From positions 310,001-374,000 of the forward strand of contig JAVJRG010000012.1 in NCBI GenBank assembly GCA_040218535.1: a stretch of 64,000 nt of DNA. The letters run 5' to 3'. Shown here in pieces: positions 1 through 64,000 of the stretch; within the stretch, counting starts at the first letter, position 1; every line of letters begins with the position of its first letter. The notes under the pieces are model-generated. The model was given only the letters and a program-made list of their open reading frames with translations. It ran no database searches and was not told the DNA's origin. Position numbers and translations under genes: made by a program. The DNA comes from Lacipirellulaceae bacterium. GTDB lineage: Bacteria; Planctomycetota; Planctomycetia; Pirellulales; Lacipirellulaceae.

Positions 1-2348
1 TCGCTGTGGAAGTTCGGCTCGCTGCCACCGAGTTTGCCGATCGCGACCACGACCAGTTCACAACGTTGGCCCAATCGGTCTAGCGGAAGACTCCAGGGGG
101 TGATCTCTGCGGCAATCGACTCATCTTGACAGACCGCTTCGGGAAGGTCAGCAGCGATCCGTGGCTCGCCGAATTTTTCAATCAGTGCTTCGTATTCCGT
201 CGCGATGACTTTCTTGAGGCAGACTTCTGCCGTATCGGAGAGCGCTTGGTGCGTCGCGTGAATGGCATCTTTGCCGAGGATGTCGCGGACGCCGATTCGC
301 AAATGCTGCGAGGCTTTGAAGCTGTGGAGAATTGGCGCTAGCGACTCGGCTCCTTTGGCTAATTCGGCAAGTGACTGCTCGATGCGTTGGTAATCCGGCA
401 ATTTGCTAGTCACTAGGCTATCGGTGAGCTCGTCGATCATACCGGGGTTCGTCGTGAGAATGCCCGTCAAATAAGGGCAAGCAGCGCACAGAGTCACGTA
501 AAGGTTCATCGAGGGATGATTCTCGCTGAACAACTCCCAGAGTGCTCCTTTACCGCCGAGAGAATCGCTCACACGGCTTAGCGCGATCAGCGTCGCATCG
601 GGATCGGGAGTATCCGTGATGGCGGTGAGCAGACGCGGTGCGATTGAAGCGAGAAACAACCGACAACGGCGTGTCGATAAGAAGGGAATGGTCTCCGTGG
701 CCAGCGACATCAGATGCTCGTAGGCTACCTGAGGGTCGCGGAACGGGTAACGTCCTAGGACCAGATCAATAGTTTCTTCGCTGGGGTCTGGATCGTTGAC
801 GAGATCGACTTCAGGCTGTTGATCGACACTATCCTCGAAAGCATCGTGGAGCAAATGATCGAGAATGCGGCGATTCTCCGCTGTTCTAAGATCATAGTCC
901 TGCTGGAACAGGGAGCGTGCGGTTTCTGTCGGAGTTGATTCGTAGCCGAGTCGGCGGGCGAGCTTCTGCAACTCTTCGCGACTCATGGGCAGTTCGTGCG
1001 TCTGCAGATCGAACATAATTTGCAGACGATGCTCGACCTGCCGTAGGAAACGATAGTTTGCATCCAAGATGCTGCGTTCCTGATCGGTCAAGCACCCGGC
1101 TTGAGTGAGCTGGCTGATGGCTTCCAGGGTGTTCCCGGTGCGCACACCAGGGATCGCTCCTCCATTGAGCAATTGTAGAAACTGGATCACAAATTCGATA
1201 TCTCGGATACCACCGTGACCCGTCTTGACGTTCGTGTGGGTCACGCCCTGATGATCGGCCCGCTTCTCGATACGTCGTTTGAGCGACTGGATTCCCGAAA
1301 TATCCGCCAAGCTAAGATAGCGCCGATAAACCCACGGCTTAAGTAATTTGAGGAACTGCTCGCCGAGTTCGAGTTCTCCGGCAATGACACGTGCTTTGAC
1401 GTAGGCCTGCCGCTCCCATGTCCGACCACGGAGATCGTAATAAGCGAGCGCCGCGTCGACATCCATGCTGAGAGGGGCCCGCTTTCCTTCAGGCCTGAGT
1501 CGCATATCCACGCGATAAGATGCCCCCGAGTCGGTCGACGTCAGTAGGTGGATCAAACGTTGTGCAACTTCGTGTGCAAACTGGTCGGCCGCACTTGGGG
1601 AAGTTCCCGCAGGGTGACTGTGGATAATGATCAGATCGATATCACTGGAGTAGTTCAGCTCTTGGCCGCCCAGTTTCCCAAGTGCCAGAATCGAAATCTG
1701 AGGAGCCGTGCCAGGGAACTGGATTCGATTGGCGTGCTCTCGCAATGCGTAGGAAAGGGCTGCCTCGACACTGGCATCGGCCACGTGGGAGATTTGCCGA
1801 GTGACTTGATCGATCGGATGGTCAGCAACGATGTCTCCATAGGCAATCCTGAGAATCTCACGTCTTTTGAATCGCCGCAAATGGGCGATCACTTCCTCAT
1901 CAGATTCCAGTTTCTCAACGTCGGCAACCAACTCTTCAACAATCTTGTCACGCGCGTAGGGTAACCCTTCGGTCATTCGCAACAAGTCGTAGCTTTCTGG
2001 GTCGGTACAGAGCAGGTCGCTGAGGTCCTGGCTAGCCGTCAGCAGCATCAGTAAGTTCGGGAGCGCCTGCGGATCGCGTTCAAAAAGAGCGGCGGTTGAG
2101 AGAGGGCTTCGCGCGCCAAGGAGAAAACGCTCCAAATTATTGAGCGCCATATCCGCATCTGCGAGCCGAGGGGCGGAGGCCTCAAACTGGTCGCAAATCA
2201 CTGAGAGCAGATCCAGCGGGATCCCAGCTTCGGAAAGCCTCAGCAGGTTTGTGTGCCCTGTACGGACATCGGAGACTCCCAGTCGCTTGAGCCAGTCGCG
2301 GGCCTCGCTGGGAACATCGAGAAGGGAACGTAGGCTCTGGGTCTGCAT
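1..2348 (-). CDS. glnE: Glutamine synthetase adenylyltransferase/deadenylylase, 3' end outside window
   Basis: This bifunctional enzyme inactivates glutamine synthetase by adding AMP to a tyrosine and reactivates it by removing the AMP, linking nitrogen status (via PII in known systems) to ammonia assimilation in the cytoplasm. About 782 codons are present; the family is usually 900-1000 residues, so roughly the last 200 lie beyond the left edge. Two nucleotidyltransferase signatures are readable: GKLGGQELNYSSDIDLI near residues 222-238, and the start of the second, GKLGGSEPNF, near 771-780. The ATG at 2346-2348 is the first start giving the family N-terminus; I see no clear Shine-Dalgarno. 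It is the most downstream gene of the minus-strand housekeeping run, 109 bp after miaB. The identification is secure; only the C-terminus is unseen. Confidence 0.93.
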   Translation of the reverse strand, partial: MQTQSLRSLLDVPSEARDWLKRLGVSDVRTGHTNLLRLSEAGIPLDLLSVICDQFEASAPRLADADMALNNLERFLLGARSPLSTAALFERDPQALPNLLMLLTASQDLSDLLCTDPESYDLLRMTEGLPYARDKIVEELVADVEKLESDEEVIAHLRRFKRREILRIAYGDIVADHPIDQVTRQISHVADASVEAALSYALREHANRIQFPGTAPQISILALGKLGGQELNYSSDIDLIIIHSHPAGTSPSAADQFAHEVAQRLIHLLTSTDSGASYRVDMRLRPEGKRAPLSMDVDAALAYYDLRGRTWERQAYVKARVIAGELELGEQFLKLLKPWVYRRYLSLADISGIQSLKRRIEKRADHQGVTHTNVKTGHGGIRDIEFVIQFLQLLNGGAIPGVRTGNTLEAISQLTQAGCLTDQERSILDANYRFLRQVEHRLQIMFDLQTHELPMSREELQKLARRLGYESTPTETARSLFQQDYDLRTAENRRILDHLLHDAFEDSVDQQPEVDLVNDPDPSEETIDLVLGRYPFRDPQVAYEHLMSLATETIPFLSTRRCRLFLASIAPRLLTAITDTPDPDATLIALSRVSDSLGGKGALWELFSENHPSMNLYVTLCAACPYLTGILTTNPGMIDELTDSLVTSKLPDYQRIEQSLAELAKGAESLAPILHSFKASQHLRIGVRDILGKDAIHATHQALSDTAEVCLKKVIATEYEALIEKFGEPRIAADLPEAVCQDESIAAEITPWSLPLDRLGQRCELVVVAIGKLGGSEPNFHS

Positions 2349-2457
2349 CGGTGGCGGAGACGGAATGGTAGCTCAATGGATAGATTCGCCTACATCTCTA
2401 TCATACACACATTGCACTCTAAAGCGTAGCTCCAGACGGGCAGCAGCCTCCGCCGAA

Positions 2458-3882
2458 CTAGGCACCAAGCGAGAAGAGCTCGGGGCCTACATGCTGTGTC
2501 ACCACATTGCCGAAGAGCGTGTGGGCGTTGGCGTCGTAGATAGCGATTGGGAGAATTTCACCGATTTGGCGGCGATTTCCTTCGAAGACGACGATCCGGT
2601 CGCACATGGTCCGCCCTGTGAGCTGCAGCACGGGCCCGTCGGTCTCGTCCTTGCGTGCGGCCGCTTTGCTGGGTCCCTCGACCAAGACCTCGACCTGCTG
2701 GCCAAGAAACTCTTGGTTGTCTTCCTCGCTGATCATGTTTTGCAGATTGAGCAGAGCGTTGTTGCGCTGTCGTTTGACTTCCTCGGGAATGTCATCAGAG
2801 TAACGCTCCGCTCCCTTAGTTCCCGGGCGTTCGCTGTACTTGAAGATGAAGCTATTCTTGAAGCGATACTCCTTCACTGAGTCGTAAGTGGCCTGGAACT
2901 CGTCTTCCGTTTCGCCACAGAAACCGACGATGAAATCGCTCGAGACTGCCGCGTCGGGCAGCCACTCTCGCACGCGATTGTGCATTTCGCGATAGTCTTC
3001 GGTTGTGTAGCCTCGCTTCATGCGGTCGAGTACGGCGTCGGAGCCGCTCTGGAGCGGAACGTGCAGATACTTCGCGAGCTTCGGCAGATCGCGGACCGCT
3101 TCAAGCACATCGTCGGTCATGTCCTTGGGATAGTTGGTAACGAACTTGATTCGCTCGATCCCTTCGATCTCGTGTACCGCGTGCAATAAGTCGCTAAACC
3201 GCGTTGTCCGCTCACCGTCTCGATACGTGTAGCTGTTGACAGTTTGCCCTAGGAGTGTGATCTCCTTGCAACCTTCGCTGGCAAGCTGCCGGGCTTCGGC
3301 AAGAATCTGCTGTGGCGGGCGGCTTTGCTCGGGTCCGCGTACGCTGGGAACAATGCAATAGGTGCAGAATTTATCGCAACCGATGACAATCCGCACGTAA
3401 GCCTGATAGGGCGTGGGGCGCATCGTCGGGTCTCGCAGAGGATCGAAACTCTCGTGACTGCGTTCGATGTCCGCTCGCGGGCCGTCCTTGCGACCCAGGC
3501 TGACTTCCATCTTCTGGCCGGCACCGTCGGCAATGTCGGTAATTAGTTGCGGCACCTGATGGAGTTGGCCGGGACCGACGATCAGATCAACGTAGGGGGC
3601 CCGCTCGAAGATCAACCGTTGGTCCTTTTGAGCCATGCACCCCAGCACGCCGATAATCTTGTCTGGGTTTTTCTTCTTGGCGTCTTTCAGCCGGCCCAAA
3701 GCGCTGTAAATCTTATCCTCAGCGTGCTGGCGAACGCTGCAGGTGTTGAAGAGCACGGTATCAGCCGCCTGGGGGCTGTCAGTCAGCTCGTAACCGTCTT
3801 TGCGCAGGCTGGCAACGACGAGCTCGCTGTCGAGCACGTTCATCTGGCAACCGACGGTTTCGATGTAGAGTTTCTTGGGCAT
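2458..3882 (-). CDS. miaB: tRNA-2-methylthio-N6-dimethylallyladenosine synthase MiaB
   Basis: This radical-SAM methylthiotransferase adds the 2-methylthio group to i6A37 of tRNAs reading UNN codons. Counting from the ATG at 3882 the protein has 474 residues. The N-terminal MTTase domain carries the three cluster cysteines (VGC at about 12, NTC at 48, LGC at 82). The radical SAM motif CDKFCTYC has cysteines near 169, 173 and 176. A C-terminal TRAM-like segment follows at about 400-460. A GTG seven codons upstream (3903) would extend the frame, but it lies inside an intergenic stem-loop repeat, so I prefer the ATG. No Shine-Dalgarno is obvious. Length and motif order match MiaB rather than MtaB or RimO. 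Confidence 0.95.
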   Translation of the reverse strand: MPKKLYIETVGCQMNVLDSELVVASLRKDGYELTDSPQAADTVLFNTCSVRQHAEDKIYSALGRLKDAKKKNPDKIIGVLGCMAQKDQRLIFERAPYVDLIVGPGQLHQVPQLITDIADGAGQKMEVSLGRKDGPRADIERSHESFDPLRDPTMRPTPYQAYVRIVIGCDKFCTYCIVPSVRGPEQSRPPQQILAEARQLASEGCKEITLLGQTVNSYTYRDGERTTRFSDLLHAVHEIEGIERIKFVTNYPKDMTDDVLEAVRDLPKLAKYLHVPLQSGSDAVLDRMKRGYTTEDYREMHNRVREWLPDAAVSSDFIVGFCGETEDEFQATYDSVKEYRFKNSFIFKYSERPGTKGAERYSDDIPEEVKRQRNNALLNLQNMISEEDNQEFLGQQVEVLVEGPSKAAARKDETDGPVLQLTGRTMCDRIVVFEGNRRQIGEILPIAIYDANAHTLFGNVVTQHVGPELFSLGA

Positions 3883-3981
3883 TTTATTTTGTGGTTTAGC
3901 CACCGAGCTTGCTCGGCGCTAGCTTGGTACTCCTGCCAAGCGCCGAGCAAGCTCAGCGGCTAAACTTTGTTGTTGGCGGCT

Positions 3982-4167
3982 TTACGCAGCTTCTTGCTCT
4001 TGTTGTTCTTGCTGACGTTGCTTTGCTGCTTGCACTTTCTTTTGCTGTTCCACTTGGGCCTTCACCTGCTCGACAAGTTCATTGCGACGGGCTGCCATAA
4101 GCTTCACGAGGGTAGAAATGGCAATGTAAATCGCAAACCCAAGCAGTAGTATATCCCAGCGATCCAT
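3982..4167 (-). CDS. Small single-pass membrane protein, unknown function
   Basis: A 61-residue protein. It has one N-terminal hydrophobic segment (about residues 5-24, DILLLGFAIYIAISTLVKLM) followed by a highly charged, Gln-rich helical tail rich in QEQQ and KQRQ, likely a coiled coil exposed to the cytoplasm. It sits between fmt and miaB on the same strand and may be co-transcribed with them. I do not recognise a named family. The coherent membrane-anchor-plus-coil design and the tight packing between housekeeping genes argue that it is real. It could tether or oligomerise at the membrane, but no function can be assigned. Confidence 0.6.
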   Translation of the reverse strand: MDRWDILLLGFAIYIAISTLVKLMAARRNELVEQVKAQVEQQKKVQAAKQRQQEQQEQEAA

Positions 4168-4258
4168 CGCAGTGCTCCGTATCCAGAATTTCGAGGGACA
4201 CTATGATACCGCGCAATTGCGGGCCTGAGCGAGGCCGTTTTCGCCCTTTAGGATACGA

Positions 4259-5191
4259 CTACGAAAACTGATCTCCTGGTTTAAGGCGATTTCCCCGTAG
4301 AAAGTCGCTAGCAGCCATGGCTCGCTTGCCGGCGGGCTGAACCTCGACGAGTTCGATTTGGCCCTGGTTCGTGGCGACCAGCAGGGAATCTTCGCAGGAA
4401 AGAACGGTGCCTGGATCGCCCTTTCCGCTCTCGGGATGAACGACGGTCTTATGGACGATCAACCGTTGGTGCTCTCCCCCCTCGACCTGCCAGTGCGTGT
4501 AGGCGCGGGGCCAGGGCTGTAGGGCACGCACTTGGTTATGAATTTCCTGGGCGGACTTGCTCCAATCAATCAGGCCGTGTTCTTTCGTGAGGCGCGGAGC
4601 TTTGCACTTTAAGCTGGCGTCCTGCTCAAGCGGCTCCGTGGTGTCCGTTGCCAACTGCGCGATTACTTGGGTAACCAACAGAGCCCCCATCTCGGCAAGC
4701 CGTTCCTCCAACTCGCCAGCCGTTTCATGCGGGTCGATCTCGGTTTGATCAGAACCCAGGATCGGCCCCGCATCCAAGCCAGGGGTCATTTGAATGACGG
4801 TATTTCCGGTCACCTCGTCCCCGTTGAGAACGGCCCACTGAACCGGCGCGGCTCCGCGGTACTTTGGAAGTAGTGAACCATGCAGGTTGATTCCCCCGAG
4901 CGTCGCACATTCGAGCGTGGCCGGTTTGAGGATTTCGCCATAGTCGCAAACGACCAGTAACTGAGCATCATAACCGTTGAGTTGCTCGCGAGCTTCGTCG
5001 GAATTAACGGTCTCTGGCTGCCAGAGTGGGATACCGAGTTCCCCAGCAGCCAAAGCCATCGGGGCAATCGGCGCACGGCGGCCTCGCGGAGGACGAGTCA
5101 CAACGGCGAGGACCTCGTGCTGAGGATCCTCGTGCTGAGTTCGCAGAGTGGGGACGGCGAAGGGGCCGGTGCCTAGGAAGACGAGTCGCAT
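4259..5191 (-). CDS. fmt: Methionyl-tRNA formyltransferase
   Basis: Transfers a formyl group from 10-formyltetrahydrofolate to initiator Met-tRNA. The 310-residue protein begins with the expected MRLVFLGTGPFAVPTL nucleotide-fold strand. It contains the catalytic block INLHGSLLPKYRGAAPVQW with Asn102 and His104, and the catalytic Asp140 in MTPGLDAGPIL. The C-terminal OB-like tRNA-binding domain follows from about residue 205. Length is typical. The neighbour upstream on the same strand is def, the usual partner, which removes the formyl group after translation starts. The two are separated by about 116 bp holding a 28-bp-arm stem-loop repeat, so they may be transcribed together or be partly insulated from each other. 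Confidence 0.96.
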   Translation of the reverse strand: MRLVFLGTGPFAVPTLRTQHEDPQHEVLAVVTRPPRGRRAPIAPMALAAGELGIPLWQPETVNSDEAREQLNGYDAQLLVVCDYGEILKPATLECATLGGINLHGSLLPKYRGAAPVQWAVLNGDEVTGNTVIQMTPGLDAGPILGSDQTEIDPHETAGELEERLAEMGALLVTQVIAQLATDTTEPLEQDASLKCKAPRLTKEHGLIDWSKSAQEIHNQVRALQPWPRAYTHWQVEGGEHQRLIVHKTVVHPESGKGDPGTVLSCEDSLLVATNQGQIELVEVQPAGKRAMAASDFLRGNRLKPGDQFS

Positions 5192-5307
5192 GGTTGGGGA
5201 TTCGTAAGCTTGGTCGAGTTTGCTTCAGAGCCGAGCAGCGTTAGCTCTCGGGTTGTGCCTGGAGAGAGTTCAACCCGAGAGCTAACGCTGCTCGGCTCAT
5301 GGGGCAT

Positions 5308-5895
5308 TTATGTTCGCAAGCGTTCTAACTCCGTAATCCGCGCGGCGATCTGCTCGTCGGTTGGAAGCTCGTTGTGATTTCGCTTGCTGTCAAAATCAAT
5401 TTCGAACTCTTCCAGCTCGTCGCGGACTTCCGCCTTGTGGGTTTCGCTGAGACGATCAATGAAGAGCGTGCCGTCCAAGTGGTCGGTTTCGTGCTGGACG
5501 ATACGGGAGAACAGGCCATCAACCTCGGCGGTGATTTCTTCACCCTTAAGGTTGTAGGCTTGGATGGTGATCTTCTCTTTGCGAATGACTGGGGCTCGCA
5601 CGTCGGGGATGCTGAGGCAACCCTCCTCGCCTTCAACGGAACCTTTCCCGTGGGAGAGGACCGGATTGATGAAAACGCACTCTGCTTCTTTCTCTGCCGA
5701 GTCCCCCGTGGCGTTGGCAATAAACAGACGGTACGGCAAATCGACCTGATTGGCCGCCAGCCCGACGCCTTCGTGTTCGTACATGAGCTCGAACATTTGG
5801 GCGACCATGTTTTTCAGCTCGGCATCCACCCGCTTTAGCGGCTTTGATTTGTGGCGTAGCGTCGGATGAGGATAATGAATGATCTGGAGTTCCAC
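5308..5895 (-). CDS. def: Peptide deformylase
   Basis: Metal-dependent hydrolase that removes the N-formyl group from nascent proteins. The 195-residue protein shows all three signature motifs: GVGLAANQ at about residues 43-50, EGCLS with the metal ligand Cys93, and QHETDHLDG with ligands His135 and His139 and catalytic Glu136. The start is a GTG at 5893-5895 giving MELQIIHYPHPTLR, the usual N-terminus of the family. The C-terminal tail beyond about residue 165 is acidic and slightly longer than in E. coli Def. It is the first gene of the minus-strand run def-fmt-small gene-miaB-glnE, divergent from the vWA gene at 6055. Confidence 0.96.
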   Translation of the reverse strand: MELQIIHYPHPTLRHKSKPLKRVDAELKNMVAQMFELMYEHEGVGLAANQVDLPYRLFIANATGDSAEKEAECVFINPVLSHGKGSVEGEEGCLSIPDVRAPVIRKEKITIQAYNLKGEEITAEVDGLFSRIVQHETDHLDGTLFIDRLSETHKAEVRDELEEFEIDFDSKRNHNELPTDEQIAARITELERLRT

Positions 5896-6054
5896 GCAGG
5901 GGCCTCGCTCGGCAATTGGAATTCATTGGTATTTTGGATTTATGAGCGAACATTATACGCGACAAGCAGCCCAGCGGTACGGGGCCCACATGCGCTTGGC
6001 CACAATCGGGCAACCAAGAGGCCCTTGTAAGAAACGTTTAAAAGCAAGCTCACG

Positions 6055-7143
6055 ATGAATCGAACCACTCCACATAACGAAGGGTTTTGGGCCGGCTGGC
6101 TTTCTTCGTCGGCGGTTCATCTGTTAGTACTTTGCCTAGCTGCGCTCACCATTGCTCCGACAGTGATGAAGCGGCATCACCCGAATACCCCAGGACTGGA
6201 ACTCACCCTTGCCGAAGAAGAGGACGAAGCCAGCAGCCAAAGGGAACCCGAGAGGGAAGTTAATTTCGAAGCTGTCGAGCCAGAAACTTCGGCAGCGGCC
6301 TCAGCTAGCCCACCGGCTGTTGTGGAGGAAAGCTTATCGGAAACCCAACCGTCGCCATCAGTGGCGATCGAGAAACCGGTGATCCAAGTGCAAGTCCTTA
6401 ACGAACGTATCCCTGAAAAACGTAATGAGGACTTTAGCAAGCCCGCCTCGGAGGTAGCGACCGCTTCTCCCGCACTCCGTGCTCTGCGTGCCGAGATTGC
6501 CGAGGCCGCTGAAGGCGGCCCGGCCAAATCGTCTCCTGGGCAGCGGTCCTCCGGTTTAGGGCAAGCGGTCGACAAGATTGGTCGCGGGCGAGTAAAACTG
6601 TTTGGCGTCGAAGGGGAAGGAACGCGTTTCGCTTACGTGCTTGATCGATCCGACAGCATGACGGGCACGCCGCTGCAAGCCGTGAAGGTACAACTCTCCG
6701 CCAGCTTGCGATCATTGAAGCGGGTCCACCAGTTCCACCTGATTTTTTTCAACCATCACCTGCAAGAATGGCGCGGCAATCGCCCTGGCGGACGCCACAC
6801 CTTCGCCACCGAAGATAACTTGCGAGACGTGATTCGCTTTGCCAATGGCATGACCGCCCACGGAGGGACGTATCGACTGACGGCACTCAATCGCGCACTG
6901 GCAGTGCGACCCGATGCTTTGTTCTTTCTGACCGATGCCGACAACCCGATGCCTCGATACGAGGTAGACCGAGCCATCGGTCAAGCCACTCGCCAAGCGA
7001 CGGCGATCAACACGATTGAGTTTGGAATCGGGCCCGGTGGGAAGCGTGACAATTTCCTGAAACGCTTGGCAAGCGAGACGGATGGGCAATATGTCTACGT
7101 AAACGTCTCTCAAATGGGCGACTACGTACGAAATGACCAATGA
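6055..7143 (+). CDS. Membrane-anchored von Willebrand factor A domain protein
   Basis: A 362-residue protein with a short cytoplasmic N-terminus, one membrane helix (about residues 14-36) and a long acidic, Pro/Glu/Ala-rich linker to about residue 170. A vWA-like domain follows. Its MIDAS motif DRSDS (residues 197-201, DxSxS) sits in FAYVLDRSDSMTG, so metal-dependent protein binding in the periplasm is plausible. The N-terminal half resembles the layout of TonB-type energy-coupling proteins, but no TonB C-terminal box is visible. The last codons and the TGA stop lie inside a stem-loop repeat (7132-7200), so the tail VRNDQ may have been created when the repeat arrived. No operon partner is evident. 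The specific role is unknown. Confidence 0.8.
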   Translation: MNRTTPHNEGFWAGWLSSSAVHLLVLCLAALTIAPTVMKRHHPNTPGLELTLAEEEDEASSQREPEREVNFEAVEPETSAAASASPPAVVEESLSETQPSPSVAIEKPVIQVQVLNERIPEKRNEDFSKPASEVATASPALRALRAEIAEAAEGGPAKSSPGQRSSGLGQAVDKIGRGRVKLFGVEGEGTRFAYVLDRSDSMTGTPLQAVKVQLSASLRSLKRVHQFHLIFFNHHLQEWRGNRPGGRHTFATEDNLRDVIRFANGMTAHGGTYRLTALNRALAVRPDALFFLTDADNPMPRYEVDRAIGQATRQATAINTIEFGIGPGGKRDNFLKRLASETDGQYVYVNVSQMGDYVRNDQ

Positions 7144-7200
7144 CCAAGCGCAAATGACCAAGAGAAGCCGTTGGTCATTGTGACTTGGTCATTGGACATT
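7132..7200. repeat. Stem-loop repeat supplying a stop codon
   Basis: Inverted arms at 7132-7161 and 7171-7200 match at 25 of 30 positions. Both are built from short units of AATGACCAA. The left arm contains the TGA stop (7141-7143) of the vWA gene, so the element overlaps coding sequence. Confidence 0.75.
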
Positions 7201-7206
7201 GCACCA

Positions 7207-7578
7207 TTACGGCTGCGTCGGATACCAAGGCCCGCGAACATAATGCACGCCGAACTGAGCCGTGTCTTGTGGCCACGCAGGAGTGGATTGGTAAGGACCT
7301 GCCGAGCCGGGGCCCATGTAGTTGCGACTGAACTGGTGGTCGATCCGCGAGATACGGGCGCTTCCTACGCCCCAACTCCAGTTGGTCTGCATGTTGGCCG
7401 TTGGCGGAACAACGAGCGACACAGGCACGCCGTAGTTGGTGTGGGCATACTGTGCGTGCCAGTTGTAACCTTGGGCACGGTACTGGGGAAGCAAGTAGCG
7501 TTTGGGGCCGGACGCTTCGGCTTGGCTGCTGCAGGCGAAGATCGCACTGGCAGCGAGAATTGCAAAGAAGGGTTTCAT
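7207..7578 (-). CDS. Small secreted Tyr/Trp-rich protein, unknown
   Basis: A 123-residue protein starting MKPFFAILAASAIFACSSQA, a clear signal peptide probably cleaved after the AEA near residue 22. The cysteine in it is not in a convincing lipobox context. The mature part is rich in Tyr, Trp, Pro, Gln and His and lacks cysteines. It appears distantly related in composition and layout to the next gene upstream (7690-8091), which is also a small secreted aromatic-rich protein with HxxYxxTxYG-like stretches. An envelope or extracellular structural role is possible. I recognise no family. Confidence 0.6.
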   Translation of the reverse strand: MKPFFAILAASAIFACSSQAEASGPKRYLLPQYRAQGYNWHAQYAHTNYGVPVSLVVPPTANMQTNWSWGVGSARISRIDHQFSRNYMGPGSAGPYQSTPAWPQDTAQFGVHYVRGPWYPTQP

Positions 7579-7689
7579 GGAGAGGTTCCTTGTTTTCGTT
7601 CTGCTTTCGGGAACGCCATCCCGGCACGCCGGAATTCCCTACGGAGTCAATGTTTCAACAAAGAAAGCTGATGGTTAATCGCTGACAGC

Positions 7690-8091
7690 TCAATAACGCG
7701 GACTCAACTTCCACCAGAGGTGATCCAAACGCAAGCCGTACGTGCGATAGCGAACCTTCGATCGCGTCCAGCCAGCGCCCTGGTTGTGCGTGTAGTGACT
7801 TCGCGTGTGGCGATAGAGATACTCGTGCGGCATTAAAGGCTGATAAGTCGTGTAGGTGTGACCAACATTCGCAGGCACAGGCATCGGCGAGATGTACATG
7901 TTGGCCGTGGTGCCGCTGGGCTCAGGACCTTCGTGAAAGTTGTAGAACAGGTCGCCCTTGTTCTGGTAACTGATCGTGCGGTCGTACATGCCCTCAGCGT
8001 GAGCCGTGGCGGCGGCTTGCCACCAGGCCGCGGCCACTACGGCCAGCAGGCACATCTTCTTCAGCCTCATCTTGTGGAAGTTCTGGGTCAT
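7690..8091 (-). CDS. Small secreted aromatic-rich protein, unknown
   Basis: The open frame extends to 8316, but the ATG at 8089-8091 is the likely start. It is preceded by GGGGAAG at a good spacing and gives a typical signal peptide (MRLKKMCLLAVVAAAW, then cleavage near AHA). That yields about 133 residues. The mature protein is rich in Tyr, His and Arg and includes the stretch YLYRHTRSHYTHNQG. It lies on the same strand as, and about 110 bp upstream of, the gene at 7207-7578, which has a similar design; they may be a related pair expressed together. Function unknown. Confidence 0.6.
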   Translation of the reverse strand: MTQNFHKMRLKKMCLLAVVAAAWWQAAATAHAEGMYDRTISYQNKGDLFYNFHEGPEPSGTTANMYISPMPVPANVGHTYTTYQPLMPHEYLYRHTRSHYTHNQGAGWTRSKVRYRTYGLRLDHLWWKLSPRY

Positions 8092-8331
8092 CGTTTCTTC
8101 CCCCTCAAATATTTGAAAACTCACGAGCCGAGCTGCGTCAGCACTCGGGTTAATCGGCTTCTCTAGGATTCCCTTTCGGGTGGTGAGGCTCGCGACGATG
8201 AGTTTCTTTTTCCCACTCGTAACAGATGTTTCATCTGTATCGGGTCGTGTGTAAAACCCGGGTGGGAATGCGGCCTTGCGACCAGTACAATTGGAGGAAT
8301 CGCTACAGTTTAACATTGCAAATTCGCTGTT

Positions 8332-8844
8332 ATGCCAACTGTCTTCATTGTAAAAACCTCAAAGAATCACGCTGCTTTATTTCCAAGCACATGTGTAGTT
8401 TGCGGGGAGAGTGAGCCAGATCACAACATGAAGGTTGTCACCAGTTCATTCGGCAGATGGATTAGTCTATTAGCCTATGGCTTACCTTTTTTGAGCTTTC
8501 ACTCAGTTGACGCTCCTGCACACAAAGATTGCATTTGGAGTCTTCACCGAAGAAGAGCATTCAGCTGGATATTGATAGCTGCCAACATCGCATTCGTGAT
8601 ATTCTGGATTTGGCCGAAGCTCAAAGGGGCTGTTCCGGCCTCAGCTGAGATATGGGTGATGTGTGGCACAGTCTTAGTGCTAATGATTCCCCAGCTTGTA
8701 TTCGAGTTTCTATATCCTCCCTCCTTCGACATTGAACTAGATGGCGCCTTAATCAGATACGAATTCACGAACGAGAAACTGGCTGAAGATTTCGCGGAAA
8801 ACAATCAGAACGCCGAATTATTCGACGTAGACACTAGATTCTGA
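8332..8844 (+). CDS. Orphan membrane protein with CxxC motif, low GC
   Basis: A 170-residue hypothetical protein. A CVVCGES zinc-knuckle-like motif lies near residue 21. Two hydrophobic helices follow at about residues 79-94 and 107-126, and then a short soluble tail. The codon use is clearly more AT-rich than that of its neighbours, with many AAA, ATT and TTA codons, which suggests recent acquisition. It stands alone between the small secreted genes (opposite strand) and top6B. A single CxxC pair could be half of a zinc site completed in a dimer. I do not recognise a family. Confidence 0.6.
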
Positions 8845-8906
8845 CTTTCAACAGTTGCAGAGATCTCTCTCTACGACTGCTAAAACTTCATAGATATTCA
8901 CTCCTC

Positions 8907-11060
8907 ATGGCCAAGAAGAAACGCAAGAAGAAAGTTGCAGCGAAAAGCAAGACCTCCGCCACGCCTCGCAAGAAAAAGCGAAAGAAGAAGGTCAAACGGA
9001 CGCCCGCGAGCCAATCGGCGGCAGCGTCGAACGGTGCGCCGAGCCAATCGGCGGCAGCGTCGAACGGTGCGCCGAGCCAGAATTCTAAATCGAGGCGGAA
9101 ACGTCGCGCCACGGCCCAGTCGATGGCCGCGTCGCAGCGCGACATTTCGGTCAGTGAGTTCTTCGCCAAGAACCGCCACCTCTTAGGTTTCGACAATCCG
9201 CGCAAAGCGCTGCTCACCACGATTAAGGAAGCGGTCGATAACTCGCTCGACGCCTGCGAGGAGGCAGGTATTTTGCCGGAGATTTGGGTCCACATCGAAC
9301 AGACCGGCAACGATCGCTACAAGGTGGGCATCCAAGACAATGGGCCGGGGATTCTCAAGAAGCAGATCCCGCTAATCTTCGGTAAGTTGCTCTATGGCTC
9401 GAAATTCCACCGCCTACGGCAAAGTCGGGGGCAGCAGGGCATCGGCATTAGCGCGGCGGGCATGTACGGCGTGCAGACGACCGGTAAGCCGATCAAGATC
9501 ATTTCGAAGGTTTCAGTGCGCAAGCCGGCTCACTACTACGAGCTGCAGATCGACACGAAGCATAACAAGCCGAAGATTATGAACGGCAAAGGGGACGGCG
9601 TTGATATTCCCCCTGGAGATAAAGGAATCAAGTACATCGAGAAGCACGGCATCGAGTGGGTCGAGCAGAAGAGCGGCACTCGCGTCACCATCGAACTGCA
9701 AGCCAAATACAACCGCGGCCGCGGCAGTGTCGATGAGTACCTGGAGCAAACAGCCATCGCCAACCCACACGTAACGCTGCACTACACGGACCCCGACGAC
9801 AACACCCGAGATTATCCGCGTTCAACCGAACAGCTTCCGCCTGAGCCGAAAGAAATTTTGCCGCACCCTTACGGTGTTGAGCTGGGCCGGCTCGCCGCGA
9901 TGCTACAGGACGCGGAAGGGATGACCGTTTCGCAGTTTCTCACTGGGAACTTCTCTCGCGTTACGCCTGCGGTGGCGAGAAAAGTTTGCGAGAAGGCGGG
10001 GATCTCCACGCGGGCAAACTCCAAAAAAATGGCACGCCAAGAAGCCGACGCGCTCTATCACGCGATTCAAGAGACGAAGATTTCCAACCCTTCAACCGAT
10101 TGCATCTGTCCGATTGGTGAAGAGCTGATCCTCAAGGGATTGCATCAAGTGGTGCCAGGTGAGTTCTACGCCGCGGCAACGCGGCCGCCGGGCGTCTATC
10201 GCGGGAATCCGTTTCAGATCGAAGTAGGACTCGCTTACGGTGGAGCGGCACCCGCACAAAACGTCACCAAAGAGCTTCTCCACGAGTTGCTCGACGAGAC
10301 CGATGCGCGTACCTGCCGTCAGTTCCTGATCAACACGTTCAACGGCATGGGAGCGGAGGCGGCGGATAAAATTCTCAAAGCAGCCAAGCTCGGCACGAGG
10401 CAGTCGCCCTCGAAGCTCACTCCCAAGCAGCGGGCCGGACTGCTCGACGCGATGAAGAACGTAAACATCAGCGAGGGCCAGTCGATGAACGTCCTCCGGC
10501 TTGCCAACCGCGTCCCGTTACAGTTTCAACATGGTGCTTGTGCAATCACACAAAGCGTGATCGGCAACAACTGGCGGAGCTATGGTCTCAGCCAATCCCG
10601 CGGCAGCTTACCCAAAGGCCCGGTTAGCGTAATGGTCCACATCGCTAGCGTCTGGGTGCCGTTCACGAGCGAATCGAAGGAAGCGGTTGCCAGCTACGAC
10701 GAGATTCAGAAAGAGATTCGTCTCGGTTTGCAGGCGGTGGGCAGAAAACTCGGCATGTATCTCCGCCGCCGCTTGAAGGTTCGGCAACAAACCGATCGCC
10801 GCGAAGTCTTCCTACGTTATCTAAAAGAAGTTGCCACCGCCGTCAACGAAATCAACGGCACCAAGCGCGATGAGCTCTACGACCAACTGGTAAAAGTCGC
10901 CAAGAAGCGCACCGCTGAAGCAGACATGGTGATGGACGACCGAGGGCGAAAGATCGATCAAGAAATGGATCTCGGCGAAAACGTGCTGATTGTCGACCCC
11001 GGAGAGAGTGAACATCACATCAACCGCGTGGCGACCTCGGCTAACGACGAGGAAGAATAA
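8907..11060 (+). CDS. top6B: DNA topoisomerase VI subunit B (GHKL ATPase)
   Basis: ATPase subunit of the type IIB topoisomerase that relaxes and decatenates duplex DNA by passing one duplex through a break made by subunit A. Of 717 residues, the GHKL fold is clear: [14 protein letters not shown] (108-121, with the Mg-binding Asn112), DNGPG (144-148) and the glycine loop [15 protein letters not shown] (about 173-187). A transducer domain follows. The first 75 residues are a Lys/Arg-rich, low-complexity extension, histone-tail-like and not part of the archaeal core. It contains a perfect 33-bp tandem duplication encoding [11 protein letters not shown] twice. The partner subunit lies 660 bp downstream on the same strand. 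Confidence 0.96.
9008..9073 (+). repeat. 33-bp perfect tandem duplication inside top6B
   Basis: Two identical 33-nt units (9008-9040 and 9041-9073) lie in frame in the disordered basic N-terminal tail of subunit B. They encode the 11-residue unit [11 protein letters not shown] twice. The copies show no visible substitutions, pointing to a recent slippage event or a variable-length tract. Confidence 0.9.
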
Positions 11061-11063
11061 CGC

Positions 11064-11675
11064 ATGGCCGAGAAGAATAAGGAAGGTACAGAGAAATCAT
11101 CGCCGGATACTTTAACGGACGTCATTGATCAACTTGAGGAGAAAGCCGGCGAGGATGGTGAACTTACTGTGCAAGACGCGCTCGATGAGTTTGCAGGGCG
11201 TGTTTTCGGACCTCTATTGGTGATTCCCGCGATGGTCGTGGTGACGCCGTTGGGAGCCGTGCCGACAATTCCTACGGCCATGGCCGTGTTTATCGTTCTA
11301 ATTGCCTCCCAGGCGTTATTTGGGAAGAAGTATCCTTGGCTTCCAAATCTCATCACTGAACGAAGCGTGGAAGAATCACAACTGAAAGAGTCGATGAAGA
11401 AGTTTCGCCCGTGGGCAAAATGGATTGATGCAGTACTCAAGCCGCGGCTGAAGTGGCTTGTCGAAGGCCCAATGAAATATGTAATCGCACTGGTTTGCTT
11501 GCTAATGGCAGCAGCTATTCCACCTTTGGAGCTTGCCCCCTTTGCCTGCTTTATTCCAGGATCAGCCGTACTGCTGTTGGGGCTTGCAATGATGGCGAAA
11601 GACGGCTTAGCAGGAGCCTTAGGGTTGGTGGCGTCGGTTGGTGCCTTGTTTGTTGGCGGACGATGGTTGATCTAG
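11064..11675 (+). CDS. ExoD-family membrane protein
   Basis: A 203-residue protein that fits the exopolysaccharide synthesis ExoD family (PF06055). An acidic cytoplasmic N-terminus (about 60 residues) leads into membrane segments around GPLLVIPAMVVVTPLGAVP, with the family-like PTIPTAMAVFIVLIASQALFG. Two more hydrophobic segments lie near the C-terminus. The family is linked to exopolysaccharide production in rhizobia, but its biochemical activity is not established. The gene starts 3 bp after the top6B stop and ends 45 bp before top6A, so it appears to be part of the topoisomerase VI operon. That position is unusual for a membrane protein. Confidence 0.82.
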   Translation: MAEKNKEGTEKSSPDTLTDVIDQLEEKAGEDGELTVQDALDEFAGRVFGPLLVIPAMVVVTPLGAVPTIPTAMAVFIVLIASQALFGKKYPWLPNLITERSVEESQLKESMKKFRPWAKWIDAVLKPRLKWLVEGPMKYVIALVCLLMAAAIPPLELAPFACFIPGSAVLLLGLAMMAKDGLAGALGLVASVGALFVGGRWLI

Positions 11676-11720
11676 AACTTACTCAGAATCACTTGATTAA
11701 GGACGTATACGAAACAAATC

Positions 11721-12875
11721 ATGGCCAAGAAGAAACCAACCAAATCCGCCGGCACCAAGACCCGCGTCAAGCTCACCCCGCGTGACAAAAAAACGATGGC
11801 AGCCCTCACCGGGCTGGCCGACGGGGTAGTCCGTGCCGCCACGGCCAAGCGTGACCCTTATGTCGATATCCCCAGCCGAACGCTTTCCAATGTGAAGTAT
11901 TCGCCGCGGAAGAAGATCATCGAGATGGGCAACAACAAGAACCGACGGCAGTTGTTCGATCTTTCGCAAGCGAAAGCTTATATGCGGACGATGCTGGTCG
12001 CAAGCGGCTGTAAGAAGCTCTTGGAGCAAGGCAAGACGACCAGCCTCCGGGGTTTGTTTTACATGCTCAAGCACACCATTGAGGGGGCAAAGGAAAACAC
12101 ATTCGACGATCAGAACGAGTGCGACACGATCATCGAAGATACCGAGGTGCTGCTGAACAGTATCCGCGAGGAATTGCACCTGTACGCGGAAAATCGTGGC
12201 GCGATGGTAGGGAATATCACGCTCACGGATCGTGGCGATACGATCGATTGCCGACGGATGGGCTCAGGAGGCTACGCGATCCCCTCGATTGTCGAGCCGG
12301 AGATTATCGAGCTTACCAAGAAGAACTGTGATGCGAAATTCATCCTTCATGTCGAAAAAGGAACCGTCTGGCAACGGTTTAATGAAGATCGCTTCTGGGA
12401 GAAACACAACTGCATTCTCACGCACGGTTCAGGGCAACCGCCACGGGGCGTGAGGCGAATGCTCAATCGTCTGCACAACGAGTTGAAACTGCCGGTCTAT
12501 TGCGTGCTCGATAACGACCCCTGGGGATACTACATCTACAGCGTTATCAAACAGGGCTCAATCAACTTGGCATTTGAGTCGCAAAGGATGGCGATCCCCG
12601 AGGCGAAGTACCTCGGCCTACGAAGCATCGATTACACGCGTTGCGACCTGTCTGACAGCGTGAAAATCTCGCTCAACGAAACCGACAAGAAACGCGCTAA
12701 GCAGATCGCCAAGTATCCCTGGTTCGAGAAAAAGCCGAAGTGGCAACGCGAAATCAAAAAGATGCTCGACAACGATTTTAAGCTGGAAGTCGAATCGTTG
12801 ATCTCCAAAGACATCAGCTACGTTACGGAGACCTATGTACCAGAGCGATTGGATGCTCGGGATTGGCTGGATTAG
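11721..12875 (+). CDS. top6A: DNA topoisomerase VI subunit A (Spo11-like)
   Basis: Catalytic DNA-cleaving subunit. Of 384 residues, the winged-helix domain carries the catalytic tyrosine, by alignment with the Spo11 signature most likely Tyr114 in TSLRGLFYML. The Toprim domain is intact, with Glu in FILHVEKGTVWQRF and the acidic pair in VLDNDPWGYYIY (usually DGDPYG), so the metal site should work. The N-terminal 30 residues are basic, like those of subunit B. Together with top6B it should form an A2B2 topoisomerase VI. This enzyme is typical of archaea and plants and found in scattered bacteria. The stop is followed directly by an inverted-repeat arm at 12877. Confidence 0.96.
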   Translation: MAKKKPTKSAGTKTRVKLTPRDKKTMAALTGLADGVVRAATAKRDPYVDIPSRTLSNVKYSPRKKIIEMGNNKNRRQLFDLSQAKAYMRTMLVASGCKKLLEQGKTTSLRGLFYMLKHTIEGAKENTFDDQNECDTIIEDTEVLLNSIREELHLYAENRGAMVGNITLTDRGDTIDCRRMGSGGYAIPSIVEPEIIELTKKNCDAKFILHVEKGTVWQRFNEDRFWEKHNCILTHGSGQPPRGVRRMLNRLHNELKLPVYCVLDNDPWGYYIYSVIKQGSINLAFESQRMAIPEAKYLGLRSIDYTRCDLSDSVKISLNETDKKRAKQIAKYPWFEKKPKWQREIKKMLDNDFKLEVESLISKDISYVTETYVPERLDARDWLD

Positions 12876-12876
12876 G

Positions 12877-13438
12877 TTTTTGACGCAAAGACGCAGAGGA
12901 CGCGAAGAATCGCAAAGAAACCAATGACAAGAGAATTGACGAGATGTGGTGATAATCGGATCGTGATTCATCGTTACCAACAAAGCGCGTCACCCCCCAG
13001 CTTCGAATCCCAACCTTTCGTCTGCATTCTCATAAGTGCGGATCGAGCACGTGACCAAAGAGAAAACGAAGCTATCTGCGATCTTCTAGTCGCTAACAAT
13101 TGTCGCTACTTTCTTAGTTGGGGAGTAGATGCCGAAGATTGGCACGACACAATGGATTATGCCTATCTTGGATCTGATCCAAACTATGCTCCTCCAAACA
13201 GTCGCCACGTCATGACTAGTTGGCATAACGACGAAACCCTGAGTGACGTCGCCTTCTTCGCAAAGAACTGCACTAACTTCGACCAGCACGAGTTTCACAA
13301 TTTTTTGGTTCTCATCATCGGCGACGATGAACAGCTTGAACAAGAAGTCGAGGCGGCTCTAGTCTCTGAGTTTGCAACCAAATAGCAGCTAGTTTCTCTG
13401 CGATTCTTCGCGTTCTTTGCCTCTTTGCGTCAGAAAAT
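12877..13438. repeat. Inverted-repeat pair bracketing one small gene
   Basis: Left arm 12877-12921 and right arm 13391-13438 are inverted copies agreeing at about 34 of 38 aligned positions. Both contain GACGCAAAGA and CGCGAAGAATCGCA. The left arm begins 2 bp after the top6A stop; the right arm ends about 20 bp before the symporter start. They enclose only the gene at 12924-13385. A related half-copy (TTTGACGCAAAGGCGCAAAG) follows the RND gene near 22465. Confidence 0.85.
12924..13385 (+). CDS. Orphan cytoplasmic protein inside an inverted-repeat cassette
   Basis: A 153-residue soluble hypothetical protein with no signal peptide. The C-terminal two thirds look folded and conserved in style: PFVCILISADR, an NNCRYFLSWGVDAEDWHD segment, and MTSWHNDETLSDVAFFA. 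Acidic and His residues there could form a small alpha/beta domain. It has no obvious catalytic signature. A GTG at 12963 is an alternative start. The gene fills the space between two long inverted arms (12877-12921, 13391-13438), which suggests that gene and arms move or duplicate as a unit. It is moderately AT-richer than its flanks. I cannot name a family with confidence. Confidence 0.6.
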   Translation: MTRELTRCGDNRIVIHRYQQSASPPSFESQPFVCILISADRARDQRENEAICDLLVANNCRYFLSWGVDAEDWHDTMDYAYLGSDPNYAPPNSRHVMTSWHNDETLSDVAFFAKNCTNFDQHEFHNFLVLIIGDDEQLEQEVEAALVSEFATK

Positions 13439-13458
13439 ACTTTGTAAAGCTTTGCGAT

Positions 13459-14943
13459 ATGATTGCCGCAACATTCAGCACGCTCAACTACACAATTCTC
13501 TTCGTCTACCTCGCCGTCATGTTCGCCTGCGGCATTTATCTCGCAGGGCGGCAGAAGAACACGGACGACTATTTTCTTGCTGGGCGGAAAATGCCTTGGC
13601 TGGTCGTGGCGATGAGTATGTTTGCCTCGCTGACGAGTGCAACTTCCTACATGGGATATCCCGGGCAGGCATACGGCGGGAACTGCTCGATGCTTATGGT
13701 CGGGGTGGCTAGCATCTTGGTAGCGCCGGTGCTGATCTTGGTTTTCTATCCCTTCTACCGTCGGCTGGGCGTGACAACGTCATTTGAGTACGTCGACCAT
13801 CGCTTTGGTCGGACAGCGCGGCTTTGCGTGACGACGCTATTCCTGCTCGCAAGATTGGGTTGGTTAGGCGTGGTCATTTATTCGCCGGCACTGGCGATTT
13901 CAGTCGTCACGGGGATCAACCTTTACTGGGCGATTGTGTTGATGGGTGTTCTCTCAATCGCTTATACCACCCTCGGTGGCTTAGCCGCAGTGCTGTGGAC
14001 GGACTTGCTGCAGTTCCTCATTTTGGTAGCCGGGGCGATCTGGATTGCAATGACGCTCATCAATGCCGCTCCCGACGGGGCGACTGGAATTCTCCATGAA
14101 GCTCAATCCGCAGGCAAACTGTTCGACTGGAGCGTGAATCCTTTCGGCATGAGCGCGACGGTCATCCTGATTGCCTACTTCCTGAATCACATGCAAGACT
14201 ACGGCGTGGACCAAATCACGGTGCAGCGACTGATGTCGATTCCCACCTACGGCGGTATGGCGAAGGCGGCGATTTTTGATGCGGTATTTAACGTGATGAT
14301 CCTAGGGCTCTTGTTATTCCTCGGACTTGGCCTCTCCTCGTATTATCTCGCTCAGCCCGACATACTCCCCGAGGGAATATTCGGTGACAAGGTGCTGCCG
14401 TATTACATCATCACAGTGCTGCCCGACGGCATTTCTGGTTTGTTAATTACGGCACTCTTTGCGGCGGCAATGTCGAGCGTCGACTCGGGGGCAAACTCGC
14501 TAGCCACAGTCATCATCAACGACTTTGACCGCCCACTACGTTCTGAGCCCCGCACCGAAGCGGAAGAAATTCGCCTCGCACGGATTCTCACGATCCTCAT
14601 CGGCGGCCTCGCCATCGGGGCGGCATGTTACGCTGCCACGATGGAAGAGATCTTGAAGGCGGCGCTCGTACCTTTGAGTCTCTTCACGGGCCCGATTCTA
14701 GCGTTGTTCTTATTGGGTATGCTCACCCGCAAGGGGAACTTCTGGGCATGGGTCATCGCCTCTGCCGTGGCGATTCCCGCGACCTACTGGCTGCAAAGTT
14801 ACGAGAATGAAGCAGGCCAGTCGGTGCATTTCACTTGGTACTTTCCATTTGGATTTCTTATTTGTTTCTCGCTGAGCTTGCTTTTGAGCCTTTTCATGCC
14901 GGGCAAGGTTGCACAGAAAGAACTGACCGTATGGCGTGAATAA
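13459..14943 (+). CDS. Sodium:solute symporter family protein
   Basis: Secondary transporter of the SSS family (LeuT fold, about 13 membrane helices) that couples Na+ entry to uptake of a small solute. 494 residues from the ATG at 13459; a start 14 codons earlier would fall inside the repeat arm. Family features include the N-terminal DDYFLAGRKMPWLVVAMSMF and SATSYMGYPGQAYGGN region, and an AAAMSSVDSGANSLATV sodium-site helix at about residue 337. The substrate cannot be told from sequence; sialic acid, iodide, proline and pantothenate carriers share this fold. It appears monocistronic, followed by a stem-loop repeat and then the convergent dgkA. Confidence 0.88.
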   Translation: MIAATFSTLNYTILFVYLAVMFACGIYLAGRQKNTDDYFLAGRKMPWLVVAMSMFASLTSATSYMGYPGQAYGGNCSMLMVGVASILVAPVLILVFYPFYRRLGVTTSFEYVDHRFGRTARLCVTTLFLLARLGWLGVVIYSPALAISVVTGINLYWAIVLMGVLSIAYTTLGGLAAVLWTDLLQFLILVAGAIWIAMTLINAAPDGATGILHEAQSAGKLFDWSVNPFGMSATVILIAYFLNHMQDYGVDQITVQRLMSIPTYGGMAKAAIFDAVFNVMILGLLLFLGLGLSSYYLAQPDILPEGIFGDKVLPYYIITVLPDGISGLLITALFAAAMSSVDSGANSLATVIINDFDRPLRSEPRTEAEEIRLARILTILIGGLAIGAACYAATMEEILKAALVPLSLFTGPILALFLLGMLTRKGNFWAWVIASAVAIPATYWLQSYENEAGQSVHFTWYFPFGFLICFSLSLLLSLFMPGKVAQKELTVWRE

Positions 14944-14954
14944 CGTTTCGATTG

Positions 14955-15006
14955 GCACCACGAATCGAACGAATTACGCGAAGCCCTATTCGATTTATTC
15001 GTGGTT
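14955..15006. repeat. Stem-loop between convergent genes
   Basis: Imperfect inverted arms (CCACGAATCGAACGAAT left, ATTCGATTTATTCGTGG right) lie between the symporter and dgkA stops. They belong to the ACGAAT family also seen at 31776, 33779, 34696 and 53431. It could act as a bidirectional transcript end, but has no strong U tract. Confidence 0.55.
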
Positions 15007-15401
15007 CAAAAAAACATCGCCCACAAAGGTATGCCCAGAACGACAATTCCTATTGCTGAAGCACCGATCGCCGCCACCAGCACCGCGCCGCTAGCCATGT
15101 CGAGTGCGTCGCGGATGTGAGCGTTGGTTTCTTCGGTGATGGCTTTAGCGAGGCGTTCGATGGCCGAGTTGAACAGCTCCGCTGTGAGCACCCCCGTGAT
15201 ACAAATAGCTAGGACACACCAGGAGAGTTTCGAAAGGCCCAACGTCATTCCGATGATCACCACCAACACGGTGACGAACAAATGAACATAGAAGCTCACC
15301 TCCGCACGGATGGCTACCTTGACGCCACGAGCGGCATCTGAGAATTTCTGATGCCAGCGGCGTTTCAAATCAGGGGGATGAGTGGCATTGATGTCAGTCA
15401 T
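15006..15401 (-). CDS. dgkA: Diacylglycerol/undecaprenol kinase (DgkA family)
   Basis: Small integral-membrane lipid kinase that phosphorylates diacylglycerol or undecaprenol, feeding phospholipid or cell-wall lipid recycling. The 131-residue protein has an amphipathic N-terminus and three membrane helices. It carries the family signature AELFNSAIERLAKAI with the catalytic Glu, followed by IRDALDMASGAVLVAAI. Length matches the family. Whether it prefers undecaprenol (as in Gram-positives) or diacylglycerol cannot be judged here. It is transcribed toward the symporter gene and away from the PEP-CTERM gene terminator. Confidence 0.93.
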   Translation of the reverse strand: MTDINATHPPDLKRRWHQKFSDAARGVKVAIRAEVSFYVHLFVTVLVVIIGMTLGLSKLSWCVLAICITGVLTAELFNSAIERLAKAITEETNAHIRDALDMASGAVLVAAIGASAIGIVVLGIPLWAMFF

Positions 15402-15496
15402 GGCTTATGCAGTGTATTGAAACGGTGAACGACTAAAATCACCCATTGCGGCTATCCACGACATCGACGCCAGGCTGCCTCACAATTGTATGGCGC

Positions 15497-15527
15497 AAAA
15501 AAAGGGAGTGGGTCGTGACCCACTCCC
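15497..15527 (-). terminator. Rho-independent terminator of the PEP-CTERM gene
   Basis: A perfect hairpin (stem GGGAGTGGGT, 15504-15527) is followed on the minus strand by seven T. It lies 33 bp after the stop of the gene at 15560-16276. Confidence 0.9.
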
Positions 15528-15559
15528 TCTCAGTTACGTATCAAAAAATATTAGCCAGC

Positions 15560-16276
15560 TCAGCTCAACCGGCGACGGGCTGTTAGGCCAACGAGTCCTA
15601 GGCTGAGCAGCAAAGCAGAGGTTGGCTCTGGGATTGCCAGAGAGAAGCTGTCAAGGAAGCCACTCTGACCGCCTGGGATTTGCGAATCTCTTCCGTCGAG
15701 TACGACTGCCGTTACAGTGAGCAGTTCGCCGGCAGACACCCCATTGAGTGTCAAGGAGAAAGGCGTACCGCCAGGATTACCACTGGCTGCGCCGCCGAGA
15801 TTTCCATCAGGAATCGCAGCGGTCAAGAGATCGACCGTGGTTGACTGGCTGCTGGTTGATAGGGTGACTTCGAAGACGCGGGCCATGAAGTTCACTTCAC
15901 GACCGGCTACAAAGTTAAGCGTATAGTCGCCAGCGGTAGGCGCAAATACCGACTGAGTGAGTCCCGCTTGAGCCAAGGGCTCACCACTGCCACCTTGGTT
16001 ACCTTCAAAGGTACGGAACCAAACGCCTGTGCCAGTCCCCGGAGGTTGTGGTCCGCCGACGCCAGTGTTCTGTGCGTTTGCAAAACCGGTCTGGAATTGG
16101 GCAGCTCTGTTGACCCCGTCTGGGAAGTTGCTGATGAGCTGCCAAGCACTGTTGCTAGTCTGTGACCCACTCGTCGCCAGAGAGAAGTCTCCGTCGGAAA
16201 GAATGCTAGCCTGGGCAGGTAGCGCCCAGCTAATCGCAGCAATGGCTACGAGGTAAATCGAAATTTTGCGAATCAT
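15560..16276 (-). CDS. Secreted PEP-CTERM protein, unknown function
   Basis: A 238-residue exported protein. It has a signal peptide (MIRKISIYLVAIAAISWALP, cleavage near AQA at 23), a beta-rich Gly/Ser/Thr-rich body without catalytic motifs, and a C-terminal sorting tag: IPEPTSALLLSLGLVG followed by ARRRLS. Such tags are processed by an exosortase, which is not in this window. The body resembles secreted lectin- or adhesin-like planctomycete proteins with a GDFSLATSG-type start. It is a single-gene unit: strong terminator downstream, and a palindrome (16349-16374) about 75-100 bp upstream that may be an operator. Confidence 0.88.
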   Translation of the reverse strand: MIRKISIYLVAIAAISWALPAQASILSDGDFSLATSGSQTSNSAWQLISNFPDGVNRAAQFQTGFANAQNTGVGGPQPPGTGTGVWFRTFEGNQGGSGEPLAQAGLTQSVFAPTAGDYTLNFVAGREVNFMARVFEVTLSTSSQSTTVDLLTAAIPDGNLGGAASGNPGGTPFSLTLNGVSAGELLTVTAVVLDGRDSQIPGGQSGFLDSFSLAIPEPTSALLLSLGLVGLTARRRLS

Positions 16277-16606
16277 TAGTCCCTCTCCGAATGAATGATT
16301 TGGGCAAGCTTAAAAGGAGAACGTTTTGAAAAGGCTTTCAGTCTCCCAGTTTATCCGGTAATCCCCGGATAAACCACAACTTTTTTCAGATATTTTGCTG
16401 AGCGCGGATCTCGTCTTTCTTGGTAAAAAGGTGGCTTATCCTAACTGGTTCGCCAGTAGGCACTTACGGACTTATTCGACCCGAAAAGCGACGGCAGTTC
16501 ACGATCGTCAGATACCGCTCCCATTGCACCAAAACTGAGGAATTGCTCCTAGCGATTCGAGTTCTGCCAGCAGTTTCGACAATCGGCAGGCTGAGGCAAA
16601 ACCGCT
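16277..16606. other. 330-bp intergenic region with an upstream palindrome
   Basis: Lies between the start of the PEP-CTERM gene and the end of the LptD-like gene. It contains the promoter region of the former and the palindrome at 16349-16374. I see nothing else in it. Confidence 0.6.
16349..16374. promoter_or_regulatory. Palindrome upstream of PEP-CTERM gene, possible operator
   Basis: Perfect 10-bp arms (GTTTATCCGG and CCGGATAAAC) around a 6-bp spacer, 73-98 bp upstream of the ATG at 16276. Placement and symmetry suit a dimeric regulator, but it could also be a small dispersed hairpin. Confidence 0.4.
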
Positions 16607-19600
16607 CTACTCCAAGCCGAACGCCCCGGCTGGGGCGATCTCGATCCCTGTCATTTGCGTGAGCCGCTTCTTTGGCAAGAAGCGGGGTTCGACGAGGAAC
16701 CGGACTCCGACGTTGTCTTTGGCGTCGTCGATGTTCAAGCCCATCGAGACCAACAACGATTCACCGACTCGAGTGATTGAGAACGTCTGGCCGATGCTGC
16801 CCGCTTCGCTGAGATCGTAGGAAGCGCTGGCTGTGCTGATCCATTTGGGGCTGAAGCGGTAGCTGTAACTGCCCAGCAGCACGTTACTGGAGAACGGGCC
16901 TTCGATCGAGCGGAAGCCAACATAGCCGTTGCCAATCGTCGGTCGATTGAGCAGCACGCCGGCGGAGACCGTTTTTAGGCCGCTGCCGAAGAAGTCGAAA
17001 GCACCGTCGGAAACGATGCTAAAGCGGTCACCTAGGTGCCAGCGCATGTCGTAGTCTGCGAGACCAAAGTCTTGACCAAGGTTGTCGCGGTCGGAGTCGG
17101 GGAACCACGAGATGTTCGTGTCGAGCGTCAACCAGTCAACGATATGCTGACGGCCCGGCCCGCCCCGTTTGGTCTGCCAACGATGACGCATCCCTGTGCG
17201 AAGGACCGTCTGATCTTCGACGACTTCAGTTGATGGTGCCGTAACCCAACCTTGCAATCCGGAACGGATGGCGTAGAACCGAGGGTCGAATTTTTGATCG
17301 CTGAAATCAATGTTCGGCGGTAGCGTGCCATCGAACAGACGGCGGCGGAACTCGGTAATGGGAATGTCATCGAGTTCATCATAGAGCGGCAATTCGTCGA
17401 AGTTGCGATTCGAATCGGCGTAGGCGAACTCCGCGTCGAAGACCACCTTGTGGGCTAAGCCGTTCAGGTTGAACAGCGTGTCGCGGACCGTGGGGTCGAC
17501 CGTCCAAAAGGGGATACTTGCCCGGACGCCCGTCTGCATGTAGAGCCGGTCGAGGCTATTGCCATCGAGCGCCTCGCCCCAACGTGCCGCTTCGCCCAGG
17601 GCGTAAGGGACGACCTTCACGGCTCCAATCTGTAACGGCAAGTCGATTTCTTGCCGCGTCACCAGTCGCTCTCCTTGCTGGCCGGAGCCGGCTTCCCAAG
17701 GCAACGGGCTGAATTGGCCGAGCAACGTCGGCTCGCTCGGCGGCGTCGCATTGTTGAGATTGGCGTAGCCGGCTTGCGAGTGAGCAAACCAAGTAAAGCG
17801 GTCACCAAATAACGCTTCACCCAACCAGTAATGATCGGCCCTTGGAAGCCACTGCGTTTCGGTGAAGAAGGGGTTCACTTGGCCATTAGCTTCGATGGAA
17901 AACGCGCGGTTGTTGTTGAGGCGTTTGGCACGCAAGCCGGTGCGGGGCGATTTCAGTTCGTCCCATTCTTGTTCGTAATACTGTTCGAGGAACGTGCGAT
18001 CACTGGCGAGCCCCAACTCGCCGGTGATTTCCCAACCACTCGCCAAGCGTTGGCGATGCTGACCGAACGCGCGGTAGCGGAAGGCTTCCTCGGGGACGAT
18101 TGAACGACGCCCCAAGCCGAGGTTGTCCACACCGTTGTCGTCAATGCCCCACAGATCGAATCTGCCTTGAGCCGGTCCGTCGAAGTTGAACAACCCAGGC
18201 CGGTCATAGGAAAAGTCCGTGCCGACGCCGATGCCGCGGTCGCTGAGGTAGTCCGTGCTGAGTCCCCACTCGGTTCCCTCGGGCGCGTTGCGGATGCCGA
18301 AGAGCTGGTAGGCGTCGAAGTCGACCATCGCCTGCGTGCCGAAGATGTTATCGTCCCCCACGCGGACGCGATCGATGAAGAAGGAAGGCTTTTCCAGGTC
18401 AGTTGCAATCGTCGGCCAATAGAAGACAGGCAGGCCGCGCAGGTAGAGGAAGTTCCCACGGCTTTCGGCCAACTGTTGGTGATCGACCACCGGGGCGCCG
18501 GTGTTGGGGTCGATTAGCGGGGCGCCGGTTCTTCGATCAACGACCGTTTGGTGAACGTCTTCAAAGAGGATCTGCTGAGAACCGAAGTGATATGCCGGTT
18601 CTTCCAGACGGCTGGTGGTCACGAGCGCATCGGTGGCGGCGAAGTGGGAGTCGTCGAGCTGTCGAATCGCAGCGGCTTTCAACCGGACGAGGCCCTGGTA
18701 CTTGAAGTCCTCGGTCCTTGGCAGCGGTGTGAGCAGTTCCGCGTCGAGAATGATGCCAATCTGACGACGGACGTCATAGAACATGCGGTCCGCGTAAACG
18801 ATGCGGTCGCCTTGGCGGAACTCGATGTTCCCCTCCATGTAAATTTCCAGCGGATCGTCCTGCCCCTGCACACCCGCCCCACCGGCGCCGGACTCGACAC
18901 CAGAAGCCCAGACCACGGCACGGTCGGTCGAAATGTCCACCGTTCCTACAGGGCCGAGCGCACCAGGCAAGCCGTTACTTGTGAGGCCCTCGACAATCAG
19001 GCGCACTCCATTAGTGACCACCAATGCGTACTGGCCGTCGGCCTGTTGTTTCCACTCGAAGTTGTTATCGACATCGCTGCGGTTGAGAATCTGCCAGCGC
19101 CTTGTCCCAGGAGGCAAACCTTGCTGGATTCCCGGCGTCGGAGCGAATTCGGTAAATTGCGCGAGCAATAATTGATGTCGGCGGGCCGGGTCGAATTGTT
19201 CGAGACCGCGGTTGTAGATTTCCGGCTTCAATTCCGGCGCGGGCGCGGGCTGAGGGAGTTGTAACCTGAGCGGCGCGGTGGTCGTCATTCGCGAGAACCA
19301 ACGAGGGGACTTTTCGCGTCCAATGACTTTGCCCTTCTTCCTTGCTTCTGTGGATCTGCGGAAGTCAACCGAAACGTTGCCACCCTTTTCCGGCTCGAAG
19401 TAGGCGATCACTTTCTTGGTAGGTTCACGCTGGTCAATCCAGAGGATCGCTTCTTTTCCGCGAGCGTAAGTGAGGCCCTGATTCAAATAACAGTGACCGT
19501 GCAAGTGCCAGACTTCGTAAACGCCCTGTTGCCAGCGGCTGCACCAATCGGCAGCGACTGTGATGGGTTGATTTTCGTTGACTTCGGAATGGAGAACATC

Positions 19601-19822
19601 CGCGGCTTGGAGTGGGCTAGGAAGTGACAACACAAGCAGACACAACACTCGTAACCCGAAGCGTAAGCGAGGGGCCACGCTAGTTGAGTTTTTCCCTCGC
19701 TTACGCTTCGGGTTACGATTGAGGAGAAGGGAAACCGCTGCGAAGACAAACTCCGTGACGAGAACGAACAGCGCGTAACGGTTGCGCAAGAAGCGAGTGG
19801 CTCGCTTAAAGCAGTCCATCAA
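16607..19822 (-). CDS. LptD/OstA-like outer-membrane assembly protein
   Basis: A 1071-residue protein whose order matches LPS-assembly proteins. An OstA-type periplasmic domain (around YMEGNIEFRQGDRIVYADRM, about residues 330-350) precedes a long C-terminal beta-barrel with LptD-like landmarks: LRGLPVFYWPTIATD (about 463-477), FGTQAMVDFDAYQLFG, and many alternating aromatic strands to the C-terminus. The role would be insertion of LPS or a related glycolipid into the outer membrane. The N-terminus is odd: a membrane helix (about 16-34) is followed by residues 35-57 encoded by a stem-loop repeat (NPKRKRG to RLRFGLR), then a second signal-like helix. The start is therefore uncertain. It diverges from the RND exporter at 20279. 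Confidence 0.82.
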   Translation of the reverse strand: MMDCFKRATRFLRNRYALFVLVTEFVFAAVSLLLNRNPKRKRGKNSTSVAPRLRFGLRVLCLLVLSLPSPLQAADVLHSEVNENQPITVAADWCSRWQQGVYEVWHLHGHCYLNQGLTYARGKEAILWIDQREPTKKVIAYFEPEKGGNVSVDFRRSTEARKKGKVIGREKSPRWFSRMTTTAPLRLQLPQPAPAPELKPEIYNRGLEQFDPARRHQLLLAQFTEFAPTPGIQQGLPPGTRRWQILNRSDVDNNFEWKQQADGQYALVVTNGVRLIVEGLTSNGLPGALGPVGTVDISTDRAVVWASGVESGAGGAGVQGQDDPLEIYMEGNIEFRQGDRIVYADRMFYDVRRQIGIILDAELLTPLPRTEDFKYQGLVRLKAAAIRQLDDSHFAATDALVTTSRLEEPAYHFGSQQILFEDVHQTVVDRRTGAPLIDPNTGAPVVDHQQLAESRGNFLYLRGLPVFYWPTIATDLEKPSFFIDRVRVGDDNIFGTQAMVDFDAYQLFGIRNAPEGTEWGLSTDYLSDRGIGVGTDFSYDRPGLFNFDGPAQGRFDLWGIDDNGVDNLGLGRRSIVPEEAFRYRAFGQHRQRLASGWEITGELGLASDRTFLEQYYEQEWDELKSPRTGLRAKRLNNNRAFSIEANGQVNPFFTETQWLPRADHYWLGEALFGDRFTWFAHSQAGYANLNNATPPSEPTLLGQFSPLPWEAGSGQQGERLVTRQEIDLPLQIGAVKVVPYALGEAARWGEALDGNSLDRLYMQTGVRASIPFWTVDPTVRDTLFNLNGLAHKVVFDAEFAYADSNRNFDELPLYDELDDIPITEFRRRLFDGTLPPNIDFSDQKFDPRFYAIRSGLQGWVTAPSTEVVEDQTVLRTGMRHRWQTKRGGPGRQHIVDWLTLDTNISWFPDSDRDNLGQDFGLADYDMRWHLGDRFSIVSDGAFDFFGSGLKTVSAGVLLNRPTIGNGYVGFRSIEGPFSSNVLLGSYSYRFSPKWISTASASYDLSEAGSIGQTFSITRVGESLLVSMGLNIDDAKDNVGVRFLVEPRFLPKKRLTQMTGIEIAPAGAFGLE
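19651..19716. repeat. NPKRKRG stem-loop repeat inside the LptD-like gene
   Basis: Two perfect 23-bp inverted arms (19651-19673 and 19694-19716) with a 20-bp spacer. Read on the minus strand in the gene's frame they encode NPKRKRG and RLRFGLR. The element lies within the N-terminal export signal region and keeps the frame open. Confidence 0.9.
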
Positions 19823-20278
19823 TTGCCGTCGTTTGGGAATGATTGCTTCTCGTTTCGATCGCTACGATCACCGGAATGCGCACCTTGCGCGCACGACTTT
19901 CCACTCACTGTGGAAAGAATCGCGGCGGAGTATAGGAAAGCCTCACGCCGTTAGGAAGGCGAATTGCGGTAGGCTAGCAGATCGATAAACCTATACCTTC
20001 AAAGAAGTTAGGCGACCTAATATGGATAGAACCACAGAGGCACCGAGAGATGTAAAGAGGACGCGGATGAACACGGATTGAGCGGTTTTCCGCGGATTGG
20101 CATTCGCGGTCTAATATCAGCGACAGCACCGTAAAACCACGCTCCGCGTGGTTGGCTTAGAAAAGATGTATCTGTGCTGAAAGTGGCTGCACGCGCATCA
20201 AGCTTCATATCCCTAGCTCGCGGGCTAGTAAGATCTCCCCAAGTTCATTCCACGCGGAGCGTGGAGTTACAGTCGTTT
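19823..20278. other. 455-bp divergent intergenic region rich in short repeats
   Basis: Separates the LptD-like gene and the RND exporter, so it must hold both promoters. It contains fragments of dispersed repeats: ACCACAGAGGCACCGAG near 20031, two inverted copies of CCACGCTCCGCGTGG (20135 and 20250), and AGCTCGCGGGCTAG at 20215. No gene is visible. Confidence 0.6.
20135..20264. repeat. Paired CCACGCTCCGCGTGG palindromes
   Basis: A palindromic copy at 20135-20153 and an opposite-oriented copy at 20250-20264 frame about 100 bp immediately upstream of the RND exporter start. The same pair, with nearly the same spacing, recurs at 36131-36148 and 36255-36275. Confidence 0.8.
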
Positions 20279-22459
20279 ATGCGTCATTTCATCGAGTTCA
20301 CCATCCGTTGGCGCTATGCTCTGCTAGCACTTGGCCTTGTGCTAGGAATGGCTGGCGCTTTCACGGGACGGCAACTGGCTCTCGATCGTTCGATCGAGAA
20401 TATGTTCGCCCCCGACGACCCAATTCTCGTCCCCTACCGACGCTTGCAACGGACCTTCGGTGAGAACGAGCTTGTCATTGCGATCTACGCCGACGAGGAG
20501 CTGACCGAGCCAGCCGGGCGGGAGAGGATTGAGAAACTCGCTGCCAAGCTTCGCGAAATCCCAGGCGTAGTTGCGGCAGTGTCGCTATTGGATCCACCCG
20601 GCGCGATCGACTTTGAGAATGAAGAGATCGGCGCACGCTTTCGAGAGGTTTTCTCAGGATACACGCACAACACGGATCTAGATGCCGCCGGGGTGATCTG
20701 TCTGGTGGAGCGTCCCCGTGCTGAAGGTCCACCGCGTCGCGAGACGTTTGCCGAAATGCGTGCCGCGGTATCGGAGTATCCCCAAGGGGTACTGGTTGGT
20801 GAGCCGGTGCTAATTGAAGAAGCGTTCGACCTCTTGGAGATCGACGGCAGGCAACTAAACACCTGGTGCACGGCACTCGTTCTACTGGTATTGCTTGCTT
20901 GCTTTCGAAATCTTCGCTGGGTGATTCTGCCGCTGGCAGTTGTGCATCTCACGTTGGCGTTAACTCGTGCGACGCTGGTGCTGGCCGAGTTGAAACTGAG
21001 CATGGTGAGTTCGATGCTTGCGGCGATTGTCACCGTTGTGGGGGTGGCAATGGTGGTTCATGTTATCGTGCGATTCAACAATGCGATTAACGAAGGGTTA
21101 AGCCGACGAGCGGCTTTGGCGAAGGCGGCGGAGCAACTGATGGTTCCGGTGACGTTTGCCTGTTTGACGGATGCGGCAGGGTTTGCCGCGCTGATGATTT
21201 CCAAAGTTGGACCGGTGCACGACTTTGGGCTGATGATGGCGATCGGCAGCTTGCTAGTACTGCCGAGTTGTTGGTTGGTGGTTGCGGGGGTTGTGTTGTT
21301 TGGTTCGGATCGCCAAGGCGAAGTCGAAGGTGTAACGGCGAAACCGGCAAGCGGTTGGTTGGATCGGATCCTGGCAAACACTCTGAGAGTGGCACAGAAG
21401 AACCGCACCGTACTCGCGACGTTTGCCGTGACGCTTGTCGGTTTCGCCGTAGTGGGAACCGGGCGCCTCGAGCGCGAAACCGAATTCACGAAGAACTTCC
21501 GCGCCGGAAGTCCCTTGGTCAAAGCCTACGACTTTGTCGAAACTCGCTTCGGTGGAGCTGGAGTGTGGGACTTGCAGATTCCATCTCCAGCGCGATTGGA
21601 TAAAGCATTCTTGCTGAAAGTCCTGGAGTTAGAAGAAACACTCAAAGCTGAGGCGGCACAACTTGGCAAGGCGATTTCGCTGGCTGACCTGCTCGACGCC
21701 GGGGTAAATGGTTTAGGAGGGCGTTTTGTCGGGCCGATGGTGGTGCGGGGTGGGCTCGCCACCATGCGGGCGCGTATGCCAGAGTTCCTGGAGACGATTA
21801 CCAATGTCGACCCTGAGGACGATCGCCCCTGGCTGCGGATTTTGTTGCGTGCACCGGAACAACTTGGTGCTGAAGAGAAAACGAAGCTAATCAAGCAAGT
21901 TGAAGCCAAGGCCAAAGAAACCTTCCCTCAGGCCGAAGTAACGGGCTACTACGTGCTGCTTACGAAGTTGATCGAGAGCGTTCTCGCAGACCAGTGGAAG
22001 ACCTTTGGCGTCGCGACCTTGGCCGTGGTACTGATGATGGCCGTGGCATTTCGAAGTTTGCCACTGGCCGTGCTGACGATTATTCCCAACACGCTTCCTG
22101 TGTTGGTACTCTTTGGGGCGATGGGCTGGCTTGGCGTGCGTGTGAACATGGGGGCGGCGATGATCGCGGCCGTTTCGGTCGGATTGTCCGTCGATGGGTC
22201 GATTCACTACGTGCTCTTGTACCAACGCCTTCGCAAAGAAGGTTCGACGGTTGCCGAAGCACTCGCCAACGTGCAATCGACCGTGGGGCGAGCGGCGGTC
22301 TTCGCCACGTTGGCCTTGGTAGCCGGATTCGCAACGTTGGCGTTTAGCGACTTTGTTCCGACGGCTTACTTTGGAGTGCTGGTAAGCCTGTCGATGCTCG
22401 GTGGGTTGGTGGGGAATCTGGCAGTGTTGCCTTTGTTGATCGGAATAGTTGATCGTTAG
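20279..22459 (+). CDS. RND/MMPL-family exporter
   Basis: A 726-residue inner-membrane transporter of the hydrophobe-type RND (MMPL) superfamily. Helix 1 (about residues 12-30) is followed by a large periplasmic loop starting LDRSIENMFAPDDP, a five-helix bundle (about 200-390), then a second half with the same layout (helix near 400, loop, bundle near 600-726). Proton-relay-type residues occur in the bundles. Such proteins export lipids, hopanoids or hydrophobic compounds. The frame opens earlier (20174), but the upstream segment is repeat-derived, so the ATG at 20279 is preferred. It is divergent from the LptD-like gene, so a shared envelope-lipid theme is possible but unproven. Confidence 0.87.
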   Translation: MRHFIEFTIRWRYALLALGLVLGMAGAFTGRQLALDRSIENMFAPDDPILVPYRRLQRTFGENELVIAIYADEELTEPAGRERIEKLAAKLREIPGVVAAVSLLDPPGAIDFENEEIGARFREVFSGYTHNTDLDAAGVICLVERPRAEGPPRRETFAEMRAAVSEYPQGVLVGEPVLIEEAFDLLEIDGRQLNTWCTALVLLVLLACFRNLRWVILPLAVVHLTLALTRATLVLAELKLSMVSSMLAAIVTVVGVAMVVHVIVRFNNAINEGLSRRAALAKAAEQLMVPVTFACLTDAAGFAALMISKVGPVHDFGLMMAIGSLLVLPSCWLVVAGVVLFGSDRQGEVEGVTAKPASGWLDRILANTLRVAQKNRTVLATFAVTLVGFAVVGTGRLERETEFTKNFRAGSPLVKAYDFVETRFGGAGVWDLQIPSPARLDKAFLLKVLELEETLKAEAAQLGKAISLADLLDAGVNGLGGRFVGPMVVRGGLATMRARMPEFLETITNVDPEDDRPWLRILLRAPEQLGAEEKTKLIKQVEAKAKETFPQAEVTGYYVLLTKLIESVLADQWKTFGVATLAVVLMMAVAFRSLPLAVLTIIPNTLPVLVLFGAMGWLGVRVNMGAAMIAAVSVGLSVDGSIHYVLLYQRLRKEGSTVAEALANVQSTVGRAAVFATLALVAGFATLAFSDFVPTAYFGVLVSLSMLGGLVGNLAVLPLLIGIVDR

Positions 22460-22494
22460 ATTTTTTGACGCAAAGGCGCAAAGAATGTAACGCC

Positions 22495-24858
22495 CTACGG
22501 AGAAACTTCTTCCCCAACATCGGGCGAGAGCGAATACAGTAGCACATTCAACCCAATTCGTGCCGCGTCCTCTTGCGTGTACCCGCGGCATTGCTGGCCT
22601 TCGTGCTGCTCGAGAGCACAACTGATGTCGTAAGGTGAAAAGATCACGGCGAGGCGACCGTCGATTTCGATGGCTTCCAACTCCGGGGTAACTTTCAGCA
22701 CCCGTGGTCCTCGCAGCGGTTCGCCCGGCTTTGTGGCCGCCGGGTCGCGGCGTTCGACTTGGCGAATGTCAAACCCGCCCGCCTGCTCGGTCAACACGGG
22801 ATGATCATTAGGAACGCGAGTGAGCTTCTGCTCCGGCATGACGAGAGCAATCTCACGGCGGAAAGCTTCCGTGAAATCTTTACTCGCGCAGATGGAATCC
22901 ACCAAGAGCGTTCCCCCGTTGGTAAGGAACTCACGCAGTTGTTCGCGTTCCTTCTCAGTGAAACGAAAATCCTGACGGCCATGCATGAAGGCCATGTGAA
23001 AGCGTAACAGTGCTTCGTTCGCAGGAGAGACGGCGTACTCGTTCAGATCGACGCTTAGCTTTAGCTCGCCCTGCCCCGCGGCACGTAACAGATTCACCAA
23101 CGCACCAGGCGCATCATTGCATCCCCCGCCGTGTTGCAGCTTCGCGATGCGGATCGCACCGCGATTACCGAGGGCGTCGAGTTCCGGCAGTTCGGCCAAA
23201 TCGAACGCGGCCTCTTTGCCTTTAGGCTCACGGTTCGTCGCGTAGGCCAGCACATTCAAGCCGATGGAGTTTGCATCCGCGATACGCTTGGAAATCGCCT
23301 CTGGAACGTCGCGCTCGCGGCCGCGACGGTAGAGTTCCCAGGAGCAGGAGAGATCAACCTCGGAGAAAACCACGCACGTGCGGCAGCCGTACTCGACGGT
23401 CCAGAGTCGTCCGACATAGGGTGACTCAGAGTCAACGAGTTCATCGATTCGCCAAATGGGATGCTCGGGGCCGGCGCGACGGAGTTTGTACTCTTTCTCG
23501 GGAAAGACTTTGTCGAGATACCTGCGCAGGCCGGTTTCAAAATCGCTGCCGTCATTGCAACAGGCTTCAGCGAACAGAAAGCCGCCACGGTCGAGATAGG
23601 CACGCATCTTTTCTTCGGTGCCAGCCAGCTCAGGATTCTGACTGCCGCTGATAAAGAGTACCGGAGTTTGCAGCAGTTCCTCGACGGTCGAAAGCTCCAA
23701 GTCGATGATCTGCCACGTGAGGTCGAGCCCCCACCGCTTCTCAACATAGCTGGTGAGGCTGGCGACGTCGTTACGGTGATTCTGCCAGTCCTCGCCAGGA
23801 CCGTGGATCACTTTTCCCATAAGCACCGGGCGGCGACCTTTGGAAAGAAACAAGAGAGCGAAGGCGGTCGTCACACGCGTGCTGTTCTCAGAAGGCTTTT
23901 CGCCCTGCCAAAAATGGCTCAGCGAATCCTGCTCACCCAACAGGAACTCGGCTCCTTCGCGATACCAATCGTGGTCGCCGATGAATCGTCGTGCGGAGAG
24001 TCTTCCCGCTCTTTCGAGACCGTAGAGGTAGTAATAGTGCCAGAGGCTCCCCATGCCACGTACCCCCGGGTTGCGCTGCACGGAGAAGTTTCTTCCCATC
24101 CAGACCAATGCGCGTTCGAGCGAATCTTCTTCTTCGAAAGGCAGACAACACTGCAGGAGTCCCTCTTCAACCTTCGCGGACTGTCCCGAGATGTGACCTG
24201 CGCAAATGACGGTCGCACCGATGCCCGCGCATGTCATGCTCCCGGTGCCACTTCCGGTGCGATATCCCCAAGAGCCGTTGGGATACTGAGCCCGCTTCCA
24301 ATAGTCCGCGGCTAGTTGCCAGGTGCGTGGGTCGACTTTTGCGCCGACGCGTTCAGCCTCGTGCAAGGCGAGGACAGCGAATTGCGAGCAACTGTTATCG
24401 CCGCCAGAACGAGGTTGATCAGGATAGCCCCACGAGCCTGAGTTTCTCCCCTGCTGCACTTGAATTGATTCGAGCCAAGCCACGTTTTTCTGAATCTTTG
24501 GCAAGTCGCGACGAGGCTCCGCCTTAGCCAAGGCCATCGTCTGCAGGGAGACGGAATAGGTTTTCGCGGGCCCAACCTTTCTCAGAAAAGCTAGCGCTCT
24601 TTGGATACGAGGGTCCTTCACCGGCACGCCCGATTCGAGAAGTGCCAAAGTGCAAAGTGCGGTGACACCCCCTTCGTAACGACCCAGTTCGCTTTCCGTG
24701 TTGCGAAGCTCAGCGAGCAAGTACTCTGAGCCTTGTCGAATTGCCGTGCGAACACGTTCTGCGGTGAGTTCGACTTTAGGTCGCCCGCGCTGGGCTCGGG
24801 CGGATTGAGGAGTGGCCAGAATTGTCGCTAGCAGAATGAAAATGGAAAGTTGTCGCAT
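22495..24858 (-). CDS. Secreted squalene-cyclase-repeat plus DUF4159 protein
   Basis: A 787-residue exported protein with a signal peptide (MRQLSIFILLATILATPQSA). Residues about 35-340 form an alpha/alpha-barrel of prenyltransferase/squalene-oxidase-type repeats (YEGGVTALCTLALLESG; GSWGYRTGSGTGSMTCAGIG), without the catalytic DxDD of true cyclases. Two DUF4159-like domains follow, each with an L/I-F/V-x-x-G start, a GGFLF or GGTLLVD strand and a final DLSCSWE or DISCALE motif. It is divergent from the MoxR operon. In planctomycetes these families often travel together, so it may work with that operon. Activity unknown. Confidence 0.85.
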   Translation of the reverse strand: MRQLSIFILLATILATPQSARAQRGRPKVELTAERVRTAIRQGSEYLLAELRNTESELGRYEGGVTALCTLALLESGVPVKDPRIQRALAFLRKVGPAKTYSVSLQTMALAKAEPRRDLPKIQKNVAWLESIQVQQGRNSGSWGYPDQPRSGGDNSCSQFAVLALHEAERVGAKVDPRTWQLAADYWKRAQYPNGSWGYRTGSGTGSMTCAGIGATVICAGHISGQSAKVEEGLLQCCLPFEEEDSLERALVWMGRNFSVQRNPGVRGMGSLWHYYYLYGLERAGRLSARRFIGDHDWYREGAEFLLGEQDSLSHFWQGEKPSENSTRVTTAFALLFLSKGRRPVLMGKVIHGPGEDWQNHRNDVASLTSYVEKRWGLDLTWQIIDLELSTVEELLQTPVLFISGSQNPELAGTEEKMRAYLDRGGFLFAEACCNDGSDFETGLRRYLDKVFPEKEYKLRRAGPEHPIWRIDELVDSESPYVGRLWTVEYGCRTCVVFSEVDLSCSWELYRRGRERDVPEAISKRIADANSIGLNVLAYATNREPKGKEAAFDLAELPELDALGNRGAIRIAKLQHGGGCNDAPGALVNLLRAAGQGELKLSVDLNEYAVSPANEALLRFHMAFMHGRQDFRFTEKEREQLREFLTNGGTLLVDSICASKDFTEAFRREIALVMPEQKLTRVPNDHPVLTEQAGGFDIRQVERRDPAATKPGEPLRGPRVLKVTPELEAIEIDGRLAVIFSPYDISCALEQHEGQQCRGYTQEDAARIGLNVLLYSLSPDVGEEVSP

Positions 24859-24886
24859 GAGTTCATTTTACCAAGCAAACGGTCTC

Positions 24887-24960
24887 GTAGGGTATTGCCG
24901 AGGCAGGAGGCACACCATCCACCAGTTTTCGGTATGCCTCGTGCCTCGGCAATACCCTAC
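24887..24960. repeat. Long stem-loop in the DUF4159/MoxR divergent spacer
   Basis: 30-bp inverted arms (24887-24916 and 24931-24960) match at 28 of 30 positions around a 14-nt loop. The right arm contains ATGCCTCGTGCCTCGGC. Single-arm relatives ending ATACCCTAC occur at 33819, 34731 and 36068. Confidence 0.9.
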
Positions 24961-25051
24961 AGCAAAAGGCGTGCATTGTCCCTCGCACGAGCCACCGATA
25001 GAATCGAACGTTCGACCCCATACATTTCCCGAAGCATGAGGCGCCCACGCT

Positions 25052-26089
25052 TTGTCAGACACGGCCAAAAACGCACCGACGCGCAACTTGGGCGACATTC
25101 TGCAAGAATTCCGCCAGCACCGACAGATCATGCAACAAGAGTTGCAGAAGGTGATCGTTGGGCAAGATGAAGTGATTGAGCAGATCTTCGCAGCGATCTT
25201 CACTCGCGGGCATTGCCTGTTGGAAGGCGTGCCCGGGCTGGCGAAGACCCTGATGGTGAGCACGCTCTCCTCGATTCTTGATTTGCAATTCAAGCGGATT
25301 CAGTTCACGCCTGACCTAATGCCCTCAGACATCACCGGCACGAATGTTCTGGAAGAAGATGATGAGGGCAAGAGAAGCTTCCGCTTTGTCGAGGGGCCAG
25401 TCTTCACAAACATTCTGCTGGCGGACGAAATCAATCGGACCCCGCCGAAGACACAGGCGGCGCTCTTGGAAGCGATGCAGGAACGACAAGTTTCCGTCGG
25501 CCAAACAACCTACGATCTGCCGAAGCCATTCTTTACGATCGCCACACAGAACCCGATTGAACAAGAAGGAACCTATCCGCTTCCCGAAGCGCAACTCGAC
25601 CGATTTATGTTCAACATTAAGGTCGATTATCCGAGTGCTGAGGAAGAAGAGCAGATCCTCACGAGCACCACCCGCCAAGATAAACCCGAGGTGAAGAAGA
25701 TTCTCTCCTCACGAGCAATCTTGAATCTGCAGAAGCTGGTCGGCTCGGTCGCCGTGAGCGAGTATGTGATCAAGTACGTTGCAAGACTCGTCCGCGCAAC
25801 ACGTCCGAAAGATGAATCAGCGCCCCAGTACGTGCAGGAGCTTGTCGACTGGGGTGCCGGGCCACGTGCTGGACAGTTTCTCATCCAAGGGGGCAAAGCG
25901 TTGGCGGCGATGGACGGACGATTCACGGTCGCCGTGGAAGATGTTCAGAAAATCGCAATCCCCGTGCTTCGTCATCGAGTGAGTACGAACTTCCAAGCGC
26001 AAGCAGAAGGCATGACCAACGAGGATGTCATCGGGCGGTTGATTGCCGATATCCCGACGCCGGAGATTCCGAAGTATGGGGAGGGGTAA
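25052..26089 (+). CDS. moxR: MoxR-family AAA+ ATPase
   Basis: A 345-residue AAA+ ATPase of the MoxR/RavA clade, thought to act as a chaperone that activates vWA-domain partners. Visible motifs: Walker A variant EGVPGLAKT (about residues 59-67), Walker [21 protein letters not shown] (about 125-144), sensor 1 ATQNP, and the sensor 2/lid region near GPRAGQ. The start is a TTG at 25052; no in-frame ATG precedes the conserved N-terminus. The DUF58 gene follows after 9 bp, then two BatA-like membrane proteins, the usual partners of MoxR. Confidence 0.95.
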
Positions 26090-26098
26090 GTTCTACTC

Positions 26099-26998
26099 AT
26101 GCCCTCGACCGTCGAAAACTATCTGAAGCCCGAAGTCATTCGGCAGATTTCACGGCTAGACCTGCGGGCACAGTTCATTGTGAAAGGGTTTCTGCAGGGA
26201 CTTCACGCTAGTCCGTTGCAAGGCTTTTCCGTCGAGTTCAGCGAGCATCGTCGATACGCGCCTGGGGACGACCCTAAAGATATTGATTGGCTCGCTTATG
26301 CGAAGACGGATCGCTACTACGTTAAGAAGTTCGAAGCGGAAACGAACATCACCGGCTATTTGGCGATGGACTTAAGCGCTTCGATGGCCTATCGCTATCG
26401 GCAGGAGCTTTCCAAGTTCGAATACGCCACCTGCCTGGCGGCGGCACTTTGCTATTTGATGGTTCACCAGAACGATCCGGTAGGGCTCATCACGTTCGGT
26501 GAGAGAATCGTCGATTCCCTGGCTCCGAAAAGCAAACGGGCACAGATTGGCAATATCCTTTCGCTACTCGCGCGGCTGGAGCCCAAAGATCAAACCGATG
26601 TGGCCAACAGCCTGAATCAGCTTGCTGCGATGCTCAAGCACGAAAGCCTCGTGATGGTGTTTAGCGATCTGCTCGTGGAGCCCGAGCCACTGCTGGCATC
26701 CTTGCGACGGCTGAGGCACGGCGGGCACGATGTGATCGTGTTTCACATTCTCGATCAGGCGGAAGTCGAATTCCCTTTCGAGGGACTCGTTGAGCTCGAA
26801 GACCCAGAAACCAACGAGCGGCTCGAAGTCGACGCCGATGGTTACCGGACGGATTACTTGGCAGAAATCAATGGCTTTCGCGACATGCTGAGCCGTGAAT
26901 GCGTAAAAAGCAAAATCGATTATGTGCCGCTGGATACAAGTATGCCGTTTGATCGTGCGCTGATGGAGTATTTGCTGAACAGGCGGGATTGGGGATAA
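26099..26998 (+). CDS. DUF58 domain protein (vWA-like)
   Basis: A 299-residue cytoplasmic protein of the DUF58 family, which pairs with MoxR ATPases. The diagnostic block FSEHRRYAPGDDPKDIDW lies at about residues 42-59. A vWA-like fold follows with LAMDLSASMAYR (DxSxS, about 96-107), which would bind metal. In related systems DUF58 proteins are substrates or adaptors of MoxR. It begins 9 bp after moxR and ends about 105 bp before the BatA-like gene; that gap holds a stem-loop repeat made of CAGTTTTCAGT units. The family call is secure; its cellular job is not established. Confidence 0.93.
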   Translation: MPSTVENYLKPEVIRQISRLDLRAQFIVKGFLQGLHASPLQGFSVEFSEHRRYAPGDDPKDIDWLAYAKTDRYYVKKFEAETNITGYLAMDLSASMAYRYRQELSKFEYATCLAAALCYLMVHQNDPVGLITFGERIVDSLAPKSKRAQIGNILSLLARLEPKDQTDVANSLNQLAAMLKHESLVMVFSDLLVEPEPLLASLRRLRHGGHDVIVFHILDQAEVEFPFEGLVELEDPETNERLEVDADGYRTDYLAEINGFRDMLSRECVKSKIDYVPLDTSMPFDRALMEYLLNRRDWG

Positions 26999-27003
26999 GC
27001 AAT

Positions 27004-27097
27004 TTTTCAGTTGTCAGTTTTCTGTGTTCAGTACTCGCAAGCAAACCAAACAAGCCTGCAAGTCCGAACTGAAAACTGAATACTGAAAACTGAACAC
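27004..27097. repeat. Stem-loop of CAGTTTTCAGT units
   Basis: Imperfect inverted arms (about 27004-27032 and 27069-27097) are both built from 10-12-nt units related to CAGTTTTCAGT. They separate the DUF58 and BatA-like genes. The same family recurs at 62088-62236. Confidence 0.7.
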
Positions 27098-27102
27098 TTC
27101 TT

Positions 27103-29280
27103 ATGAGCTTCCTAACACCATTACTGCTAGCCGGAGCCGGGCTTATCGCCTTGCCCATCGTGCTGCATTTGGTGATGCGCCAGGAGCCGCAACTGCTGCT
27201 GTTTCCTGCACTGCGCTTTGTGCAGCAACGTCGAGACTCGAATCGACGGCGAATCAAACTGCGGCACTGGTTACTCTTAGCACTACGCTGCCTACTAATC
27301 GCACTGTTTGCATTCGCACTGGCACGGCCCACGCTTCGGGGTAGTGGTTTACGAGGCAAAGAAGGGGCTCCCCTTGCTGTGGCTATGGTGGTCGATACCT
27401 CGCCGCGGATGCAGTATGTCCGTCAGAACAAGACGCGGCTAGAAGAAGCGACGGAGATCGCCGGCAAGCTACTTAACAAGTTTCCCGAAGACACGCAGGT
27501 TGCCGTGGTTGATTTGGGGCGAGCTGCGGGCGGGTTCGCGCGTGATTTGGGGACTGCACGCACCCGGTTGTCGAATCTAAGAACCAGCCCAAGCACGCGT
27601 CCGTTGTCGGAAGTCGCTGCGGAAGCCATCGCGTTGGTTGCCGACAAGGAGGAATACCGTCAGGAGGTGTTTCTCTACACGGACCTTTCAGCCGCTGCTT
27701 GGTCGGAAGAAGAAGTGCAAAACTTGAATGCGGCATTGGAAGCTGAACCCGAAGTGAAACTCTACCTGGTCGATGTCGGGGTGGAGGAGCCCACCAATCG
27801 AACGCTGGGAGATTTAGAAATCCGCCGTACGGTGCTTCGTCCCGGCGAGTCGCTGCACGTGGAAGCGTCCCTCGAAGGAAGAGGTGGCGAGGAGGCTTCG
27901 CTAGTCGAGCTGTGGCTCAAGTCGAGTGCTGGTGATGAGCTCGAAAAACGAGGGCAGCAGATTGTCAAATCAAGTGCCGAATCTGAAGCTAGCTCTCAGA
28001 AAGTCTCCTTTGACGTTTCCGATCTGCCACTGGGGACACATCAAGCGGTCGTGAAACTCACTTCGACCGATCCGCTGATGATCGACAACGAGCGTTATTT
28101 CACGGTAGAAGTCCGACCCCCTGAGCGTGTCCTTATCGTGGCTGAGAATAAGACAGATGCGCTGTTCGCGCAGGAGGCGCTCAACCCGACGCTGTGGGAT
28201 CAACCTCTGCGCTTTGTTTGCGAAACAACCACTTTCGACGCTTTGCCTCAAGCGGAACTTAACAGTGAAACAAAAAACTACAAAACCGTCCTCGCACTCG
28301 ACCCCCCGCCGCTCGGTGCCGACGGATGGCAGCAGTTGACGGACTTCGCCAATCAAGGGGGCGGCTTGGGAATCTTTCTAGGTCACAACGCAAGTCGCGA
28401 ACCGTTCAACGCAAAAAAGGCACAGGAACTGTTGCCCGGCCCAATAGTCCGCAAGTCACGCGATGCAACTTATCTTCGCCCTAAGCGTCTCGACCACCCT
28501 GCCCTGGTTGAACTACGTGACTACGCTGAAACCATTCCGTGGAAGACTTGCGAGGTGTTCACCTATTGGCAGTTTGAGGAGTTGACGGACGATGCCTACA
28601 CCATCGCCACCTACGCCAACGGCGATCCAGCACTCGTCGAACGCTCGCTCGGCCGGGGCCGGGTGATTACGATGACCACACCGATTTCCGACTCATTGGA
28701 ACCGGAAGGTCGTGATCCGTGGAACGTCCTCACGGCTCCCGCCGTCGCCTGGCCGTTCGTGGCGATTGTTGAAGAGCTGACCGGCTATCTCACGCAGGAT
28801 AGCTTGGGTGAGTTGACTTTCGCCGCGGGCAAAACCGCACGGGTTCCCTTGAGCGCCCAGCAGCAGATATCCAGCTATGTGCTGCGTCAACCGGATGGAC
28901 AAGCACTGCGGCGTACGGCAACTCCCGGAGATCGCTCTTTACAGGTGAGTGTGACTGACCAATTGGGCAATTATCGGCTCACCGCCGGCGGCGACGGAAC
29001 AAGTAGGGAACAGGCGAACTCGGGCACTCGGCTCGATCGGGGCTTTAGCGTCAACCTTCCGGCGACCGCCACGGCCTTGGAGCGGATTGATTCCAGCGAG
29101 TTGCTCGCCTCGTTCCCCGAAGGACGTGTGGAGATCGCTGAGTCGTTGGAAGATGCTCAGGAATACGCAGACGTAGGTACCCGCGGGCGCGAGTTGTTCT
29201 CCTGGGTCATGGTGCTGGTGACACTCGTTTGGTGCGGCGAGCACGTGCTGGCGAATCGGTTCTATCGGAAGAAGGATTGA
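27103..29280 (+). CDS. BatA-type N-terminal domain membrane protein
   Basis: A 725-residue protein starting with the aerotolerance-regulator (BatA) N-terminal module: two membrane helices around MSFLTPLLLAGAGLIALPIV and WLLLALRCLLIALFAFALAR. A periplasmic vWA-like domain follows (VAMVVDTSPRMQY, with a degenerate MIDAS), then Ig-like and GATase-like regions. The last helix is near residues 700-718 with a basic tail. In the MoxR-DUF58-BatA set it is the membrane component whose assembly the MoxR ATPase is thought to control. The substitution DTSPRM for DxSxS means metal binding is doubtful. A large stem-loop separates it from the next, related gene. Confidence 0.88.
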   Translation: MSFLTPLLLAGAGLIALPIVLHLVMRQEPQLLLFPALRFVQQRRDSNRRRIKLRHWLLLALRCLLIALFAFALARPTLRGSGLRGKEGAPLAVAMVVDTSPRMQYVRQNKTRLEEATEIAGKLLNKFPEDTQVAVVDLGRAAGGFARDLGTARTRLSNLRTSPSTRPLSEVAAEAIALVADKEEYRQEVFLYTDLSAAAWSEEEVQNLNAALEAEPEVKLYLVDVGVEEPTNRTLGDLEIRRTVLRPGESLHVEASLEGRGGEEASLVELWLKSSAGDELEKRGQQIVKSSAESEASSQKVSFDVSDLPLGTHQAVVKLTSTDPLMIDNERYFTVEVRPPERVLIVAENKTDALFAQEALNPTLWDQPLRFVCETTTFDALPQAELNSETKNYKTVLALDPPPLGADGWQQLTDFANQGGGLGIFLGHNASREPFNAKKAQELLPGPIVRKSRDATYLRPKRLDHPALVELRDYAETIPWKTCEVFTYWQFEELTDDAYTIATYANGDPALVERSLGRGRVITMTTPISDSLEPEGRDPWNVLTAPAVAWPFVAIVEELTGYLTQDSLGELTFAAGKTARVPLSAQQQISSYVLRQPDGQALRRTATPGDRSLQVSVTDQLGNYRLTAGGDGTSREQANSGTRLDRGFSVNLPATATALERIDSSELLASFPEGRVEIAESLEDAQEYADVGTRGRELFSWVMVLVTLVWCGEHVLANRFYRKKD

Positions 29281-29306
29281 GGACGATACGTGGCGGGCAA
29301 CTCAAA

Positions 29307-29436
29307 AAACATGTCATTCCGACAGCCGTCTCAGCGGCGGAGGAATCCGGATCGTACTCTGGTTGGCCATACAAACTCAACTTTTTGGCAAGCCGGATTC
29401 CTCGGTCGGCGAGCCTCCCGTCGGAATGACATGTTT
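29307..29436. repeat. Large stem-loop, GTCATTCCGAC family
   Basis: 44-bp inverted arms (29307-29350 and 29393-29436) contain ACATGTCATTCCGAC and GAGGAATCCGG. The element fills the gap between two operon genes. A second copy lies at 39243-39357 between the two GTPase genes. Confidence 0.9.
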
Positions 29437-29462
29437 GCGAATCTACCAACCAGAGAGGCACC

Positions 29463-31742
29463 ATGACCCAGTGGAGCTTCGATCCTGTTGGCGGACCTTG
29501 GGCACTTGCTGCATTGGCTGCGGTGCTACTGCCGTTGCTGGCGATTGGTCCGAATAGTGAGCAGTCGCGTGGGCGACGCATTACCCTGGTTGCGCTTCGG
29601 GCACTGACCGTATTGCTGCTGTTTGCAACGCTATTACGTCCCGCGTTGGAAACCACCGAAACGCGTCCACTGCCCGGCAAGTTGCTCGTCTTGGGCGACG
29701 TGTCGCGCAGCATGACGGTCGAGGATTCTCTCGGAGACGAATCGCGATCCGCCGCCATGCAAGCGATCCTTCGCGATTCACAGGCCGAATTTGCCGAACT
29801 AGGTGAGGCTTGGGAGCTGGGTGCCTACGCGTTCGACGAGCAACTCACGCCGGTGAAAGTTGAAGAAGGCCTGATCGACTTCCCGGATGCGGAAGGAGAT
29901 CAAACTGCTATCGGTGCAGCACTCGATGACGTCCTCGCCCGGGAAGCACAACAACGGTTGGTTGCCGTGATGGTTCTCAGCGACGGCGCCCAACGGGCCT
30001 TTGCCCCGCGCGATACTCCGCCGCAGAACTTAGCTCGTCGATTAGCCTTGGACGGCGTGCCGCTGTACACGTTCACGTTTGGCAAACCGGCTTTGGGAGA
30101 CCGCTCCGATGTCCGTATGAGTGACTTGCTCACCAACGATACGACATTCGCCGATACACCTGCAACCGTCAGCGGCGTGTTGACGACCAGTGGCTACCGC
30201 AATCAACCGTTCACAGTGCAACTGCTTTGGGAAGATGCTGAAGGGGAAATGCAGGTCGTCGACACCCAGCGTGTGGAAATGAAGGGCACGCGACGGCAGC
30301 AGGACATCAAGCTTTCGCACACGCCACGTGAGCCGGGTGAGTACAAAGTGACTTTGCGGGTTGAGCCTCCCGAAGGAGAACTCGTCACAGCCAACAACGA
30401 GCAGACGACATTTGTCACCGTGCTGAAAGGCGGCGTGAAGGTGCTTTATCTTGCCGGGGCTGCGCGCGTTGGCGGTGGACCGGGGATTGAGGCCCGGTTT
30501 GTGCGAAATGCGCTGGCCGCTCACGCGGATTTGAACGTGAATTACGAACTGCTCAACTATCGCAACCCGCGGATTGATTATCGGAGCCAACTGGAACGCG
30601 GTAACTATGACGTGTTCTTGCTCGGCAATGTTGATTCGGTCGCCTTCGACAAGCGCACCTGGCAGGCGATTGCCGATCGCGTTGACGACGGCGCCGGACT
30701 GGCGATGCTGGGTGGCTTTCATAGCTTTGGTCCGGGCGGCTACCGGAGCACGCCTCTGGAACGGGTAATCCCCGTGGTGATGGGCCGCGCGGAACGGCAA
30801 AACTTCGACGAACCGCCCCGCCCCGACATGCACCTCCCGCCCGGGCCGGTGAAGTTGGTTCCTATTGAATTGGGAGGTAGCCTTCACCCGATCCTGCAAA
30901 TTGGTGAGTCGCCCACGGGGCAGTCCGAGCTCTGGCAAGAGATGCCGTCGCTCGACGGGGCGAACCGTTTCGATCGTTTGCAACTTCCACGCACGGCCCG
31001 AGTGATTGCTGAGGCGGACAACCCTTCCCGGTCGCCGCTGCTCGTCGTCAGCGCCTGGGGTGAGGGGCGCACGGCTGCCCTGGCGTTCGACTCGACTTGG
31101 CACTGGCAAATGGAAGGCGCCGGCGATACGCATCGCCGTTTCTGGCGGCAGCTCGTGTTATGGCTCGCCAAGAAAGACGACAGCGCGGGGCAACGCGTGT
31201 GGGCAAAGCTCGACGGGCGGCGTTACCAGCAAGGGAGCCGCGTCGAGTTCACCTATGGCGCGCGCGACGCACAGAGCAAGCCGCTCGCCGATGCGGAGTT
31301 CGACGTGCAAGTTGAACTCCCCGATGGAACCGCCAAAGCCATCCGCACCAGCGGCAGCAAGAAAATCAACAGCGCGAGCTTTGCCGAAACTTCCCAGCCA
31401 GGCGACTACCGAATCCTCGTCAGCGTCCGTGCCGGAGGCGAATCACTCGGCACAACGACGCTGCGTTTCTCCGTGACCGACCAAGATGTCGAGCTCGACC
31501 AACCCGCCGCGGATCCCACGCTCATGGCAGCCCTTGCCAACGCCACCGCCGAAGCCGGGGGCGAAGCGCTCGCCCCCGAGGAACTGCCGCAGCTTCTGGA
31601 ACGCTTGAAAGAGAAGCGTGAGGAGTTCGAGGAAGAGATCGTCCAGCAAACAACGCTGTGGGATACGTGGCCAATGTTCCTCGGCTTTGTGGGGTTGCTG
31701 GGAACGGAGTGGTTTTTACGGAAGAAGTGGGGGATGGTTTAG
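29463..31742 (+). CDS. Membrane protein with vWA and glutamine-amidotransferase-like domains
   Basis: A 759-residue protein. Two N-terminal helices (about 13-27 and 41-57) are followed by a periplasmic vWA-like domain (LLVLGDVSRSMTVEDS, DxSxS at about 79-83, so metal binding is likely). An Ig-like region comes next, then a class I glutamine amidotransferase-like fold (NYDVFLLGNVDSV, GAGLAMLGGFHSFGPGGY, about 375-425) without an obvious Cys nucleophile. A Glu-rich coiled segment (about 705-730) and a final helix end it. It is the last gene of the MoxR cluster and resembles the preceding gene in architecture, probably by ancient duplication. Its intact MIDAS contrasts with the degenerate one there. 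Confidence 0.85.
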   Translation: MTQWSFDPVGGPWALAALAAVLLPLLAIGPNSEQSRGRRITLVALRALTVLLLFATLLRPALETTETRPLPGKLLVLGDVSRSMTVEDSLGDESRSAAMQAILRDSQAEFAELGEAWELGAYAFDEQLTPVKVEEGLIDFPDAEGDQTAIGAALDDVLAREAQQRLVAVMVLSDGAQRAFAPRDTPPQNLARRLALDGVPLYTFTFGKPALGDRSDVRMSDLLTNDTTFADTPATVSGVLTTSGYRNQPFTVQLLWEDAEGEMQVVDTQRVEMKGTRRQQDIKLSHTPREPGEYKVTLRVEPPEGELVTANNEQTTFVTVLKGGVKVLYLAGAARVGGGPGIEARFVRNALAAHADLNVNYELLNYRNPRIDYRSQLERGNYDVFLLGNVDSVAFDKRTWQAIADRVDDGAGLAMLGGFHSFGPGGYRSTPLERVIPVVMGRAERQNFDEPPRPDMHLPPGPVKLVPIELGGSLHPILQIGESPTGQSELWQEMPSLDGANRFDRLQLPRTARVIAEADNPSRSPLLVVSAWGEGRTAALAFDSTWHWQMEGAGDTHRRFWRQLVLWLAKKDDSAGQRVWAKLDGRRYQQGSRVEFTYGARDAQSKPLADAEFDVQVELPDGTAKAIRTSGSKKINSASFAETSQPGDYRILVSVRAGGESLGTTTLRFSVTDQDVELDQPAADPTLMAALANATAEAGGEALAPEELPQLLERLKEKREEFEEEIVQQTTLWDTWPMFLGFVGLLGTEWFLRKKWGMV

Positions 31743-31775
31743 CTGGTTTGACACGGATGATAGTGATTGTATTTA

Positions 31776-31836
31776 TCAACGAATTTCACGAATCCGACGA
31801 ATAAAACTGTGACCCTTCATTCGTGGAATTCGTTGA
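31776..31836. repeat. Stem-loop upstream of the toxin-antitoxin pair
   Basis: 18-bp arms (31776-31793 and 31819-31836) match at 17 of 18 positions (TCAACGAATTTCACGAAT). It lies about 100 bp before the antitoxin start. Confidence 0.85.
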
Positions 31837-31936
31837 CTAGTTATAGCACGGGCATGCTAATTTCTGTTTCTCGAACGACCAAAGAGAACTATAATCAAAT
31901 GATGCATAGCCCACACGCTCTTAGCGGAACCAGACC

Positions 31937-32158
31937 ATGACAACCGTCGCCAAGATCATTCACGAAGTCGAAAAGCTCACTGAAGATGAGCGTGCAGAAC
32001 TTGTCGAGATTCTCAAGCAGCAAGACCTAGAGAAACGGCGTGCTCAGCTCCTGCTTGATATTGAAGAGGGTCGCAGAGAGTTTGCTGAGGGCAAAGGGCG
32101 GGTCATTGAGGATCCCAAGAAGTTCGTTCAGGAGATTCTTGATGAAACGGCAAGTTGA
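31937..32158 (+). CDS. Putative antitoxin of a type II toxin-antitoxin pair
   Basis: A 73-residue, highly charged helical protein. The N-terminus IIHEVEKLTEDERAELVEIL resembles the addiction-module-type short proteins often found before RelE/ParE toxins. The C-terminus (EDPKKFVQEILDE) would wrap the toxin. No classical ribbon-helix-helix or Phd signature is obvious, so DNA binding is not shown. Its stop overlaps the toxin start by 17 bp, implying translational coupling. Identification rests mainly on the genetic context. Confidence 0.75.
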   Translation: MTTVAKIIHEVEKLTEDERAELVEILKQQDLEKRRAQLLLDIEEGRREFAEGKGRVIEDPKKFVQEILDETAS

Positions 32159-32429
32159 GTCATCGCCCGCTTTCGAGCGAAGTCTTCGTCGTTATCTCAA
32201 GAAACATCCCGAAGCAGCCGAAACCGTCGCCGAGGCCATCTCAAAACTCGGAGCGGATGCCTATACTCAAGAATTAGGTATCCACAAGTTAAAAGGGAAC
32301 CTATCAGGCATCTTGTCGGCCGAACTCGCATACGACCTACGGCTGCTGTTTGAGATTGAAACTCGCGGGACTGCTGAGGTAGTTCTTCTGCTCAAGCTTG
32401 GCACGCACGATGAAGTTTATGGCAAGTAA
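32142..32429 (+). CDS. RelE/ParE-superfamily toxin (YafQ-like)
   Basis: A 95-residue basic protein, MKRQVESSPAFERSLRRYLK onward. It carries the family core HKLKGNLSGILSAELAYDLR and ends LLLKLGTHDEVYG, close to the YafQ-type mRNA interferases that cleave mRNA on the ribosome. The catalytic His of YafQ-like enzymes may correspond to one of the C-terminal or HKLKG histidines. The ATG at 32142 is inside the antitoxin gene. The frame is open further upstream, but those codons overlap antitoxin sequence. The following membrane gene overlaps the 3' end by 20 bp. Whether it is an active toxin is untested. Confidence 0.85.
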   Translation: MKRQVESSPAFERSLRRYLKKHPEAAETVAEAISKLGADAYTQELGIHKLKGNLSGILSAELAYDLRLLFEIETRGTAEVVLLLKLGTHDEVYGK

Positions 32430-33054
32430 TCTAGCACTTGTTGTCAAGTTGCTAGCCTGCCTACTGATCCTCAAAACCGTCGCCGTCGTTCTCGCAAACT
32501 TCCCCGATTACTTCCCACCGGACTTCCGCTCCGATTTTCTGCTGGGCCGCGAAGAGTATTTCTTCTCCTGGTACCGCTGTGCGTTTTACGTTCATATTCT
32601 CTCTGGTCCGTTCACGTTGATAGCGGGGCTGTTCTTGCTCAGCGAGACGATGCGGAAGCGTTTCCCTAAATGGCATCGCCGAGTGGGACGAGTCCAAGTT
32701 GCAACCATCCTGCTGTTACTCACACCCAGTGGTCTGGCAATGGCTTGGCATGCCGCCACCGGTCGGATCGCCACTTGCGGTTTCGCCGTCCTGGCAGTCT
32801 TTACTGCAATCTGCGTTCTCCAAGGTTGGCGGAATGCAGTGCAACAGAGATTCCAGCATCATCGCCAGTGGATGCTGCGCTGTTATGTCCTGCTCTGCTC
32901 AGCGGTGGTACTGCGTGTCATCGGCGGAATCTCACAAACTTACGGCATTGAATGGACGTATTCGTATGCCGCGTGGGTGAGTTGGTTAGTGCCAATCGCT
33001 ATTCTTGAGATTCTGTTTAGGGCGTCTCCGGCAACTCCGCGACAGACAACGTGA
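32410..33054 (+). CDS. DUF2306-like integral membrane protein
   Basis: A polytopic membrane protein of about 214 residues. Conserved-looking elements of the DUF2306 family are AFYVHILSGPFTLIAGLFLL with an intramembrane His, KWHRRVGRVQ after the second helix, and FQHHRQWMLRCY before the last helices. Six or seven helices are predicted by eye. The His/Arg-bearing helices recall haem- or quinone-binding membrane proteins, but no function is established. Starts at ATG 32410 or 32419 both overlap the toxin gene; a TTG at 32398 is also possible. Its 3' end overlaps the convergent DUF1559 gene by 38 bp. Confidence 0.75.
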   Translation: MKFMASNLALVVKLLACLLILKTVAVVLANFPDYFPPDFRSDFLLGREEYFFSWYRCAFYVHILSGPFTLIAGLFLLSETMRKRFPKWHRRVGRVQVATILLLLTPSGLAMAWHAATGRIATCGFAVLAVFTAICVLQGWRNAVQQRFQHHRQWMLRCYVLLCSAVVLRVIGGISQTYGIEWTYSYAAWVSWLVPIAILEILFRASPATPRQTT

Positions 33055-33733
33055 GCATCGCACGCAGTTCTTCTTGGTCAATATCCTTGGGAAGGGAATG
33101 ACAACTGCCATCAAAATGAGCAACTAGCCCCACTCCCACATGCTGCCACTTGGTTTCCTCGTCGAATGCCAGCACTTCCTCGGGCGTAATGTCCTCGGGC
33201 GACATCCAGTGGACGGCTCTCTCGTGGGGAGCATCGATCACGGTAATTAAGCTTGCTGCTCTTTCGGACTCGCCGCTGAACTCTCGTGGTTCCGACCCTG
33301 TGAAGGCGCATCCAGGACCAACCACTGCTAGGTACGTTGTCAGGGTCTCGTCTTCGCCTGGGTAACTAGGGCACAAATAGGTTGGGAAAGGAGTTTCTCT
33401 TGCCTTGGCGTTGGCCGGGTCGTCCCAAGGCTTGGTGAAGTCGATCAGCTCGTGCAATGAACCACTTTCTATATAGGGCAATATGAGCGTCCGCCAACTA
33501 TGCAGACGCTTACCACTTTCATCCACGGAGTATGCTGGAGGGAGGGTTCCGTTTGCCTTTTCATAGTTCAAGAGTGCCAGCGAAACCTGCCTGAGATTGT
33601 TTCTACACATACTCTGGCGAGCTGGATTTCGTGCAGTACGGATCGACGGCATTAGCAATCCAACGACGATAAAAAGCACCACTAGAACAATCAGACCTTC
33701 GACGAGCGTGAGACCTTTCGTTTTGTTTCTCAT
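33017..33733 (-). CDS. DUF1559 pseudopilin-like protein (copy A)
   Basis: A 238-residue protein with a type IV pilin-like N-terminus: short basic leader, then GLTLVEGLIVLVVLFIVVGL, cleavable before the hydrophobic helix. The usual +5 Glu is present (LVEG). The DUF1559-type globular region follows (NNLRQVSLALLNYEKANGTL, HSWRTLILPYIE), ending in a 'HFDGS' motif. The start at 33733 is set by a strong AAAGGAGG eight bases upstream; a frame-extending Met six codons earlier is rejected. It is a tandem paralogue of the gene at 33928-34635, and the two share an 83-bp upstream segment. The role is presumably in an extracellular pseudopilus or surface appendage. Confidence 0.88.
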   Translation of the reverse strand: MRNKTKGLTLVEGLIVLVVLFIVVGLLMPSIRTARNPARQSMCRNNLRQVSLALLNYEKANGTLPPAYSVDESGKRLHSWRTLILPYIESGSLHELIDFTKPWDDPANAKARETPFPTYLCPSYPGEDETLTTYLAVVGPGCAFTGSEPREFSGESERAASLITVIDAPHERAVHWMSPEDITPEEVLAFDEETKWQHVGVGLVAHFDGSCHSLPKDIDQEELRAMLTLSVAELPETP

Positions 33734-33763
33734 GGATACCTCCTTTCGCATGAGAATCTACTA

Positions 33764-33846
33764 TAGCACTTCCCTATTCATACCACGAATCTAACGAATA
33801 ACACGAATCTGTTTCACAGTATGCCTAGTGCCTCGGCATACCCTAC
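33764..33846. repeat. 83-bp segment duplicated upstream of both DUF1559 genes (copy 1)
   Basis: Begins TAGCACTTCCCTATTCA and ends in the GGCATACCCTAC hairpin. The partner segment at 34677-34759 has the same length and the same order of motifs, including AACGAATAACACGAATC. Confidence 0.85.
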
Positions 33847-33927
33847 TAAACTCTCAACTCGTAAATGCTTCTATCGCAACAGTAAACCAACTCATAAGGT
33901 TTTCTCCTAGAATCCTTCTTGATTCAC

Positions 33928-34635
33928 TTACTCACTCGCGACAGTAAGCTTCTTGAGGAGCTCCTTAGGGTCTACTTCGCTAGGAATCAACCCAGCATCA
34001 CCATCCAGATAGGCTACAAAGTAAAGAGCTGGATGCTTCGTATCCGCATCCTTGAACATTTGCAGTGTAGTCTTCAAGTCAATGTCATGGGGAGACATCC
34101 AATGCACAGCGAAAGCATCTTCAACGTCGATAACGCAAGCTGTCGTACTGAAATCCCTGGTGACACTTGCAAGCTCTCGGCTCTGTTTACCTGTAAAGAC
34201 ACACTGCTTACCAACCATCCCCAAATAGGTCGTAAAGCCTTTTTCTTCGGGCGAGTTTGGTGAACTCGGACATTGATAATTCTCGATCCTCGTAATTCTC
34301 GCCTCAACATTAACAGGGTCGTTCCACGGCTTCCTAAGATCTATTTTGTCGTACAGTGCGTTCTCCCCTAGGTACGGCAATATCAATGTTCTCCAACTAT
34401 GCAGGCGGTCTCCCTTGCTGTTTGTTGTGAACGCTGGCGGCAGTGTTCCGTGCTCACGCTCATAACTTCGTATCGCTTGCGCAATACGTTTCAGGTTGTG
34501 TTTGCATGTAGCTTGTCGCGCTCGTTCCCTAGAAGGATGGGCATGAAAAGGGTTCAGTAGAGCCAATAAGGTGCCAATGATCGCGATAATGATTAACAGT
34601 TCAACAAGCGTAAATCCCTTGTGCTGATTATTCAC
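33928..34635 (-). CDS. DUF1559 pseudopilin-like protein (copy B)
   Basis: A 235-residue paralogue of the gene at 33017-33733. Pilin-like N-terminus: KGFTLVELLIIIAIIGTLLA, with Glu at +5. The globular domain shares DRLHSWRTLILPYLGENALY, KPWNDPVNVEARIT and HWMSPHDI with copy A (HWMSPEDI there), so a local duplication is clear. It uses noticeably more AT-rich codons than copy A, so either the duplication is not recent or the copies have drifted under different pressure. The exact partner is unknown; DUF1559 proteins are very numerous in planctomycetes and likely use the type II/IV pilin export route. Confidence 0.88.
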   Translation of the reverse strand: MNNQHKGFTLVELLIIIAIIGTLLALLNPFHAHPSRERARQATCKHNLKRIAQAIRSYEREHGTLPPAFTTNSKGDRLHSWRTLILPYLGENALYDKIDLRKPWNDPVNVEARITRIENYQCPSSPNSPEEKGFTTYLGMVGKQCVFTGKQSRELASVTRDFSTTACVIDVEDAFAVHWMSPHDIDLKTTLQMFKDADTKHPALYFVAYLDGDAGLIPSEVDPKELLKKLTVASE

Positions 34636-34676
34636 CGCTAATCTCCATTGAGAGCGACTGCCAGTGCCATTTATTC

Positions 34677-34759
34677 TAGCACTTCTCTATTCAAACCACG
34701 AATCGAACGAATAACACGAATCCGTCTCATGGTATGCCTCGTGCCTCGGCATACCCTAC
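34677..34759. repeat. 83-bp segment duplicated upstream of both DUF1559 genes (copy 2)
   Basis: Counterpart of 33764-33846. It starts TAGCACTTCTCTATTCA and ends with the ATGCCTCGTGCCTCGGCAT hairpin unit and CCCTAC. It lies upstream of copy B and downstream of the gene at 34816. Confidence 0.85.
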
Positions 34760-34815
34760 GAAACATTCGTGCAATTCGCGTTATTCGTCGTTCCCTAGAA
34801 GAAACAGAGCAGCGT

Positions 34816-35973
34816 TTACCGCTGGTAAATCGAAAGCAACTGATAAGGCGGCGTGAGCGAAAGAATCGCTAATGCGCTTGAGTAATGCGCGCCGAAGTTG
34901 CGATCAGAGGTCGAGTCGCGGGGCCAGGCGCCGGTGCGGGTTTGGCCGGAGAGCATCGTGCCCGCCATCGTCGGGTAGAACTCTTTCCAGTGCTTGCCGC
35001 CCAGTTGGTACATGCCGTGGCTGGCGTAGTGGACGCCGTAGTGAAAGCGGTCCATGCGATTGTTGGGGACGGCAACATTGTACTTGTCGACCGGGTGCTT
35101 CAGCAGCCAGTCAGCCGCCTTGCGTGCTTGCGGGGTCTTATGCTGGCCCGCCATTCCTAGCGACAGGATCCCCGCGCCGGTCATGCCGCGTGAAACGATG
35201 CGATCTGCCGGAACAGGTCCGTAGACGAACGTGCCTTCCCGTTCAAAGCAGCGGATAACATACTTCGCGGCTGCCTGCATGGGTTCGTCAGGGACTTCAA
35301 AGCCGGCATTCTTGGCGGAGCGCAGGAACATCATGTGCCAACCAGTGACCGAGAGGTCCGTCTCGCCGCGGCCCGGTTCGTTGGCGAAACGGAGATAACC
35401 CCAACCGCCGTCCTCCTCCTTGTACGGTCCAGGACGAAGCTGTTTGCTGAGGGTGAACTTGATGCCACGCTCGATTGCTTGCTTCAAATCTTTCTGTTCT
35501 TCCGTGCCAGGGACCATGCCGTAGGCTTCGGTAAGCAACAAGCCGGCAATCGGATGGTTGTACATCGCGGTATGGGTGGGTCCGTGCCATGCGGTGACTG
35601 GCGTGTTGGGCGCATCGTGCGAAAACAGGCCGTCCTCGCGTTGCGTCGCCAGCACGAAGTCGATGGCCTTGTCGAGTTCTTCACCATAGCGTCCGATGCC
35701 TGGCGCGTGTCCGGCAGACATGAATGCCAGTCCGCACAGGCTGGTCACTCCGGGCTGGCCCGCGGTACGGGTGGGAAACGAACCATCCTGTAGTTGCTCG
35801 CTCGCCAACCAAAGCAATCCACGGTCAACGGCTTCCTCGACCTCTTCCCATCTCTCAGGCGAAAGGACGTCGCGAGCCTCTTCTGCTGTGTCAAAGGGTT
35901 CCTGTGCGTGAAGCTCAAGCGTGGGAATCCATGCAAGCAAACAGAAAAGCAAAACTGTCTTGAGGTGCAACAT
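34816..35973 (-). CDS. Secreted squalene-cyclase-repeat (alpha/alpha barrel) protein
   Basis: A 385-residue exported protein with a signal peptide (MLHLKTVLLFCLLAWIPTLE, cleavage near HAQ at 24). The rest is an alpha/alpha-barrel made of prenyltransferase/squalene-oxidase-type repeats, with QDGSFP near residue 63, REDGLFSHD near 112 and GGWGYLRF near 189. No DxDD or QW catalytic set is complete, so it is not a true terpene cyclase; such planctomycete proteins are of unknown function. It stands as a single gene flanked by repeat-rich spacers. It is related in fold to the N-terminal half of the protein at 22495-24858. Confidence 0.85.
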   Translation of the reverse strand: MLHLKTVLLFCLLAWIPTLELHAQEPFDTAEEARDVLSPERWEEVEEAVDRGLLWLASEQLQDGSFPTRTAGQPGVTSLCGLAFMSAGHAPGIGRYGEELDKAIDFVLATQREDGLFSHDAPNTPVTAWHGPTHTAMYNHPIAGLLLTEAYGMVPGTEEQKDLKQAIERGIKFTLSKQLRPGPYKEEDGGWGYLRFANEPGRGETDLSVTGWHMMFLRSAKNAGFEVPDEPMQAAAKYVIRCFEREGTFVYGPVPADRIVSRGMTGAGILSLGMAGQHKTPQARKAADWLLKHPVDKYNVAVPNNRMDRFHYGVHYASHGMYQLGGKHWKEFYPTMAGTMLSGQTRTGAWPRDSTSDRNFGAHYSSALAILSLTPPYQLLSIYQR

Positions 35974-36282
35974 GCGAGGGTCCTAGGATGATCAGAATGA
36001 TGCGGTCAATTTACTGTCGCTTAAGAAGTACATATCACTCGGAGACTTCATCCCTCATCCTTTACAAGGTATGCCTCGCGCCTCGGCATACCCTACAATC
36101 TTCTTTTGTGAAATCACGAAGAGTCCGTAAAACCACGCTCCGCGTGGTAGTGCCCAAGAGAACTGATACTGTTTTCAAACCGTTCTGACTCTTCAATTGG
36201 TTTAACCAACTCCAGAGTTGGCCTATTTGAAGAGGCTCGCGTCTATGCAGGGCTAAACCACGCGGAGCGTGGTTTGACTGAC
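35974..36282. other. 309-bp intergenic region filled with dispersed hairpins
   Basis: Contains a GTATGCCTCGCGCCTCGGC hairpin unit (36068-36096) and the paired CCACGCTCCGCGTGG palindromes at 36131-36148 and 36255-36275. Between them is another short hairpin around CCAACTCCAGAGTTGG. No gene is visible. Confidence 0.75.
36131..36275. repeat. Paired CCACGCTCCGCGTGG palindromes, second locus
   Basis: Opposite-oriented copies at 36131-36148 and 36255-36275 enclose about 105 bp. The layout matches that at 20135-20264 although the enclosed sequence differs, so the pair behaves like the ends of a unit. Confidence 0.8.
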
Positions 36283-37275
36283 TTACATTTTTACCAGCAA
36301 CTTGCCTGTCACTTTATCCTGAGCGTCAACCGTGCTTGCTTCTTGCAAGGCGTGCAACTCCGCGGTTTCTTCGAGCGTGGCGACCCGGTCGATTCTTGTT
36401 TTGATCGCCCCTTCGGCAAGCCAGCGATTGATGTCATCGGCGGCGTTGTCTTGGGCTTCAGGCGGGGCGAGAAACATCACGAAGCCGAGCAGCTTATTGC
36501 AGTTGGCATAGAACGGGCCAACGGGAAACTCAGGCCTAGCGTCGCGACCGGCCATGATCACCATGCGGCCACCACGGGTGAGCGAGGCGATGGCGGGCTC
36601 GAAGTTGGGTGTGCGAGCCGTTTCCCACCAGACGTGGACACCCTCGGGGTACTTTTCTCGCACGCGCTCGGCGATGTTCTCGGTGCGATAGTTAATCGTC
36701 AAGTCGGCACCGAGTTTCTGGCAGTACTCGATCTTTGGTTGGCTACTCGTGGTGGCGACGATCTTGTTGCCGTTTGCTTTGGCCATCTGCATGACGGTCG
36801 ACCCAACCGCCCCGCTGCCGCCGCTGACCAAGACGATTTCGTCCTGCTGGAGGTGCGCTTCTTCAAACAAACCCAAGTGCGCCGTGATGCCCACGAGCGC
36901 CGTGGCCGCAGCTTGCTCGTCGGAAACGCCTTCGGGAGTTGGATAGAGCCACTTCTCGTCGACGGCGGCAAGCTCGGCAAAGGTACCTTGCCGTCCCAGC
37001 AGGCCTTGGTTCGAACCCCACACGCGATCGCCGACCGCGAACTTGGTAACCTCCTCGCCCACCGCTTCGACAACGCCAGCCAAGTCACACCCAACAACAA
37101 ATGGGAACGGCAATTCAAACGCCACGTTTCCCGCGCGGATGTAGGTGTCCACCGGATTGAGCGCGGCAACCTTCACGCGAACGAGCACTTCACTGGCCGC
37201 AGGTGTTGGGTCCGGAAGTTCGCCAACAATGAGGTTCTCTGCGGGGCCCGTTTCGTTGATATAGGCGGCTCGCAT
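36283..37275 (-). CDS. NADPH:quinone reductase-like zinc-independent MDR oxidoreductase
   Basis: A 330-residue medium-chain dehydrogenase/reductase of the quinone oxidoreductase (zeta-crystallin) type, reducing quinones or enones with NADPH. The GroES-like domain begins MRAAYINETGPAENL and includes ALNPVDTYIRAGN (about 38-50). The Rossmann domain has VSGGSGAVGSTVMQMAK (150-166). The catalytic zinc ligands of alcohol dehydrogenases are absent, as expected for this subfamily. Length is typical. It is monocistronic, followed by the paired palindromes and preceded by a repeat-rich region shared with the GTPase gene. The natural substrate cannot be inferred. Confidence 0.9.
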   Translation of the reverse strand: MRAAYINETGPAENLIVGELPDPTPAASEVLVRVKVAALNPVDTYIRAGNVAFELPFPFVVGCDLAGVVEAVGEEVTKFAVGDRVWGSNQGLLGRQGTFAELAAVDEKWLYPTPEGVSDEQAAATALVGITAHLGLFEEAHLQQDEIVLVSGGSGAVGSTVMQMAKANGNKIVATTSSQPKIEYCQKLGADLTINYRTENIAERVREKYPEGVHVWWETARTPNFEPAIASLTRGGRMVIMAGRDARPEFPVGPFYANCNKLLGFVMFLAPPEAQDNAADDINRWLAEGAIKTRIDRVATLEETAELHALQEASTVDAQDKVTGKLLVKM

Positions 37276-37654
37276 GGCTGGCTCCTTCGAGGATAAGCTT
37301 TCAGATTCGGGTACGTGTTCGAGTGTGGTGAGTTTATACTAACGGAACACCAATCATTTTGAACCACAGAGCTGTGGTTACTTGGTTGGGGAGAACACGG
37401 AGGCTAGATAGCGACTTTACTCGTCAATCCCGTCATTCGAACCACGACGACACAACGAACACAACGCTATTATTGAAGAGGACTAAAAACACTTGAGATT
37501 CCATTCCTGTCCTCGTGTCATTGATTTTGAAGGTTCTGTCAAAGGATTACTATTCTCTTCGTAGTGCTCGTCGTGCCGTTGTGGTTTTCTCCCCCCTCCG
37601 TGTTCTCCGTGCCCTCTGTGGTAAAAAACCTAACGCAACCATCTCAATAAACGC
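37276..37654. other. Divergent 379-bp spacer with nested inverted repeats
   Basis: Lies between the quinone reductase and the first GTPase gene and must hold both promoters. Most of it is the nested repeat at 37361-37622. I see no gene. Confidence 0.7.
37361..37622. repeat. Nested inverted repeats
   Basis: Outer arms (37361-37403 and about 37591-37622) share GAACCACAGAG and GAGAACACGGAGG in inverted order. Inner arms (37439-37465 and 37564-37586) share ACGACGACACAACGA-type sequence, also inverted. One stem-loop family appears to sit inside another. Confidence 0.75.
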
Positions 37655-39220
37655 TTGAACTGGTTCCCGAAAAAACTTGGCTGGATTCTGCTCGTCTATG
37701 TGGCGGCAATCGCCTATGCGCTGGTCGCGTGGTTGCCTTCGATCATTGATACCTACCAGCGGACCGCGGAAAGCAAGCCAACGCTCGCAACGGCTTATCT
37801 CGTGGGTGTTTCAATTGGCGGGCTCGTGTTGCTCTGTCTTTCGCTCTGGCTGCTGGGTCGGATGTGGCGGAACAGTTTGGGGAAGCAGCGCGATCGCACA
37901 CGCCGGGCGAAGAATCCGAGCGAGCTTTCTGCGACCGAACGCCGCGCGGAGCTGGATGCAAATCTCGCCCGCAGCGAGCAATACACCTCGGATGCTGCCG
38001 CCGATGAAGCCTTGCGCGAACAGCTCAAGAACGACATGGAAGCGCTGGCTTCCAAGCGCGAAACGCAACGCTTGGAGATCGTTGCGTTCGGAACGATCTC
38101 GAGTGGGAAAAGTTCGCTGCTCAATGCGCTTGCCGGGCGGGAAGTGTTTTCCTCGAACGTCGTCGGCGGCACGACCAGTGCGCGGAGCGAAATCCCCTGG
38201 CCGGATAGCGACTCGGTTGTGTTGGTCGACACTCCGGGGCTTGCTGAAGTGCAAGGAGAATCGCGAGCAGCCATTGCCGCGGCTTCCGCGAACACGGCTG
38301 ACTTGGTTTTGCTGGTGGTCGATGGGCCGCTCAAGTCGTACGAAGTAGAACTGGTCGAAGTGCTGGTGGCGATGGAGAAGCGAATCCTCGTTTGCCTCAA
38401 TAAAGAGGACTGGTTCGACGAGACAGAACAGAAGGAGTTGCTAGCTCAAATTGCTGAGCAATTGCCGACCGTGGCCAATGAAGATGTCGTTGCTGTCCGA
38501 GCGGCGGAAGTCATGCGACCGCGGATTCGCGTCACGGCTGACGGTTCGGAGGAGACCGAGTACGTCCCCATGCCGCCCGACGTGACACCGCTCGCCCGGC
38601 GGATGCTGCGGGTGATTGAACGTGACGGCAAAGACATGCTGCTGGCGAACTTGCTGCTGCAATCTCGTGGGCTCGTCGATGAGGCGAAAGAACGCGTTCG
38701 AGAGGAACTCGACAAGCGGGCTGATGAGATCATCACCAAGTATATGTGGGCAGCAGGCGGAGCAGCGGGCGTGAACCCGTTCCCACTGCTCGATCTTGCC
38801 GGCGGTAGTGCGATTACCATGAAGATGGTGCTCGACCTGGCGAAGGTCTACCGCCAGAAGCTCGACATCGACATGGCGGCGAAGATGCTCGAGCAGCTTG
38901 GTAAGAATCTCATCGCGATGGTTGGCGCGACGGTCGCGACACCGGCGGTGGCGGCGGGCATTGGCTCGCTGTTGAAAACCGTTCCCGGCATCGGCACGAT
39001 CGCTGGCGGGTTAGTGCAAGGCGTGACCCAGGCGCTAGTGACCCGTTGGATCGGTAACGTGTTCGTGGAATACTTACGCAACGAAATGAAGCCTCCCGGT
39101 GGTGGACTGGCGGAGATTGCTCGTGATAAATGGGAAGAGCTCACTCGCCCGCAGAATCTGCGAAAGTTGATTCAGCTGGGGCGTGATGAGTTGGATGACG
39201 AAAAGACGGACGTTTTTTGA
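37655..39220 (+). CDS. Dynamin-like membrane GTPase with DUF697-type tail (first of pair)
   Basis: A 521-residue membrane GTPase. Two N-terminal helices (about 9-29 and 46-68) precede a coiled linker and a G domain: P-loop GTISSGKS (146-153), switch Thr in GGTTSARSE, DTPG (192-195), and G4 NKED (249-252). The C-terminal part has a hydrophobic DUF697/YcjF-like region (AVAAGIGSLLKTVPGIGTIA) and an amphipathic end. The architecture suggests membrane remodelling or a transport-linked GTPase. The start is a TTG at 37655, the best available one for the first helix. Its partner with the same design follows at 39411, so they could form a heteromer. Confidence 0.85.
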   Translation: MNWFPKKLGWILLVYVAAIAYALVAWLPSIIDTYQRTAESKPTLATAYLVGVSIGGLVLLCLSLWLLGRMWRNSLGKQRDRTRRAKNPSELSATERRAELDANLARSEQYTSDAAADEALREQLKNDMEALASKRETQRLEIVAFGTISSGKSSLLNALAGREVFSSNVVGGTTSARSEIPWPDSDSVVLVDTPGLAEVQGESRAAIAAASANTADLVLLVVDGPLKSYEVELVEVLVAMEKRILVCLNKEDWFDETEQKELLAQIAEQLPTVANEDVVAVRAAEVMRPRIRVTADGSEETEYVPMPPDVTPLARRMLRVIERDGKDMLLANLLLQSRGLVDEAKERVREELDKRADEIITKYMWAAGGAAGVNPFPLLDLAGGSAITMKMVLDLAKVYRQKLDIDMAAKMLEQLGKNLIAMVGATVATPAVAAGIGSLLKTVPGIGTIAGGLVQGVTQALVTRWIGNVFVEYLRNEMKPPGGGLAEIARDKWEELTRPQNLRKLIQLGRDELDDEKTDVF

Positions 39221-39242
39221 ACCGCAAAGGACGCTAAGCAAC

Positions 39243-39357
39243 CATGTCATTCCGACGGGAGGCTCGCCGACCGAGGAATCCAGTTTGACCTGTTGTTGAC
39301 TCAACTCTTGTTCAAACCGGATTCCTCGGTCGCTGGAAGCTCGGTCGGAATGACATG
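39243..39357. repeat. Large stem-loop, GTCATTCCGAC family (second copy)
   Basis: 44-bp arms (39243-39286 and 39314-39357), clearly homologous to the element at 29307-29436. It too sits between two related genes, here the GTPases. A further short hairpin, CCGCCTGAAGGCGG, lies at about 39385 just before the second GTPase. Confidence 0.9.
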
Positions 39358-39410
39358 AAGTTTGCTTTTCACAAGAGGCTAGCCGCCTGAAGGCGGAACT
39401 ACGAACGACT

Positions 39411-40748
39411 ATGCCTGAAACCTCAACCACCCGCGACACGGACTACGCCGATGCTTTGCAATCGGTGAAGGATGCTGTGCTGCGGATGAAGGGTTGCAGC
39501 GATGCGGAGCGGAAGGAGTTGTTGGCCGACCTGACCGAACTGGAAGCGATGGCCGCGAAGCTCGAGGCGGGCCGTGTGGAGATTGTGGTTTTCGGAGAAA
39601 TCAGCACGGGCAAAAGCGCCTTGATCAATGCAATTGTTGGCGAGCAAAAGGCGGCGGTGAACATTCGTGGCGGTTGGACCAAGGATGTCTGGCAGATTCC
39701 TTGGGATTCTTCGGGCTACGAGATCCCTGGCTTTGCCGGCTCGAAGGTTGTACTTGTCGATACGCCCGGCTTGAATGAAGTCGATGGAGAAGAGCGTGGC
39801 GTGCTCGCGCAACGTGCGGCTGAGCGGGCGGACATGGTGCTATTCGTCACAGACTCTGATCTCAACGAAACGGAGTATTCGGCGCTCGTCGATTTGGCCG
39901 CATTGCACAAGCCGTTGCTCTTGGTGTTGAACAAGACGGACCTGTATCGCAAGGAAGAGCTCGAAGACCTCCTCTCTTTGTTCCGTGGGGCAAGGCTCGC
40001 CGGGATTGTTGATCCGGAGCATGTGGTCACAGCACAGGCAAACCCTCGCGAAGTCGAGTACGTGATCGAAGCCGCCGACGGCAGCACCCGGACTGAGCAT
40101 CGCAAGCCGAAGCCGAATGTCAGCGAGGTGACTGCCGGCATTGTGGAACTGCTCCACGCAGAAGGGAAATCATTGGTGGCGCTCAACGCAGCAATCTTTG
40201 CTGCTGACAAGAGCGACCGTATGGCGGCTATCCGGGTGAAGTTCCGGGAAGAGGCGGCTTCGAAAACAATCTGGAGTTACGCGACGATTAAGTCCTTGGC
40301 CGTGGCGCTTAACCCGGTGGCGGTGACTGATGTGCTTGGTGGCGCTGCCGTCGATGCCACCATGGTCGTGAACCTGGGAAAAATCTACGGTATCGAAGTC
40401 ACGATGAACAACGCCAAAGAGCTGGTCACCTCAATTTTGAAGGCGGCAGGGTGGGTGATGCTGGGCGAGGCGGTCGTTCATTACACGTCGTCGTTCTTCA
40501 AAGCGGTGACCTTCGGTTTCAGCACGGTTGCTTCAGCGATTCCCCAAGGGGCTGCAGCGGGATACGGCTCGTACATTGTGGGGCAGGCGGCTCGGTACTA
40601 TTTTCAGCACGGTGCTAGCTGGGGCGAGAACGCCCCCAAACAGGTGGTCAGTCAAATCCTCGATAACACTGACAAGCAGTCGGTGATCGAGCGGCTCAAA
40701 GATGAGATCCGGGCTAAAATTGCTACAAATGAGCATGCCGATCAGTGA
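39411..40748 (+). CDS. Dynamin-like membrane GTPase (second of pair)
   Basis: A 445-residue paralogue of the upstream GTPase without the N-terminal membrane helices. P-loop GEISTGKS (62-69), DTPG (117-120) and NKTD (174-177) are intact. After the G domain comes a helical stretch and a hydrophobic DUF697-like region (AVALNPVAVTDVLGGAAVDA, about 300-320, and later FSTVASAIPQGAAAGYGSYI). The protein is likely peripheral at the membrane. The TWG-like element WTKDVWQIPW replaces the usual Gly-Gly-Thr-Thr switch I of its partner, so the two probably differ in nucleotide handling. It is co-oriented with the first gene, separated by about 190 bp holding the stem-loop. Confidence 0.85.
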   Translation: MPETSTTRDTDYADALQSVKDAVLRMKGCSDAERKELLADLTELEAMAAKLEAGRVEIVVFGEISTGKSALINAIVGEQKAAVNIRGGWTKDVWQIPWDSSGYEIPGFAGSKVVLVDTPGLNEVDGEERGVLAQRAAERADMVLFVTDSDLNETEYSALVDLAALHKPLLLVLNKTDLYRKEELEDLLSLFRGARLAGIVDPEHVVTAQANPREVEYVIEAADGSTRTEHRKPKPNVSEVTAGIVELLHAEGKSLVALNAAIFAADKSDRMAAIRVKFREEAASKTIWSYATIKSLAVALNPVAVTDVLGGAAVDATMVVNLGKIYGIEVTMNNAKELVTSILKAAGWVMLGEAVVHYTSSFFKAVTFGFSTVASAIPQGAAAGYGSYIVGQAARYYFQHGASWGENAPKQVVSQILDNTDKQSVIERLKDEIRAKIATNEHADQ

Positions 40749-40930
40749 GAATGACCTTAGCATTGGCCACGGATTTCACGGATGTCACGGATTTTTCTTC
40801 TTTTCTACATCCAATCGAGTTCTAGCTCCGTAGCCTTGCTTTCTCAGTGTACAGCGGCCACTATGTTGGAATTCCGGCTAGCCCCGTTCGGAGTTGGCCT
40901 TCATTCGAAAATTCTACGGGAGGTTATTGA

Positions 40931-41806
40931 ATGTCTATGAAGCATATTCTCTGTGGGCTCTTGGCGGTTGGGGCTGCGTGTCTCGCGCTGCCTGCGGCAC
41001 ACGCGATTACTTTTGATGTTTCTCTGGATACAGCGCAGGAAGTTCCTACACCTAACGTGGCTGGCTTTAGCCCATCAGGCACGGCAACGGTCGACGTGAC
41101 GATTGCTGATGGCAGCTTTACCGTCGCTGGCAACTACAGCGGAATGACCAGCAATGTCACCGGGTCGCATCTGCATGGCTTAGCAGGCCCAGGCAGTACA
41201 GCGGGTGTGATTCAAGGTTTGGCGAACGATGGAGGCACAAGTGGCACCTTCAGCGGTGGAGGCACGTTGTCGGCGGCTAACCTAGCTGGCCTGCTTGCTG
41301 GGAATACCTACCTAAATATTCACACGATGGACAACGGCCCTGGCGAAATCCGCGGCCAAGTCGTTGATTCGGACATCGTCGTGTTCGATGTGATTCTGAC
41401 CGCTGACCAAGAAGTGCCAACACCTGACGTGGCCGGTTTCTCTCCGATGGGTACGGCAACCGTGGTTGGCGATCGTAGCACGGGGGAAGTAGAAATCGTC
41501 GGCAGCTATAGCGGGATGACCAGCAACGTCACAGGCTCGCACTTGCATGGCCTCGCAGACTTCGGTTCGACCGCCGGCGTACTCATCGGACTGAGCAACG
41601 ACGGGGGGACCTCTGGTAACTTCAGCGGCTCAGGCACGCTGTCGCCCAGCGATTTCCAAGGCCTGCTTGACGGATTGACTTACCTCAACATCCACACGCA
41701 AAACAACGGTCCGGGTGAAATCCGCGGCCAAGTCATTCCTGAGCCTACAAGCTGCGTACTACTTGCGGTTAGCTTGTGCAGCATGGCGATGCGTCGCAAG
41801 AAGTAA
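40931..41806 (+). CDS. Tandem CHRD-domain PEP-CTERM protein
   Basis: A 291-residue secreted protein. Signal peptide MSMKHILCGLLAVGAACLAL with cleavage near AHA (25); two CHRD domains at about residues 27-145 and 152-265; then IPEPTSCVLLAVSLCSMAMR and a basic end, a PEP-CTERM tag. Each CHRD repeat contains the family core SHLHGLAG/SHLHGLAD and NIHT-x-x-NGPGEIRGQV. The repeats are near-identical over long stretches (GMTSNVTGSHLHG in both), indicating a fairly recent internal duplication. CHRD domains occur in chordin and in many secreted bacterial proteins; their ligand is unknown. RBS GGGAGG lies 7 bases before the ATG. A terminator follows at 41836. Confidence 0.93.
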   Translation: MSMKHILCGLLAVGAACLALPAAHAITFDVSLDTAQEVPTPNVAGFSPSGTATVDVTIADGSFTVAGNYSGMTSNVTGSHLHGLAGPGSTAGVIQGLANDGGTSGTFSGGGTLSAANLAGLLAGNTYLNIHTMDNGPGEIRGQVVDSDIVVFDVILTADQEVPTPDVAGFSPMGTATVVGDRSTGEVEIVGSYSGMTSNVTGSHLHGLADFGSTAGVLIGLSNDGGTSGNFSGSGTLSPSDFQGLLDGLTYLNIHTQNNGPGEIRGQVIPEPTSCVLLAVSLCSMAMRRKK

Positions 41807-41835
41807 TACTTCATCGAGAATAGGGCAGAGGGCAC

Positions 41836-41870
41836 ATCAGGCCGTCTCGCAAGAGGCGGCCTGATTTTTT
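41836..41870 (+). terminator. Rho-independent terminator after the CHRD gene
   Basis: Hairpin with 8-bp stem ATCAGGCC/GGCCTGAT followed by six T. It lies 30 bp after the stop of the CHRD gene. Confidence 0.88.
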
Positions 41871-41934
41871 GGCTACGAAGAAAAGTCCCACGCAGAGACG
41901 CGGAGTTCGCAGAGCATTTTCTCGCCGTTGCCCA

Positions 41935-42012
41935 CTAGCCCTTGGAGCAAGCCGTGGGTTTTCTAAGGCTGTGCGAGAGTTCATTAACCCCGCGGCTTGC
42001 GCCGGGGGCTAG
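41935..42012. repeat. Stem-loop supplying the mntR stop codon
   Basis: Arms 41935-41960 and 41986-42012 match at about 22 of 26 positions (CTAGCCC, GCAAGCCG). The TAG stop of the DtxR/MntR gene (42009-42011 on the minus strand) is the last part of the right arm. Confidence 0.8.
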
Positions 42013-42473
42013 GGGCGATTCGATTCTTCACGTTCTTCGAGGAACCGTCGGAATACCTTGAGCGTTTCTTCGCTGACGTGATGTTCGATTCCCTCAGAAT
42101 CAACTGCTGCTACCGCAGGGCTGACCCCTAGTGCGATGAGGAATTGCTCGACGACCTCATGCCGTTCTCGCGAGGCGGTTGCCAAACGCTTGCCTTTGGT
42201 GGTTAGCGAGAGTGGCCGGTAGGGCTCGCTCTCGACGAGGCCCTCGCTCGCTAAGCGGGCGACGGTTTTGGTGATCGTTACGTGGCTGACGCCGAAAAGT
42301 CTTGCCAGGTCGGCCCCACGGCATTCGCCCTTCTCTGCCACGAGATCGGCAATCGCCTCGACGTAATCTTCGGCCGTCTCCTGGGCGTGGTCGGAGCGTG
42401 TCCGTTGAAAAGGACGGCTGTATTTTCCGGTACTGGGTTTTTTGGGCTGCGGCTTCTTGGGGGCGTCGGTCAT
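42009..42473 (-). CDS. mntR: DtxR/MntR-family metal-dependent transcriptional regulator
   Basis: A 154-residue regulator. The winged helix-turn-helix spans about residues 33-85 (DYVEAIADLVAEKGECRGAD, then LARLFGVSHVTITKTVARLA). It is followed by the metal-binding and dimerisation region with HVSEETLKVFRRFLEE and a His/Glu-rich stretch including EHHVSEE. The C-terminus is short, as in MntR rather than DtxR/IdeR, which carry an SH3 domain. It would repress manganese or iron uptake when metal is plentiful. No transporter gene is adjacent. Two TTTAGC/GCTAAA palindromes lie 160-200 bp upstream in the spacer to 42699, and might be its own operator. Confidence 0.9.
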   Translation of the reverse strand: MTDAPKKPQPKKPSTGKYSRPFQRTRSDHAQETAEDYVEAIADLVAEKGECRGADLARLFGVSHVTITKTVARLASEGLVESEPYRPLSLTTKGKRLATASRERHEVVEQFLIALGVSPAVAAVDSEGIEHHVSEETLKVFRRFLEEREESNRP

Positions 42474-42575
42474 GAGTTTATTCTCGCAAGAAGTGGGACG
42501 ATTCGCTAGCTGATGTTTCGCGGATCCCAGCTCGGCACCAATTCTCGAAGAAGTGTCTTTCCCTACTTCTTCCCA

Positions 42576-42597
42576 GCGAGGCGTAGCTCGCGGGCTA
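42576..42597. repeat. Short dispersed palindromic unit GTAGCTCGCGGGCTA
   Basis: A 22-bp unit, GCGAGGCGTAGCTCGCGGGC plus two bases. A near-identical copy lies at 63906-63927, and a partial one, AGCTCGCGGGCTAG, at 20215-20228. Confidence 0.7.
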
Positions 42598-42632
42598 CTG
42601 ACCCAACACTTGGTAATTCTGACTTGACAGAA

Positions 42633-42675
42633 GTTTAGCTTCGGCTAAACTACCAATGTTTAACCAAGGCTAAAT
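42633..42675. promoter_or_regulatory. Twin TTTAGC-N4-GCTAAA palindromes, candidate metalloregulator operator
   Basis: GTTTAGCTTCGGCTAAAC (42633-42650) is a perfect palindrome around TTCG. GTTTAACCAAGGCTAAAT (42658-42675) is a related, imperfect one. They lie 160-202 bp upstream of the mntR start and 24 bp before the DUF1559 gene at 42699. DtxR/MntR proteins bind similar symmetric sites, but this could also be a dispersed hairpin. Confidence 0.35.
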
Positions 42676-42698
42676 TTTGTCACTACGAGACTCTTGAT

Positions 42699-43757
42699 AT
42701 GAAGAAACCACACAGAGAAGGCTTCACGCTGGTCGAATTACTGGTCGTTATTGCGATCATGGGCGTGCTCGTTGGGCTACTGCTCCCCGCGGTCCAAGCA
42801 GCGCGTGAAGCAGCACGCCGCTCTCAGTGCACGAATCATCTGAAACAGATGGGGCTCGCCATGCAGAACTACGAGAGCGCGCATCGCGAGTTGCCCCCGG
42901 GATATCTTTCGAATTCTCATAGCTCGTCCGTCGCCGTGAAGGATCCTGCAACCTGGGACGCAGAGCCGGGCTGGGGCTGGGGTGCCCACCTGTTGGACTA
43001 CTTGGAGCAGTCGACCATCTCACTAGGTGTTCATAAGCAAGAGCCCATCTGGGACGCCGACCACAGGGCACTCATTCGTACGAAAATACCGACCTTTCTC
43101 TGCCCCTCATCCACTGGATCGCAGGAGTCATTCCTCGTGCAGGACGAGTCTGGCAATCCCTTGTCACTGGGCGGAGGGAACATCGAAGTTGGTCGTTCGC
43201 ACTACGTTGCCAGCCACGGACAGGAATCTTGCTGGGGCGACTGTGGTGGGGCAAGCTCGCAAGTCATTTTCTCGAACATCTACACCCAGGCGAAGACCAC
43301 AATCAACCACAATCGCGACGTTTCACTCATTGCCGACGGACCGTTCTATCGGAATTCGAAAACGCGTTTCAAGGACATCACCGATGGCCTTTCCAACACG
43401 ATCTTTCTCGGTGAGCACTCTTCAGCGTTGAGTGAGAAGACCTGGGTAGGCGTGATCCCTGGGGCGTTCACACATCCGCTATTCCGCTCGCCTGAAAACG
43501 GTGAAGACTCAGCGGCTACGTTGGTTCTCGTGCACGCAGGCCCGTCTGGCGGTGAAGAAGACGCCAACGGTCTACCAATCATTCATCCAGTGAACTTCCC
43601 GGCGTATCACGTGGGCCAGATGTTCAGCGAACACCCCGGCGGTGGGAATATCGGGCTTGGGGATGGTTCGACACGATTTATTACCGACGATGTTGACTTG
43701 TTCGTTTTCGCTGAGTGGTCAAGCATCGCCGAAAGGGAAGTACCGAACGAACTGTGA
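42699..43757 (+). CDS. DUF1559 pseudopilin-like protein
   Basis: A 352-residue protein with prepilin-type N-terminus (REGFTLVELLVVIAIMGVLV, +5 Glu) and the family-typical LLPAVQAAREAARRSQC. The long DUF1559 domain contains a VGQMFSEHPGGGNIGLGDGS motif (HPGG near residue 311) and ends with a DVDLFVFAEWSS-type tail. It has the usual planctomycete DUF1559 length. The gene at 43759 starts 1 bp after its stop, so the two are an operon and the lipoprotein could be a partner. It is divergent from mntR, so metal regulation is possible but unproven. Confidence 0.9.
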   Translation: MKKPHREGFTLVELLVVIAIMGVLVGLLLPAVQAAREAARRSQCTNHLKQMGLAMQNYESAHRELPPGYLSNSHSSSVAVKDPATWDAEPGWGWGAHLLDYLEQSTISLGVHKQEPIWDADHRALIRTKIPTFLCPSSTGSQESFLVQDESGNPLSLGGGNIEVGRSHYVASHGQESCWGDCGGASSQVIFSNIYTQAKTTINHNRDVSLIADGPFYRNSKTRFKDITDGLSNTIFLGEHSSALSEKTWVGVIPGAFTHPLFRSPENGEDSAATLVLVHAGPSGGEEDANGLPIIHPVNFPAYHVGQMFSEHPGGGNIGLGDGSTRFITDDVDLFVFAEWSSIAEREVPNEL

Positions 43758-43758
43758 T

Positions 43759-44073
43759 ATGCATAGTTACACACGCAAGCGACTGCTCGCTCTTCTAGCG
43801 CTCGTACTGACTACTGGTTGTAGCGGTGCCGTGGAGACAAGCCCTGCTGCTTACGAGCACCTGAAGTCGCTCTATCAAATTACCAACCAGCGCAACTCGG
43901 AAACGCTCGAGCTCGTTGCTAGTAAAATCAAAAGCGATCAGGAGTCAGGAAAAATCACGTCCGCAGAAGCGGAAAGTCTCTTAGAGATCGTCGGTGACGC
44001 TCGCAACGGTGAATGGAAAGCAGCAAACGGAGCAGCGCGGGAACTCATGGAAGCCCAACTGAGAGCGAACTAG
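43759..44073 (+). CDS. Small lipoprotein downstream of DUF1559
   Basis: A 104-residue lipoprotein. The signal peptide with lipobox LTTGC (Cys near residue 20) is followed by a helical, charged domain without cysteines (KSLYQITNQRNSETLELVAS). The ATG at 43759 is 1 base after the DUF1559 stop. The open frame continues upstream inside the DUF1559 gene and is not a real extension. Similar small lipoproteins often follow DUF1559 genes in planctomycetes, but their function is unknown. The helical part might bind the pilin-like partner. Confidence 0.75.
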   Translation: MHSYTRKRLLALLALVLTTGCSGAVETSPAAYEHLKSLYQITNQRNSETLELVASKIKSDQESGKITSAEAESLLEIVGDARNGEWKAANGAARELMEAQLRAN

Positions 44074-44199
44074 CGATTAAGTCCCGTTGGAACATGTAAT
44101 CCCGCTTAGCACTCGCATGCTTGCCATAGGTCCTGAAGGTTCTAGCTGCTAGACTGGCTCGTTGACAGAGCAAGTCTCGGCGACTTAGCTAGGACGACC

Positions 44200-45063
44200 A
44201 TGAGCCTCAAGAGTCTCGCTTCGCTTTTTACTGATGCCTACGAACGGTGGTCGCGTGATGGGGGCCCGCTGTTGGCAGCGGGTGTCGCATACTATGTTGC
44301 ACTCTCTCTGCTACCCGTGCTATTGCTCTTGGTTTCGGGGCTAGGTATTTTCTTCTCGGCAACCCAGATGGGGCGGGATGCCGAGAGTACTATCATGCAG
44401 GCGGTTTCTGAACAATTGTCTCCACAATTGGCCGACCAAGTTCAAAACCTGTTTGCCGAAGTTCGCGAGAAGGCGAGCTTCGGTGGTCCTCTTGGTATCG
44501 CCGCGCTCTTAGTGGCTGGCCTTGCCATGTTTTCTCAATTCGACCATGCCTTTGATCGAATCTGGAATATCCACCCGAAAAGCGAACGCGGGTTGTGGCA
44601 TTCCATTGCACTGACGCTTCGCAACCGACTCACGGCGTTCGCAATGCTGCTAGGGCTAGGAGCGATCGTCATTGCCGTGTTTGCGTCAGGCGTTATCTTG
44701 TCAGCAATCGCTGAGTTCGCCGATCAGTGGATTCCTTACACTCGGAATGCCGCCTGGTTACTTGAAGCTGGGATCACGATTGGCCTAAACGTTTTTGCGT
44801 TCACTCTGATCTACCGGCTCATCACCAAAATAGAAGTTCGATGGACCGATGCGGCCCTTGGAGGAATTTTCGCCGCAGTAGCGTGGGAGATCGGAAGGCA
44901 GTTGCTTTCCCACTTTGTGATCAACGGACGGTACACCACCGCCTATGGCTTACTTGGCACGTTCATGGGAGTAATGCTTTGGGCCTACTACGCGGTGAGT
45001 GTTCTCTTTTTTGGTGCAGAACTTATTCAAGCGATGCGTGCCCGTCGCGGCGAGAAGACTTAA
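44200..45063 (+). CDS. YihY/BrkB-family membrane protein
   Basis: A 287-residue inner-membrane protein with about six helices. The family signature LLAAGVAYYVALSLLPVLLL lies at about residues 25-44. Further helices include WEIGRQLLSHFVINGRYTTA (about 228-247) and GVMLWAYYAVSVLFFGAEL near the end. The family was once called ribonuclease BN in error; its real activity is unclear, with proposed roles in envelope stress. It is convergent with the small-membrane-protein operon (45067-47310), ending 3 bp from it. Confidence 0.9.
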   Translation: MSLKSLASLFTDAYERWSRDGGPLLAAGVAYYVALSLLPVLLLLVSGLGIFFSATQMGRDAESTIMQAVSEQLSPQLADQVQNLFAEVREKASFGGPLGIAALLVAGLAMFSQFDHAFDRIWNIHPKSERGLWHSIALTLRNRLTAFAMLLGLGAIVIAVFASGVILSAIAEFADQWIPYTRNAAWLLEAGITIGLNVFAFTLIYRLITKIEVRWTDAALGGIFAAVAWEIGRQLLSHFVINGRYTTAYGLLGTFMGVMLWAYYAVSVLFFGAELIQAMRARRGEKT

Positions 45064-45066
45064 CCA

Positions 45067-45258
45067 CTACCAAGGCTTAAGCTTCCAACCCAAAACGAAA
45101 CCGATACCCAGACACCAGAGTGCGGCGACTTCTGGCTTTTCGCGGGCATACTCTTTCACGTAATCCACGAGATCCGCGCTAGGGGTGAGTTCTCCTGGGC
45201 GTTGGTTTTCTACACTGCTGTTGGCTTGCGGTTGATTCTGAATTGTTGTTTCCGGCAT
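45067..45258 (-). CDS. Small protein with DUF883-type C-terminal helix
   Basis: A 63-residue protein, last in a six-gene minus-strand operon. Disordered N-terminus, a short helix (DLVDYVKEYAREKPEV), then a Gly-zipper membrane segment CLGIGFVLGWKLKPW. This follows the C-terminal design of the ElaB/YqjD (DUF883) family, known in E. coli to anchor ribosomes to the membrane in stationary phase. The start at 45258 follows AAGGAA, rather than the Met five codons upstream. Whether it binds ribosomes is unknown. Confidence 0.65.
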   Translation of the reverse strand: MPETTIQNQPQANSSVENQRPGELTPSADLVDYVKEYAREKPEVAALWCLGIGFVLGWKLKPW

Positions 45259-45276
45259 TTTTATTTCCTTCATCGC

Positions 45277-45786
45277 TTAGCATAGTGGATAGTTAGGCTC
45301 AGGATTATTTTTAGATTTTGCTATTGAACTAGCAGACTGATCACTAGGCTTAAGAGTCTGCTTCAGCCACTGAATGTTTTGCTGCAATTCCTCGGTCGAG
45401 CGCTGCCAGGTGGCAAACCCTTGCCGCAGCTTGTAGTAGGCAAAGCCAAATAATAGACCAGACGCTATCAGACCGCAGCCTGCCGCGGCAAATAGAGCAC
45501 TGGCCCTCGTCCAATCATACTGCACGGCAAGCCACTCGCCCAAGGAAAACAGTGCTACCGGCAGAGCGGCCATTAACGTCAGCGTTCCCACAACCGCCAA
45601 GATCGCTGTTGAGCGTAACTTACGTGCATTCTCGACGGCGTCGAGTTTGGCGAGGCGCAGCTGCAGTTCACCGAGCTCAAGTGCGTCGTGTGCCAGGCTC
45701 GCGAAAGCTCCCGATGGCTTGTCAGTTTGACTGCCGCTGGCGCGACCGCCATGGGGCTGACCGTTCTGTGGGTGAGAGGCGTTCAT
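45277..45786 (-). CDS. YqjE/holin-superfamily III-like membrane protein
   Basis: A 169-residue protein with a hydrophilic N-terminus, an amphipathic helix (ALELGELQLRLAKLDAVENA) and two membrane helices (about 63-85 and 98-121). A coiled tail follows. Layout matches the phage holin 3_6/YqjE family, which sits beside DUF883 genes in the E. coli yqjD-yqjE-yqjK operon. The start ATG at 45784-45786 overlaps the stop of the gene upstream by 4 bp (ATGA), so translation is coupled. No lytic function is implied. Confidence 0.75.
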   Translation of the reverse strand: MNASHPQNGQPHGGRASGSQTDKPSGAFASLAHDALELGELQLRLAKLDAVENARKLRSTAILAVVGTLTLMAALPVALFSLGEWLAVQYDWTRASALFAAAGCGLIASGLLFGFAYYKLRQGFATWQRSTEELQQNIQWLKQTLKPSDQSASSIAKSKNNPEPNYPLC

Positions 45787-46022
45787 TTTCTTTTTACCCA
45801 CCAGCCGAACGTTACTCCTAGAGTCACGGCTACGGCAACCGTGAGGCGGGGGTGCGAACCGAGAAACTGTTCAATGCTTTTCACGCCACGAGCGAAGGCA
45901 TCGCTGGCTGGCTCATCGGAACTGGAGCGAAACTTACCTGCCGAGAACGAACCTTCTCCGTCGCCAGACAGGTTCGAATCGGTCGTGGAAGTCCAGTACT
46001 CTTGGAGACGTTGGTCTGTCAT
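45783..46022 (-). CDS. Small DUF883-like membrane protein
   Basis: A 79-residue protein. The N-terminal part is Ser/Glu-rich and likely disordered. The C-terminal segment SHPRLTVAVAVTLGVTFGWW forms one membrane helix, followed by VKRK. Its helix has the Gly/small-residue spacing shared with the neighbours at 45067, 46532 and 46924. It is translated just before the YqjE-like gene and coupled to it by an ATGA overlap. I would group it with the ElaB/YqjD class on the C-terminal motif alone. Confidence 0.7.
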   Translation of the reverse strand: MTDQRLQEYWTSTTDSNLSGDGEGSFSAGKFRSSSDEPASDAFARGVKSIEQFLGSHPRLTVAVAVTLGVTFGWWVKRK

Positions 46023-46059
46023 GGCGGTTGAAATACTCTGTGAAATTGCTCCGACAAGC

Positions 46060-46512
46060 TTACTTTGGTCGGGAGTAGTTCGGCGTATCGGATTCCTCCG
46101 ACGTAGACTGTTGGTTCTCCTGTGCCATCTTGCCCGATAATTCGCCCGCTTTTCCTGTCATGTAACCCATTGCGGCACGGGCGACTCCGGTAGCGGCAAG
46201 AGCGAACAGCTGGGCTCCCAGTCCTTTTGGCTCGCTTGCCTTACTCTTTGGAGCAACGACAAGCTTCTCCTCCTTGGCGAGACGAGTTAGCGTTTCGAGG
46301 TCGGGCGCGACTTTCTGAATACGTCGCGGCACGGCAGCAAAGCCAACAGCAGCGGCTATACCTGCGGCCAGCCACGGGTATCGCTTGACATAGTAGCGCC
46401 AGTCAGTCCGATCACGCATTCGCTGGCCAACTTGCTGGAAGTCGGAGTCCAGGTTGCTGCGTAGCATCCGCATGCGGCTACGAAGCTCGTCTGCGTCAGG
46501 TTTTTCGTTCAC
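46060..46512 (-). CDS. Membrane-anchored protein of the DUF883-like cluster
   Basis: A 150-residue protein with a charged helical N-terminus (RSRMRMLRSNLDSDFQQVGQ) and one membrane segment (YPWLAAGIAAAVGFAAVP, about 44-61). A long linker and a second, weaker amphipathic segment (LFALAATGVARAAMGYMT) follow. The N-terminal charged helix is reminiscent of the ribosome-binding part of YqjD-like proteins, but similarity is compositional only. It lies 37 bp before the gene at 46022 and 19 bp after the one at 46532. Function unknown. Confidence 0.65.
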   Translation of the reverse strand: MNEKPDADELRSRMRMLRSNLDSDFQQVGQRMRDRTDWRYYVKRYPWLAAGIAAAVGFAAVPRRIQKVAPDLETLTRLAKEEKLVVAPKSKASEPKGLGAQLFALAATGVARAAMGYMTGKAGELSGKMAQENQQSTSEESDTPNYSRPK

Positions 46513-46531
46513 GGTATTGCGGGCCCCGTCG

Positions 46532-46873
46532 TTATTTCTTTAGTCGATCGCTGATCGCATCGGGCAGCACGCCATCAAGCTGACCGAGAATCTTGCGACC
46601 AACGCCTTCGGCCGTGATCCGATCAGTCCAATGAGAGGGTCTTCGACTACGGGAGGTCTGGGTCAAAATAAAACCAATAGCAAAGCCTGCTCCCAACGCA
46701 GCGAAGATGGTCTTGCCGAGATTATCACTGGCCATCTCGCGAACTTGGCCGATGCCCCGTTGGACGTACTCTTTCGCGCGATCTGCCGGATCGTGGGCAA
46801 TGTAGCGGTCTTGTTCGGGGTCATACGTTTTCGAACGATCAACATTCTCGAACGGTTCAGTTTCGACGGACAT
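46532..46873 (-). CDS. Small DUF883-like membrane protein
   Basis: A 113-residue protein. The charged N-terminus includes YDPEQDRYIAHDPADRAKEY; a helical part follows (VQRGIGQVREMASDNLGKT), then a Gly-rich membrane helix (IFAALGAGFAIGFILTQTSR). The C-terminus after the helix is soluble, unlike that of the sisters. The start at 46873 follows AAGGAT; the Met three codons earlier is rejected. It is the second gene of the operon headed by the CsbD-like gene. Confidence 0.65.
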   Translation of the reverse strand: MSVETEPFENVDRSKTYDPEQDRYIAHDPADRAKEYVQRGIGQVREMASDNLGKTIFAALGAGFAIGFILTQTSRSRRPSHWTDRITAEGVGRKILGQLDGVLPDAISDRLKK

Positions 46874-46923
46874 TATCAGCATCCTTGTGCAAGTTGCAGT
46901 TCAGTTTGGCGGAAAGGTTGCGA

Positions 46924-47310
46924 CTAGCGAGAACGCAGGACCAATCCCACGATGACACCGGCGAGCAAACCAGTTCCAAACGCCACGGCTACCGACTCAG
47001 CGGGGCGTTTTTGAACCTGCTGCCGTACTTGGCCGGCAGCGTCACGAACCGTGTCACTGGCTTGATCGTAGTACTGTTTAGCCGTCGCTGCGGCTTGCTG
47101 GGCAATTCCGGCTGAGCGTTCGCTTAGTTGCTCCAGCGTTGCTTCGATTTGCTGGCGAGCTTCACCTGTTTTCTGTTGGATGAGCCCAACGATTTGCTCG
47201 AACTCTCCTTGGACTTCGGAGAGTTCATCGTCGGTCAATTGGCCCCATTTCTCCTGAATGAGACCTTTAAGTTGGTGCCAGTTTCCGGCCAGCTGCTGTT
47301 GCGTGATCAT
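46924..47310 (-). CDS. CsbD-like protein with DUF883-type membrane tail
   Basis: A 128-residue fusion-like protein. Residues 1-50 fit CsbD-type stress proteins (NWHQLKGLIQEKWGQLTDDE, then LSEVQGEFEQIVGLIQQKTG). A heptad-like Gln/Ala-rich coil (about 55-95) and a C-terminal Gly-zipper helix (AVAFGTGLLAGVIVGLVLRS) follow. Free CsbD proteins are small and soluble, general-stress induced. Here the domain is tied to a membrane anchor like that of its downstream neighbours. It is the first gene of the operon, so its promoter lies in 47311-47690. Confidence 0.85.
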   Translation of the reverse strand: MITQQQLAGNWHQLKGLIQEKWGQLTDDELSEVQGEFEQIVGLIQQKTGEARQQIEATLEQLSERSAGIAQQAAATAKQYYDQASDTVRDAAGQVRQQVQKRPAESVAVAFGTGLLAGVIVGLVLRSR

Positions 47311-47690
47311 CCTAAAATCTTCCTTTGTCTAAAAGAATTTGCGAGCGTGTACTCTTCCACAGGCTTACGTATCTTAACTGAATTGTCGGAATCTAGTTTT
47401 GCAAATACTAGCTCCAACGGTGCGTTGGGCGATCGTCGCCCGTGAGCTCACCAGCGTGGTGCGCTGTCGACTGACAACAATCGACTACCGAGAAAGTTGA
47501 CCTCGCCTGAATCTTCCCGAAGTTGCTTGTCACGCCCGGGTTGGCCAACTCTAATAGCTTAGCACCTCGGGGCTACTTAGGGCAAACTCCGGGATCGCGT
47601 GGTCAGGCTTTATACTGCTGTCATCACTGATTATTCGCTCGCCGCAAGCGATTATAGTGATTAAGCAACCCTTTCTAGGCGGGCACGACC
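47311..47690. other. 380-bp divergent spacer with a small palindrome
   Basis: Separates the CsbD-led operon and the AI-2E-family gene, so it should contain both promoters. A 15-bp palindrome, GGGCGATCGTCGCCC, lies at 47427-47441. No gene or stress-promoter consensus can be called with confidence. Confidence 0.5.
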
Positions 47691-48866
47691 ATGGCGACTG
47701 AAACTCGCAACCCTGATCAATCCGGCGCTTTATCCACAGGGCCGACCTCCACCCCGCCACTAGAGCTTCGAGCCGACCAGATCGAGAACGACGACGCACA
47801 GGCTTGCGATCTGGCGGAAGAAATCGTCGCCTGGGATCTCAAAGAAGTATCTTTGATGGTCCTCACCGTCTTGGCGTGTTTCTACACGCTTTATTTCACG
47901 CGGGCGTTGCTCTTCCCGATTGTGCTCGCCTTTATCTTGAATCTGGTTCTTAAGCCAATCGTGCTTCGCCTACGTAAGTGGCATGTACCTACGACTGTTT
48001 CAGCCGCATTAGTCATGCTGCTGCTTACCGGGATTCTAGCAGGTGGGATCGGGATGCTATGGAATCCTGCAAGTAGGTGGGTGGCTGAAGCCCAGCTTCG
48101 CTTACCAGCGGCAGCCCAGAAGTTGAAAGATCTCCAAAAGCCGATTGAACAAATCGCCGAGGTGAGCAAGCAAGTCGAAGAAATCACCGAAGTAGAAGGG
48201 AGGTCGAAGCCGGTGCAAGTCGAAAATAAAGAAGACAAACTCGGCAGTGCGTTGAATCTGACCGGCAGTTTCTTAGGCAGCACAATGATTGTCGTAGTGC
48301 TGCTCTTTTTTCTCCTAGCAGGTGGAGATCGTTTCCTAGAAAAAACAGTCGCACTCATGCCCAGTTGGCGTGAAAAACGCCGCGTAGTTGAACTCTCGCG
48401 TGAAATTCAGTCGCAGATTTCCAACTACCTCTTCTCAATAACGCTTATCAATATTGCCCTGGGCATCGTTATAGGCCTAGGGCTACATGCAATTGGGATG
48501 CCTGAGGCGGCTCTCTGGGGCGTGATGGCCGCTTTGCTCAATTACATTCCCTTTGCTGGTGCCCTTGTTGGCGCAACGATTGTCTTTTTCGTCGCCTTGA
48601 TTTCACTGCCTTCGATTGGAGCTGCTCTCCTTGCGCCGCTTGTGTACCTAACGGCCAATGTGATTGAAGCCAACTTCATCACTCCGGCAGTGCTCGGTAA
48701 ATCGATCAGCTTGAATCCTGTGATTCTGGTACTCTCGATCTTCTTCTGGGGCTGGCTGTGGGGCATCGGCGGTGTGCTTCTAGCGGTACCGCTACTAGTG
48801 GTACTGAAGATATGGTTCGACCATTCACGCACGCTTCACCCGTTGGGCGTGTTCTTGGGGAGGTGA
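47691..48866 (+). CDS. AI-2E-family transporter (PerM/TqsA type)
   Basis: A 391-residue permease with about eight helices and a cytoplasmic or periplasmic insert (about 140-190). Family-typical elements: LLFPIVLAFILNLVLKPIVL near residue 75, a Gly-rich loop, and a C-terminal GMPEAALWGVMAALLNYIPF region with the GAL and NFITPAVLGKS motifs. Members export autoinducer-2 (TqsA) or act as Na+/H+ antiporters; the substrate here is unknown. It is divergent from the CsbD/DUF883-like operon, so it may belong to the same stress-response neighbourhood. Confidence 0.9.
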   Translation: MATETRNPDQSGALSTGPTSTPPLELRADQIENDDAQACDLAEEIVAWDLKEVSLMVLTVLACFYTLYFTRALLFPIVLAFILNLVLKPIVLRLRKWHVPTTVSAALVMLLLTGILAGGIGMLWNPASRWVAEAQLRLPAAAQKLKDLQKPIEQIAEVSKQVEEITEVEGRSKPVQVENKEDKLGSALNLTGSFLGSTMIVVVLLFFLLAGGDRFLEKTVALMPSWREKRRVVELSREIQSQISNYLFSITLINIALGIVIGLGLHAIGMPEAALWGVMAALLNYIPFAGALVGATIVFFVALISLPSIGAALLAPLVYLTANVIEANFITPAVLGKSISLNPVILVLSIFFWGWLWGIGGVLLAVPLLVVLKIWFDHSRTLHPLGVFLGR

Positions 48867-48980
48867 GAGGACCACTGCGGAAAGTGCTTCATGCGACCCA
48901 CGATTTGACCGTTTTCAGCTGCCGAGTTACTCTGAAATAACGGAAACCAGTGATTTCGAGCAATCTCCCGGAACAGAGTT

Positions 48981-50597
48981 ATGCTGTCGCGAATCAGAAT
49001 TCTGTCTGCCACTGCGCTGATGCTGTGGGCATTCTGTATTGCGGGCACGGCTAGTGCCGTCAACTCTTACCACATCGGCAACAGTCTTACCTGGGACAGT
49101 CAGCCTCTCTTGCTGTCGCCCGTAGCCCAAGATCTTGGGCTCAGTCACGAGGCTGGCTATCACATTCGCACGGCAACTTCGCTTGACTACTTCATTGCGA
49201 ATCCTGAAGACGTCAACATAACTCCCGTCGAACCGTTCGGGACCTACACCAATGCTCTGACGAACCATGCTTGGGACGCAGTGACGATCCAGCCCTTTAA
49301 CGGGCAAACATCGACGATGGCGACCGACGTGTTATCGATTCTCGACTTCATTGACTTAACCCGATCCAACAGCGCCAACCAGGATACCAAGTTTTATATA
49401 TACGCCGCTTGGCCAAGGAGAACCGGTTTTCGCAATCGCTGGACGGTCGAGGTGGAAGATGAGCTTACAACGAACACGGTTCCCGCAGATCAGTATTTCG
49501 ATTTCCTGATCGAGCGAGTCCGTCAGGAAACGGATGCCGAAGTCTACATGATCCCCGTCGGCGATGTGCTCTTTGAGCTAGATACGCGACTGCTCAACTC
49601 TGAAATTCCTGGGTTCACTACTCTAAATGAGTTTTACCGTGATGAAATTCATCTCGATTTCAATCATGGCCGTTACCTAGCCAATCTCACGACGTTCTCG
49701 ACGCTCTTCAATACTTCACCAATCGGCATTAGGCCAACCAACGCGACGTTCGGCAACGATATCCTTACGCTCGAACAGCTAGACGCTCTCCAGTTGATCG
49801 TAAGCGATGTGCTTTCTCAGCATGAGTATGCGAACGTCAGCTTTCCTGTGCCGACCTTTGCCGATTTCGACTCCAGCGGCCAAGTCGGGCAAGCGGACTT
49901 CACTCTTTGGAGCCACTCATACGGTATCGAAGATCCGTTCGACCCGAATGGCGATGGCAAAGTGGATATTCTAGATCACAACTTTTGGTCAGCGAACGTC
50001 ACACAATTCCATCCGGCTGACTTTAATCGCGATGGCCAAGTCAATCCGCTTGACTTCGAAGTCTGGGAGAACTCGGTCGGGGTTGACGACGGAGCGGATG
50101 CCGACCAGGACGGTGACACCGACGAACAAGACAGAATCATCTGGGAGCAAGCCAACGTCCCTTTCGACCCGGCTGACTTCAACGAGGACGGCTTCGTCGA
50201 TGGCTTAGACAGCTCCGTGATGCTGAACTTCTACGGCCTCAGCGATCAAGGCGATATCTCTGGCGATGGCCAAACCGATGGCGATGACTTTCTTGCGTTC
50301 CAACTTGTTCAAACGCCGTATAACCCTGCCGACACGAATTTCGACCGATTAGTCGATAACGTCGATCTTGAGCATTGGCAACGCTCCGTGGGATACGACA
50401 TCGCTACCGATATCAACGACAATGAGTTGACCGAAGGCATGGAGTTGCTTACGTGGCAACAAGAGTTCGGCAGCGTCTGGCCAATCGTTGGCGCCTCAGC
50501 AGTGGGTGTGCCCGAGCCCGTTGCGGCAACTCTCGTTTTCACTGCTTTCAGCCTGTTCTTGGCAGTCCGAACACGCGATAGCTTGCCGCGCCACTGA
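48981..50597 (+). CDS. Secreted SGNH-hydrolase-like protein with dockerin-like repeats and PEP-CTERM
   Basis: A 538-residue exported protein. Signal peptide (about 1-26, ending ASA). An SGNH-like domain follows with Ser35 in YHIGNSLTWDS (block I-like) and DEIHLDFNHG near 221-230 (Asp/His pair of block V). Next come about seven dockerin-type I-like Ca-binding units of the form DxNxDGxVxxxD (about 290-510). It ends with a PEP-CTERM-like VPEPVAATLVFTAF tail. The catalytic set looks complete, but substrate specificity (esters or polysaccharide acetyl groups) is unknown. A shorter paralogue without the Ca-binding part follows at 50708. Confidence 0.88.
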   Translation: MLSRIRILSATALMLWAFCIAGTASAVNSYHIGNSLTWDSQPLLLSPVAQDLGLSHEAGYHIRTATSLDYFIANPEDVNITPVEPFGTYTNALTNHAWDAVTIQPFNGQTSTMATDVLSILDFIDLTRSNSANQDTKFYIYAAWPRRTGFRNRWTVEVEDELTTNTVPADQYFDFLIERVRQETDAEVYMIPVGDVLFELDTRLLNSEIPGFTTLNEFYRDEIHLDFNHGRYLANLTTFSTLFNTSPIGIRPTNATFGNDILTLEQLDALQLIVSDVLSQHEYANVSFPVPTFADFDSSGQVGQADFTLWSHSYGIEDPFDPNGDGKVDILDHNFWSANVTQFHPADFNRDGQVNPLDFEVWENSVGVDDGADADQDGDTDEQDRIIWEQANVPFDPADFNEDGFVDGLDSSVMLNFYGLSDQGDISGDGQTDGDDFLAFQLVQTPYNPADTNFDRLVDNVDLEHWQRSVGYDIATDINDNELTEGMELLTWQQEFGSVWPIVGASAVGVPEPVAATLVFTAFSLFLAVRTRDSLPRH

Positions 50598-50707
50598 ATT
50601 TGACTTTGGCTGTACAAGCCACTATGCTGCGAAAACGCTTCCAAAAGCTCAGCAGAAGTCCGCCTGCTATAGGATGTCGCACCAAGTACCCGCCTAGGAA
50701 ACACCTT

Positions 50708-51712
50708 ATGCTTCGCCGATTGCCGGCATGCCTCGCATGCTCACTCTTGCTCTACACTGTTGCTATTGTTAGCGTTTCGGCAGCCACATCTTCTTACCAC
50801 ATTGGCAACAGTCTTACTTGGGACAGCCAACCAAAAGCTCTAGAGTCTTTCGCTGCTGCACGAGGAAAAGAGCACGAGGCGGGCTATCACATCCGCACGA
50901 GTTCTTCCCTGGCGATGATCGAGGAACATCACGATGCGATCTCGCGCCGGGTGACCAATTCTGCCGAGCATGGTCGCTATCGGGAGGCGCTTCCCAGCCA
51001 CAAATGGGATGCGGTGACCATCCAACCTTTTGCCTCCGGCGGCTCGACCTTTGCCGATGATCTCGACGTCATCCACTCGATGATCGACCTGACGCAATCG
51101 AATCCTGCGAACGATCAGACCCAATTCTACATCTACGGTGGATGGCGAAACCGCAACGGCTACCGCAGTATCTGGGAACGTGAGAGTTCAACGGTTGAGA
51201 CAACCCGAACAGTTCAGTCTCGCGACTATTACGAAGATGTTGTCCGCAGAGTCCGCGAAGAAACCGATGCAGAAGTCTACCTAATTCCTGTAGGCGAAGT
51301 GATTTCGCGACTGGACTATGAAATCGAAGCCGGTGCGATTCCTGGTTTCGATTCTTTTCGCGATCTCTACCGTGACAACATCCACATGAGCTACTCGGTT
51401 GGCCGCTTCCTAGCGAGCCTGACGACGTTCGCTGTGACTCAAAACGAAAGTCCCTACGGAATGGAGGTCCCCGAAGACTTTTTCGGTGGATCGAAAATCC
51501 TATCTGCGGAACAGCAAATTGCCTTACAGGAGGTTGTAGCCGAAGTCATCAATGCAAATGATTACACCGGCACCGCGTACTTTGCCAATCCATACGAGAT
51601 GGCTCCAAGCATCAGCATTGCAGCGATCCCTGAACCCGCGTCTTTGCTACTAGCAAGCGGAATAATCCTTCTGACACCAGGAAGGCCAAGCCGTCTTAGC
51701 AGGACAGCCTGA
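50708..51712 (+). CDS. Secreted SGNH-hydrolase-like PEP-CTERM protein (short paralogue)
   Basis: A 334-residue paralogue of the upstream gene, sharing YHIGNSLTWDSQP, HEAGYHIRT, WDAVTIQPF, EETDAEVY and a DNIHMSYSVGRFLASLTTF block. It lacks the dockerin-like units and goes straight to a C-terminal IPEPASLLLASGIILLTPG sorting tag. The ATG at 50708 follows AGGAAA and gives a good signal peptide (LACSLLLYTVAIVSVSA); upstream in-frame codons belong to the intergenic region. Catalytic residues are again Ser in GNSLT and Asp/His in DNIH. It may be co-transcribed with 48981-50597 and converges on the DUF2490 gene. Confidence 0.87.
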   Translation: MLRRLPACLACSLLLYTVAIVSVSAATSSYHIGNSLTWDSQPKALESFAAARGKEHEAGYHIRTSSSLAMIEEHHDAISRRVTNSAEHGRYREALPSHKWDAVTIQPFASGGSTFADDLDVIHSMIDLTQSNPANDQTQFYIYGGWRNRNGYRSIWERESSTVETTRTVQSRDYYEDVVRRVREETDAEVYLIPVGEVISRLDYEIEAGAIPGFDSFRDLYRDNIHMSYSVGRFLASLTTFAVTQNESPYGMEVPEDFFGGSKILSAEQQIALQEVVAEVINANDYTGTAYFANPYEMAPSISIAAIPEPASLLLASGIILLTPGRPSRLSRTA

Positions 51713-51717
51713 CCGCA

Positions 51718-52437
51718 TTAGGGGCTGCGGAAGAAGTTCACTGAAACGATGTGGTTGTTTCGATCAGCCGCGTTTGGGACTTCGATCACCTGGTTGAGGT
51801 AACCAACCTCGACTCGCCAGCGCTGTTTCGGCTTGGGTTTGAAGCCGACTCCGACGAACACACGGTTCTGATTGAAGCCCGCCTCGGCACCCCAGTCGGT
51901 ATCGTTGAGGTGGTAGAACAGCTCGTCCCAACCGACCAAGGTCATCTTAGGCATCGAGGGGAGCGTGTGCGTCACGCGGAAGAATTGCCGCCAACGAAGT
52001 CCCAAGTCGTCCCCCGTTTCGATGAAACGCTGCTCGAAGCGTGAACGCGTTTGGAGCTTCAAATTGCCTACAGACTCCGTCCATATCCACTGCTGCCAAA
52101 TGCGGTTCTCGTCGAAGTCCTCCCGCGACAGCGGGGTGGTCCGGATCCAAGCGTATCCGGCCCAAACGGAGTGATTTGGATTGAGCGTCCAGCCAACACC
52201 AGGTCGGATGATGCTTTGGTTGAATCCGTCAGTATCCTCCAACAGGCGAAAGTGGCCATCAAACCACCACTTCATTCGATCTTCTTGCGAATCAAACGCT
52301 TGCAGGTCGCCTTGGGCAAGAACGGCAGTCCAGTATCCTGCATCATCGACGGCTTGAGCGGAGCAAGCACTGCTGACGAAACCCGCCGCGATGCTGAGGA
52401 GCATGCTCGGCAGGATCCTTGCTTTTGGACGCATCAT
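51718..52437 (-). CDS. DUF2490 outer-membrane-like protein
   Basis: About 239 residues from a Met at 52437, giving a plausible signal peptide (ILPSMLLSIAAGFVSSACSA). The mature part is a beta-barrel-like sequence with alternating aromatic residues: MKWWFDGHFRLLEDTDGF, IIRPGVGWTLNPNHSVWAGY, RSRFEQRFIETGDDLGLRWR. These fit DUF2490, a family of predicted small barrel proteins of unknown role. The longer frame beginning with TTG at 52503 seems unlikely. It ends 5 bp from the convergent SGNH gene. The barrel could be a surface component. Confidence 0.8.
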   Translation of the reverse strand: MMRPKARILPSMLLSIAAGFVSSACSAQAVDDAGYWTAVLAQGDLQAFDSQEDRMKWWFDGHFRLLEDTDGFNQSIIRPGVGWTLNPNHSVWAGYAWIRTTPLSREDFDENRIWQQWIWTESVGNLKLQTRSRFEQRFIETGDDLGLRWRQFFRVTHTLPSMPKMTLVGWDELFYHLNDTDWGAEAGFNQNRVFVGVGFKPKPKQRWRVEVGYLNQVIEVPNAADRNNHIVSVNFFRSP

Positions 52438-52630
52438 CTGACTGGTCTCGGAGAGCATTTCTGATAGGCTGACGACAGTTCCTGGCTTAATCGTTTTCGA
52501 CAATTATTGGTGTCGGCATCAGTCGGGCGTGTCCAGCTAGCAAACTTTGACTTGTGGTTACGCTTTCCTGAAGATCGCCCGCGGGCTGACGCCTCGCGGC
52601 CTATGACTATTACGTTTTTTTTGGACGCCC

Positions 52631-53410
52631 ATGGAAACTGTTCAAGGCAATCTTTACGACTACCCAAAATACTACGATCTCGTTTATGGCAGCGACTGGC
52701 AAGCGGAGTTTGAGTTTCTGGAGGACTGCTTCGAGATTCACACGGACCTGGTCGTCGAGCGTGTCTTCGAGCCGGCATGTGGCACCGGTCGACTGCTCGT
52801 GAAGTTTGCCGAGTCGGGCTACGAGATCGGGGGGCTCGACTTAAACGAAAAGGCCATCGACTACTGCAACCGACGGCTGGCGAAGGGTGGCTTCGACGAG
52901 ATGACGTTCGTCGGCGATATGACCGACTTCGAATTAGCCGAGCCAGTCGACGCTGCCTTCAATACGATCAATAGTTTTCGTCACCTGGCGACGGAACAGC
53001 AAGCGCGTGACCATCTACGGTGCATGGCCAATTGTCTGAAGCCTGGAGGACTTTATCTGCTGGGCTTGCACCTAACGCCCACGGCTGCCGAACCGATGCA
53101 GGAGGAAAGCTGGTCGGCTCGGCGGGGGAACCTCGCCGTTTGCTCTCGTCTTTGGGTTGAGGAGAGCGATCTAAAGACACGGAAAGAGCGTGTGGGGATG
53201 AGCTTCGACGTCTACACACCAACGAAGCAAATGCGTATCGTTGACGCAATCTCCTTCCGTATCTACACGGCTCCTCAGATGAGCAAATTACTCGCCGCCG
53301 TTCCAGAGTTCGAAATTGCGGCCACTTACGACTTTGGCTACGACGTTGGAAAGCCAATTGAAATCGGACCAGAGACAGAGGATGTGGTTTTCGTGCTGCG
53401 GAAGAAGTAA
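52631..53410 (+). CDS. SAM-dependent class I methyltransferase
   Basis: A 259-residue cytoplasmic methyltransferase. Motif I VFEPACGTGRLLVKFAE lies near residues 45-61, and motif II with the acidic residue in IGGLDLNEKAI (about 69-79). A motif III-like FNTINSFRHL and motif IV region MANCLKPGGLYLLGLHL (about 132-148) follow. The C-terminal half contains conserved tyrosines likely to form the substrate pocket. The target is not evident; small molecules and protein or lipid substrates are all possible. It stands alone, before a stem-loop repeat and the orphan at 53516. Confidence 0.88.
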   Translation: METVQGNLYDYPKYYDLVYGSDWQAEFEFLEDCFEIHTDLVVERVFEPACGTGRLLVKFAESGYEIGGLDLNEKAIDYCNRRLAKGGFDEMTFVGDMTDFELAEPVDAAFNTINSFRHLATEQQARDHLRCMANCLKPGGLYLLGLHLTPTAAEPMQEESWSARRGNLAVCSRLWVEESDLKTRKERVGMSFDVYTPTKQMRIVDAISFRIYTAPQMSKLLAAVPEFEIAATYDFGYDVGKPIEIGPETEDVVFVLRKK

Positions 53411-53430
53411 CCCGACACCACTTCTTTTAA

Positions 53431-53524
53431 TTGAACCACGAATTCTACGAATAGCACGAATCGCCCGCTGCTACGGCTATCGACAGATCTAGAACCTGCG
53501 GTATTCGTGTGATTCGTGGTTCAA
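53431..53524. repeat. Stem-loop supplying an apparent start codon
   Basis: Arms 53431-53455 and 53500-53524 match at about 20 of 25 positions (TTGAACCACGAAT). The GTG used by the frame at 53516 is within the right arm. Same ACGAAT family as 14955, 31776, 33779 and 34696. Confidence 0.8.
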
Positions 53525-54970
53525 AAAGTACGTGAAGACAAAGCCTGGAGGCTTGATAGGGCTTCGCACGAGAGAGTTTTCTGGCGACAATGGTGGCAAC
53601 CGAGCGAGGTGTCGCTCACCGACTATTACGTCGACAGCTTGAACCATTCCTGCCACCTAATTTCTATTTCTTCCTTGAGTGAAACACCGTCCACTGCCGC
53701 CGATTTGATTCCACGAACGTCGTTTCGTGAAGACCTGGATGTCTTCCTACGGTGTGCTGTTGAATGCGTGGCTAAGAACACAAGGCAGGAAGGCGACCGT
53801 TTGATCATAACGCTGACTGCTGATCAACGGGCTGCTTTTGGTGACGCGGAGGAAGTCGACGCTGATTTGACACCTGGCAGCTCTTTCCACGAGTGGTTGC
53901 TTGGGCAACTTGCTTCAGAAACGATCCCCCTCCACGCACGTCCGTCCAAGCAACCTCTGACGGTAAACGACTTAGTCTCTCCATTGTTCGCAGCCTACGA
54001 GGTTGAAGGGGGACAAGTGCATTTGGGGGGCTGCCAACTGACTGATCATCCCTTCTTCCGATTGACTTTTGCCGAAGACGACAAAACGGTCTGCCACGTG
54101 TTCGTCGCTCCCGACGGTTCGACGGTCGAGGATTCGCTCGTTCGCGAGCTGGGACTTGATGAAATCACTTCGTTCGGCGAACGCCATCCGCGGATCGACG
54201 ATGCCGCGATTTCCGCACTACGAGGTGCCGGGCAAAGAATTGCTTCGAAAGCTGCAAGCAGCAGGAATCCTGATGCGACGGTCGGCCAACCGCTAGCTGC
54301 GACGATTGTCTGGATTCGACATGCTGATGGGCAGCTTCAATTCACCATTGGCGAGTCGACTGCGACTCAAGCGTTCAGTAGCTGGGCCCGCTTGCTCAAG
54401 CCGCAGCCATTCGTGGCGCGGTTCTCAGGAGCGAGTGGGTTCAATCTAGCAGCTACTGATGACGGACGTATCGACCTCGCGGATCAGATCGAAGCATGCG
54501 AGCATTCCGGTCGAAGGGTCCTCAGACAGGACCTGATCGAATGTTCCGTCACCAGTCAGAAGGTTTTGCCTGAATTCACGGAAGTTTGTGCAGTCGTTGG
54601 ACTACCAGCCTTGAAGAGCGAGTTCGTCACTTGCGGCATGTGCCTGCAGCGAGTGAGCAAAGCAGCATTGGTCGATCAGACAGCTAGCGAGCTGCGTTGT
54701 CGTGCTTGCCTAAGCCTCAAAAAAGTCGGTAAAGATGACCCGAGGCTAGTCTGGATCTTCGGCGAACACCCAGGACTCGACCGGTGGGGTCGCTGGCAAA
54801 TGGCGGAAACGGAAGCCGTCTACATTGCTCAGGGGGCGACCCTTACCAAAAGGCTGCTGGTGGTTGTCGATAAGGAGACCCTGGGAGTCCGTAGGTTAGC
54901 CACTTCGGGACTCCTGAGTCCGGGCTGGGTCGACGTGAGCGAGGCGACGCAGAGCGATCTTCTAAAATAG
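53516..54970 (+). CDS. Large orphan protein with a C-terminal zinc-binding segment
   Basis: A 484-residue cytoplasmic protein without a signal peptide. The long central part is beta/alpha mixed, with an acidic stretch around residues 120-150. Four cysteines arranged as CGMC and CRAC (about 376-379 and 398-401) suggest a structural zinc ribbon. No recognised enzyme motif. The GTG at 53516 lies inside a stem-loop arm, so the first residues (MVQKVR) may be repeat-derived and the true start may be a few codons later. It is followed by the rpoD leader region. I recognise no family. Confidence 0.6.
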   Translation: MVQKVREDKAWRLDRASHERVFWRQWWQPSEVSLTDYYVDSLNHSCHLISISSLSETPSTAADLIPRTSFREDLDVFLRCAVECVAKNTRQEGDRLIITLTADQRAAFGDAEEVDADLTPGSSFHEWLLGQLASETIPLHARPSKQPLTVNDLVSPLFAAYEVEGGQVHLGGCQLTDHPFFRLTFAEDDKTVCHVFVAPDGSTVEDSLVRELGLDEITSFGERHPRIDDAAISALRGAGQRIASKAASSRNPDATVGQPLAATIVWIRHADGQLQFTIGESTATQAFSSWARLLKPQPFVARFSGASGFNLAATDDGRIDLADQIEACEHSGRRVLRQDLIECSVTSQKVLPEFTEVCAVVGLPALKSEFVTCGMCLQRVSKAALVDQTASELRCRACLSLKKVGKDDPRLVWIFGEHPGLDRWGRWQMAETEAVYIAQGATLTKRLLVVVDKETLGVRRLATSGLLSPGWVDVSEATQSDLLK

Positions 54971-56162
54971 TGCCGCTCGAATGTCCTAAAGTTAGGCCTT
55001 GGCTGCAATTACGGCGTTTTCTTGAGCCTGGCAGCAGGGTGGGGTTATTCTGAAAATAACGAGAAAACGCTGGACTTAAAGGTTGACGTGAATACAATTT
55101 ATAAGCTGGAAACGGCTCAAACCCCCTCATAGCCGCTTACCTCCAGACGCACGCAGTCGTAAGTATTTTTTTCCGTGGTTCTTGCCCCGCCTGAGGTGTC
55201 CAACCTTACCAAGACCATTGCATAACGCAGTGACGAGCGAACTGTCCTCTAGGTAGTCCCTCATAACTGTTCGCAAGCTCTTGGCCGTTGTGCATTCTCT
55301 CCTGAGGCAACCCTCGCCAGTTGTGGCTGACTTACCTGATTGTGCTGACTAGGTCCGGGGCAGTGGATCTAACAAGGCAGGAGCATTGAGGGCAGCGTGA
55401 ATACGTTGCTGTCGTGCGCTTTGTTGGAATGTTATTACCTATTACAGCCCGTGTGTATGCGTCAATTTCTGTCTGCTATCAAATGGATTGATCGCTTCGC
55501 GCTCCCTTAGCGCTAGCTGTATGCAGCTAGATGTGCTGCAGCAGGCTGAGTAGCGGATCGGTTTCCAGCTGAATATTCAGAATTGATGTGAGATTTCGAG
55601 AGACTGTTCGAGTTGATTGGACGTGTCACTAGTGGACCTTCAATCAGATACCCGGCCAGTCTCGATTAGGAAAACCTTGGTTAGCCGGGGGCTTCCATGC
55701 AACTGTAACTTTTTACCAAATGCAAAGTAGGACGCGACTTACGACCCTTTAGTGTTAGAATTACTTACCTTTTGACGAGATTCAAGCGATGGCAGTCGCC
55801 TTGGTAATTCAGCTCGCTCGCTGGTTGAAGAATTTTTCAAGCGGAGCAGTGAAAGTTAAACCTTGTGCTTCTCAAGAGCTATCTTCTCCTCGCCATGTCT
55901 CGTCAGGACAAACCGCATTTAGAGATACCTTCATAAGAGACTTCCGAAAAGAATACGCTACGCCCGCAGCGCCGGTGGCATGGGACCTCCCCTCACTCTG
56001 CAGTCCATGCCCGCTTCGCCCTTCTCGTATTCTTCTCCGCAGCGATAACATTGGCGCACCATCGAGAGCTTCTCGACCGATGTCCTTTGGCCAAGAGCGC
56101 CCAAATTGTCGCTCCTGTTTTTGACAAACGAATCCTCCAGATACTCCCCAGGAGATTGACCC
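54971..56162. other. 1.2-kb non-coding region before rpoD
   Basis: No plus-strand frame here looks coding; short frames lack family features and codon bias. Minus-strand ORFs in its right part are mostly rpoD shadows. A possible tiny minus-strand peptide (about 55958-56062) encodes CYRCGEEYEKGEAGMDC. The region could be a long 5' leader of rpoD or hold an unrecognised small RNA; I found no RNase P, tmRNA or SRP RNA consensus. Confidence 0.5.
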
Positions 56163-57707
56163 TTGTACGACGCAATGTTGGACCAAGACCTTGAGAACGA
56201 CTCGGCAACCGCTGAGGTCGACGCCGATTTGAATGGCAAAGGCAAGAAGGTCGAAGATGATGATTCCGATGGCGTTTCGATTTCGATCGCTGATGATAAA
56301 GCCGAAGAGGATGAAGAGGAGCTTCTCGAGACTGAATCGTGGTCGGACGATCCCGTGCGAATGTATCTTACCCAAATGGGCGAGATCCCTCTGCTAACGC
56401 GCCAGGAAGAAATCAACCTTGCCCGCCGCATCGAGACGACCCGTACTTCGTTCCGTCGCCGCCTGCTGGCCTGCGACTACGTGATCCGTGCCGCCTACAA
56501 AGTGCTGAAGCGTGTCCACGAAGGACAACTTCCCTTTGATCGCACGGTACAGGTTTCCGTGACGGATCGGCTGGAGAAGGAGCAAATCCTTGGTCGTTTG
56601 CCACACAACTTGGCAACCCTGGAAACGCTGCTAGAGCGCAATGAGCATGATTACCGGATTGCGACCAGTAAGAGCGAGAAGATGAGCAAGCGTCGCGAGG
56701 CGTGGAAACGCCTTGGCCTACGACGCCGTCGAGCGGTCATGCTGGTCGAAGAACTTGGCTTGCGAACCCAGCGCATCGAACCACAGATCGCAACGCTGGA
56801 GCAATTCAACAGCCGAGTCATCGAACTGCAGGCTGAGCTGGCCAGATTGAAGAAGAATCGTCGCCCCATGTCGGAGCGCAAAGAAGCCCTGGTCGAGTTG
56901 CGAAACATCCTGCGAGCAACGCAAGAAACACCAACCAGCCTGCGAAATCGTGTCAACACTCTGCGCGAGATCTACACCAAGTACCAACGCGCGAAGCGGG
57001 GACTTAGTGAAGGAAACCTGCGTCTGGTTGTCTCGATCGCCAAAAAGTACCGCAACCGCGGCCTGAGCTTTCTCGATCTGATTCAAGAGGGCAACGCTGG
57101 TCTGATGCGTGCGGTCGATAAGTTCGAGTATCGTCGTGGGTTTAAGTTCTGCACGTACGCTACGTGGTGGATTCGCCAAGCGATCACTCGTGCCGTGGCG
57201 GACCAAAGCCGTACGATTCGCATCCCCGTCCACATGGTCGAAACGATGAGCCGCGTCCGCAACGTATCTCGCATGTTGCTCCAACGGCTGGGACGCGAGC
57301 CGACGATCGAAGAAACGGCCAAGGCGGCTGAATGTTCTGTCGAAGAAGCACGTCGCGTATTGGCCATGAGCCGCTATCCGATCAGCCTTGACCGACCCGT
57401 GGGTAACAGCGAGGACAGCCACTTCGGCGACCTCCTACCAGACTCGGGCGCTGAGAGCCCGCACATCGGTGCTGGTCAAGAGATGCTCCGCACACGAATC
57501 ACCTCCGTGCTAAAGACCCTCAGCTACCGCGAACGCGAAATCATCAAACTTCGCTACGGCTTGGGCGACGGCTACAGCTACACGCTGGAAGAAGTGGGCC
57601 ACATCTTCAAAGTGACCCGCGAGCGTATCCGCCAAATCGAGGCGAAGGCGGTTCGCAAGCTCCAACAGCCAAGCCGCAGCCAGGAGCTTTCGGGATTCTT
57701 GGATTAG
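56163..57707 (+). CDS. rpoD: RNA polymerase primary sigma factor (RpoD)
   Basis: A 514-residue sigma-70 family factor. Region 1.2 begins near residue 59 with [20 protein letters not shown]. An acidic N-terminal stretch (about 15-55) precedes it. A long nonconserved helical insertion lies at about 130-260. Regions 2.1-2.4 include [20 protein letters not shown] and [20 protein letters not shown]. Region 3 begins about 358, and region 4 ends with the [23 protein letters not shown]. The TTG at 56163, with AGGAG about 8 bases upstream, is the likely start; the ATG at 56175 is poorly spaced. Terminator at 57737. Confidence 0.96.
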
Positions 57708-57736
57708 CAAAGCCGCCAAAGCTAGTATTTCACACG

Positions 57737-57771
57737 ACCCCGCAACGTTGCACAGCGTTGCGGGGTTTTTT
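57737..57771 (+). terminator. Rho-independent terminator of rpoD
   Basis: A GC-rich hairpin (CCCGCAACG and CGTTGCGGG with an 8-nt loop) is followed by six T. It starts 30 bp after the rpoD stop. Confidence 0.92.
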
Positions 57772-57917
57772 CGTGCTTGCTGTGGAGTGGAGTTCCAACA
57801 TCACCGGGAAAAGGATTCAAACTCTTGGGGCCAAAACAATGGGCGGTCTAATTACTTCGTACGAAACGAACTTTGAGCTTGTTCAGTGAGGAACATAGGA
57901 GTGCTCTTACAGAGGAC

Positions 57918-58643
57918 TTACGAAATCCGTCGCCGCGCTGCCAAACAACTGACTGCAGCAAAACAGCCCGTCAGTAGGGCCGCAGGCTCAGGCGTTGACA
58001 CAAACACGCCGCGGACTTGAATCGCGGCAATCTCGACCGTTTGGTCACTTTGGATAATAACGCCCGGCAGTAAAGGAATTCCAATCGTCATCGGAAAGGC
58101 AATCAAGTCCTCAAAGAGCAGATAATCTCGACCTTCCACCCCGGGGAAGAAACCTACCGGCGAGGTGTTCGATTGGAACACGCTGGAAAAGTTTAGTTCC
58201 AGTGTACTTGCCTCGGTCAGATAGACTGCCACGTCAAATGGTACACTCATGTCGAGCTCGCGAATGGCCAACATCATGCCGTCTTCGAAACGGAGGCTGT
58301 CATTCAGCGGCCCGATACCAGGTTGCGTGGTTTCGGAGATCCCTGCGCTTCCGAACGCGGTCACATTCGGCAATGGGGTGAACACGCCTTGAGCTGGCGT
58401 GATGTTGAAGCTTTGGCCGAACTCGTCAAGCAACTCCAAGCTATTCGAGTTGATCGAATTAGAATCAATCACATTCCAATGCGTGCCTGTCGGCGAACTC
58501 AGCACTCCCCCACTGCCAACATAAGCACCTGCACCGCCAAAATCGAGATTCAAGGTGCGGATGTCTTGTGCAACGGCAAACCGGCCACCGAAAAGTAAGC
58601 AAAGGCCAGCAACGAGGCTTGCTAAGTGAGTGAGAGTTTTCAC
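57918..58643 (-). CDS. Secreted PEP-CTERM protein, unknown function
   Basis: A 241-residue exported protein with a signal peptide (MKTLTHLASLVAGLCLLFGG, cleavage near AVA). A Gly/Ser/Asn-rich beta body has no catalytic motif (LDFGGAGAYVGSGGVLSSP and many N/S/T). The C-terminus STPEPAALLTGCFAAVSCLA then ARRR is a PEP-CTERM tag. It lies between the rpoD terminator and the cobalamin riboswitch, transcribed away from the latter, so it is not part of the B12-controlled unit. The spacer to the riboswitch is about 170 bp. Function unknown. Confidence 0.85.
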   Translation of the reverse strand: MKTLTHLASLVAGLCLLFGGRFAVAQDIRTLNLDFGGAGAYVGSGGVLSSPTGTHWNVIDSNSINSNSLELLDEFGQSFNITPAQGVFTPLPNVTAFGSAGISETTQPGIGPLNDSLRFEDGMMLAIRELDMSVPFDVAVYLTEASTLELNFSSVFQSNTSPVGFFPGVEGRDYLLFEDLIAFPMTIGIPLLPGVIIQSDQTVEIAAIQVRGVFVSTPEPAALLTGCFAAVSCLAARRRIS

Positions 58644-58815
58644 GAGTACTCCGATAAGGCGTGGCGTTGATTCGAAGCGGGAAGGATCGATATTTTTTGA
58701 ATATAAGCGGCAGTCAAAGACGACGCAAATTTATCCACAAGCATCGCGAACCGCCTTGGCGGGGGGCTTTACATTCCCGCACCGCATGGTAATCTTCCCG
58801 TCGTTGAAACAACCC

Positions 58816-59012
58816 GCGTTGGTGAATCCGCCAAGATTTTGTGCTTGGCTGAACAACAGGGAACTCCGGTGCGATTCCGGGACGGCCCCGCCGCTGTGAC
58901 TGGGTATTAGGTGTTTGCATTCTACTGAATGCCATTGCCTGCGAGCGTTTTCCACGCTCCGGGTGAGAAGGCTGCGAACACCGCTGCTCAGGAGTCAGAA
59001 GACCTACCAATG
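58816..59012 (+). ncRNA. Cobalamin (B12) riboswitch
   Basis: The plus strand shows the conserved core of the cobalamin aptamer: GGGAA at 58859-58863, then GGTGCGATTCCGGGAC and GGCCCCGCCGCTGTGAC (the catalytic-like internal pairs of the class). The B12 box AGTCAGAAGACCTACC lies at 58993-59008 and matches the family consensus. The closing stem can form between GTTGGT (58818) and ACCAAT (59005-59010). It is about 122 bp upstream of the first gene of the operon at 59134 and should turn expression off when adenosylcobalamin or another corrinoid is bound. The spacer lacks an obvious terminator, so control of translation is more likely. Confidence 0.93.
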
Positions 59013-59133
59013 CTTGTAGCGAGATGTGCTTGCGAGGGCGAGCAACTCGTGCGACCTGCGATTGTTTGACGGCCCCACTAAATCGGGAACGTCGCAAGCG
59101 GTTGGTATGTGCTATTCCCTTTATCCCTGCGCA

Positions 59134-59943
59134 ATGAATCCGCCCGCTAAGGGCCGGCGTGCATTTACGCTCGTCGAATTGCTGGTGACAATCGCCGTGA
59201 TCGGTGTACTTGTTGGCTTGCTGCTACCAGCAGTTCAGGCGGCACGAGAAGCGGCACGGCGTACGCAATGCCAGAATCGCCTGAAGCAGATCGGGCTGGC
59301 ACTCCACGAGTATCACAACGCGAACGAGGCATTCCCCACGGGATGCGTCGAGTGGCGGCCTTGGGGAAACACAACGAAACGACAACTGGCATGGTCTGCG
59401 TTCCTGCTGCCGCAGTTAGAGCAACAGACTCTTTTCGACCAACTCGATCTCAGCAAACCCTTCGACGATCCGGCAAATCAGGCCGCTGAGACGACGCTCG
59501 TGTCGTACCTCTGCCCTAGTAACGCAAACTACGAATCGAACCAAGCCAGCGTCCCTAAGACGTTCGGCCGGAGCGATTTCGGCGGCATCTATGGGGAGCG
59601 GATCACCGGCCCGAACAACCCGGCCAAAGGAGTGATGCTGCTTGACCGGGCGATTCGAATCTCTGAGATCACCGATGGCACCTCGCAGACGCTGATCGTT
59701 GCTGAGGATTCCAGGTCACCCGATGGTCAGTGGATCAACGGTCGCAACTTGTTCGACCAAGCGTTTGCCATCAATGCGGCACCAAGCTTTGAAAACGACA
59801 TTCGGAGCGAACACCCGGGCGGGGCGAATGGGTTGGCTGCCGACGGATCGGTTCATTTCCTTGCTGAGTCAACAGAAGAACTGGTTCTTGCCGCCTGGTG
59901 TACACGTTCTGGCGAAGAGCTGATTGAGGGTTGGTCTCCATGA
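59134..59943 (+). CDS. DUF1559 pseudopilin-like protein, first gene of the B12-riboswitch operon
   Basis: A 269-residue protein. The prepilin-like N-terminus (MNPPAKGRRAFTLVELLVTI, with +5 Glu) is followed by the family block LLPAVQAAREAARRTQC, then the globular region with TSQTLIVAEDS and a SEHPGGANGLAADGSVHF motif. An ATG nine codons upstream (59107) is an alternative start. The stop overlaps the next gene's ATG as ATGA, so it is translationally coupled to the DUF4465 gene. The cobalamin riboswitch directly upstream should control it, which is unusual for this very common planctomycete family and suggests a pilin-like structure used in corrinoid capture. Confidence 0.88.
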   Translation: MNPPAKGRRAFTLVELLVTIAVIGVLVGLLLPAVQAAREAARRTQCQNRLKQIGLALHEYHNANEAFPTGCVEWRPWGNTTKRQLAWSAFLLPQLEQQTLFDQLDLSKPFDDPANQAAETTLVSYLCPSNANYESNQASVPKTFGRSDFGGIYGERITGPNNPAKGVMLLDRAIRISEITDGTSQTLIVAEDSRSPDGQWINGRNLFDQAFAINAAPSFENDIRSEHPGGANGLAADGSVHFLAESTEELVLAAWCTRSGEELIEGWSP

Positions 59944-60977
59944 CGAGAACCATCCTACTGATGATATTGCTTGTACTTGCGGTGACTCCACTCTACGCGG
60001 AACAAGTCGTGGTCACCTTCGAAGAACTTCCACTCAGCGGTAGCGATCACTACGACGGCTGCGACGGCCCTGATTTCAGTTCGCTAGAAGCTGAATTTCG
60101 CACGGGCCAGTTCCTCTTTCAAGGCGACTGTTTCTGGAGTGGCTGGGGATACTCCAACGCGATCGACACCGCCACTGCTGGGGCTGGAAATCAATACAGC
60201 GCATATGCGGGTGAAGGCTCCGAAGGATCTTCACAATTCGGCATCGCCTTCAGCGGTCCCGATGGTGGTGGGGGCGGTGTCACACCCCTTGTGATGCTTC
60301 CCGAACGGGCGGAGCCGGTTAGCTTGCAAGTGGCGAACTCGACGTACGCGGCCCTCAGCATGTTGCAAGGCGACAGTTTCGCCAAACCCTTCGGGGGAAT
60401 CTCGGGAAACGATCCTGACTGGTTCCTGCTGACGATCCTCGGGCAAGACAGTTCCGGCACGACACTCGGCGAAGTCGAACACTACTTGGCCGATTATCGC
60501 TTCGCGGACCCGGCTAATGACTTCGTTCAAGACGATTGGCAAGAAGTTGATCTCGCACCGCTGCGGGATCTTGGTGTCACGCAGCTTGAATTTCGCTTGA
60601 CGTCTTCCGACGTGGGCGACTTCGGCATGAACACGCCCGCCTACTTTGTGATGGACAATCTCACGCTGGAAGTCCCTGGCAAAGATTTCGCGGCTGCGGA
60701 TTTCAATGAAGATGACTCTGTCGATTTGCTCGATCTGAGCCTTTGGCAAACCAACTATGGCTCGATGACCGTTCCTCCCGCTGCACCCCCGGTGGGTGAC
60801 GCTAACGATGATTCAGTAATCAGCGGCAGCGACCTGCTGATCTGGCAACAACAATACGCACCCTTTGATGCGAGTCTCGCAAACTCGTCGGCGGTTCCGG
60901 AGCCGTCGTCGATCTTGTTTGCTGGAATCTCTTTTTGTTTTTTCCTTCACCTTAAAACCTATCGAGAAGACTCATGA
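59940..60977 (+). CDS. DUF4465 protein with dockerin-like repeats and PEP-CTERM tag
   Basis: A 345-residue exported protein. Signal peptide to about residue 21 (ILLMILLVLAVTPLYAEQ). The DUF4465 domain spans about 22-245 with its hallmark features: FQGDCFWSGWGYSNAIDT, YSAYAGEGSEGSS, a LLTILGQDSSG, EHYLADYRFADPANDF and NTPAYFVMDNLTLEV near its end. Two dockerin-like units follow (DFNEDDSVDLLDLSLWQTNY and GDANDDSVISGSDLLIW), then VPEPSSILFAGISFCFF and a short basic end (PEP-CTERM). From memory, DUF4465 genes are also linked to B12 loci in Bacteroidetes, which I could not verify. Coupled by ATGA overlaps on both sides. Confidence 0.9.
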   Translation: MTRTILLMILLVLAVTPLYAEQVVVTFEELPLSGSDHYDGCDGPDFSSLEAEFRTGQFLFQGDCFWSGWGYSNAIDTATAGAGNQYSAYAGEGSEGSSQFGIAFSGPDGGGGGVTPLVMLPERAEPVSLQVANSTYAALSMLQGDSFAKPFGGISGNDPDWFLLTILGQDSSGTTLGEVEHYLADYRFADPANDFVQDDWQEVDLAPLRDLGVTQLEFRLTSSDVGDFGMNTPAYFVMDNLTLEVPGKDFAAADFNEDDSVDLLDLSLWQTNYGSMTVPPAAPPVGDANDDSVISGSDLLIWQQQYAPFDASLANSSAVPEPSSILFAGISFCFFLHLKTYREDS

Positions 60978-61876
60978 ATAGACATCTCCGTCTGACAATT
61001 CTACTATTGGCCGTCATTGGGCTTTCAAGTACGCAACAGCGCGCCCTACAAGCCGCTGGTAACTTTCCTTCCTATCTCGACAACGGTGTGCTGCCCAGCG
61101 AAATCAACGGCTGGGCCAGCAGCGTCGTCGACTACAGTCCCACTTCTGAGGTGGTCGCTTTTGATTCCTTCGATGGCGGACCTCACAACGTGCCCAAGCG
61201 AAGTATCGGATACAGCGACGGGCGGACGGTCTCGCTGGGTGACCTTGATAGCGACGCACTCGCAAACAACGAATCACCGGGTTCAATTACGATCCGACTG
61301 AGTGGATTCGCTTTTGATGCTCCTGGACCTGACCTGGCGATTTTCGAGAACGCTCTGCCATTTGGTCCTAGCTCTAGCCACGACTTTATTTTCGCTGAGC
61401 TAGCTTTCGTCGAGGTCTCGACCAACGGCGTACAGTTCGCTCGGTTCCCTTCAACCTCGCTGAATGTCGAATCGCCCGCAGCAGATCCGCTAGTTCAACT
61501 CCACAATCCGTTCGATCTAAGAAACTTTGTGGGGCTGAATACGACCAACATCGATAATCTTGCTGGCATTCACCCCAGCGGCGTCGGGACGCCCTTCGAT
61601 CTAAGCGATCTTGCTAGCGATCCACTCGTGGTGGCAGGGGAAGTCGACCTGAATGAAATCGTTTTCATTCGGCTTGTGGACATCCCTGGCGACGGTTCGG
61701 TCGTAGATTCTTTGGGGAACCCGATACTCGATTCTTGGCATACGGCGGAGTCTGGGGGACTGGACCTCGATGCGGTTGGTGCGATTAACTTCGTCCCCGA
61801 GCCCTCCGCCGTTTTGCTGTTTACCGCAAGTTTCTGCACATTGCTTGGCGTCCGCGTAAGGCGACCTAAGCTGTAA
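60974..61876 (+). CDS. PEP-CTERM surface protein, third gene of the B12-riboswitch operon
   Basis: A 300-residue exported protein. Signal peptide to about residue 28; a beta-rich body with a hallmark order FIFAELAFVEVSTNGVQFAR, NIDNLAGIHPSGVGTPFDLS, VFIRLVDIPGDGSVVDSLG, and GGLDLDAVGAINF. It ends with VPEPSAVLLFTASFCTLLG and a basic end (PEP-CTERM). These segments recall secreted PEP-CTERM proteins I have seen associated with cobalamin-regulated operons in other bacteria, but that is memory and not verified. No catalytic motif is evident, fitting a binding or capture role. Its ATG overlaps the previous stop as ATGA. A hairpin without a U tract follows at 61892. Confidence 0.87.
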   Translation: MNRHLRLTILLLAVIGLSSTQQRALQAAGNFPSYLDNGVLPSEINGWASSVVDYSPTSEVVAFDSFDGGPHNVPKRSIGYSDGRTVSLGDLDSDALANNESPGSITIRLSGFAFDAPGPDLAIFENALPFGPSSSHDFIFAELAFVEVSTNGVQFARFPSTSLNVESPAADPLVQLHNPFDLRNFVGLNTTNIDNLAGIHPSGVGTPFDLSDLASDPLVVAGEVDLNEIVFIRLVDIPGDGSVVDSLGNPILDSWHTAESGGLDLDAVGAINFVPEPSAVLLFTASFCTLLGVRVRRPKL

Positions 61877-62236
61877 GCATATTCATACCCTGAGCGAGGC
61901 ACTTCAGAGGGGGGTGCCTCGCTTAGCGAAGCGTGGCTCGTGGGATGGTTCGTCATACGATGGACACCTGGACTACTCCAGAATCATCCCGCGGGCTTTT
62001 TTTGTGCGCCCACGGACGTTCTGTCCAAATTGGCTAACAATCGCGAAACTAGCGTGAAAGTCACGCAGTTTGCGAATTCTTGCGGGCGAGTTTTCAGTTG
62101 GCAGTGTTCAGTTTTCAGTTCTTGTTGCCCACCTGACCTCGACCGCATGAGCGGTAGGAACCAAGAGAATCGATGGCTATTCTGAAAAGGCCAAGAGCAG
62201 GCAGACTGAACACTGAAAACTGAACACTGAAAACTC
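61877..62236. other. 360-bp spacer with hairpins and repeat family CAGTTTTCAGT
   Basis: Holds a hairpin (stem GAGCGAGGCAC/GTGCCTCGCTT at 61892-61924, possible end of the B12 operon, no strong U tract), a short GC palindrome followed by seven T near 61990, and the repeat at 62088-62236. No gene is visible. Confidence 0.6.
62088..62236. repeat. Stem-loop of CAGTTTTCAGT units, second locus
   Basis: Left arm 62088-62121 and right arm 62204-62236 are inverted copies built from 10-12-nt units. The right arm ends at the base before the apparent GTG start of the methyltransferase at 62237. Same family as 27004-27097. Confidence 0.8.
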
Positions 62237-63049
62237 GTGCGTTTGCCCCACGAAGAGAAAAACGCTGCAGCCTGGGACGAGCTTGCACGCAAACAGGCGA
62301 AACTCGCCCAACCCGCACGCGACGAAGACTTTCGCGATCCGCTGGCGACGGTTGATCCGCTGGGCTGGCTGGGTGGCGACATTCGTGGCAAGCGTGTGCT
62401 CTGCCTGGCGGCGGGCGGGGGTCGCCAGAGTGCCCTATATGCAGCGGCTGGAGCTGTCGTCACGGTTGTTGATCTGAGCGGCGAGATGCTTTCGCTTGAC
62501 CGTACGGTTGCCTCCGAGCGAGGCCTCGAAGTGCGAACTGTTGAGACTTCGATGGACCAACTCGGCATGTTTGCCACGGGTGAGTTCGACCTCGTCATTC
62601 AGCCGGTCAGCACGTGCTATGTTGCTGATGTGGCTCCCGTGTTTGCCGAGGTCGCGCGTGTGATCCGCCCCGGCGGGCTCTACGTGAGCCAACACAAGTC
62701 GCCAGTTAGTTTGCAGACCGCGCTGAAGCCCGACGGACAGCATTACCCAATTGCCGAGCCCTATTACCGCGACGGCAACGGACAAAACACTCCCCTACCC
62801 TCCCTCAATCAGCCAAGCCGCCTACGTGAAGCGGGCACGGTTGAGTTCCTGCACCGTTGGGAACAGATCCTCGGCGGGATGTGCCGTGCCGGGTTTGTGA
62901 TCGAAGACCTCATTGAGCCAGTTCATGCCGATGCAGAGGCAGCCGTCGGGACGTTCGGGCATCGAGGGCAGTTTGTGGCACCATATTTTCGCGTGAAAGC
63001 GCGACGGATGAGAGACTTTAATTCTGATCGTAAACTCCTGAAGATCTGA
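62237..63049 (+). CDS. SAM-dependent class I methyltransferase
   Basis: A 270-residue cytoplasmic methyltransferase. Motif I VLCLAAGGGRQSALYAAAG near residues 54-72, then VVTVVDLSGEML with the acidic residue for the ribose hydroxyls. The motif IV region FDLVIQPVSTCYV is followed by VIRPGGLYVSQHKSP (about 147-161). The C-terminal half carries a Trp/His/Tyr-rich substrate region with HRWEQILGGM. The GTG at 62237 immediately follows the stem-loop arm; a TTG two codons later is possible and the natural start may have been altered by the repeat. The substrate is unknown. Confidence 0.85.
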   Translation: MRLPHEEKNAAAWDELARKQAKLAQPARDEDFRDPLATVDPLGWLGGDIRGKRVLCLAAGGGRQSALYAAAGAVVTVVDLSGEMLSLDRTVASERGLEVRTVETSMDQLGMFATGEFDLVIQPVSTCYVADVAPVFAEVARVIRPGGLYVSQHKSPVSLQTALKPDGQHYPIAEPYYRDGNGQNTPLPSLNQPSRLREAGTVEFLHRWEQILGGMCRAGFVIEDLIEPVHADAEAAVGTFGHRGQFVAPYFRVKARRMRDFNSDRKLLKI

Positions 63050-63054
63050 TCTCT

Positions 63055-63792
63055 CTAGGTGTTTTCAGCGTTCGGAGATTCTGTCTCTACGCTGCTTGTG
63101 GTCCCGATTCTGTCGCCAGGTTGATCAATCAATAACGCTATTTGAGATACTCCAGCGATCACGAAGCCGCACGCCAATGACAATAATTCCCAGCTATCGC
63201 TAGTGAGAAAGAATGGCAGTAGGAGCGCAGAATAGAATACGATCCCACAACCTCCATTCGCCGCTAAGAGCGTGCCTGAAACGAACGATCCAAGCAGCCA
63301 ATAAAGGCCGTCGCTGTGATTAAATAAATGTAAGAACTGGGCCTTGTTAGCCAGCCAACTTGCTATTGCAACAATGAGTGTCAGAACCATGACTTCTGCT
63401 ATCGAGATTCTCCAAGAATTCTTCTTGCTTGGATCGAGATAACCTCGTCGTCGGACACTAGTAACCAGTGCAACACCAAAGCATGTTGCCAAGACTAATA
63501 GGCAACACGCGCCAGAAATTCGCCCCCAAGACTCAAGATCATATTTCAAGTCCTGCCAACAAATGATCAAAACGGCCGTCCAAGGCACCAAGAGCACGGC
63601 CATCGCTACCCTCCATAGCCAGTGGTACTTGCCAACTACTACCCACTTGGAGACCAGAAACATCTGGCCAAACACGACACCGCCGCCGAAAACCCAGCCC
63701 TCGTAAAAAACTCCTGCTAGAAGCATAAGATTTAATAGAGCCCACAGACCGACAAGCAACCAAGTCAGCGGTCGTTGATAGAAGGTGGGCAT
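63055..63792 (-). CDS. Multi-pass membrane protein, unknown
   Basis: A 245-residue protein with about six hydrophobic segments from the Met at 63792 (MPTFYQRPLTWLLVGLWALL onward). A loop has RRRGYLDPSKKNSWRISIAE, and the last soluble tail is Thr/Glu-rich. The segment SIAEVMVLTLIVAIASWLA resembles a helix type common in planctomycete membrane proteins of unknown function. The longer frame to 63888 begins in an unrelated context and is rejected. It converges on the methyltransferase gene, 5 bp away. No transporter or enzyme motif is evident. Confidence 0.65.
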   Translation of the reverse strand: MPTFYQRPLTWLLVGLWALLNLMLLAGVFYEGWVFGGGVVFGQMFLVSKWVVVGKYHWLWRVAMAVLLVPWTAVLIICWQDLKYDLESWGRISGACCLLVLATCFGVALVTSVRRRGYLDPSKKNSWRISIAEVMVLTLIVAIASWLANKAQFLHLFNHSDGLYWLLGSFVSGTLLAANGGCGIVFYSALLLPFFLTSDSWELLSLACGFVIAGVSQIALLIDQPGDRIGTTSSVETESPNAENT

Positions 63793-63905
63793 AGTCGTGC
63801 TAGCGTTCTGATGGAGCGAGTTTCTCTTCTTCAAGTTTACACCACGAACTCTCAAGCAAGCCAACCGTTGAAAAGGGGCTGTATTCAAGCGAGAATGACA
63901 ACTCC

Positions 63906-63927
63906 GCGAGACGTAGCTCGCGGGCTA
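63906..63927. repeat. Short dispersed palindromic unit, second copy
   Basis: GCGAGACGTAGCTCGCGGGC plus two bases; one mismatch to the unit at 42576-42597. It lies upstream of the membrane protein gene at 63055-63792. Confidence 0.7.
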
Positions 63928-64000
63928 GACATTACTGCCCACTGCCTACCGCCGACTACCCACTTTTGATGTCCAGCCAGCCCCAACAAGACATTTGTTG

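Follow-up and report, generated by a model that had tools for sequence, protein, structure and literature searches.

A gene for a membrane protein of the ExoD family lies between the two genes of DNA topoisomerase VI (Topo VI) in a Lacipirellulaceae bacterium. This raises the question of whether the three genes act together, and of what this archaeal-type enzyme does in its bacterial host. A sequence-only reading had suggested that the membrane protein tethers DNA processing to the membrane, or that the three genes were transferred as a unit. We analysed the locus within the window, i.e., the whole stretch of 64,000 nucleotides, and compared it with 146 genomes of the order. We consider it quite probable that the locus is a normal inherited Topo VI operon, likely encoding a decatenase, in which ExoD is a passenger gene that arrived later and has no functional tie to the enzyme.

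Layout of the topoisomerase VI locus

The locus and its flanks hold the following features.

8332..8844, + strand: 170-aa ORF without a Pfam match and without a same-place counterpart in Adhaeretor mobilis; low GC3 (0.488)
8907..11060, + strand: top6B, DNA topoisomerase VI subunit B (717 aa), with GHKL ATPase, transducer and a Lys/Arg-rich N-terminal tail
9007..9072, + strand: perfect tandem duplication of 33 bp in the part of top6B that encodes the N-terminal tail
11064..11675, + strand: gene of an ExoD-family (PF06055) helical membrane protein (203 aa) at the top6B-top6A junction, read as a passenger
11721..12875, + strand: top6A, DNA topoisomerase VI subunit A (384 aa), with Tyr114 and Toprim
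12877..12921, + strand: left arm of the inverted repeat around the DUF7684 gene (arms of 45 nt, 89% complementary)
12924..13385, + strand: DUF7684 gene (153 aa) within the inverted repeat, without a same-place counterpart in A. mobilis
13392..13436, - strand: right arm of the 45-nt inverted repeat

The open reading frames, the profile matches and the sequence itself bear out that top6B, the ExoD-family gene and top6A are all present, intact and co-directional on the + strand. The top6B stop codon and the start of the ExoD gene are separated by 3 nt, and 45 nt lie between the ExoD gene and the top6A ATG. Such tiny gaps between three intact co-directional genes make one transcript plausible, as far as the sequence can tell. 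The ExoD gene would probably be co-transcribed, since an insert in the same direction leaves top6A connected to the operon promoter. Scans of the region 8300-13500 were uninformative, with one promoter-like site (3.3 expected) and 14 terminator-like sites (7.0 expected).

Both topoisomerase VI subunits are complete

The top6B product matched NCBIfam NF003218 (DNA topoisomerase VI subunit B) with 676 bits against a cut-off of 274, and the top6A product matched NF003333 with 551 bits against a cut-off of 465. The title of NF003333 itself reads "topoisomerase IV subunit A", yet its Pfam domains are those of Topo VI A. Subunit B carries the HATPase_c and Topo-VIb_trans domains, i.e., the GHKL ATPase and the transducer of a Topo VI B subunit, whereas subunit A carries TP6A_N and TOP6A-Spo11_Toprim. 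Subunit B shows the motifs DNGPGI (from 144) and GQQGIGIS (from 175). Subunit A has both the active-site tyrosine, Tyr114, and the Toprim acidic residues, with VEKGT starting at 211 and DNDPWG at 264. In the alignment of subunit A to the Topo VI A structure 2zbk_A (E 1.7e-73), Tyr114 falls on the second tyrosine of LYY. Subunit B aligns to 2q2e_B (E 4e-137) over two stretches, 69-451 and 521-647. The two products would assemble into an A2B2 enzyme with predicted ATP-dependent double-strand passage.

The ExoD-family gene

The product of the middle gene matched PF06055 with 160.9 bits (cut-off 23.8) over profile positions 1-176 of 180, and is the only ExoD match in this genome. Its predicted structure was confident (pLDDT 88) and of helical membrane character. 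Foldseek found nothing in the PDB that matched the model at an E-value of 0.001 or below; VIA-align Z reached up to 8.2, a range that is uninformative for helical bundles according to the VIA-align notes. The sole match in a sequence search was an LptF chain (E 0.0019). The ExoD gene has a GC3 of 0.532, compared with 0.706 in both top6 genes, corresponding to z = -1.7 against 39 genes of the window, and its codon-usage distance was reached by 3.4% of 380 background samples; its GC3 and codon use are only mildly unusual. A plasmid search with ExoD found distant relatives alone (below 60% identity), on 121 of 72,556 records, many of them alphaproteobacterial.

The top6B-top6A junction in related genomes

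We took a census of 95 linked top6B-top6A loci, chosen for fetching by hand from match tables; four further loci (G164, G148, G135 and G160) were dropped, as top6A was absent from the fetched stretch. The gap between the genes was below 250 bp at 75 loci (including G057, whose value of -1176 bp is an artefact), between 250 and 400 bp at two and at least 400 bp at 18. ExoD occupied four of the 95 junctions, all in Lacipirellulaceae and spread over three genera, which leaves 30 of this family's 34 linked junctions without it. The insertion is therefore not unique to this genome, as three others have it. No ExoD was present in another sample of 80 named loci, which overlaps with the first (53 of the 80 are linked, and nine of these 53 have junctions of at least 400 bp). 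In some other genomes, unrelated families fill the junction; that of the congener A. mobilis holds an unrelated 159-aa ORF. Any ExoD match at all was found in 18 of the 146 genomes, and among five other genomes of a phylum draw that have both ExoD and Top6A, the two were adjacent in none.

These counts bear directly on the idea of ExoD as a membrane tether for Topo VI or for the replicated chromosome, with the three genes forming one functional complex. The gene order, the two short gaps and the predicted helical membrane protein speak for it, as does the recurrence of the arrangement in four genomes. Nevertheless, nearly all linked loci lack ExoD, including that of the congener, 128 of the 146 genomes have no ExoD match, relatives with ExoD at other sites retain Topo VI, and the junction accepts many unrelated genes. 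We regard this tempting but unsupported story as very unlikely, and set it aside; the ExoD protein probably does not interact physically with the topoisomerase.

Transfer of the top6B-exoD-top6A block between species as a unit is also very unlikely, and for this genome it is already largely refuted. The four junction ExoDs do form one clade (97/94), and their host Topo VI genes do not; moreover, three 150-nt windows of top6A are slightly closer to the carriers of the arrangement than to the congener. However, the Topo VI of the window is sister to that of A. mobilis (100/100), the two parts of top6A stay with A. mobilis when treed separately (97/90 and 100/99), and the flanking genes on both sides of the block are in the same order as in A. 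mobilis. The same trees of the two top6A parts argue against recombination that moved ExoD together with flanking top6 sequence, at which the 150-nt windows hint.

A single ExoD clade on hosts that do not group together means that ExoD either inserted at this spot more than once or was lost many times. A single ancient insertion in the family ancestor, followed by many losses and replacements, is a possibility that we find doubtful. It agrees with the monophyly of the junction ExoDs and with a glyoxalase-like neighbour common to two carriers, G024 and G115 (its Pfam match tested in G115 only). It has to account for the ExoD-free majority of junctions within the family, and for at least three changes among the four carriers on the Topo VI tree, a count that leaves out 29 ungrouped rows. 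In our preferred reading, the top6 locus would have been passed down vertically in this planctomycete lineage, and ExoD, without a functional tie to the topoisomerase, would have arrived later as a passenger in a permissive intergenic spot. This ExoD lineage may, however, have a preference for the spot. We also considered the junction as an insertion hotspot, but the background between two Adhaeretor genomes was equally high: of their 141 collinear junctions, 40 show a length difference of at least 400 bp, and three indels in 10.4 kb aligned near top6 (2.88 per 10 kb) compare with 40 in 175 kb (2.29 per 10 kb).

Topoisomerase VI and topoisomerase IV within the order

Topo VI is rare across bacteria. 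The sequence-only reading had called it so; this holds for the domain as a whole and fails for this order, where subunit B was found in 136 and subunit A in 133 of the 146 genomes, and where 42 of 43 Lacipirellulaceae genomes have subunit B. Nine genomes lack both subunits. Seven of these have two full GyrA/ParC genes, a state seen in none of the other 137. G033, G090 and G145, which have Topo VI, gave two GyrA/ParC matches each, read as split genes from their low scores.

The seven genomes all belong to one family (f15). The canonical GyrA-box motif, which we take to be QxRGGKG, was present in 33 of 33 GyrA rows and in none of the seven second copies, which marks the latter as ParC; they do carry RGGRG near the C terminus. 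A second GyrB/ParE accompanies them in all seven and shares a contig with parC in six, so that a second type IIA enzyme is encoded, whereas eight Topo VI genomes checked have a single GyrB/ParE each. In the GyrA tree, the Topo VI genome G133 nests between the Topo IV genomes G125 and G140. The ParC of this family is closest to the ParC of another planctomycete lineage, and the Topo VI of G133 had no resolved placement at the midpoint root of its tree. The remaining two genomes without Topo VI, G027 and G036, have one GyrA/ParC match each and may reflect assembly gaps or gyrase-only life. We did not count G036 as a second switch from Topo VI to Topo IV: its extra GyrB-like match sits on a 6.5-kb contig, whose frame is presumably proteobacterial.

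We lean towards the view that, within the order, the type IIB enzyme Topo VI and the type IIA enzyme Topo IV substitute for one another, with no sampled genome seen to carry both, and that the swap took place inside one family. In the phylum draw, at least two GyrA/ParC matches occurred in 15 of 112 genomes with Top6A and a single one in 59 of 134 without it, which makes "one decatenase" a tendency and no law outside the order; gyrase alone may be sufficient.

The presence of Topo IV in seven of the nine genomes where Topo VI is missing supports Topo VI as the resident decatenase. Beside gyrase, the A2B2 enzyme would most likely be dedicated to decatenating newly replicated chromosomes, doing here the job that Topo IV does elsewhere. 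A role in recombination, repair or anti-plasmid defence instead of chromosome decatenation seems unlikely to us. Subunit A weakly matches the model of the JetD defence nuclease (E 1.5e-6), which agrees with the presence of a Topo VI-like part in Wadjet, according to the available text of PMC13040014; both subunits are, however, full Topo VI, and near-universality together with reciprocity with Topo IV fits a housekeeping decatenase. An archaeal-type, putative decatenase is standard in one bacterial order, and the few lineages that lack it while having Topo IV belong to a single family. If the replacement is true, related species, some with Topo VI and others with Topo IV, are natural experiments in which the function of bacterial Topo VI becomes testable.

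Comparison with known systems

The ExoD-family protein shares its Pfam family and its predicted helical membrane character with rhizobial ExoD; exoD mutants of S. meliloti make less exopolysaccharide and are alkali-sensitive, as stated in the accessible part of PMC1403797. With the archaeal enzymes of Methanosarcina mazei (2q2e) and Saccharolobus shibatae (2zbk), the Topo VI of the window shares both subunits and the same domains. It differs by the basic N-terminal tail of subunit B and by ~70 residues (query 451 to 521) without a counterpart in the 2q2e_B alignment, perhaps the helical bundle described for Pirellula staleyi in the available text of Allen and Maxwell (PMC11302465). In the available part of PMC8837201, the enzyme of M. 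mazei is described as a preferential decatenase.

The enzyme is the same as that reported by Allen and Maxwell in 2024 for Lacipirellulaceae, Pirellulaceae and Thermoguttaceae, in a sample of 17 bacterial species from 17 families. In the text available to us, these authors describe Topo VI as occurring "sporadically in bacteria", use the GyrA-box as a criterion (section 14) and find its bearers outside Pseudomonadota and Terrabacteria to lack Topo IV. They suggest that Topo VI makes up for the missing Topo IV, and their discussion regards its role in bacteria as still to be established. The words "operon", "gene order" and "planctomyc" do not occur in the main text as searched, and the text available to us gave no mention of ExoD or of Pirellulaceae without Topo VI. 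The idea of a resident decatenase is thus already theirs; what we add is the reciprocal swap with Topo IV inside one family.

The top6 locus of the window

Reading of the window sequence reproduced the three open reading frames of the sequence-only reading at 8907–12875, with the same places, strand and spacing:

8907–11060, + strand, top6B, subunit B of DNA topoisomerase VI (Topo VI)
11064–11675, + strand, ExoD-family gene
11721–12875, + strand, top6A, subunit A of Topo VI

Both subunits scored above the cut-off of the Topo VI models, and the active-site motifs were present, aligning with solved Topo VI chains. The protein encoded by the middle gene matched ExoD (PF06055), and a profile search of the genome returned this ExoD match only. 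The closest named relative found was the congener Adhaeretor mobilis HG15A2, with 91% identity in top6A.

The N-terminal tail of Top6B (window 8907–9146) comprises 80 residues, 33% of them Lys or Arg, and contains a perfect 33-bp tandem duplication. Among the 33 of 95 tails that could be measured by script, a Lys/Arg content of at least 30% over at least 40 residues was found only in the window's genome and A. mobilis. Neither the 170-aa ORF upstream of top6 (8332–8844) nor the DUF7684 and sodium:solute symporter genes downstream (within 12877–14943) have a same-place counterpart in A. mobilis; GC3 is low in the 170-aa ORF (0.488) and in the DUF7684 gene (0.477).

Origin of the junction ExoD

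In 95 loci with linked subunits (34 from Lacipirellulaceae and 61 from other families of Pirellulales), we measured the junction as the distance that separates the stop of top6B from the start of top6A. It was shorter than 250 bp in 75 loci (including the mis-measured G057), 250–400 bp in two and at least 400 bp in 18, ten of which belong to Lacipirellulaceae. The synteny comparison with other planctomycetes, proposed with the sequence-only reading, showed ExoD at the junction in four of the 95 loci, all from Lacipirellulaceae: the window's genome, G024, G048 and G115. None of the 80 named loci in another set, which overlaps the first, has ExoD (53 linked pairs, nine of them with junctions of at least 400 bp). 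In the phylum draw, ExoD adjoined Top6A in none of the five other genomes carrying both; the genes were on different contigs in four and 1.4 Mb apart in one.

The four junction ExoDs form one clade (97/94), and their hosts are not one clade on the Topo VI tree, which implies at least three changes, with 29 ungrouped rows uncounted. It is possible that a single ExoD lineage inserted at the junction repeatedly; a single old insertion followed by many losses is also possible. As to transfer of the three genes as a unit, which had been suggested earlier, the Topo VI of the window's genome has the A. mobilis enzyme as its sister, and A. mobilis has no ExoD match and carries an unrelated 159-aa ORF at its junction. 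Moreover, GC3 is 0.532 in the ExoD gene versus 0.706 in both top6 genes (window mean 0.628, s.d. 0.056, 39 genes), and the codon use of the ExoD gene is somewhat unusual. These observations speak against joint transfer and indicate that the ExoD gene most likely arrived apart from the topoisomerase genes.

Other junction inserts

The contents of the remaining 14 long junctions differ between genomes.

Inserts other than ExoD at the top6B–top6A junction, by sampled genome
GxxExxY/PDDEXK_3 genes: G064, G102
AbiEii-like nucleotidyltransferases: G029, G042
DUF6498: G091
Carrier-protein-like gene: G019
Transposase fragment: G094
Toxin–antitoxin-like pairs, all below cut-offs: G152, G153, and G048 (beside ExoD)
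ORFs without family match: G103 (taken to be A. mobilis HG15A2), G131, G119, G004, G090

Inserts matched by Pfam, present in 11 of the 18 long junctions, all lie on the same strand as top6, the orientation to be expected if expression of the downstream subunit relies on read-through. In G048 (fetched locus L028, 4040–4551), G152 (L237) and G153 (L231), an 80–82-aa protein precedes a small one. The small protein of G048 is ParE-like (Pfam E 0.047, below cut-off), and those of the other two are unmatched; the recurrent arrangement looks like a toxin–antitoxin pair.

A comparison of 400 kb of the window's genome with 400 kb of A. mobilis yielded 141 collinear junctions, of which 40 (2.29 per 10 kb aligned) differed in length by at least 400 bp. 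Near top6 the same held for three of five junctions (2.88 per 10 kb), the top6B–top6A junction not being among the three because both Adhaeretor genomes carry inserts there. The comparison does not show a hotspot; the junction resembles an ordinary permissive site.

Several single genes are bracketed by inverted repeats with arms of 20–45 nt:

Window 12924–13385, DUF7684 gene just downstream of top6A; 45-nt repeat, 89% complementary (12877–13436)
L050 6395–6973, 159-aa orphan junction ORF of A. mobilis; same repeat family, 43 nt, 79%
L040 4009–4540 and L034 4788–5371, GxxExxY genes at the junctions of G064 and G102; other repeats, 464 and 518 nt between arms, 94% and 97%
L029 5817–6257, glyoxalase-like gene of G024; 20-nt arms

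A profile search of 879 kb found 12 copies of the Adhaeretor repeat, among them two inward-facing pairs that enclose no gene. The arrangement suggests that these are possibly small gene-carrying mobile elements with inverted ends. No target duplication was evident by eye, no clean empty site was found, and no such repeat was noticed beside ExoD in the window's genome.

Topo VI and Topo IV in Pirellulales

Subunit B was present in 136 and subunit A in 133 of the 146 genomes of the order, and subunit B in 42 of the 43 Lacipirellulaceae; Topo VI is a core enzyme in Pirellulales. The subunits are far apart in a number of genomes, including the single-contig G017, G081, G086, G088 and G105.

Both subunits were missing in nine genomes. 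Seven of these, all from family f15 (G053, G113, G117, G121, G125, G137, G140), have two near-full-model GyrA/ParC genes. The GyrA-box motif is missing from the second copies, which share 33–35% identity with GyrA of the window's genome; a second GyrB/ParE match accompanies them in all seven, on the same contig in six. Eight Topo VI genomes checked have one GyrB/ParE match each, and the window's genome has one GyrA/ParC match. The other two of the nine, G027 and G036, have one GyrA/ParC match and congeners with Topo VI; they are possibly incomplete assemblies, or possibly gyrase-only cells. A second GyrB-like match in G036 lies on a short contig, a suspected contaminant.

In the 137 genomes where one or both Topo VI subunits were found, GyrA/ParC matches numbered two in G033, G090 and G145, none in G056 and one in the rest. 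We read the paired matches as split genes, since the top score in each of these three genomes is much lower than elsewhere; the match concerned in G033 lies at a contig edge. With these three counted as single, two GyrA/ParC genes occur in 0 of 136 subunit-B genomes versus 7 of 9 Topo VI-less genomes (Fisher's exact test, p = 1.6e-10, inflated by shared ancestry). The GyrA tree (33 rows) is for that reason a fairer unit than genome counts. There, the seven fall into a clade of five (100/100) and the group (G140,(G133,G125)) (100/100, 100/99). Since G133, with Topo VI and a single GyrA/ParC match, is nested between the Topo IV genomes G140 and G125, f15 either switched decatenase two or more times or went through a period with both enzymes. 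In a tree of the best 30 of 148 matches in 198 genomes of the class, the f15 ParC genes are monophyletic (100/100), and their sister group (98/96) is the ParC genes of f105, a family of the same class.

The reciprocity is weaker outside the order: at least two, one and no GyrA/ParC matches were found in 15, 93 and 4 of 112 genomes with Top6A, and in 72, 59 and 3 of 134 without it.

Comparison with known systems

Titles and abstract openings of the open-licence literature gave no report of ExoD at a top6 junction or of a Topo VI/Topo IV swap inside one family, and an earlier mention of either is possible; 'topoisomerase VI' and 'ExoD' both occur in the texts of PMC12684718 and PMC6167468. The occurrence of Topo VI in Lacipirellulaceae, Pirellulaceae and Thermoguttaceae was already reported by Allen and Maxwell (2024, PMC11302465). 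In genomes that lack Topo IV, Topo VI probably acts as the decatenase, which fits the gene distribution, the preference of Methanosarcina mazei Topo VI for decatenation (PMC8837201) and the suggestion of Allen and Maxwell that Topo VI stands in for missing Topo IV; the same authors refer to an unpublished result in which the M. mazei enzyme complemented a parE mutant of E. coli.
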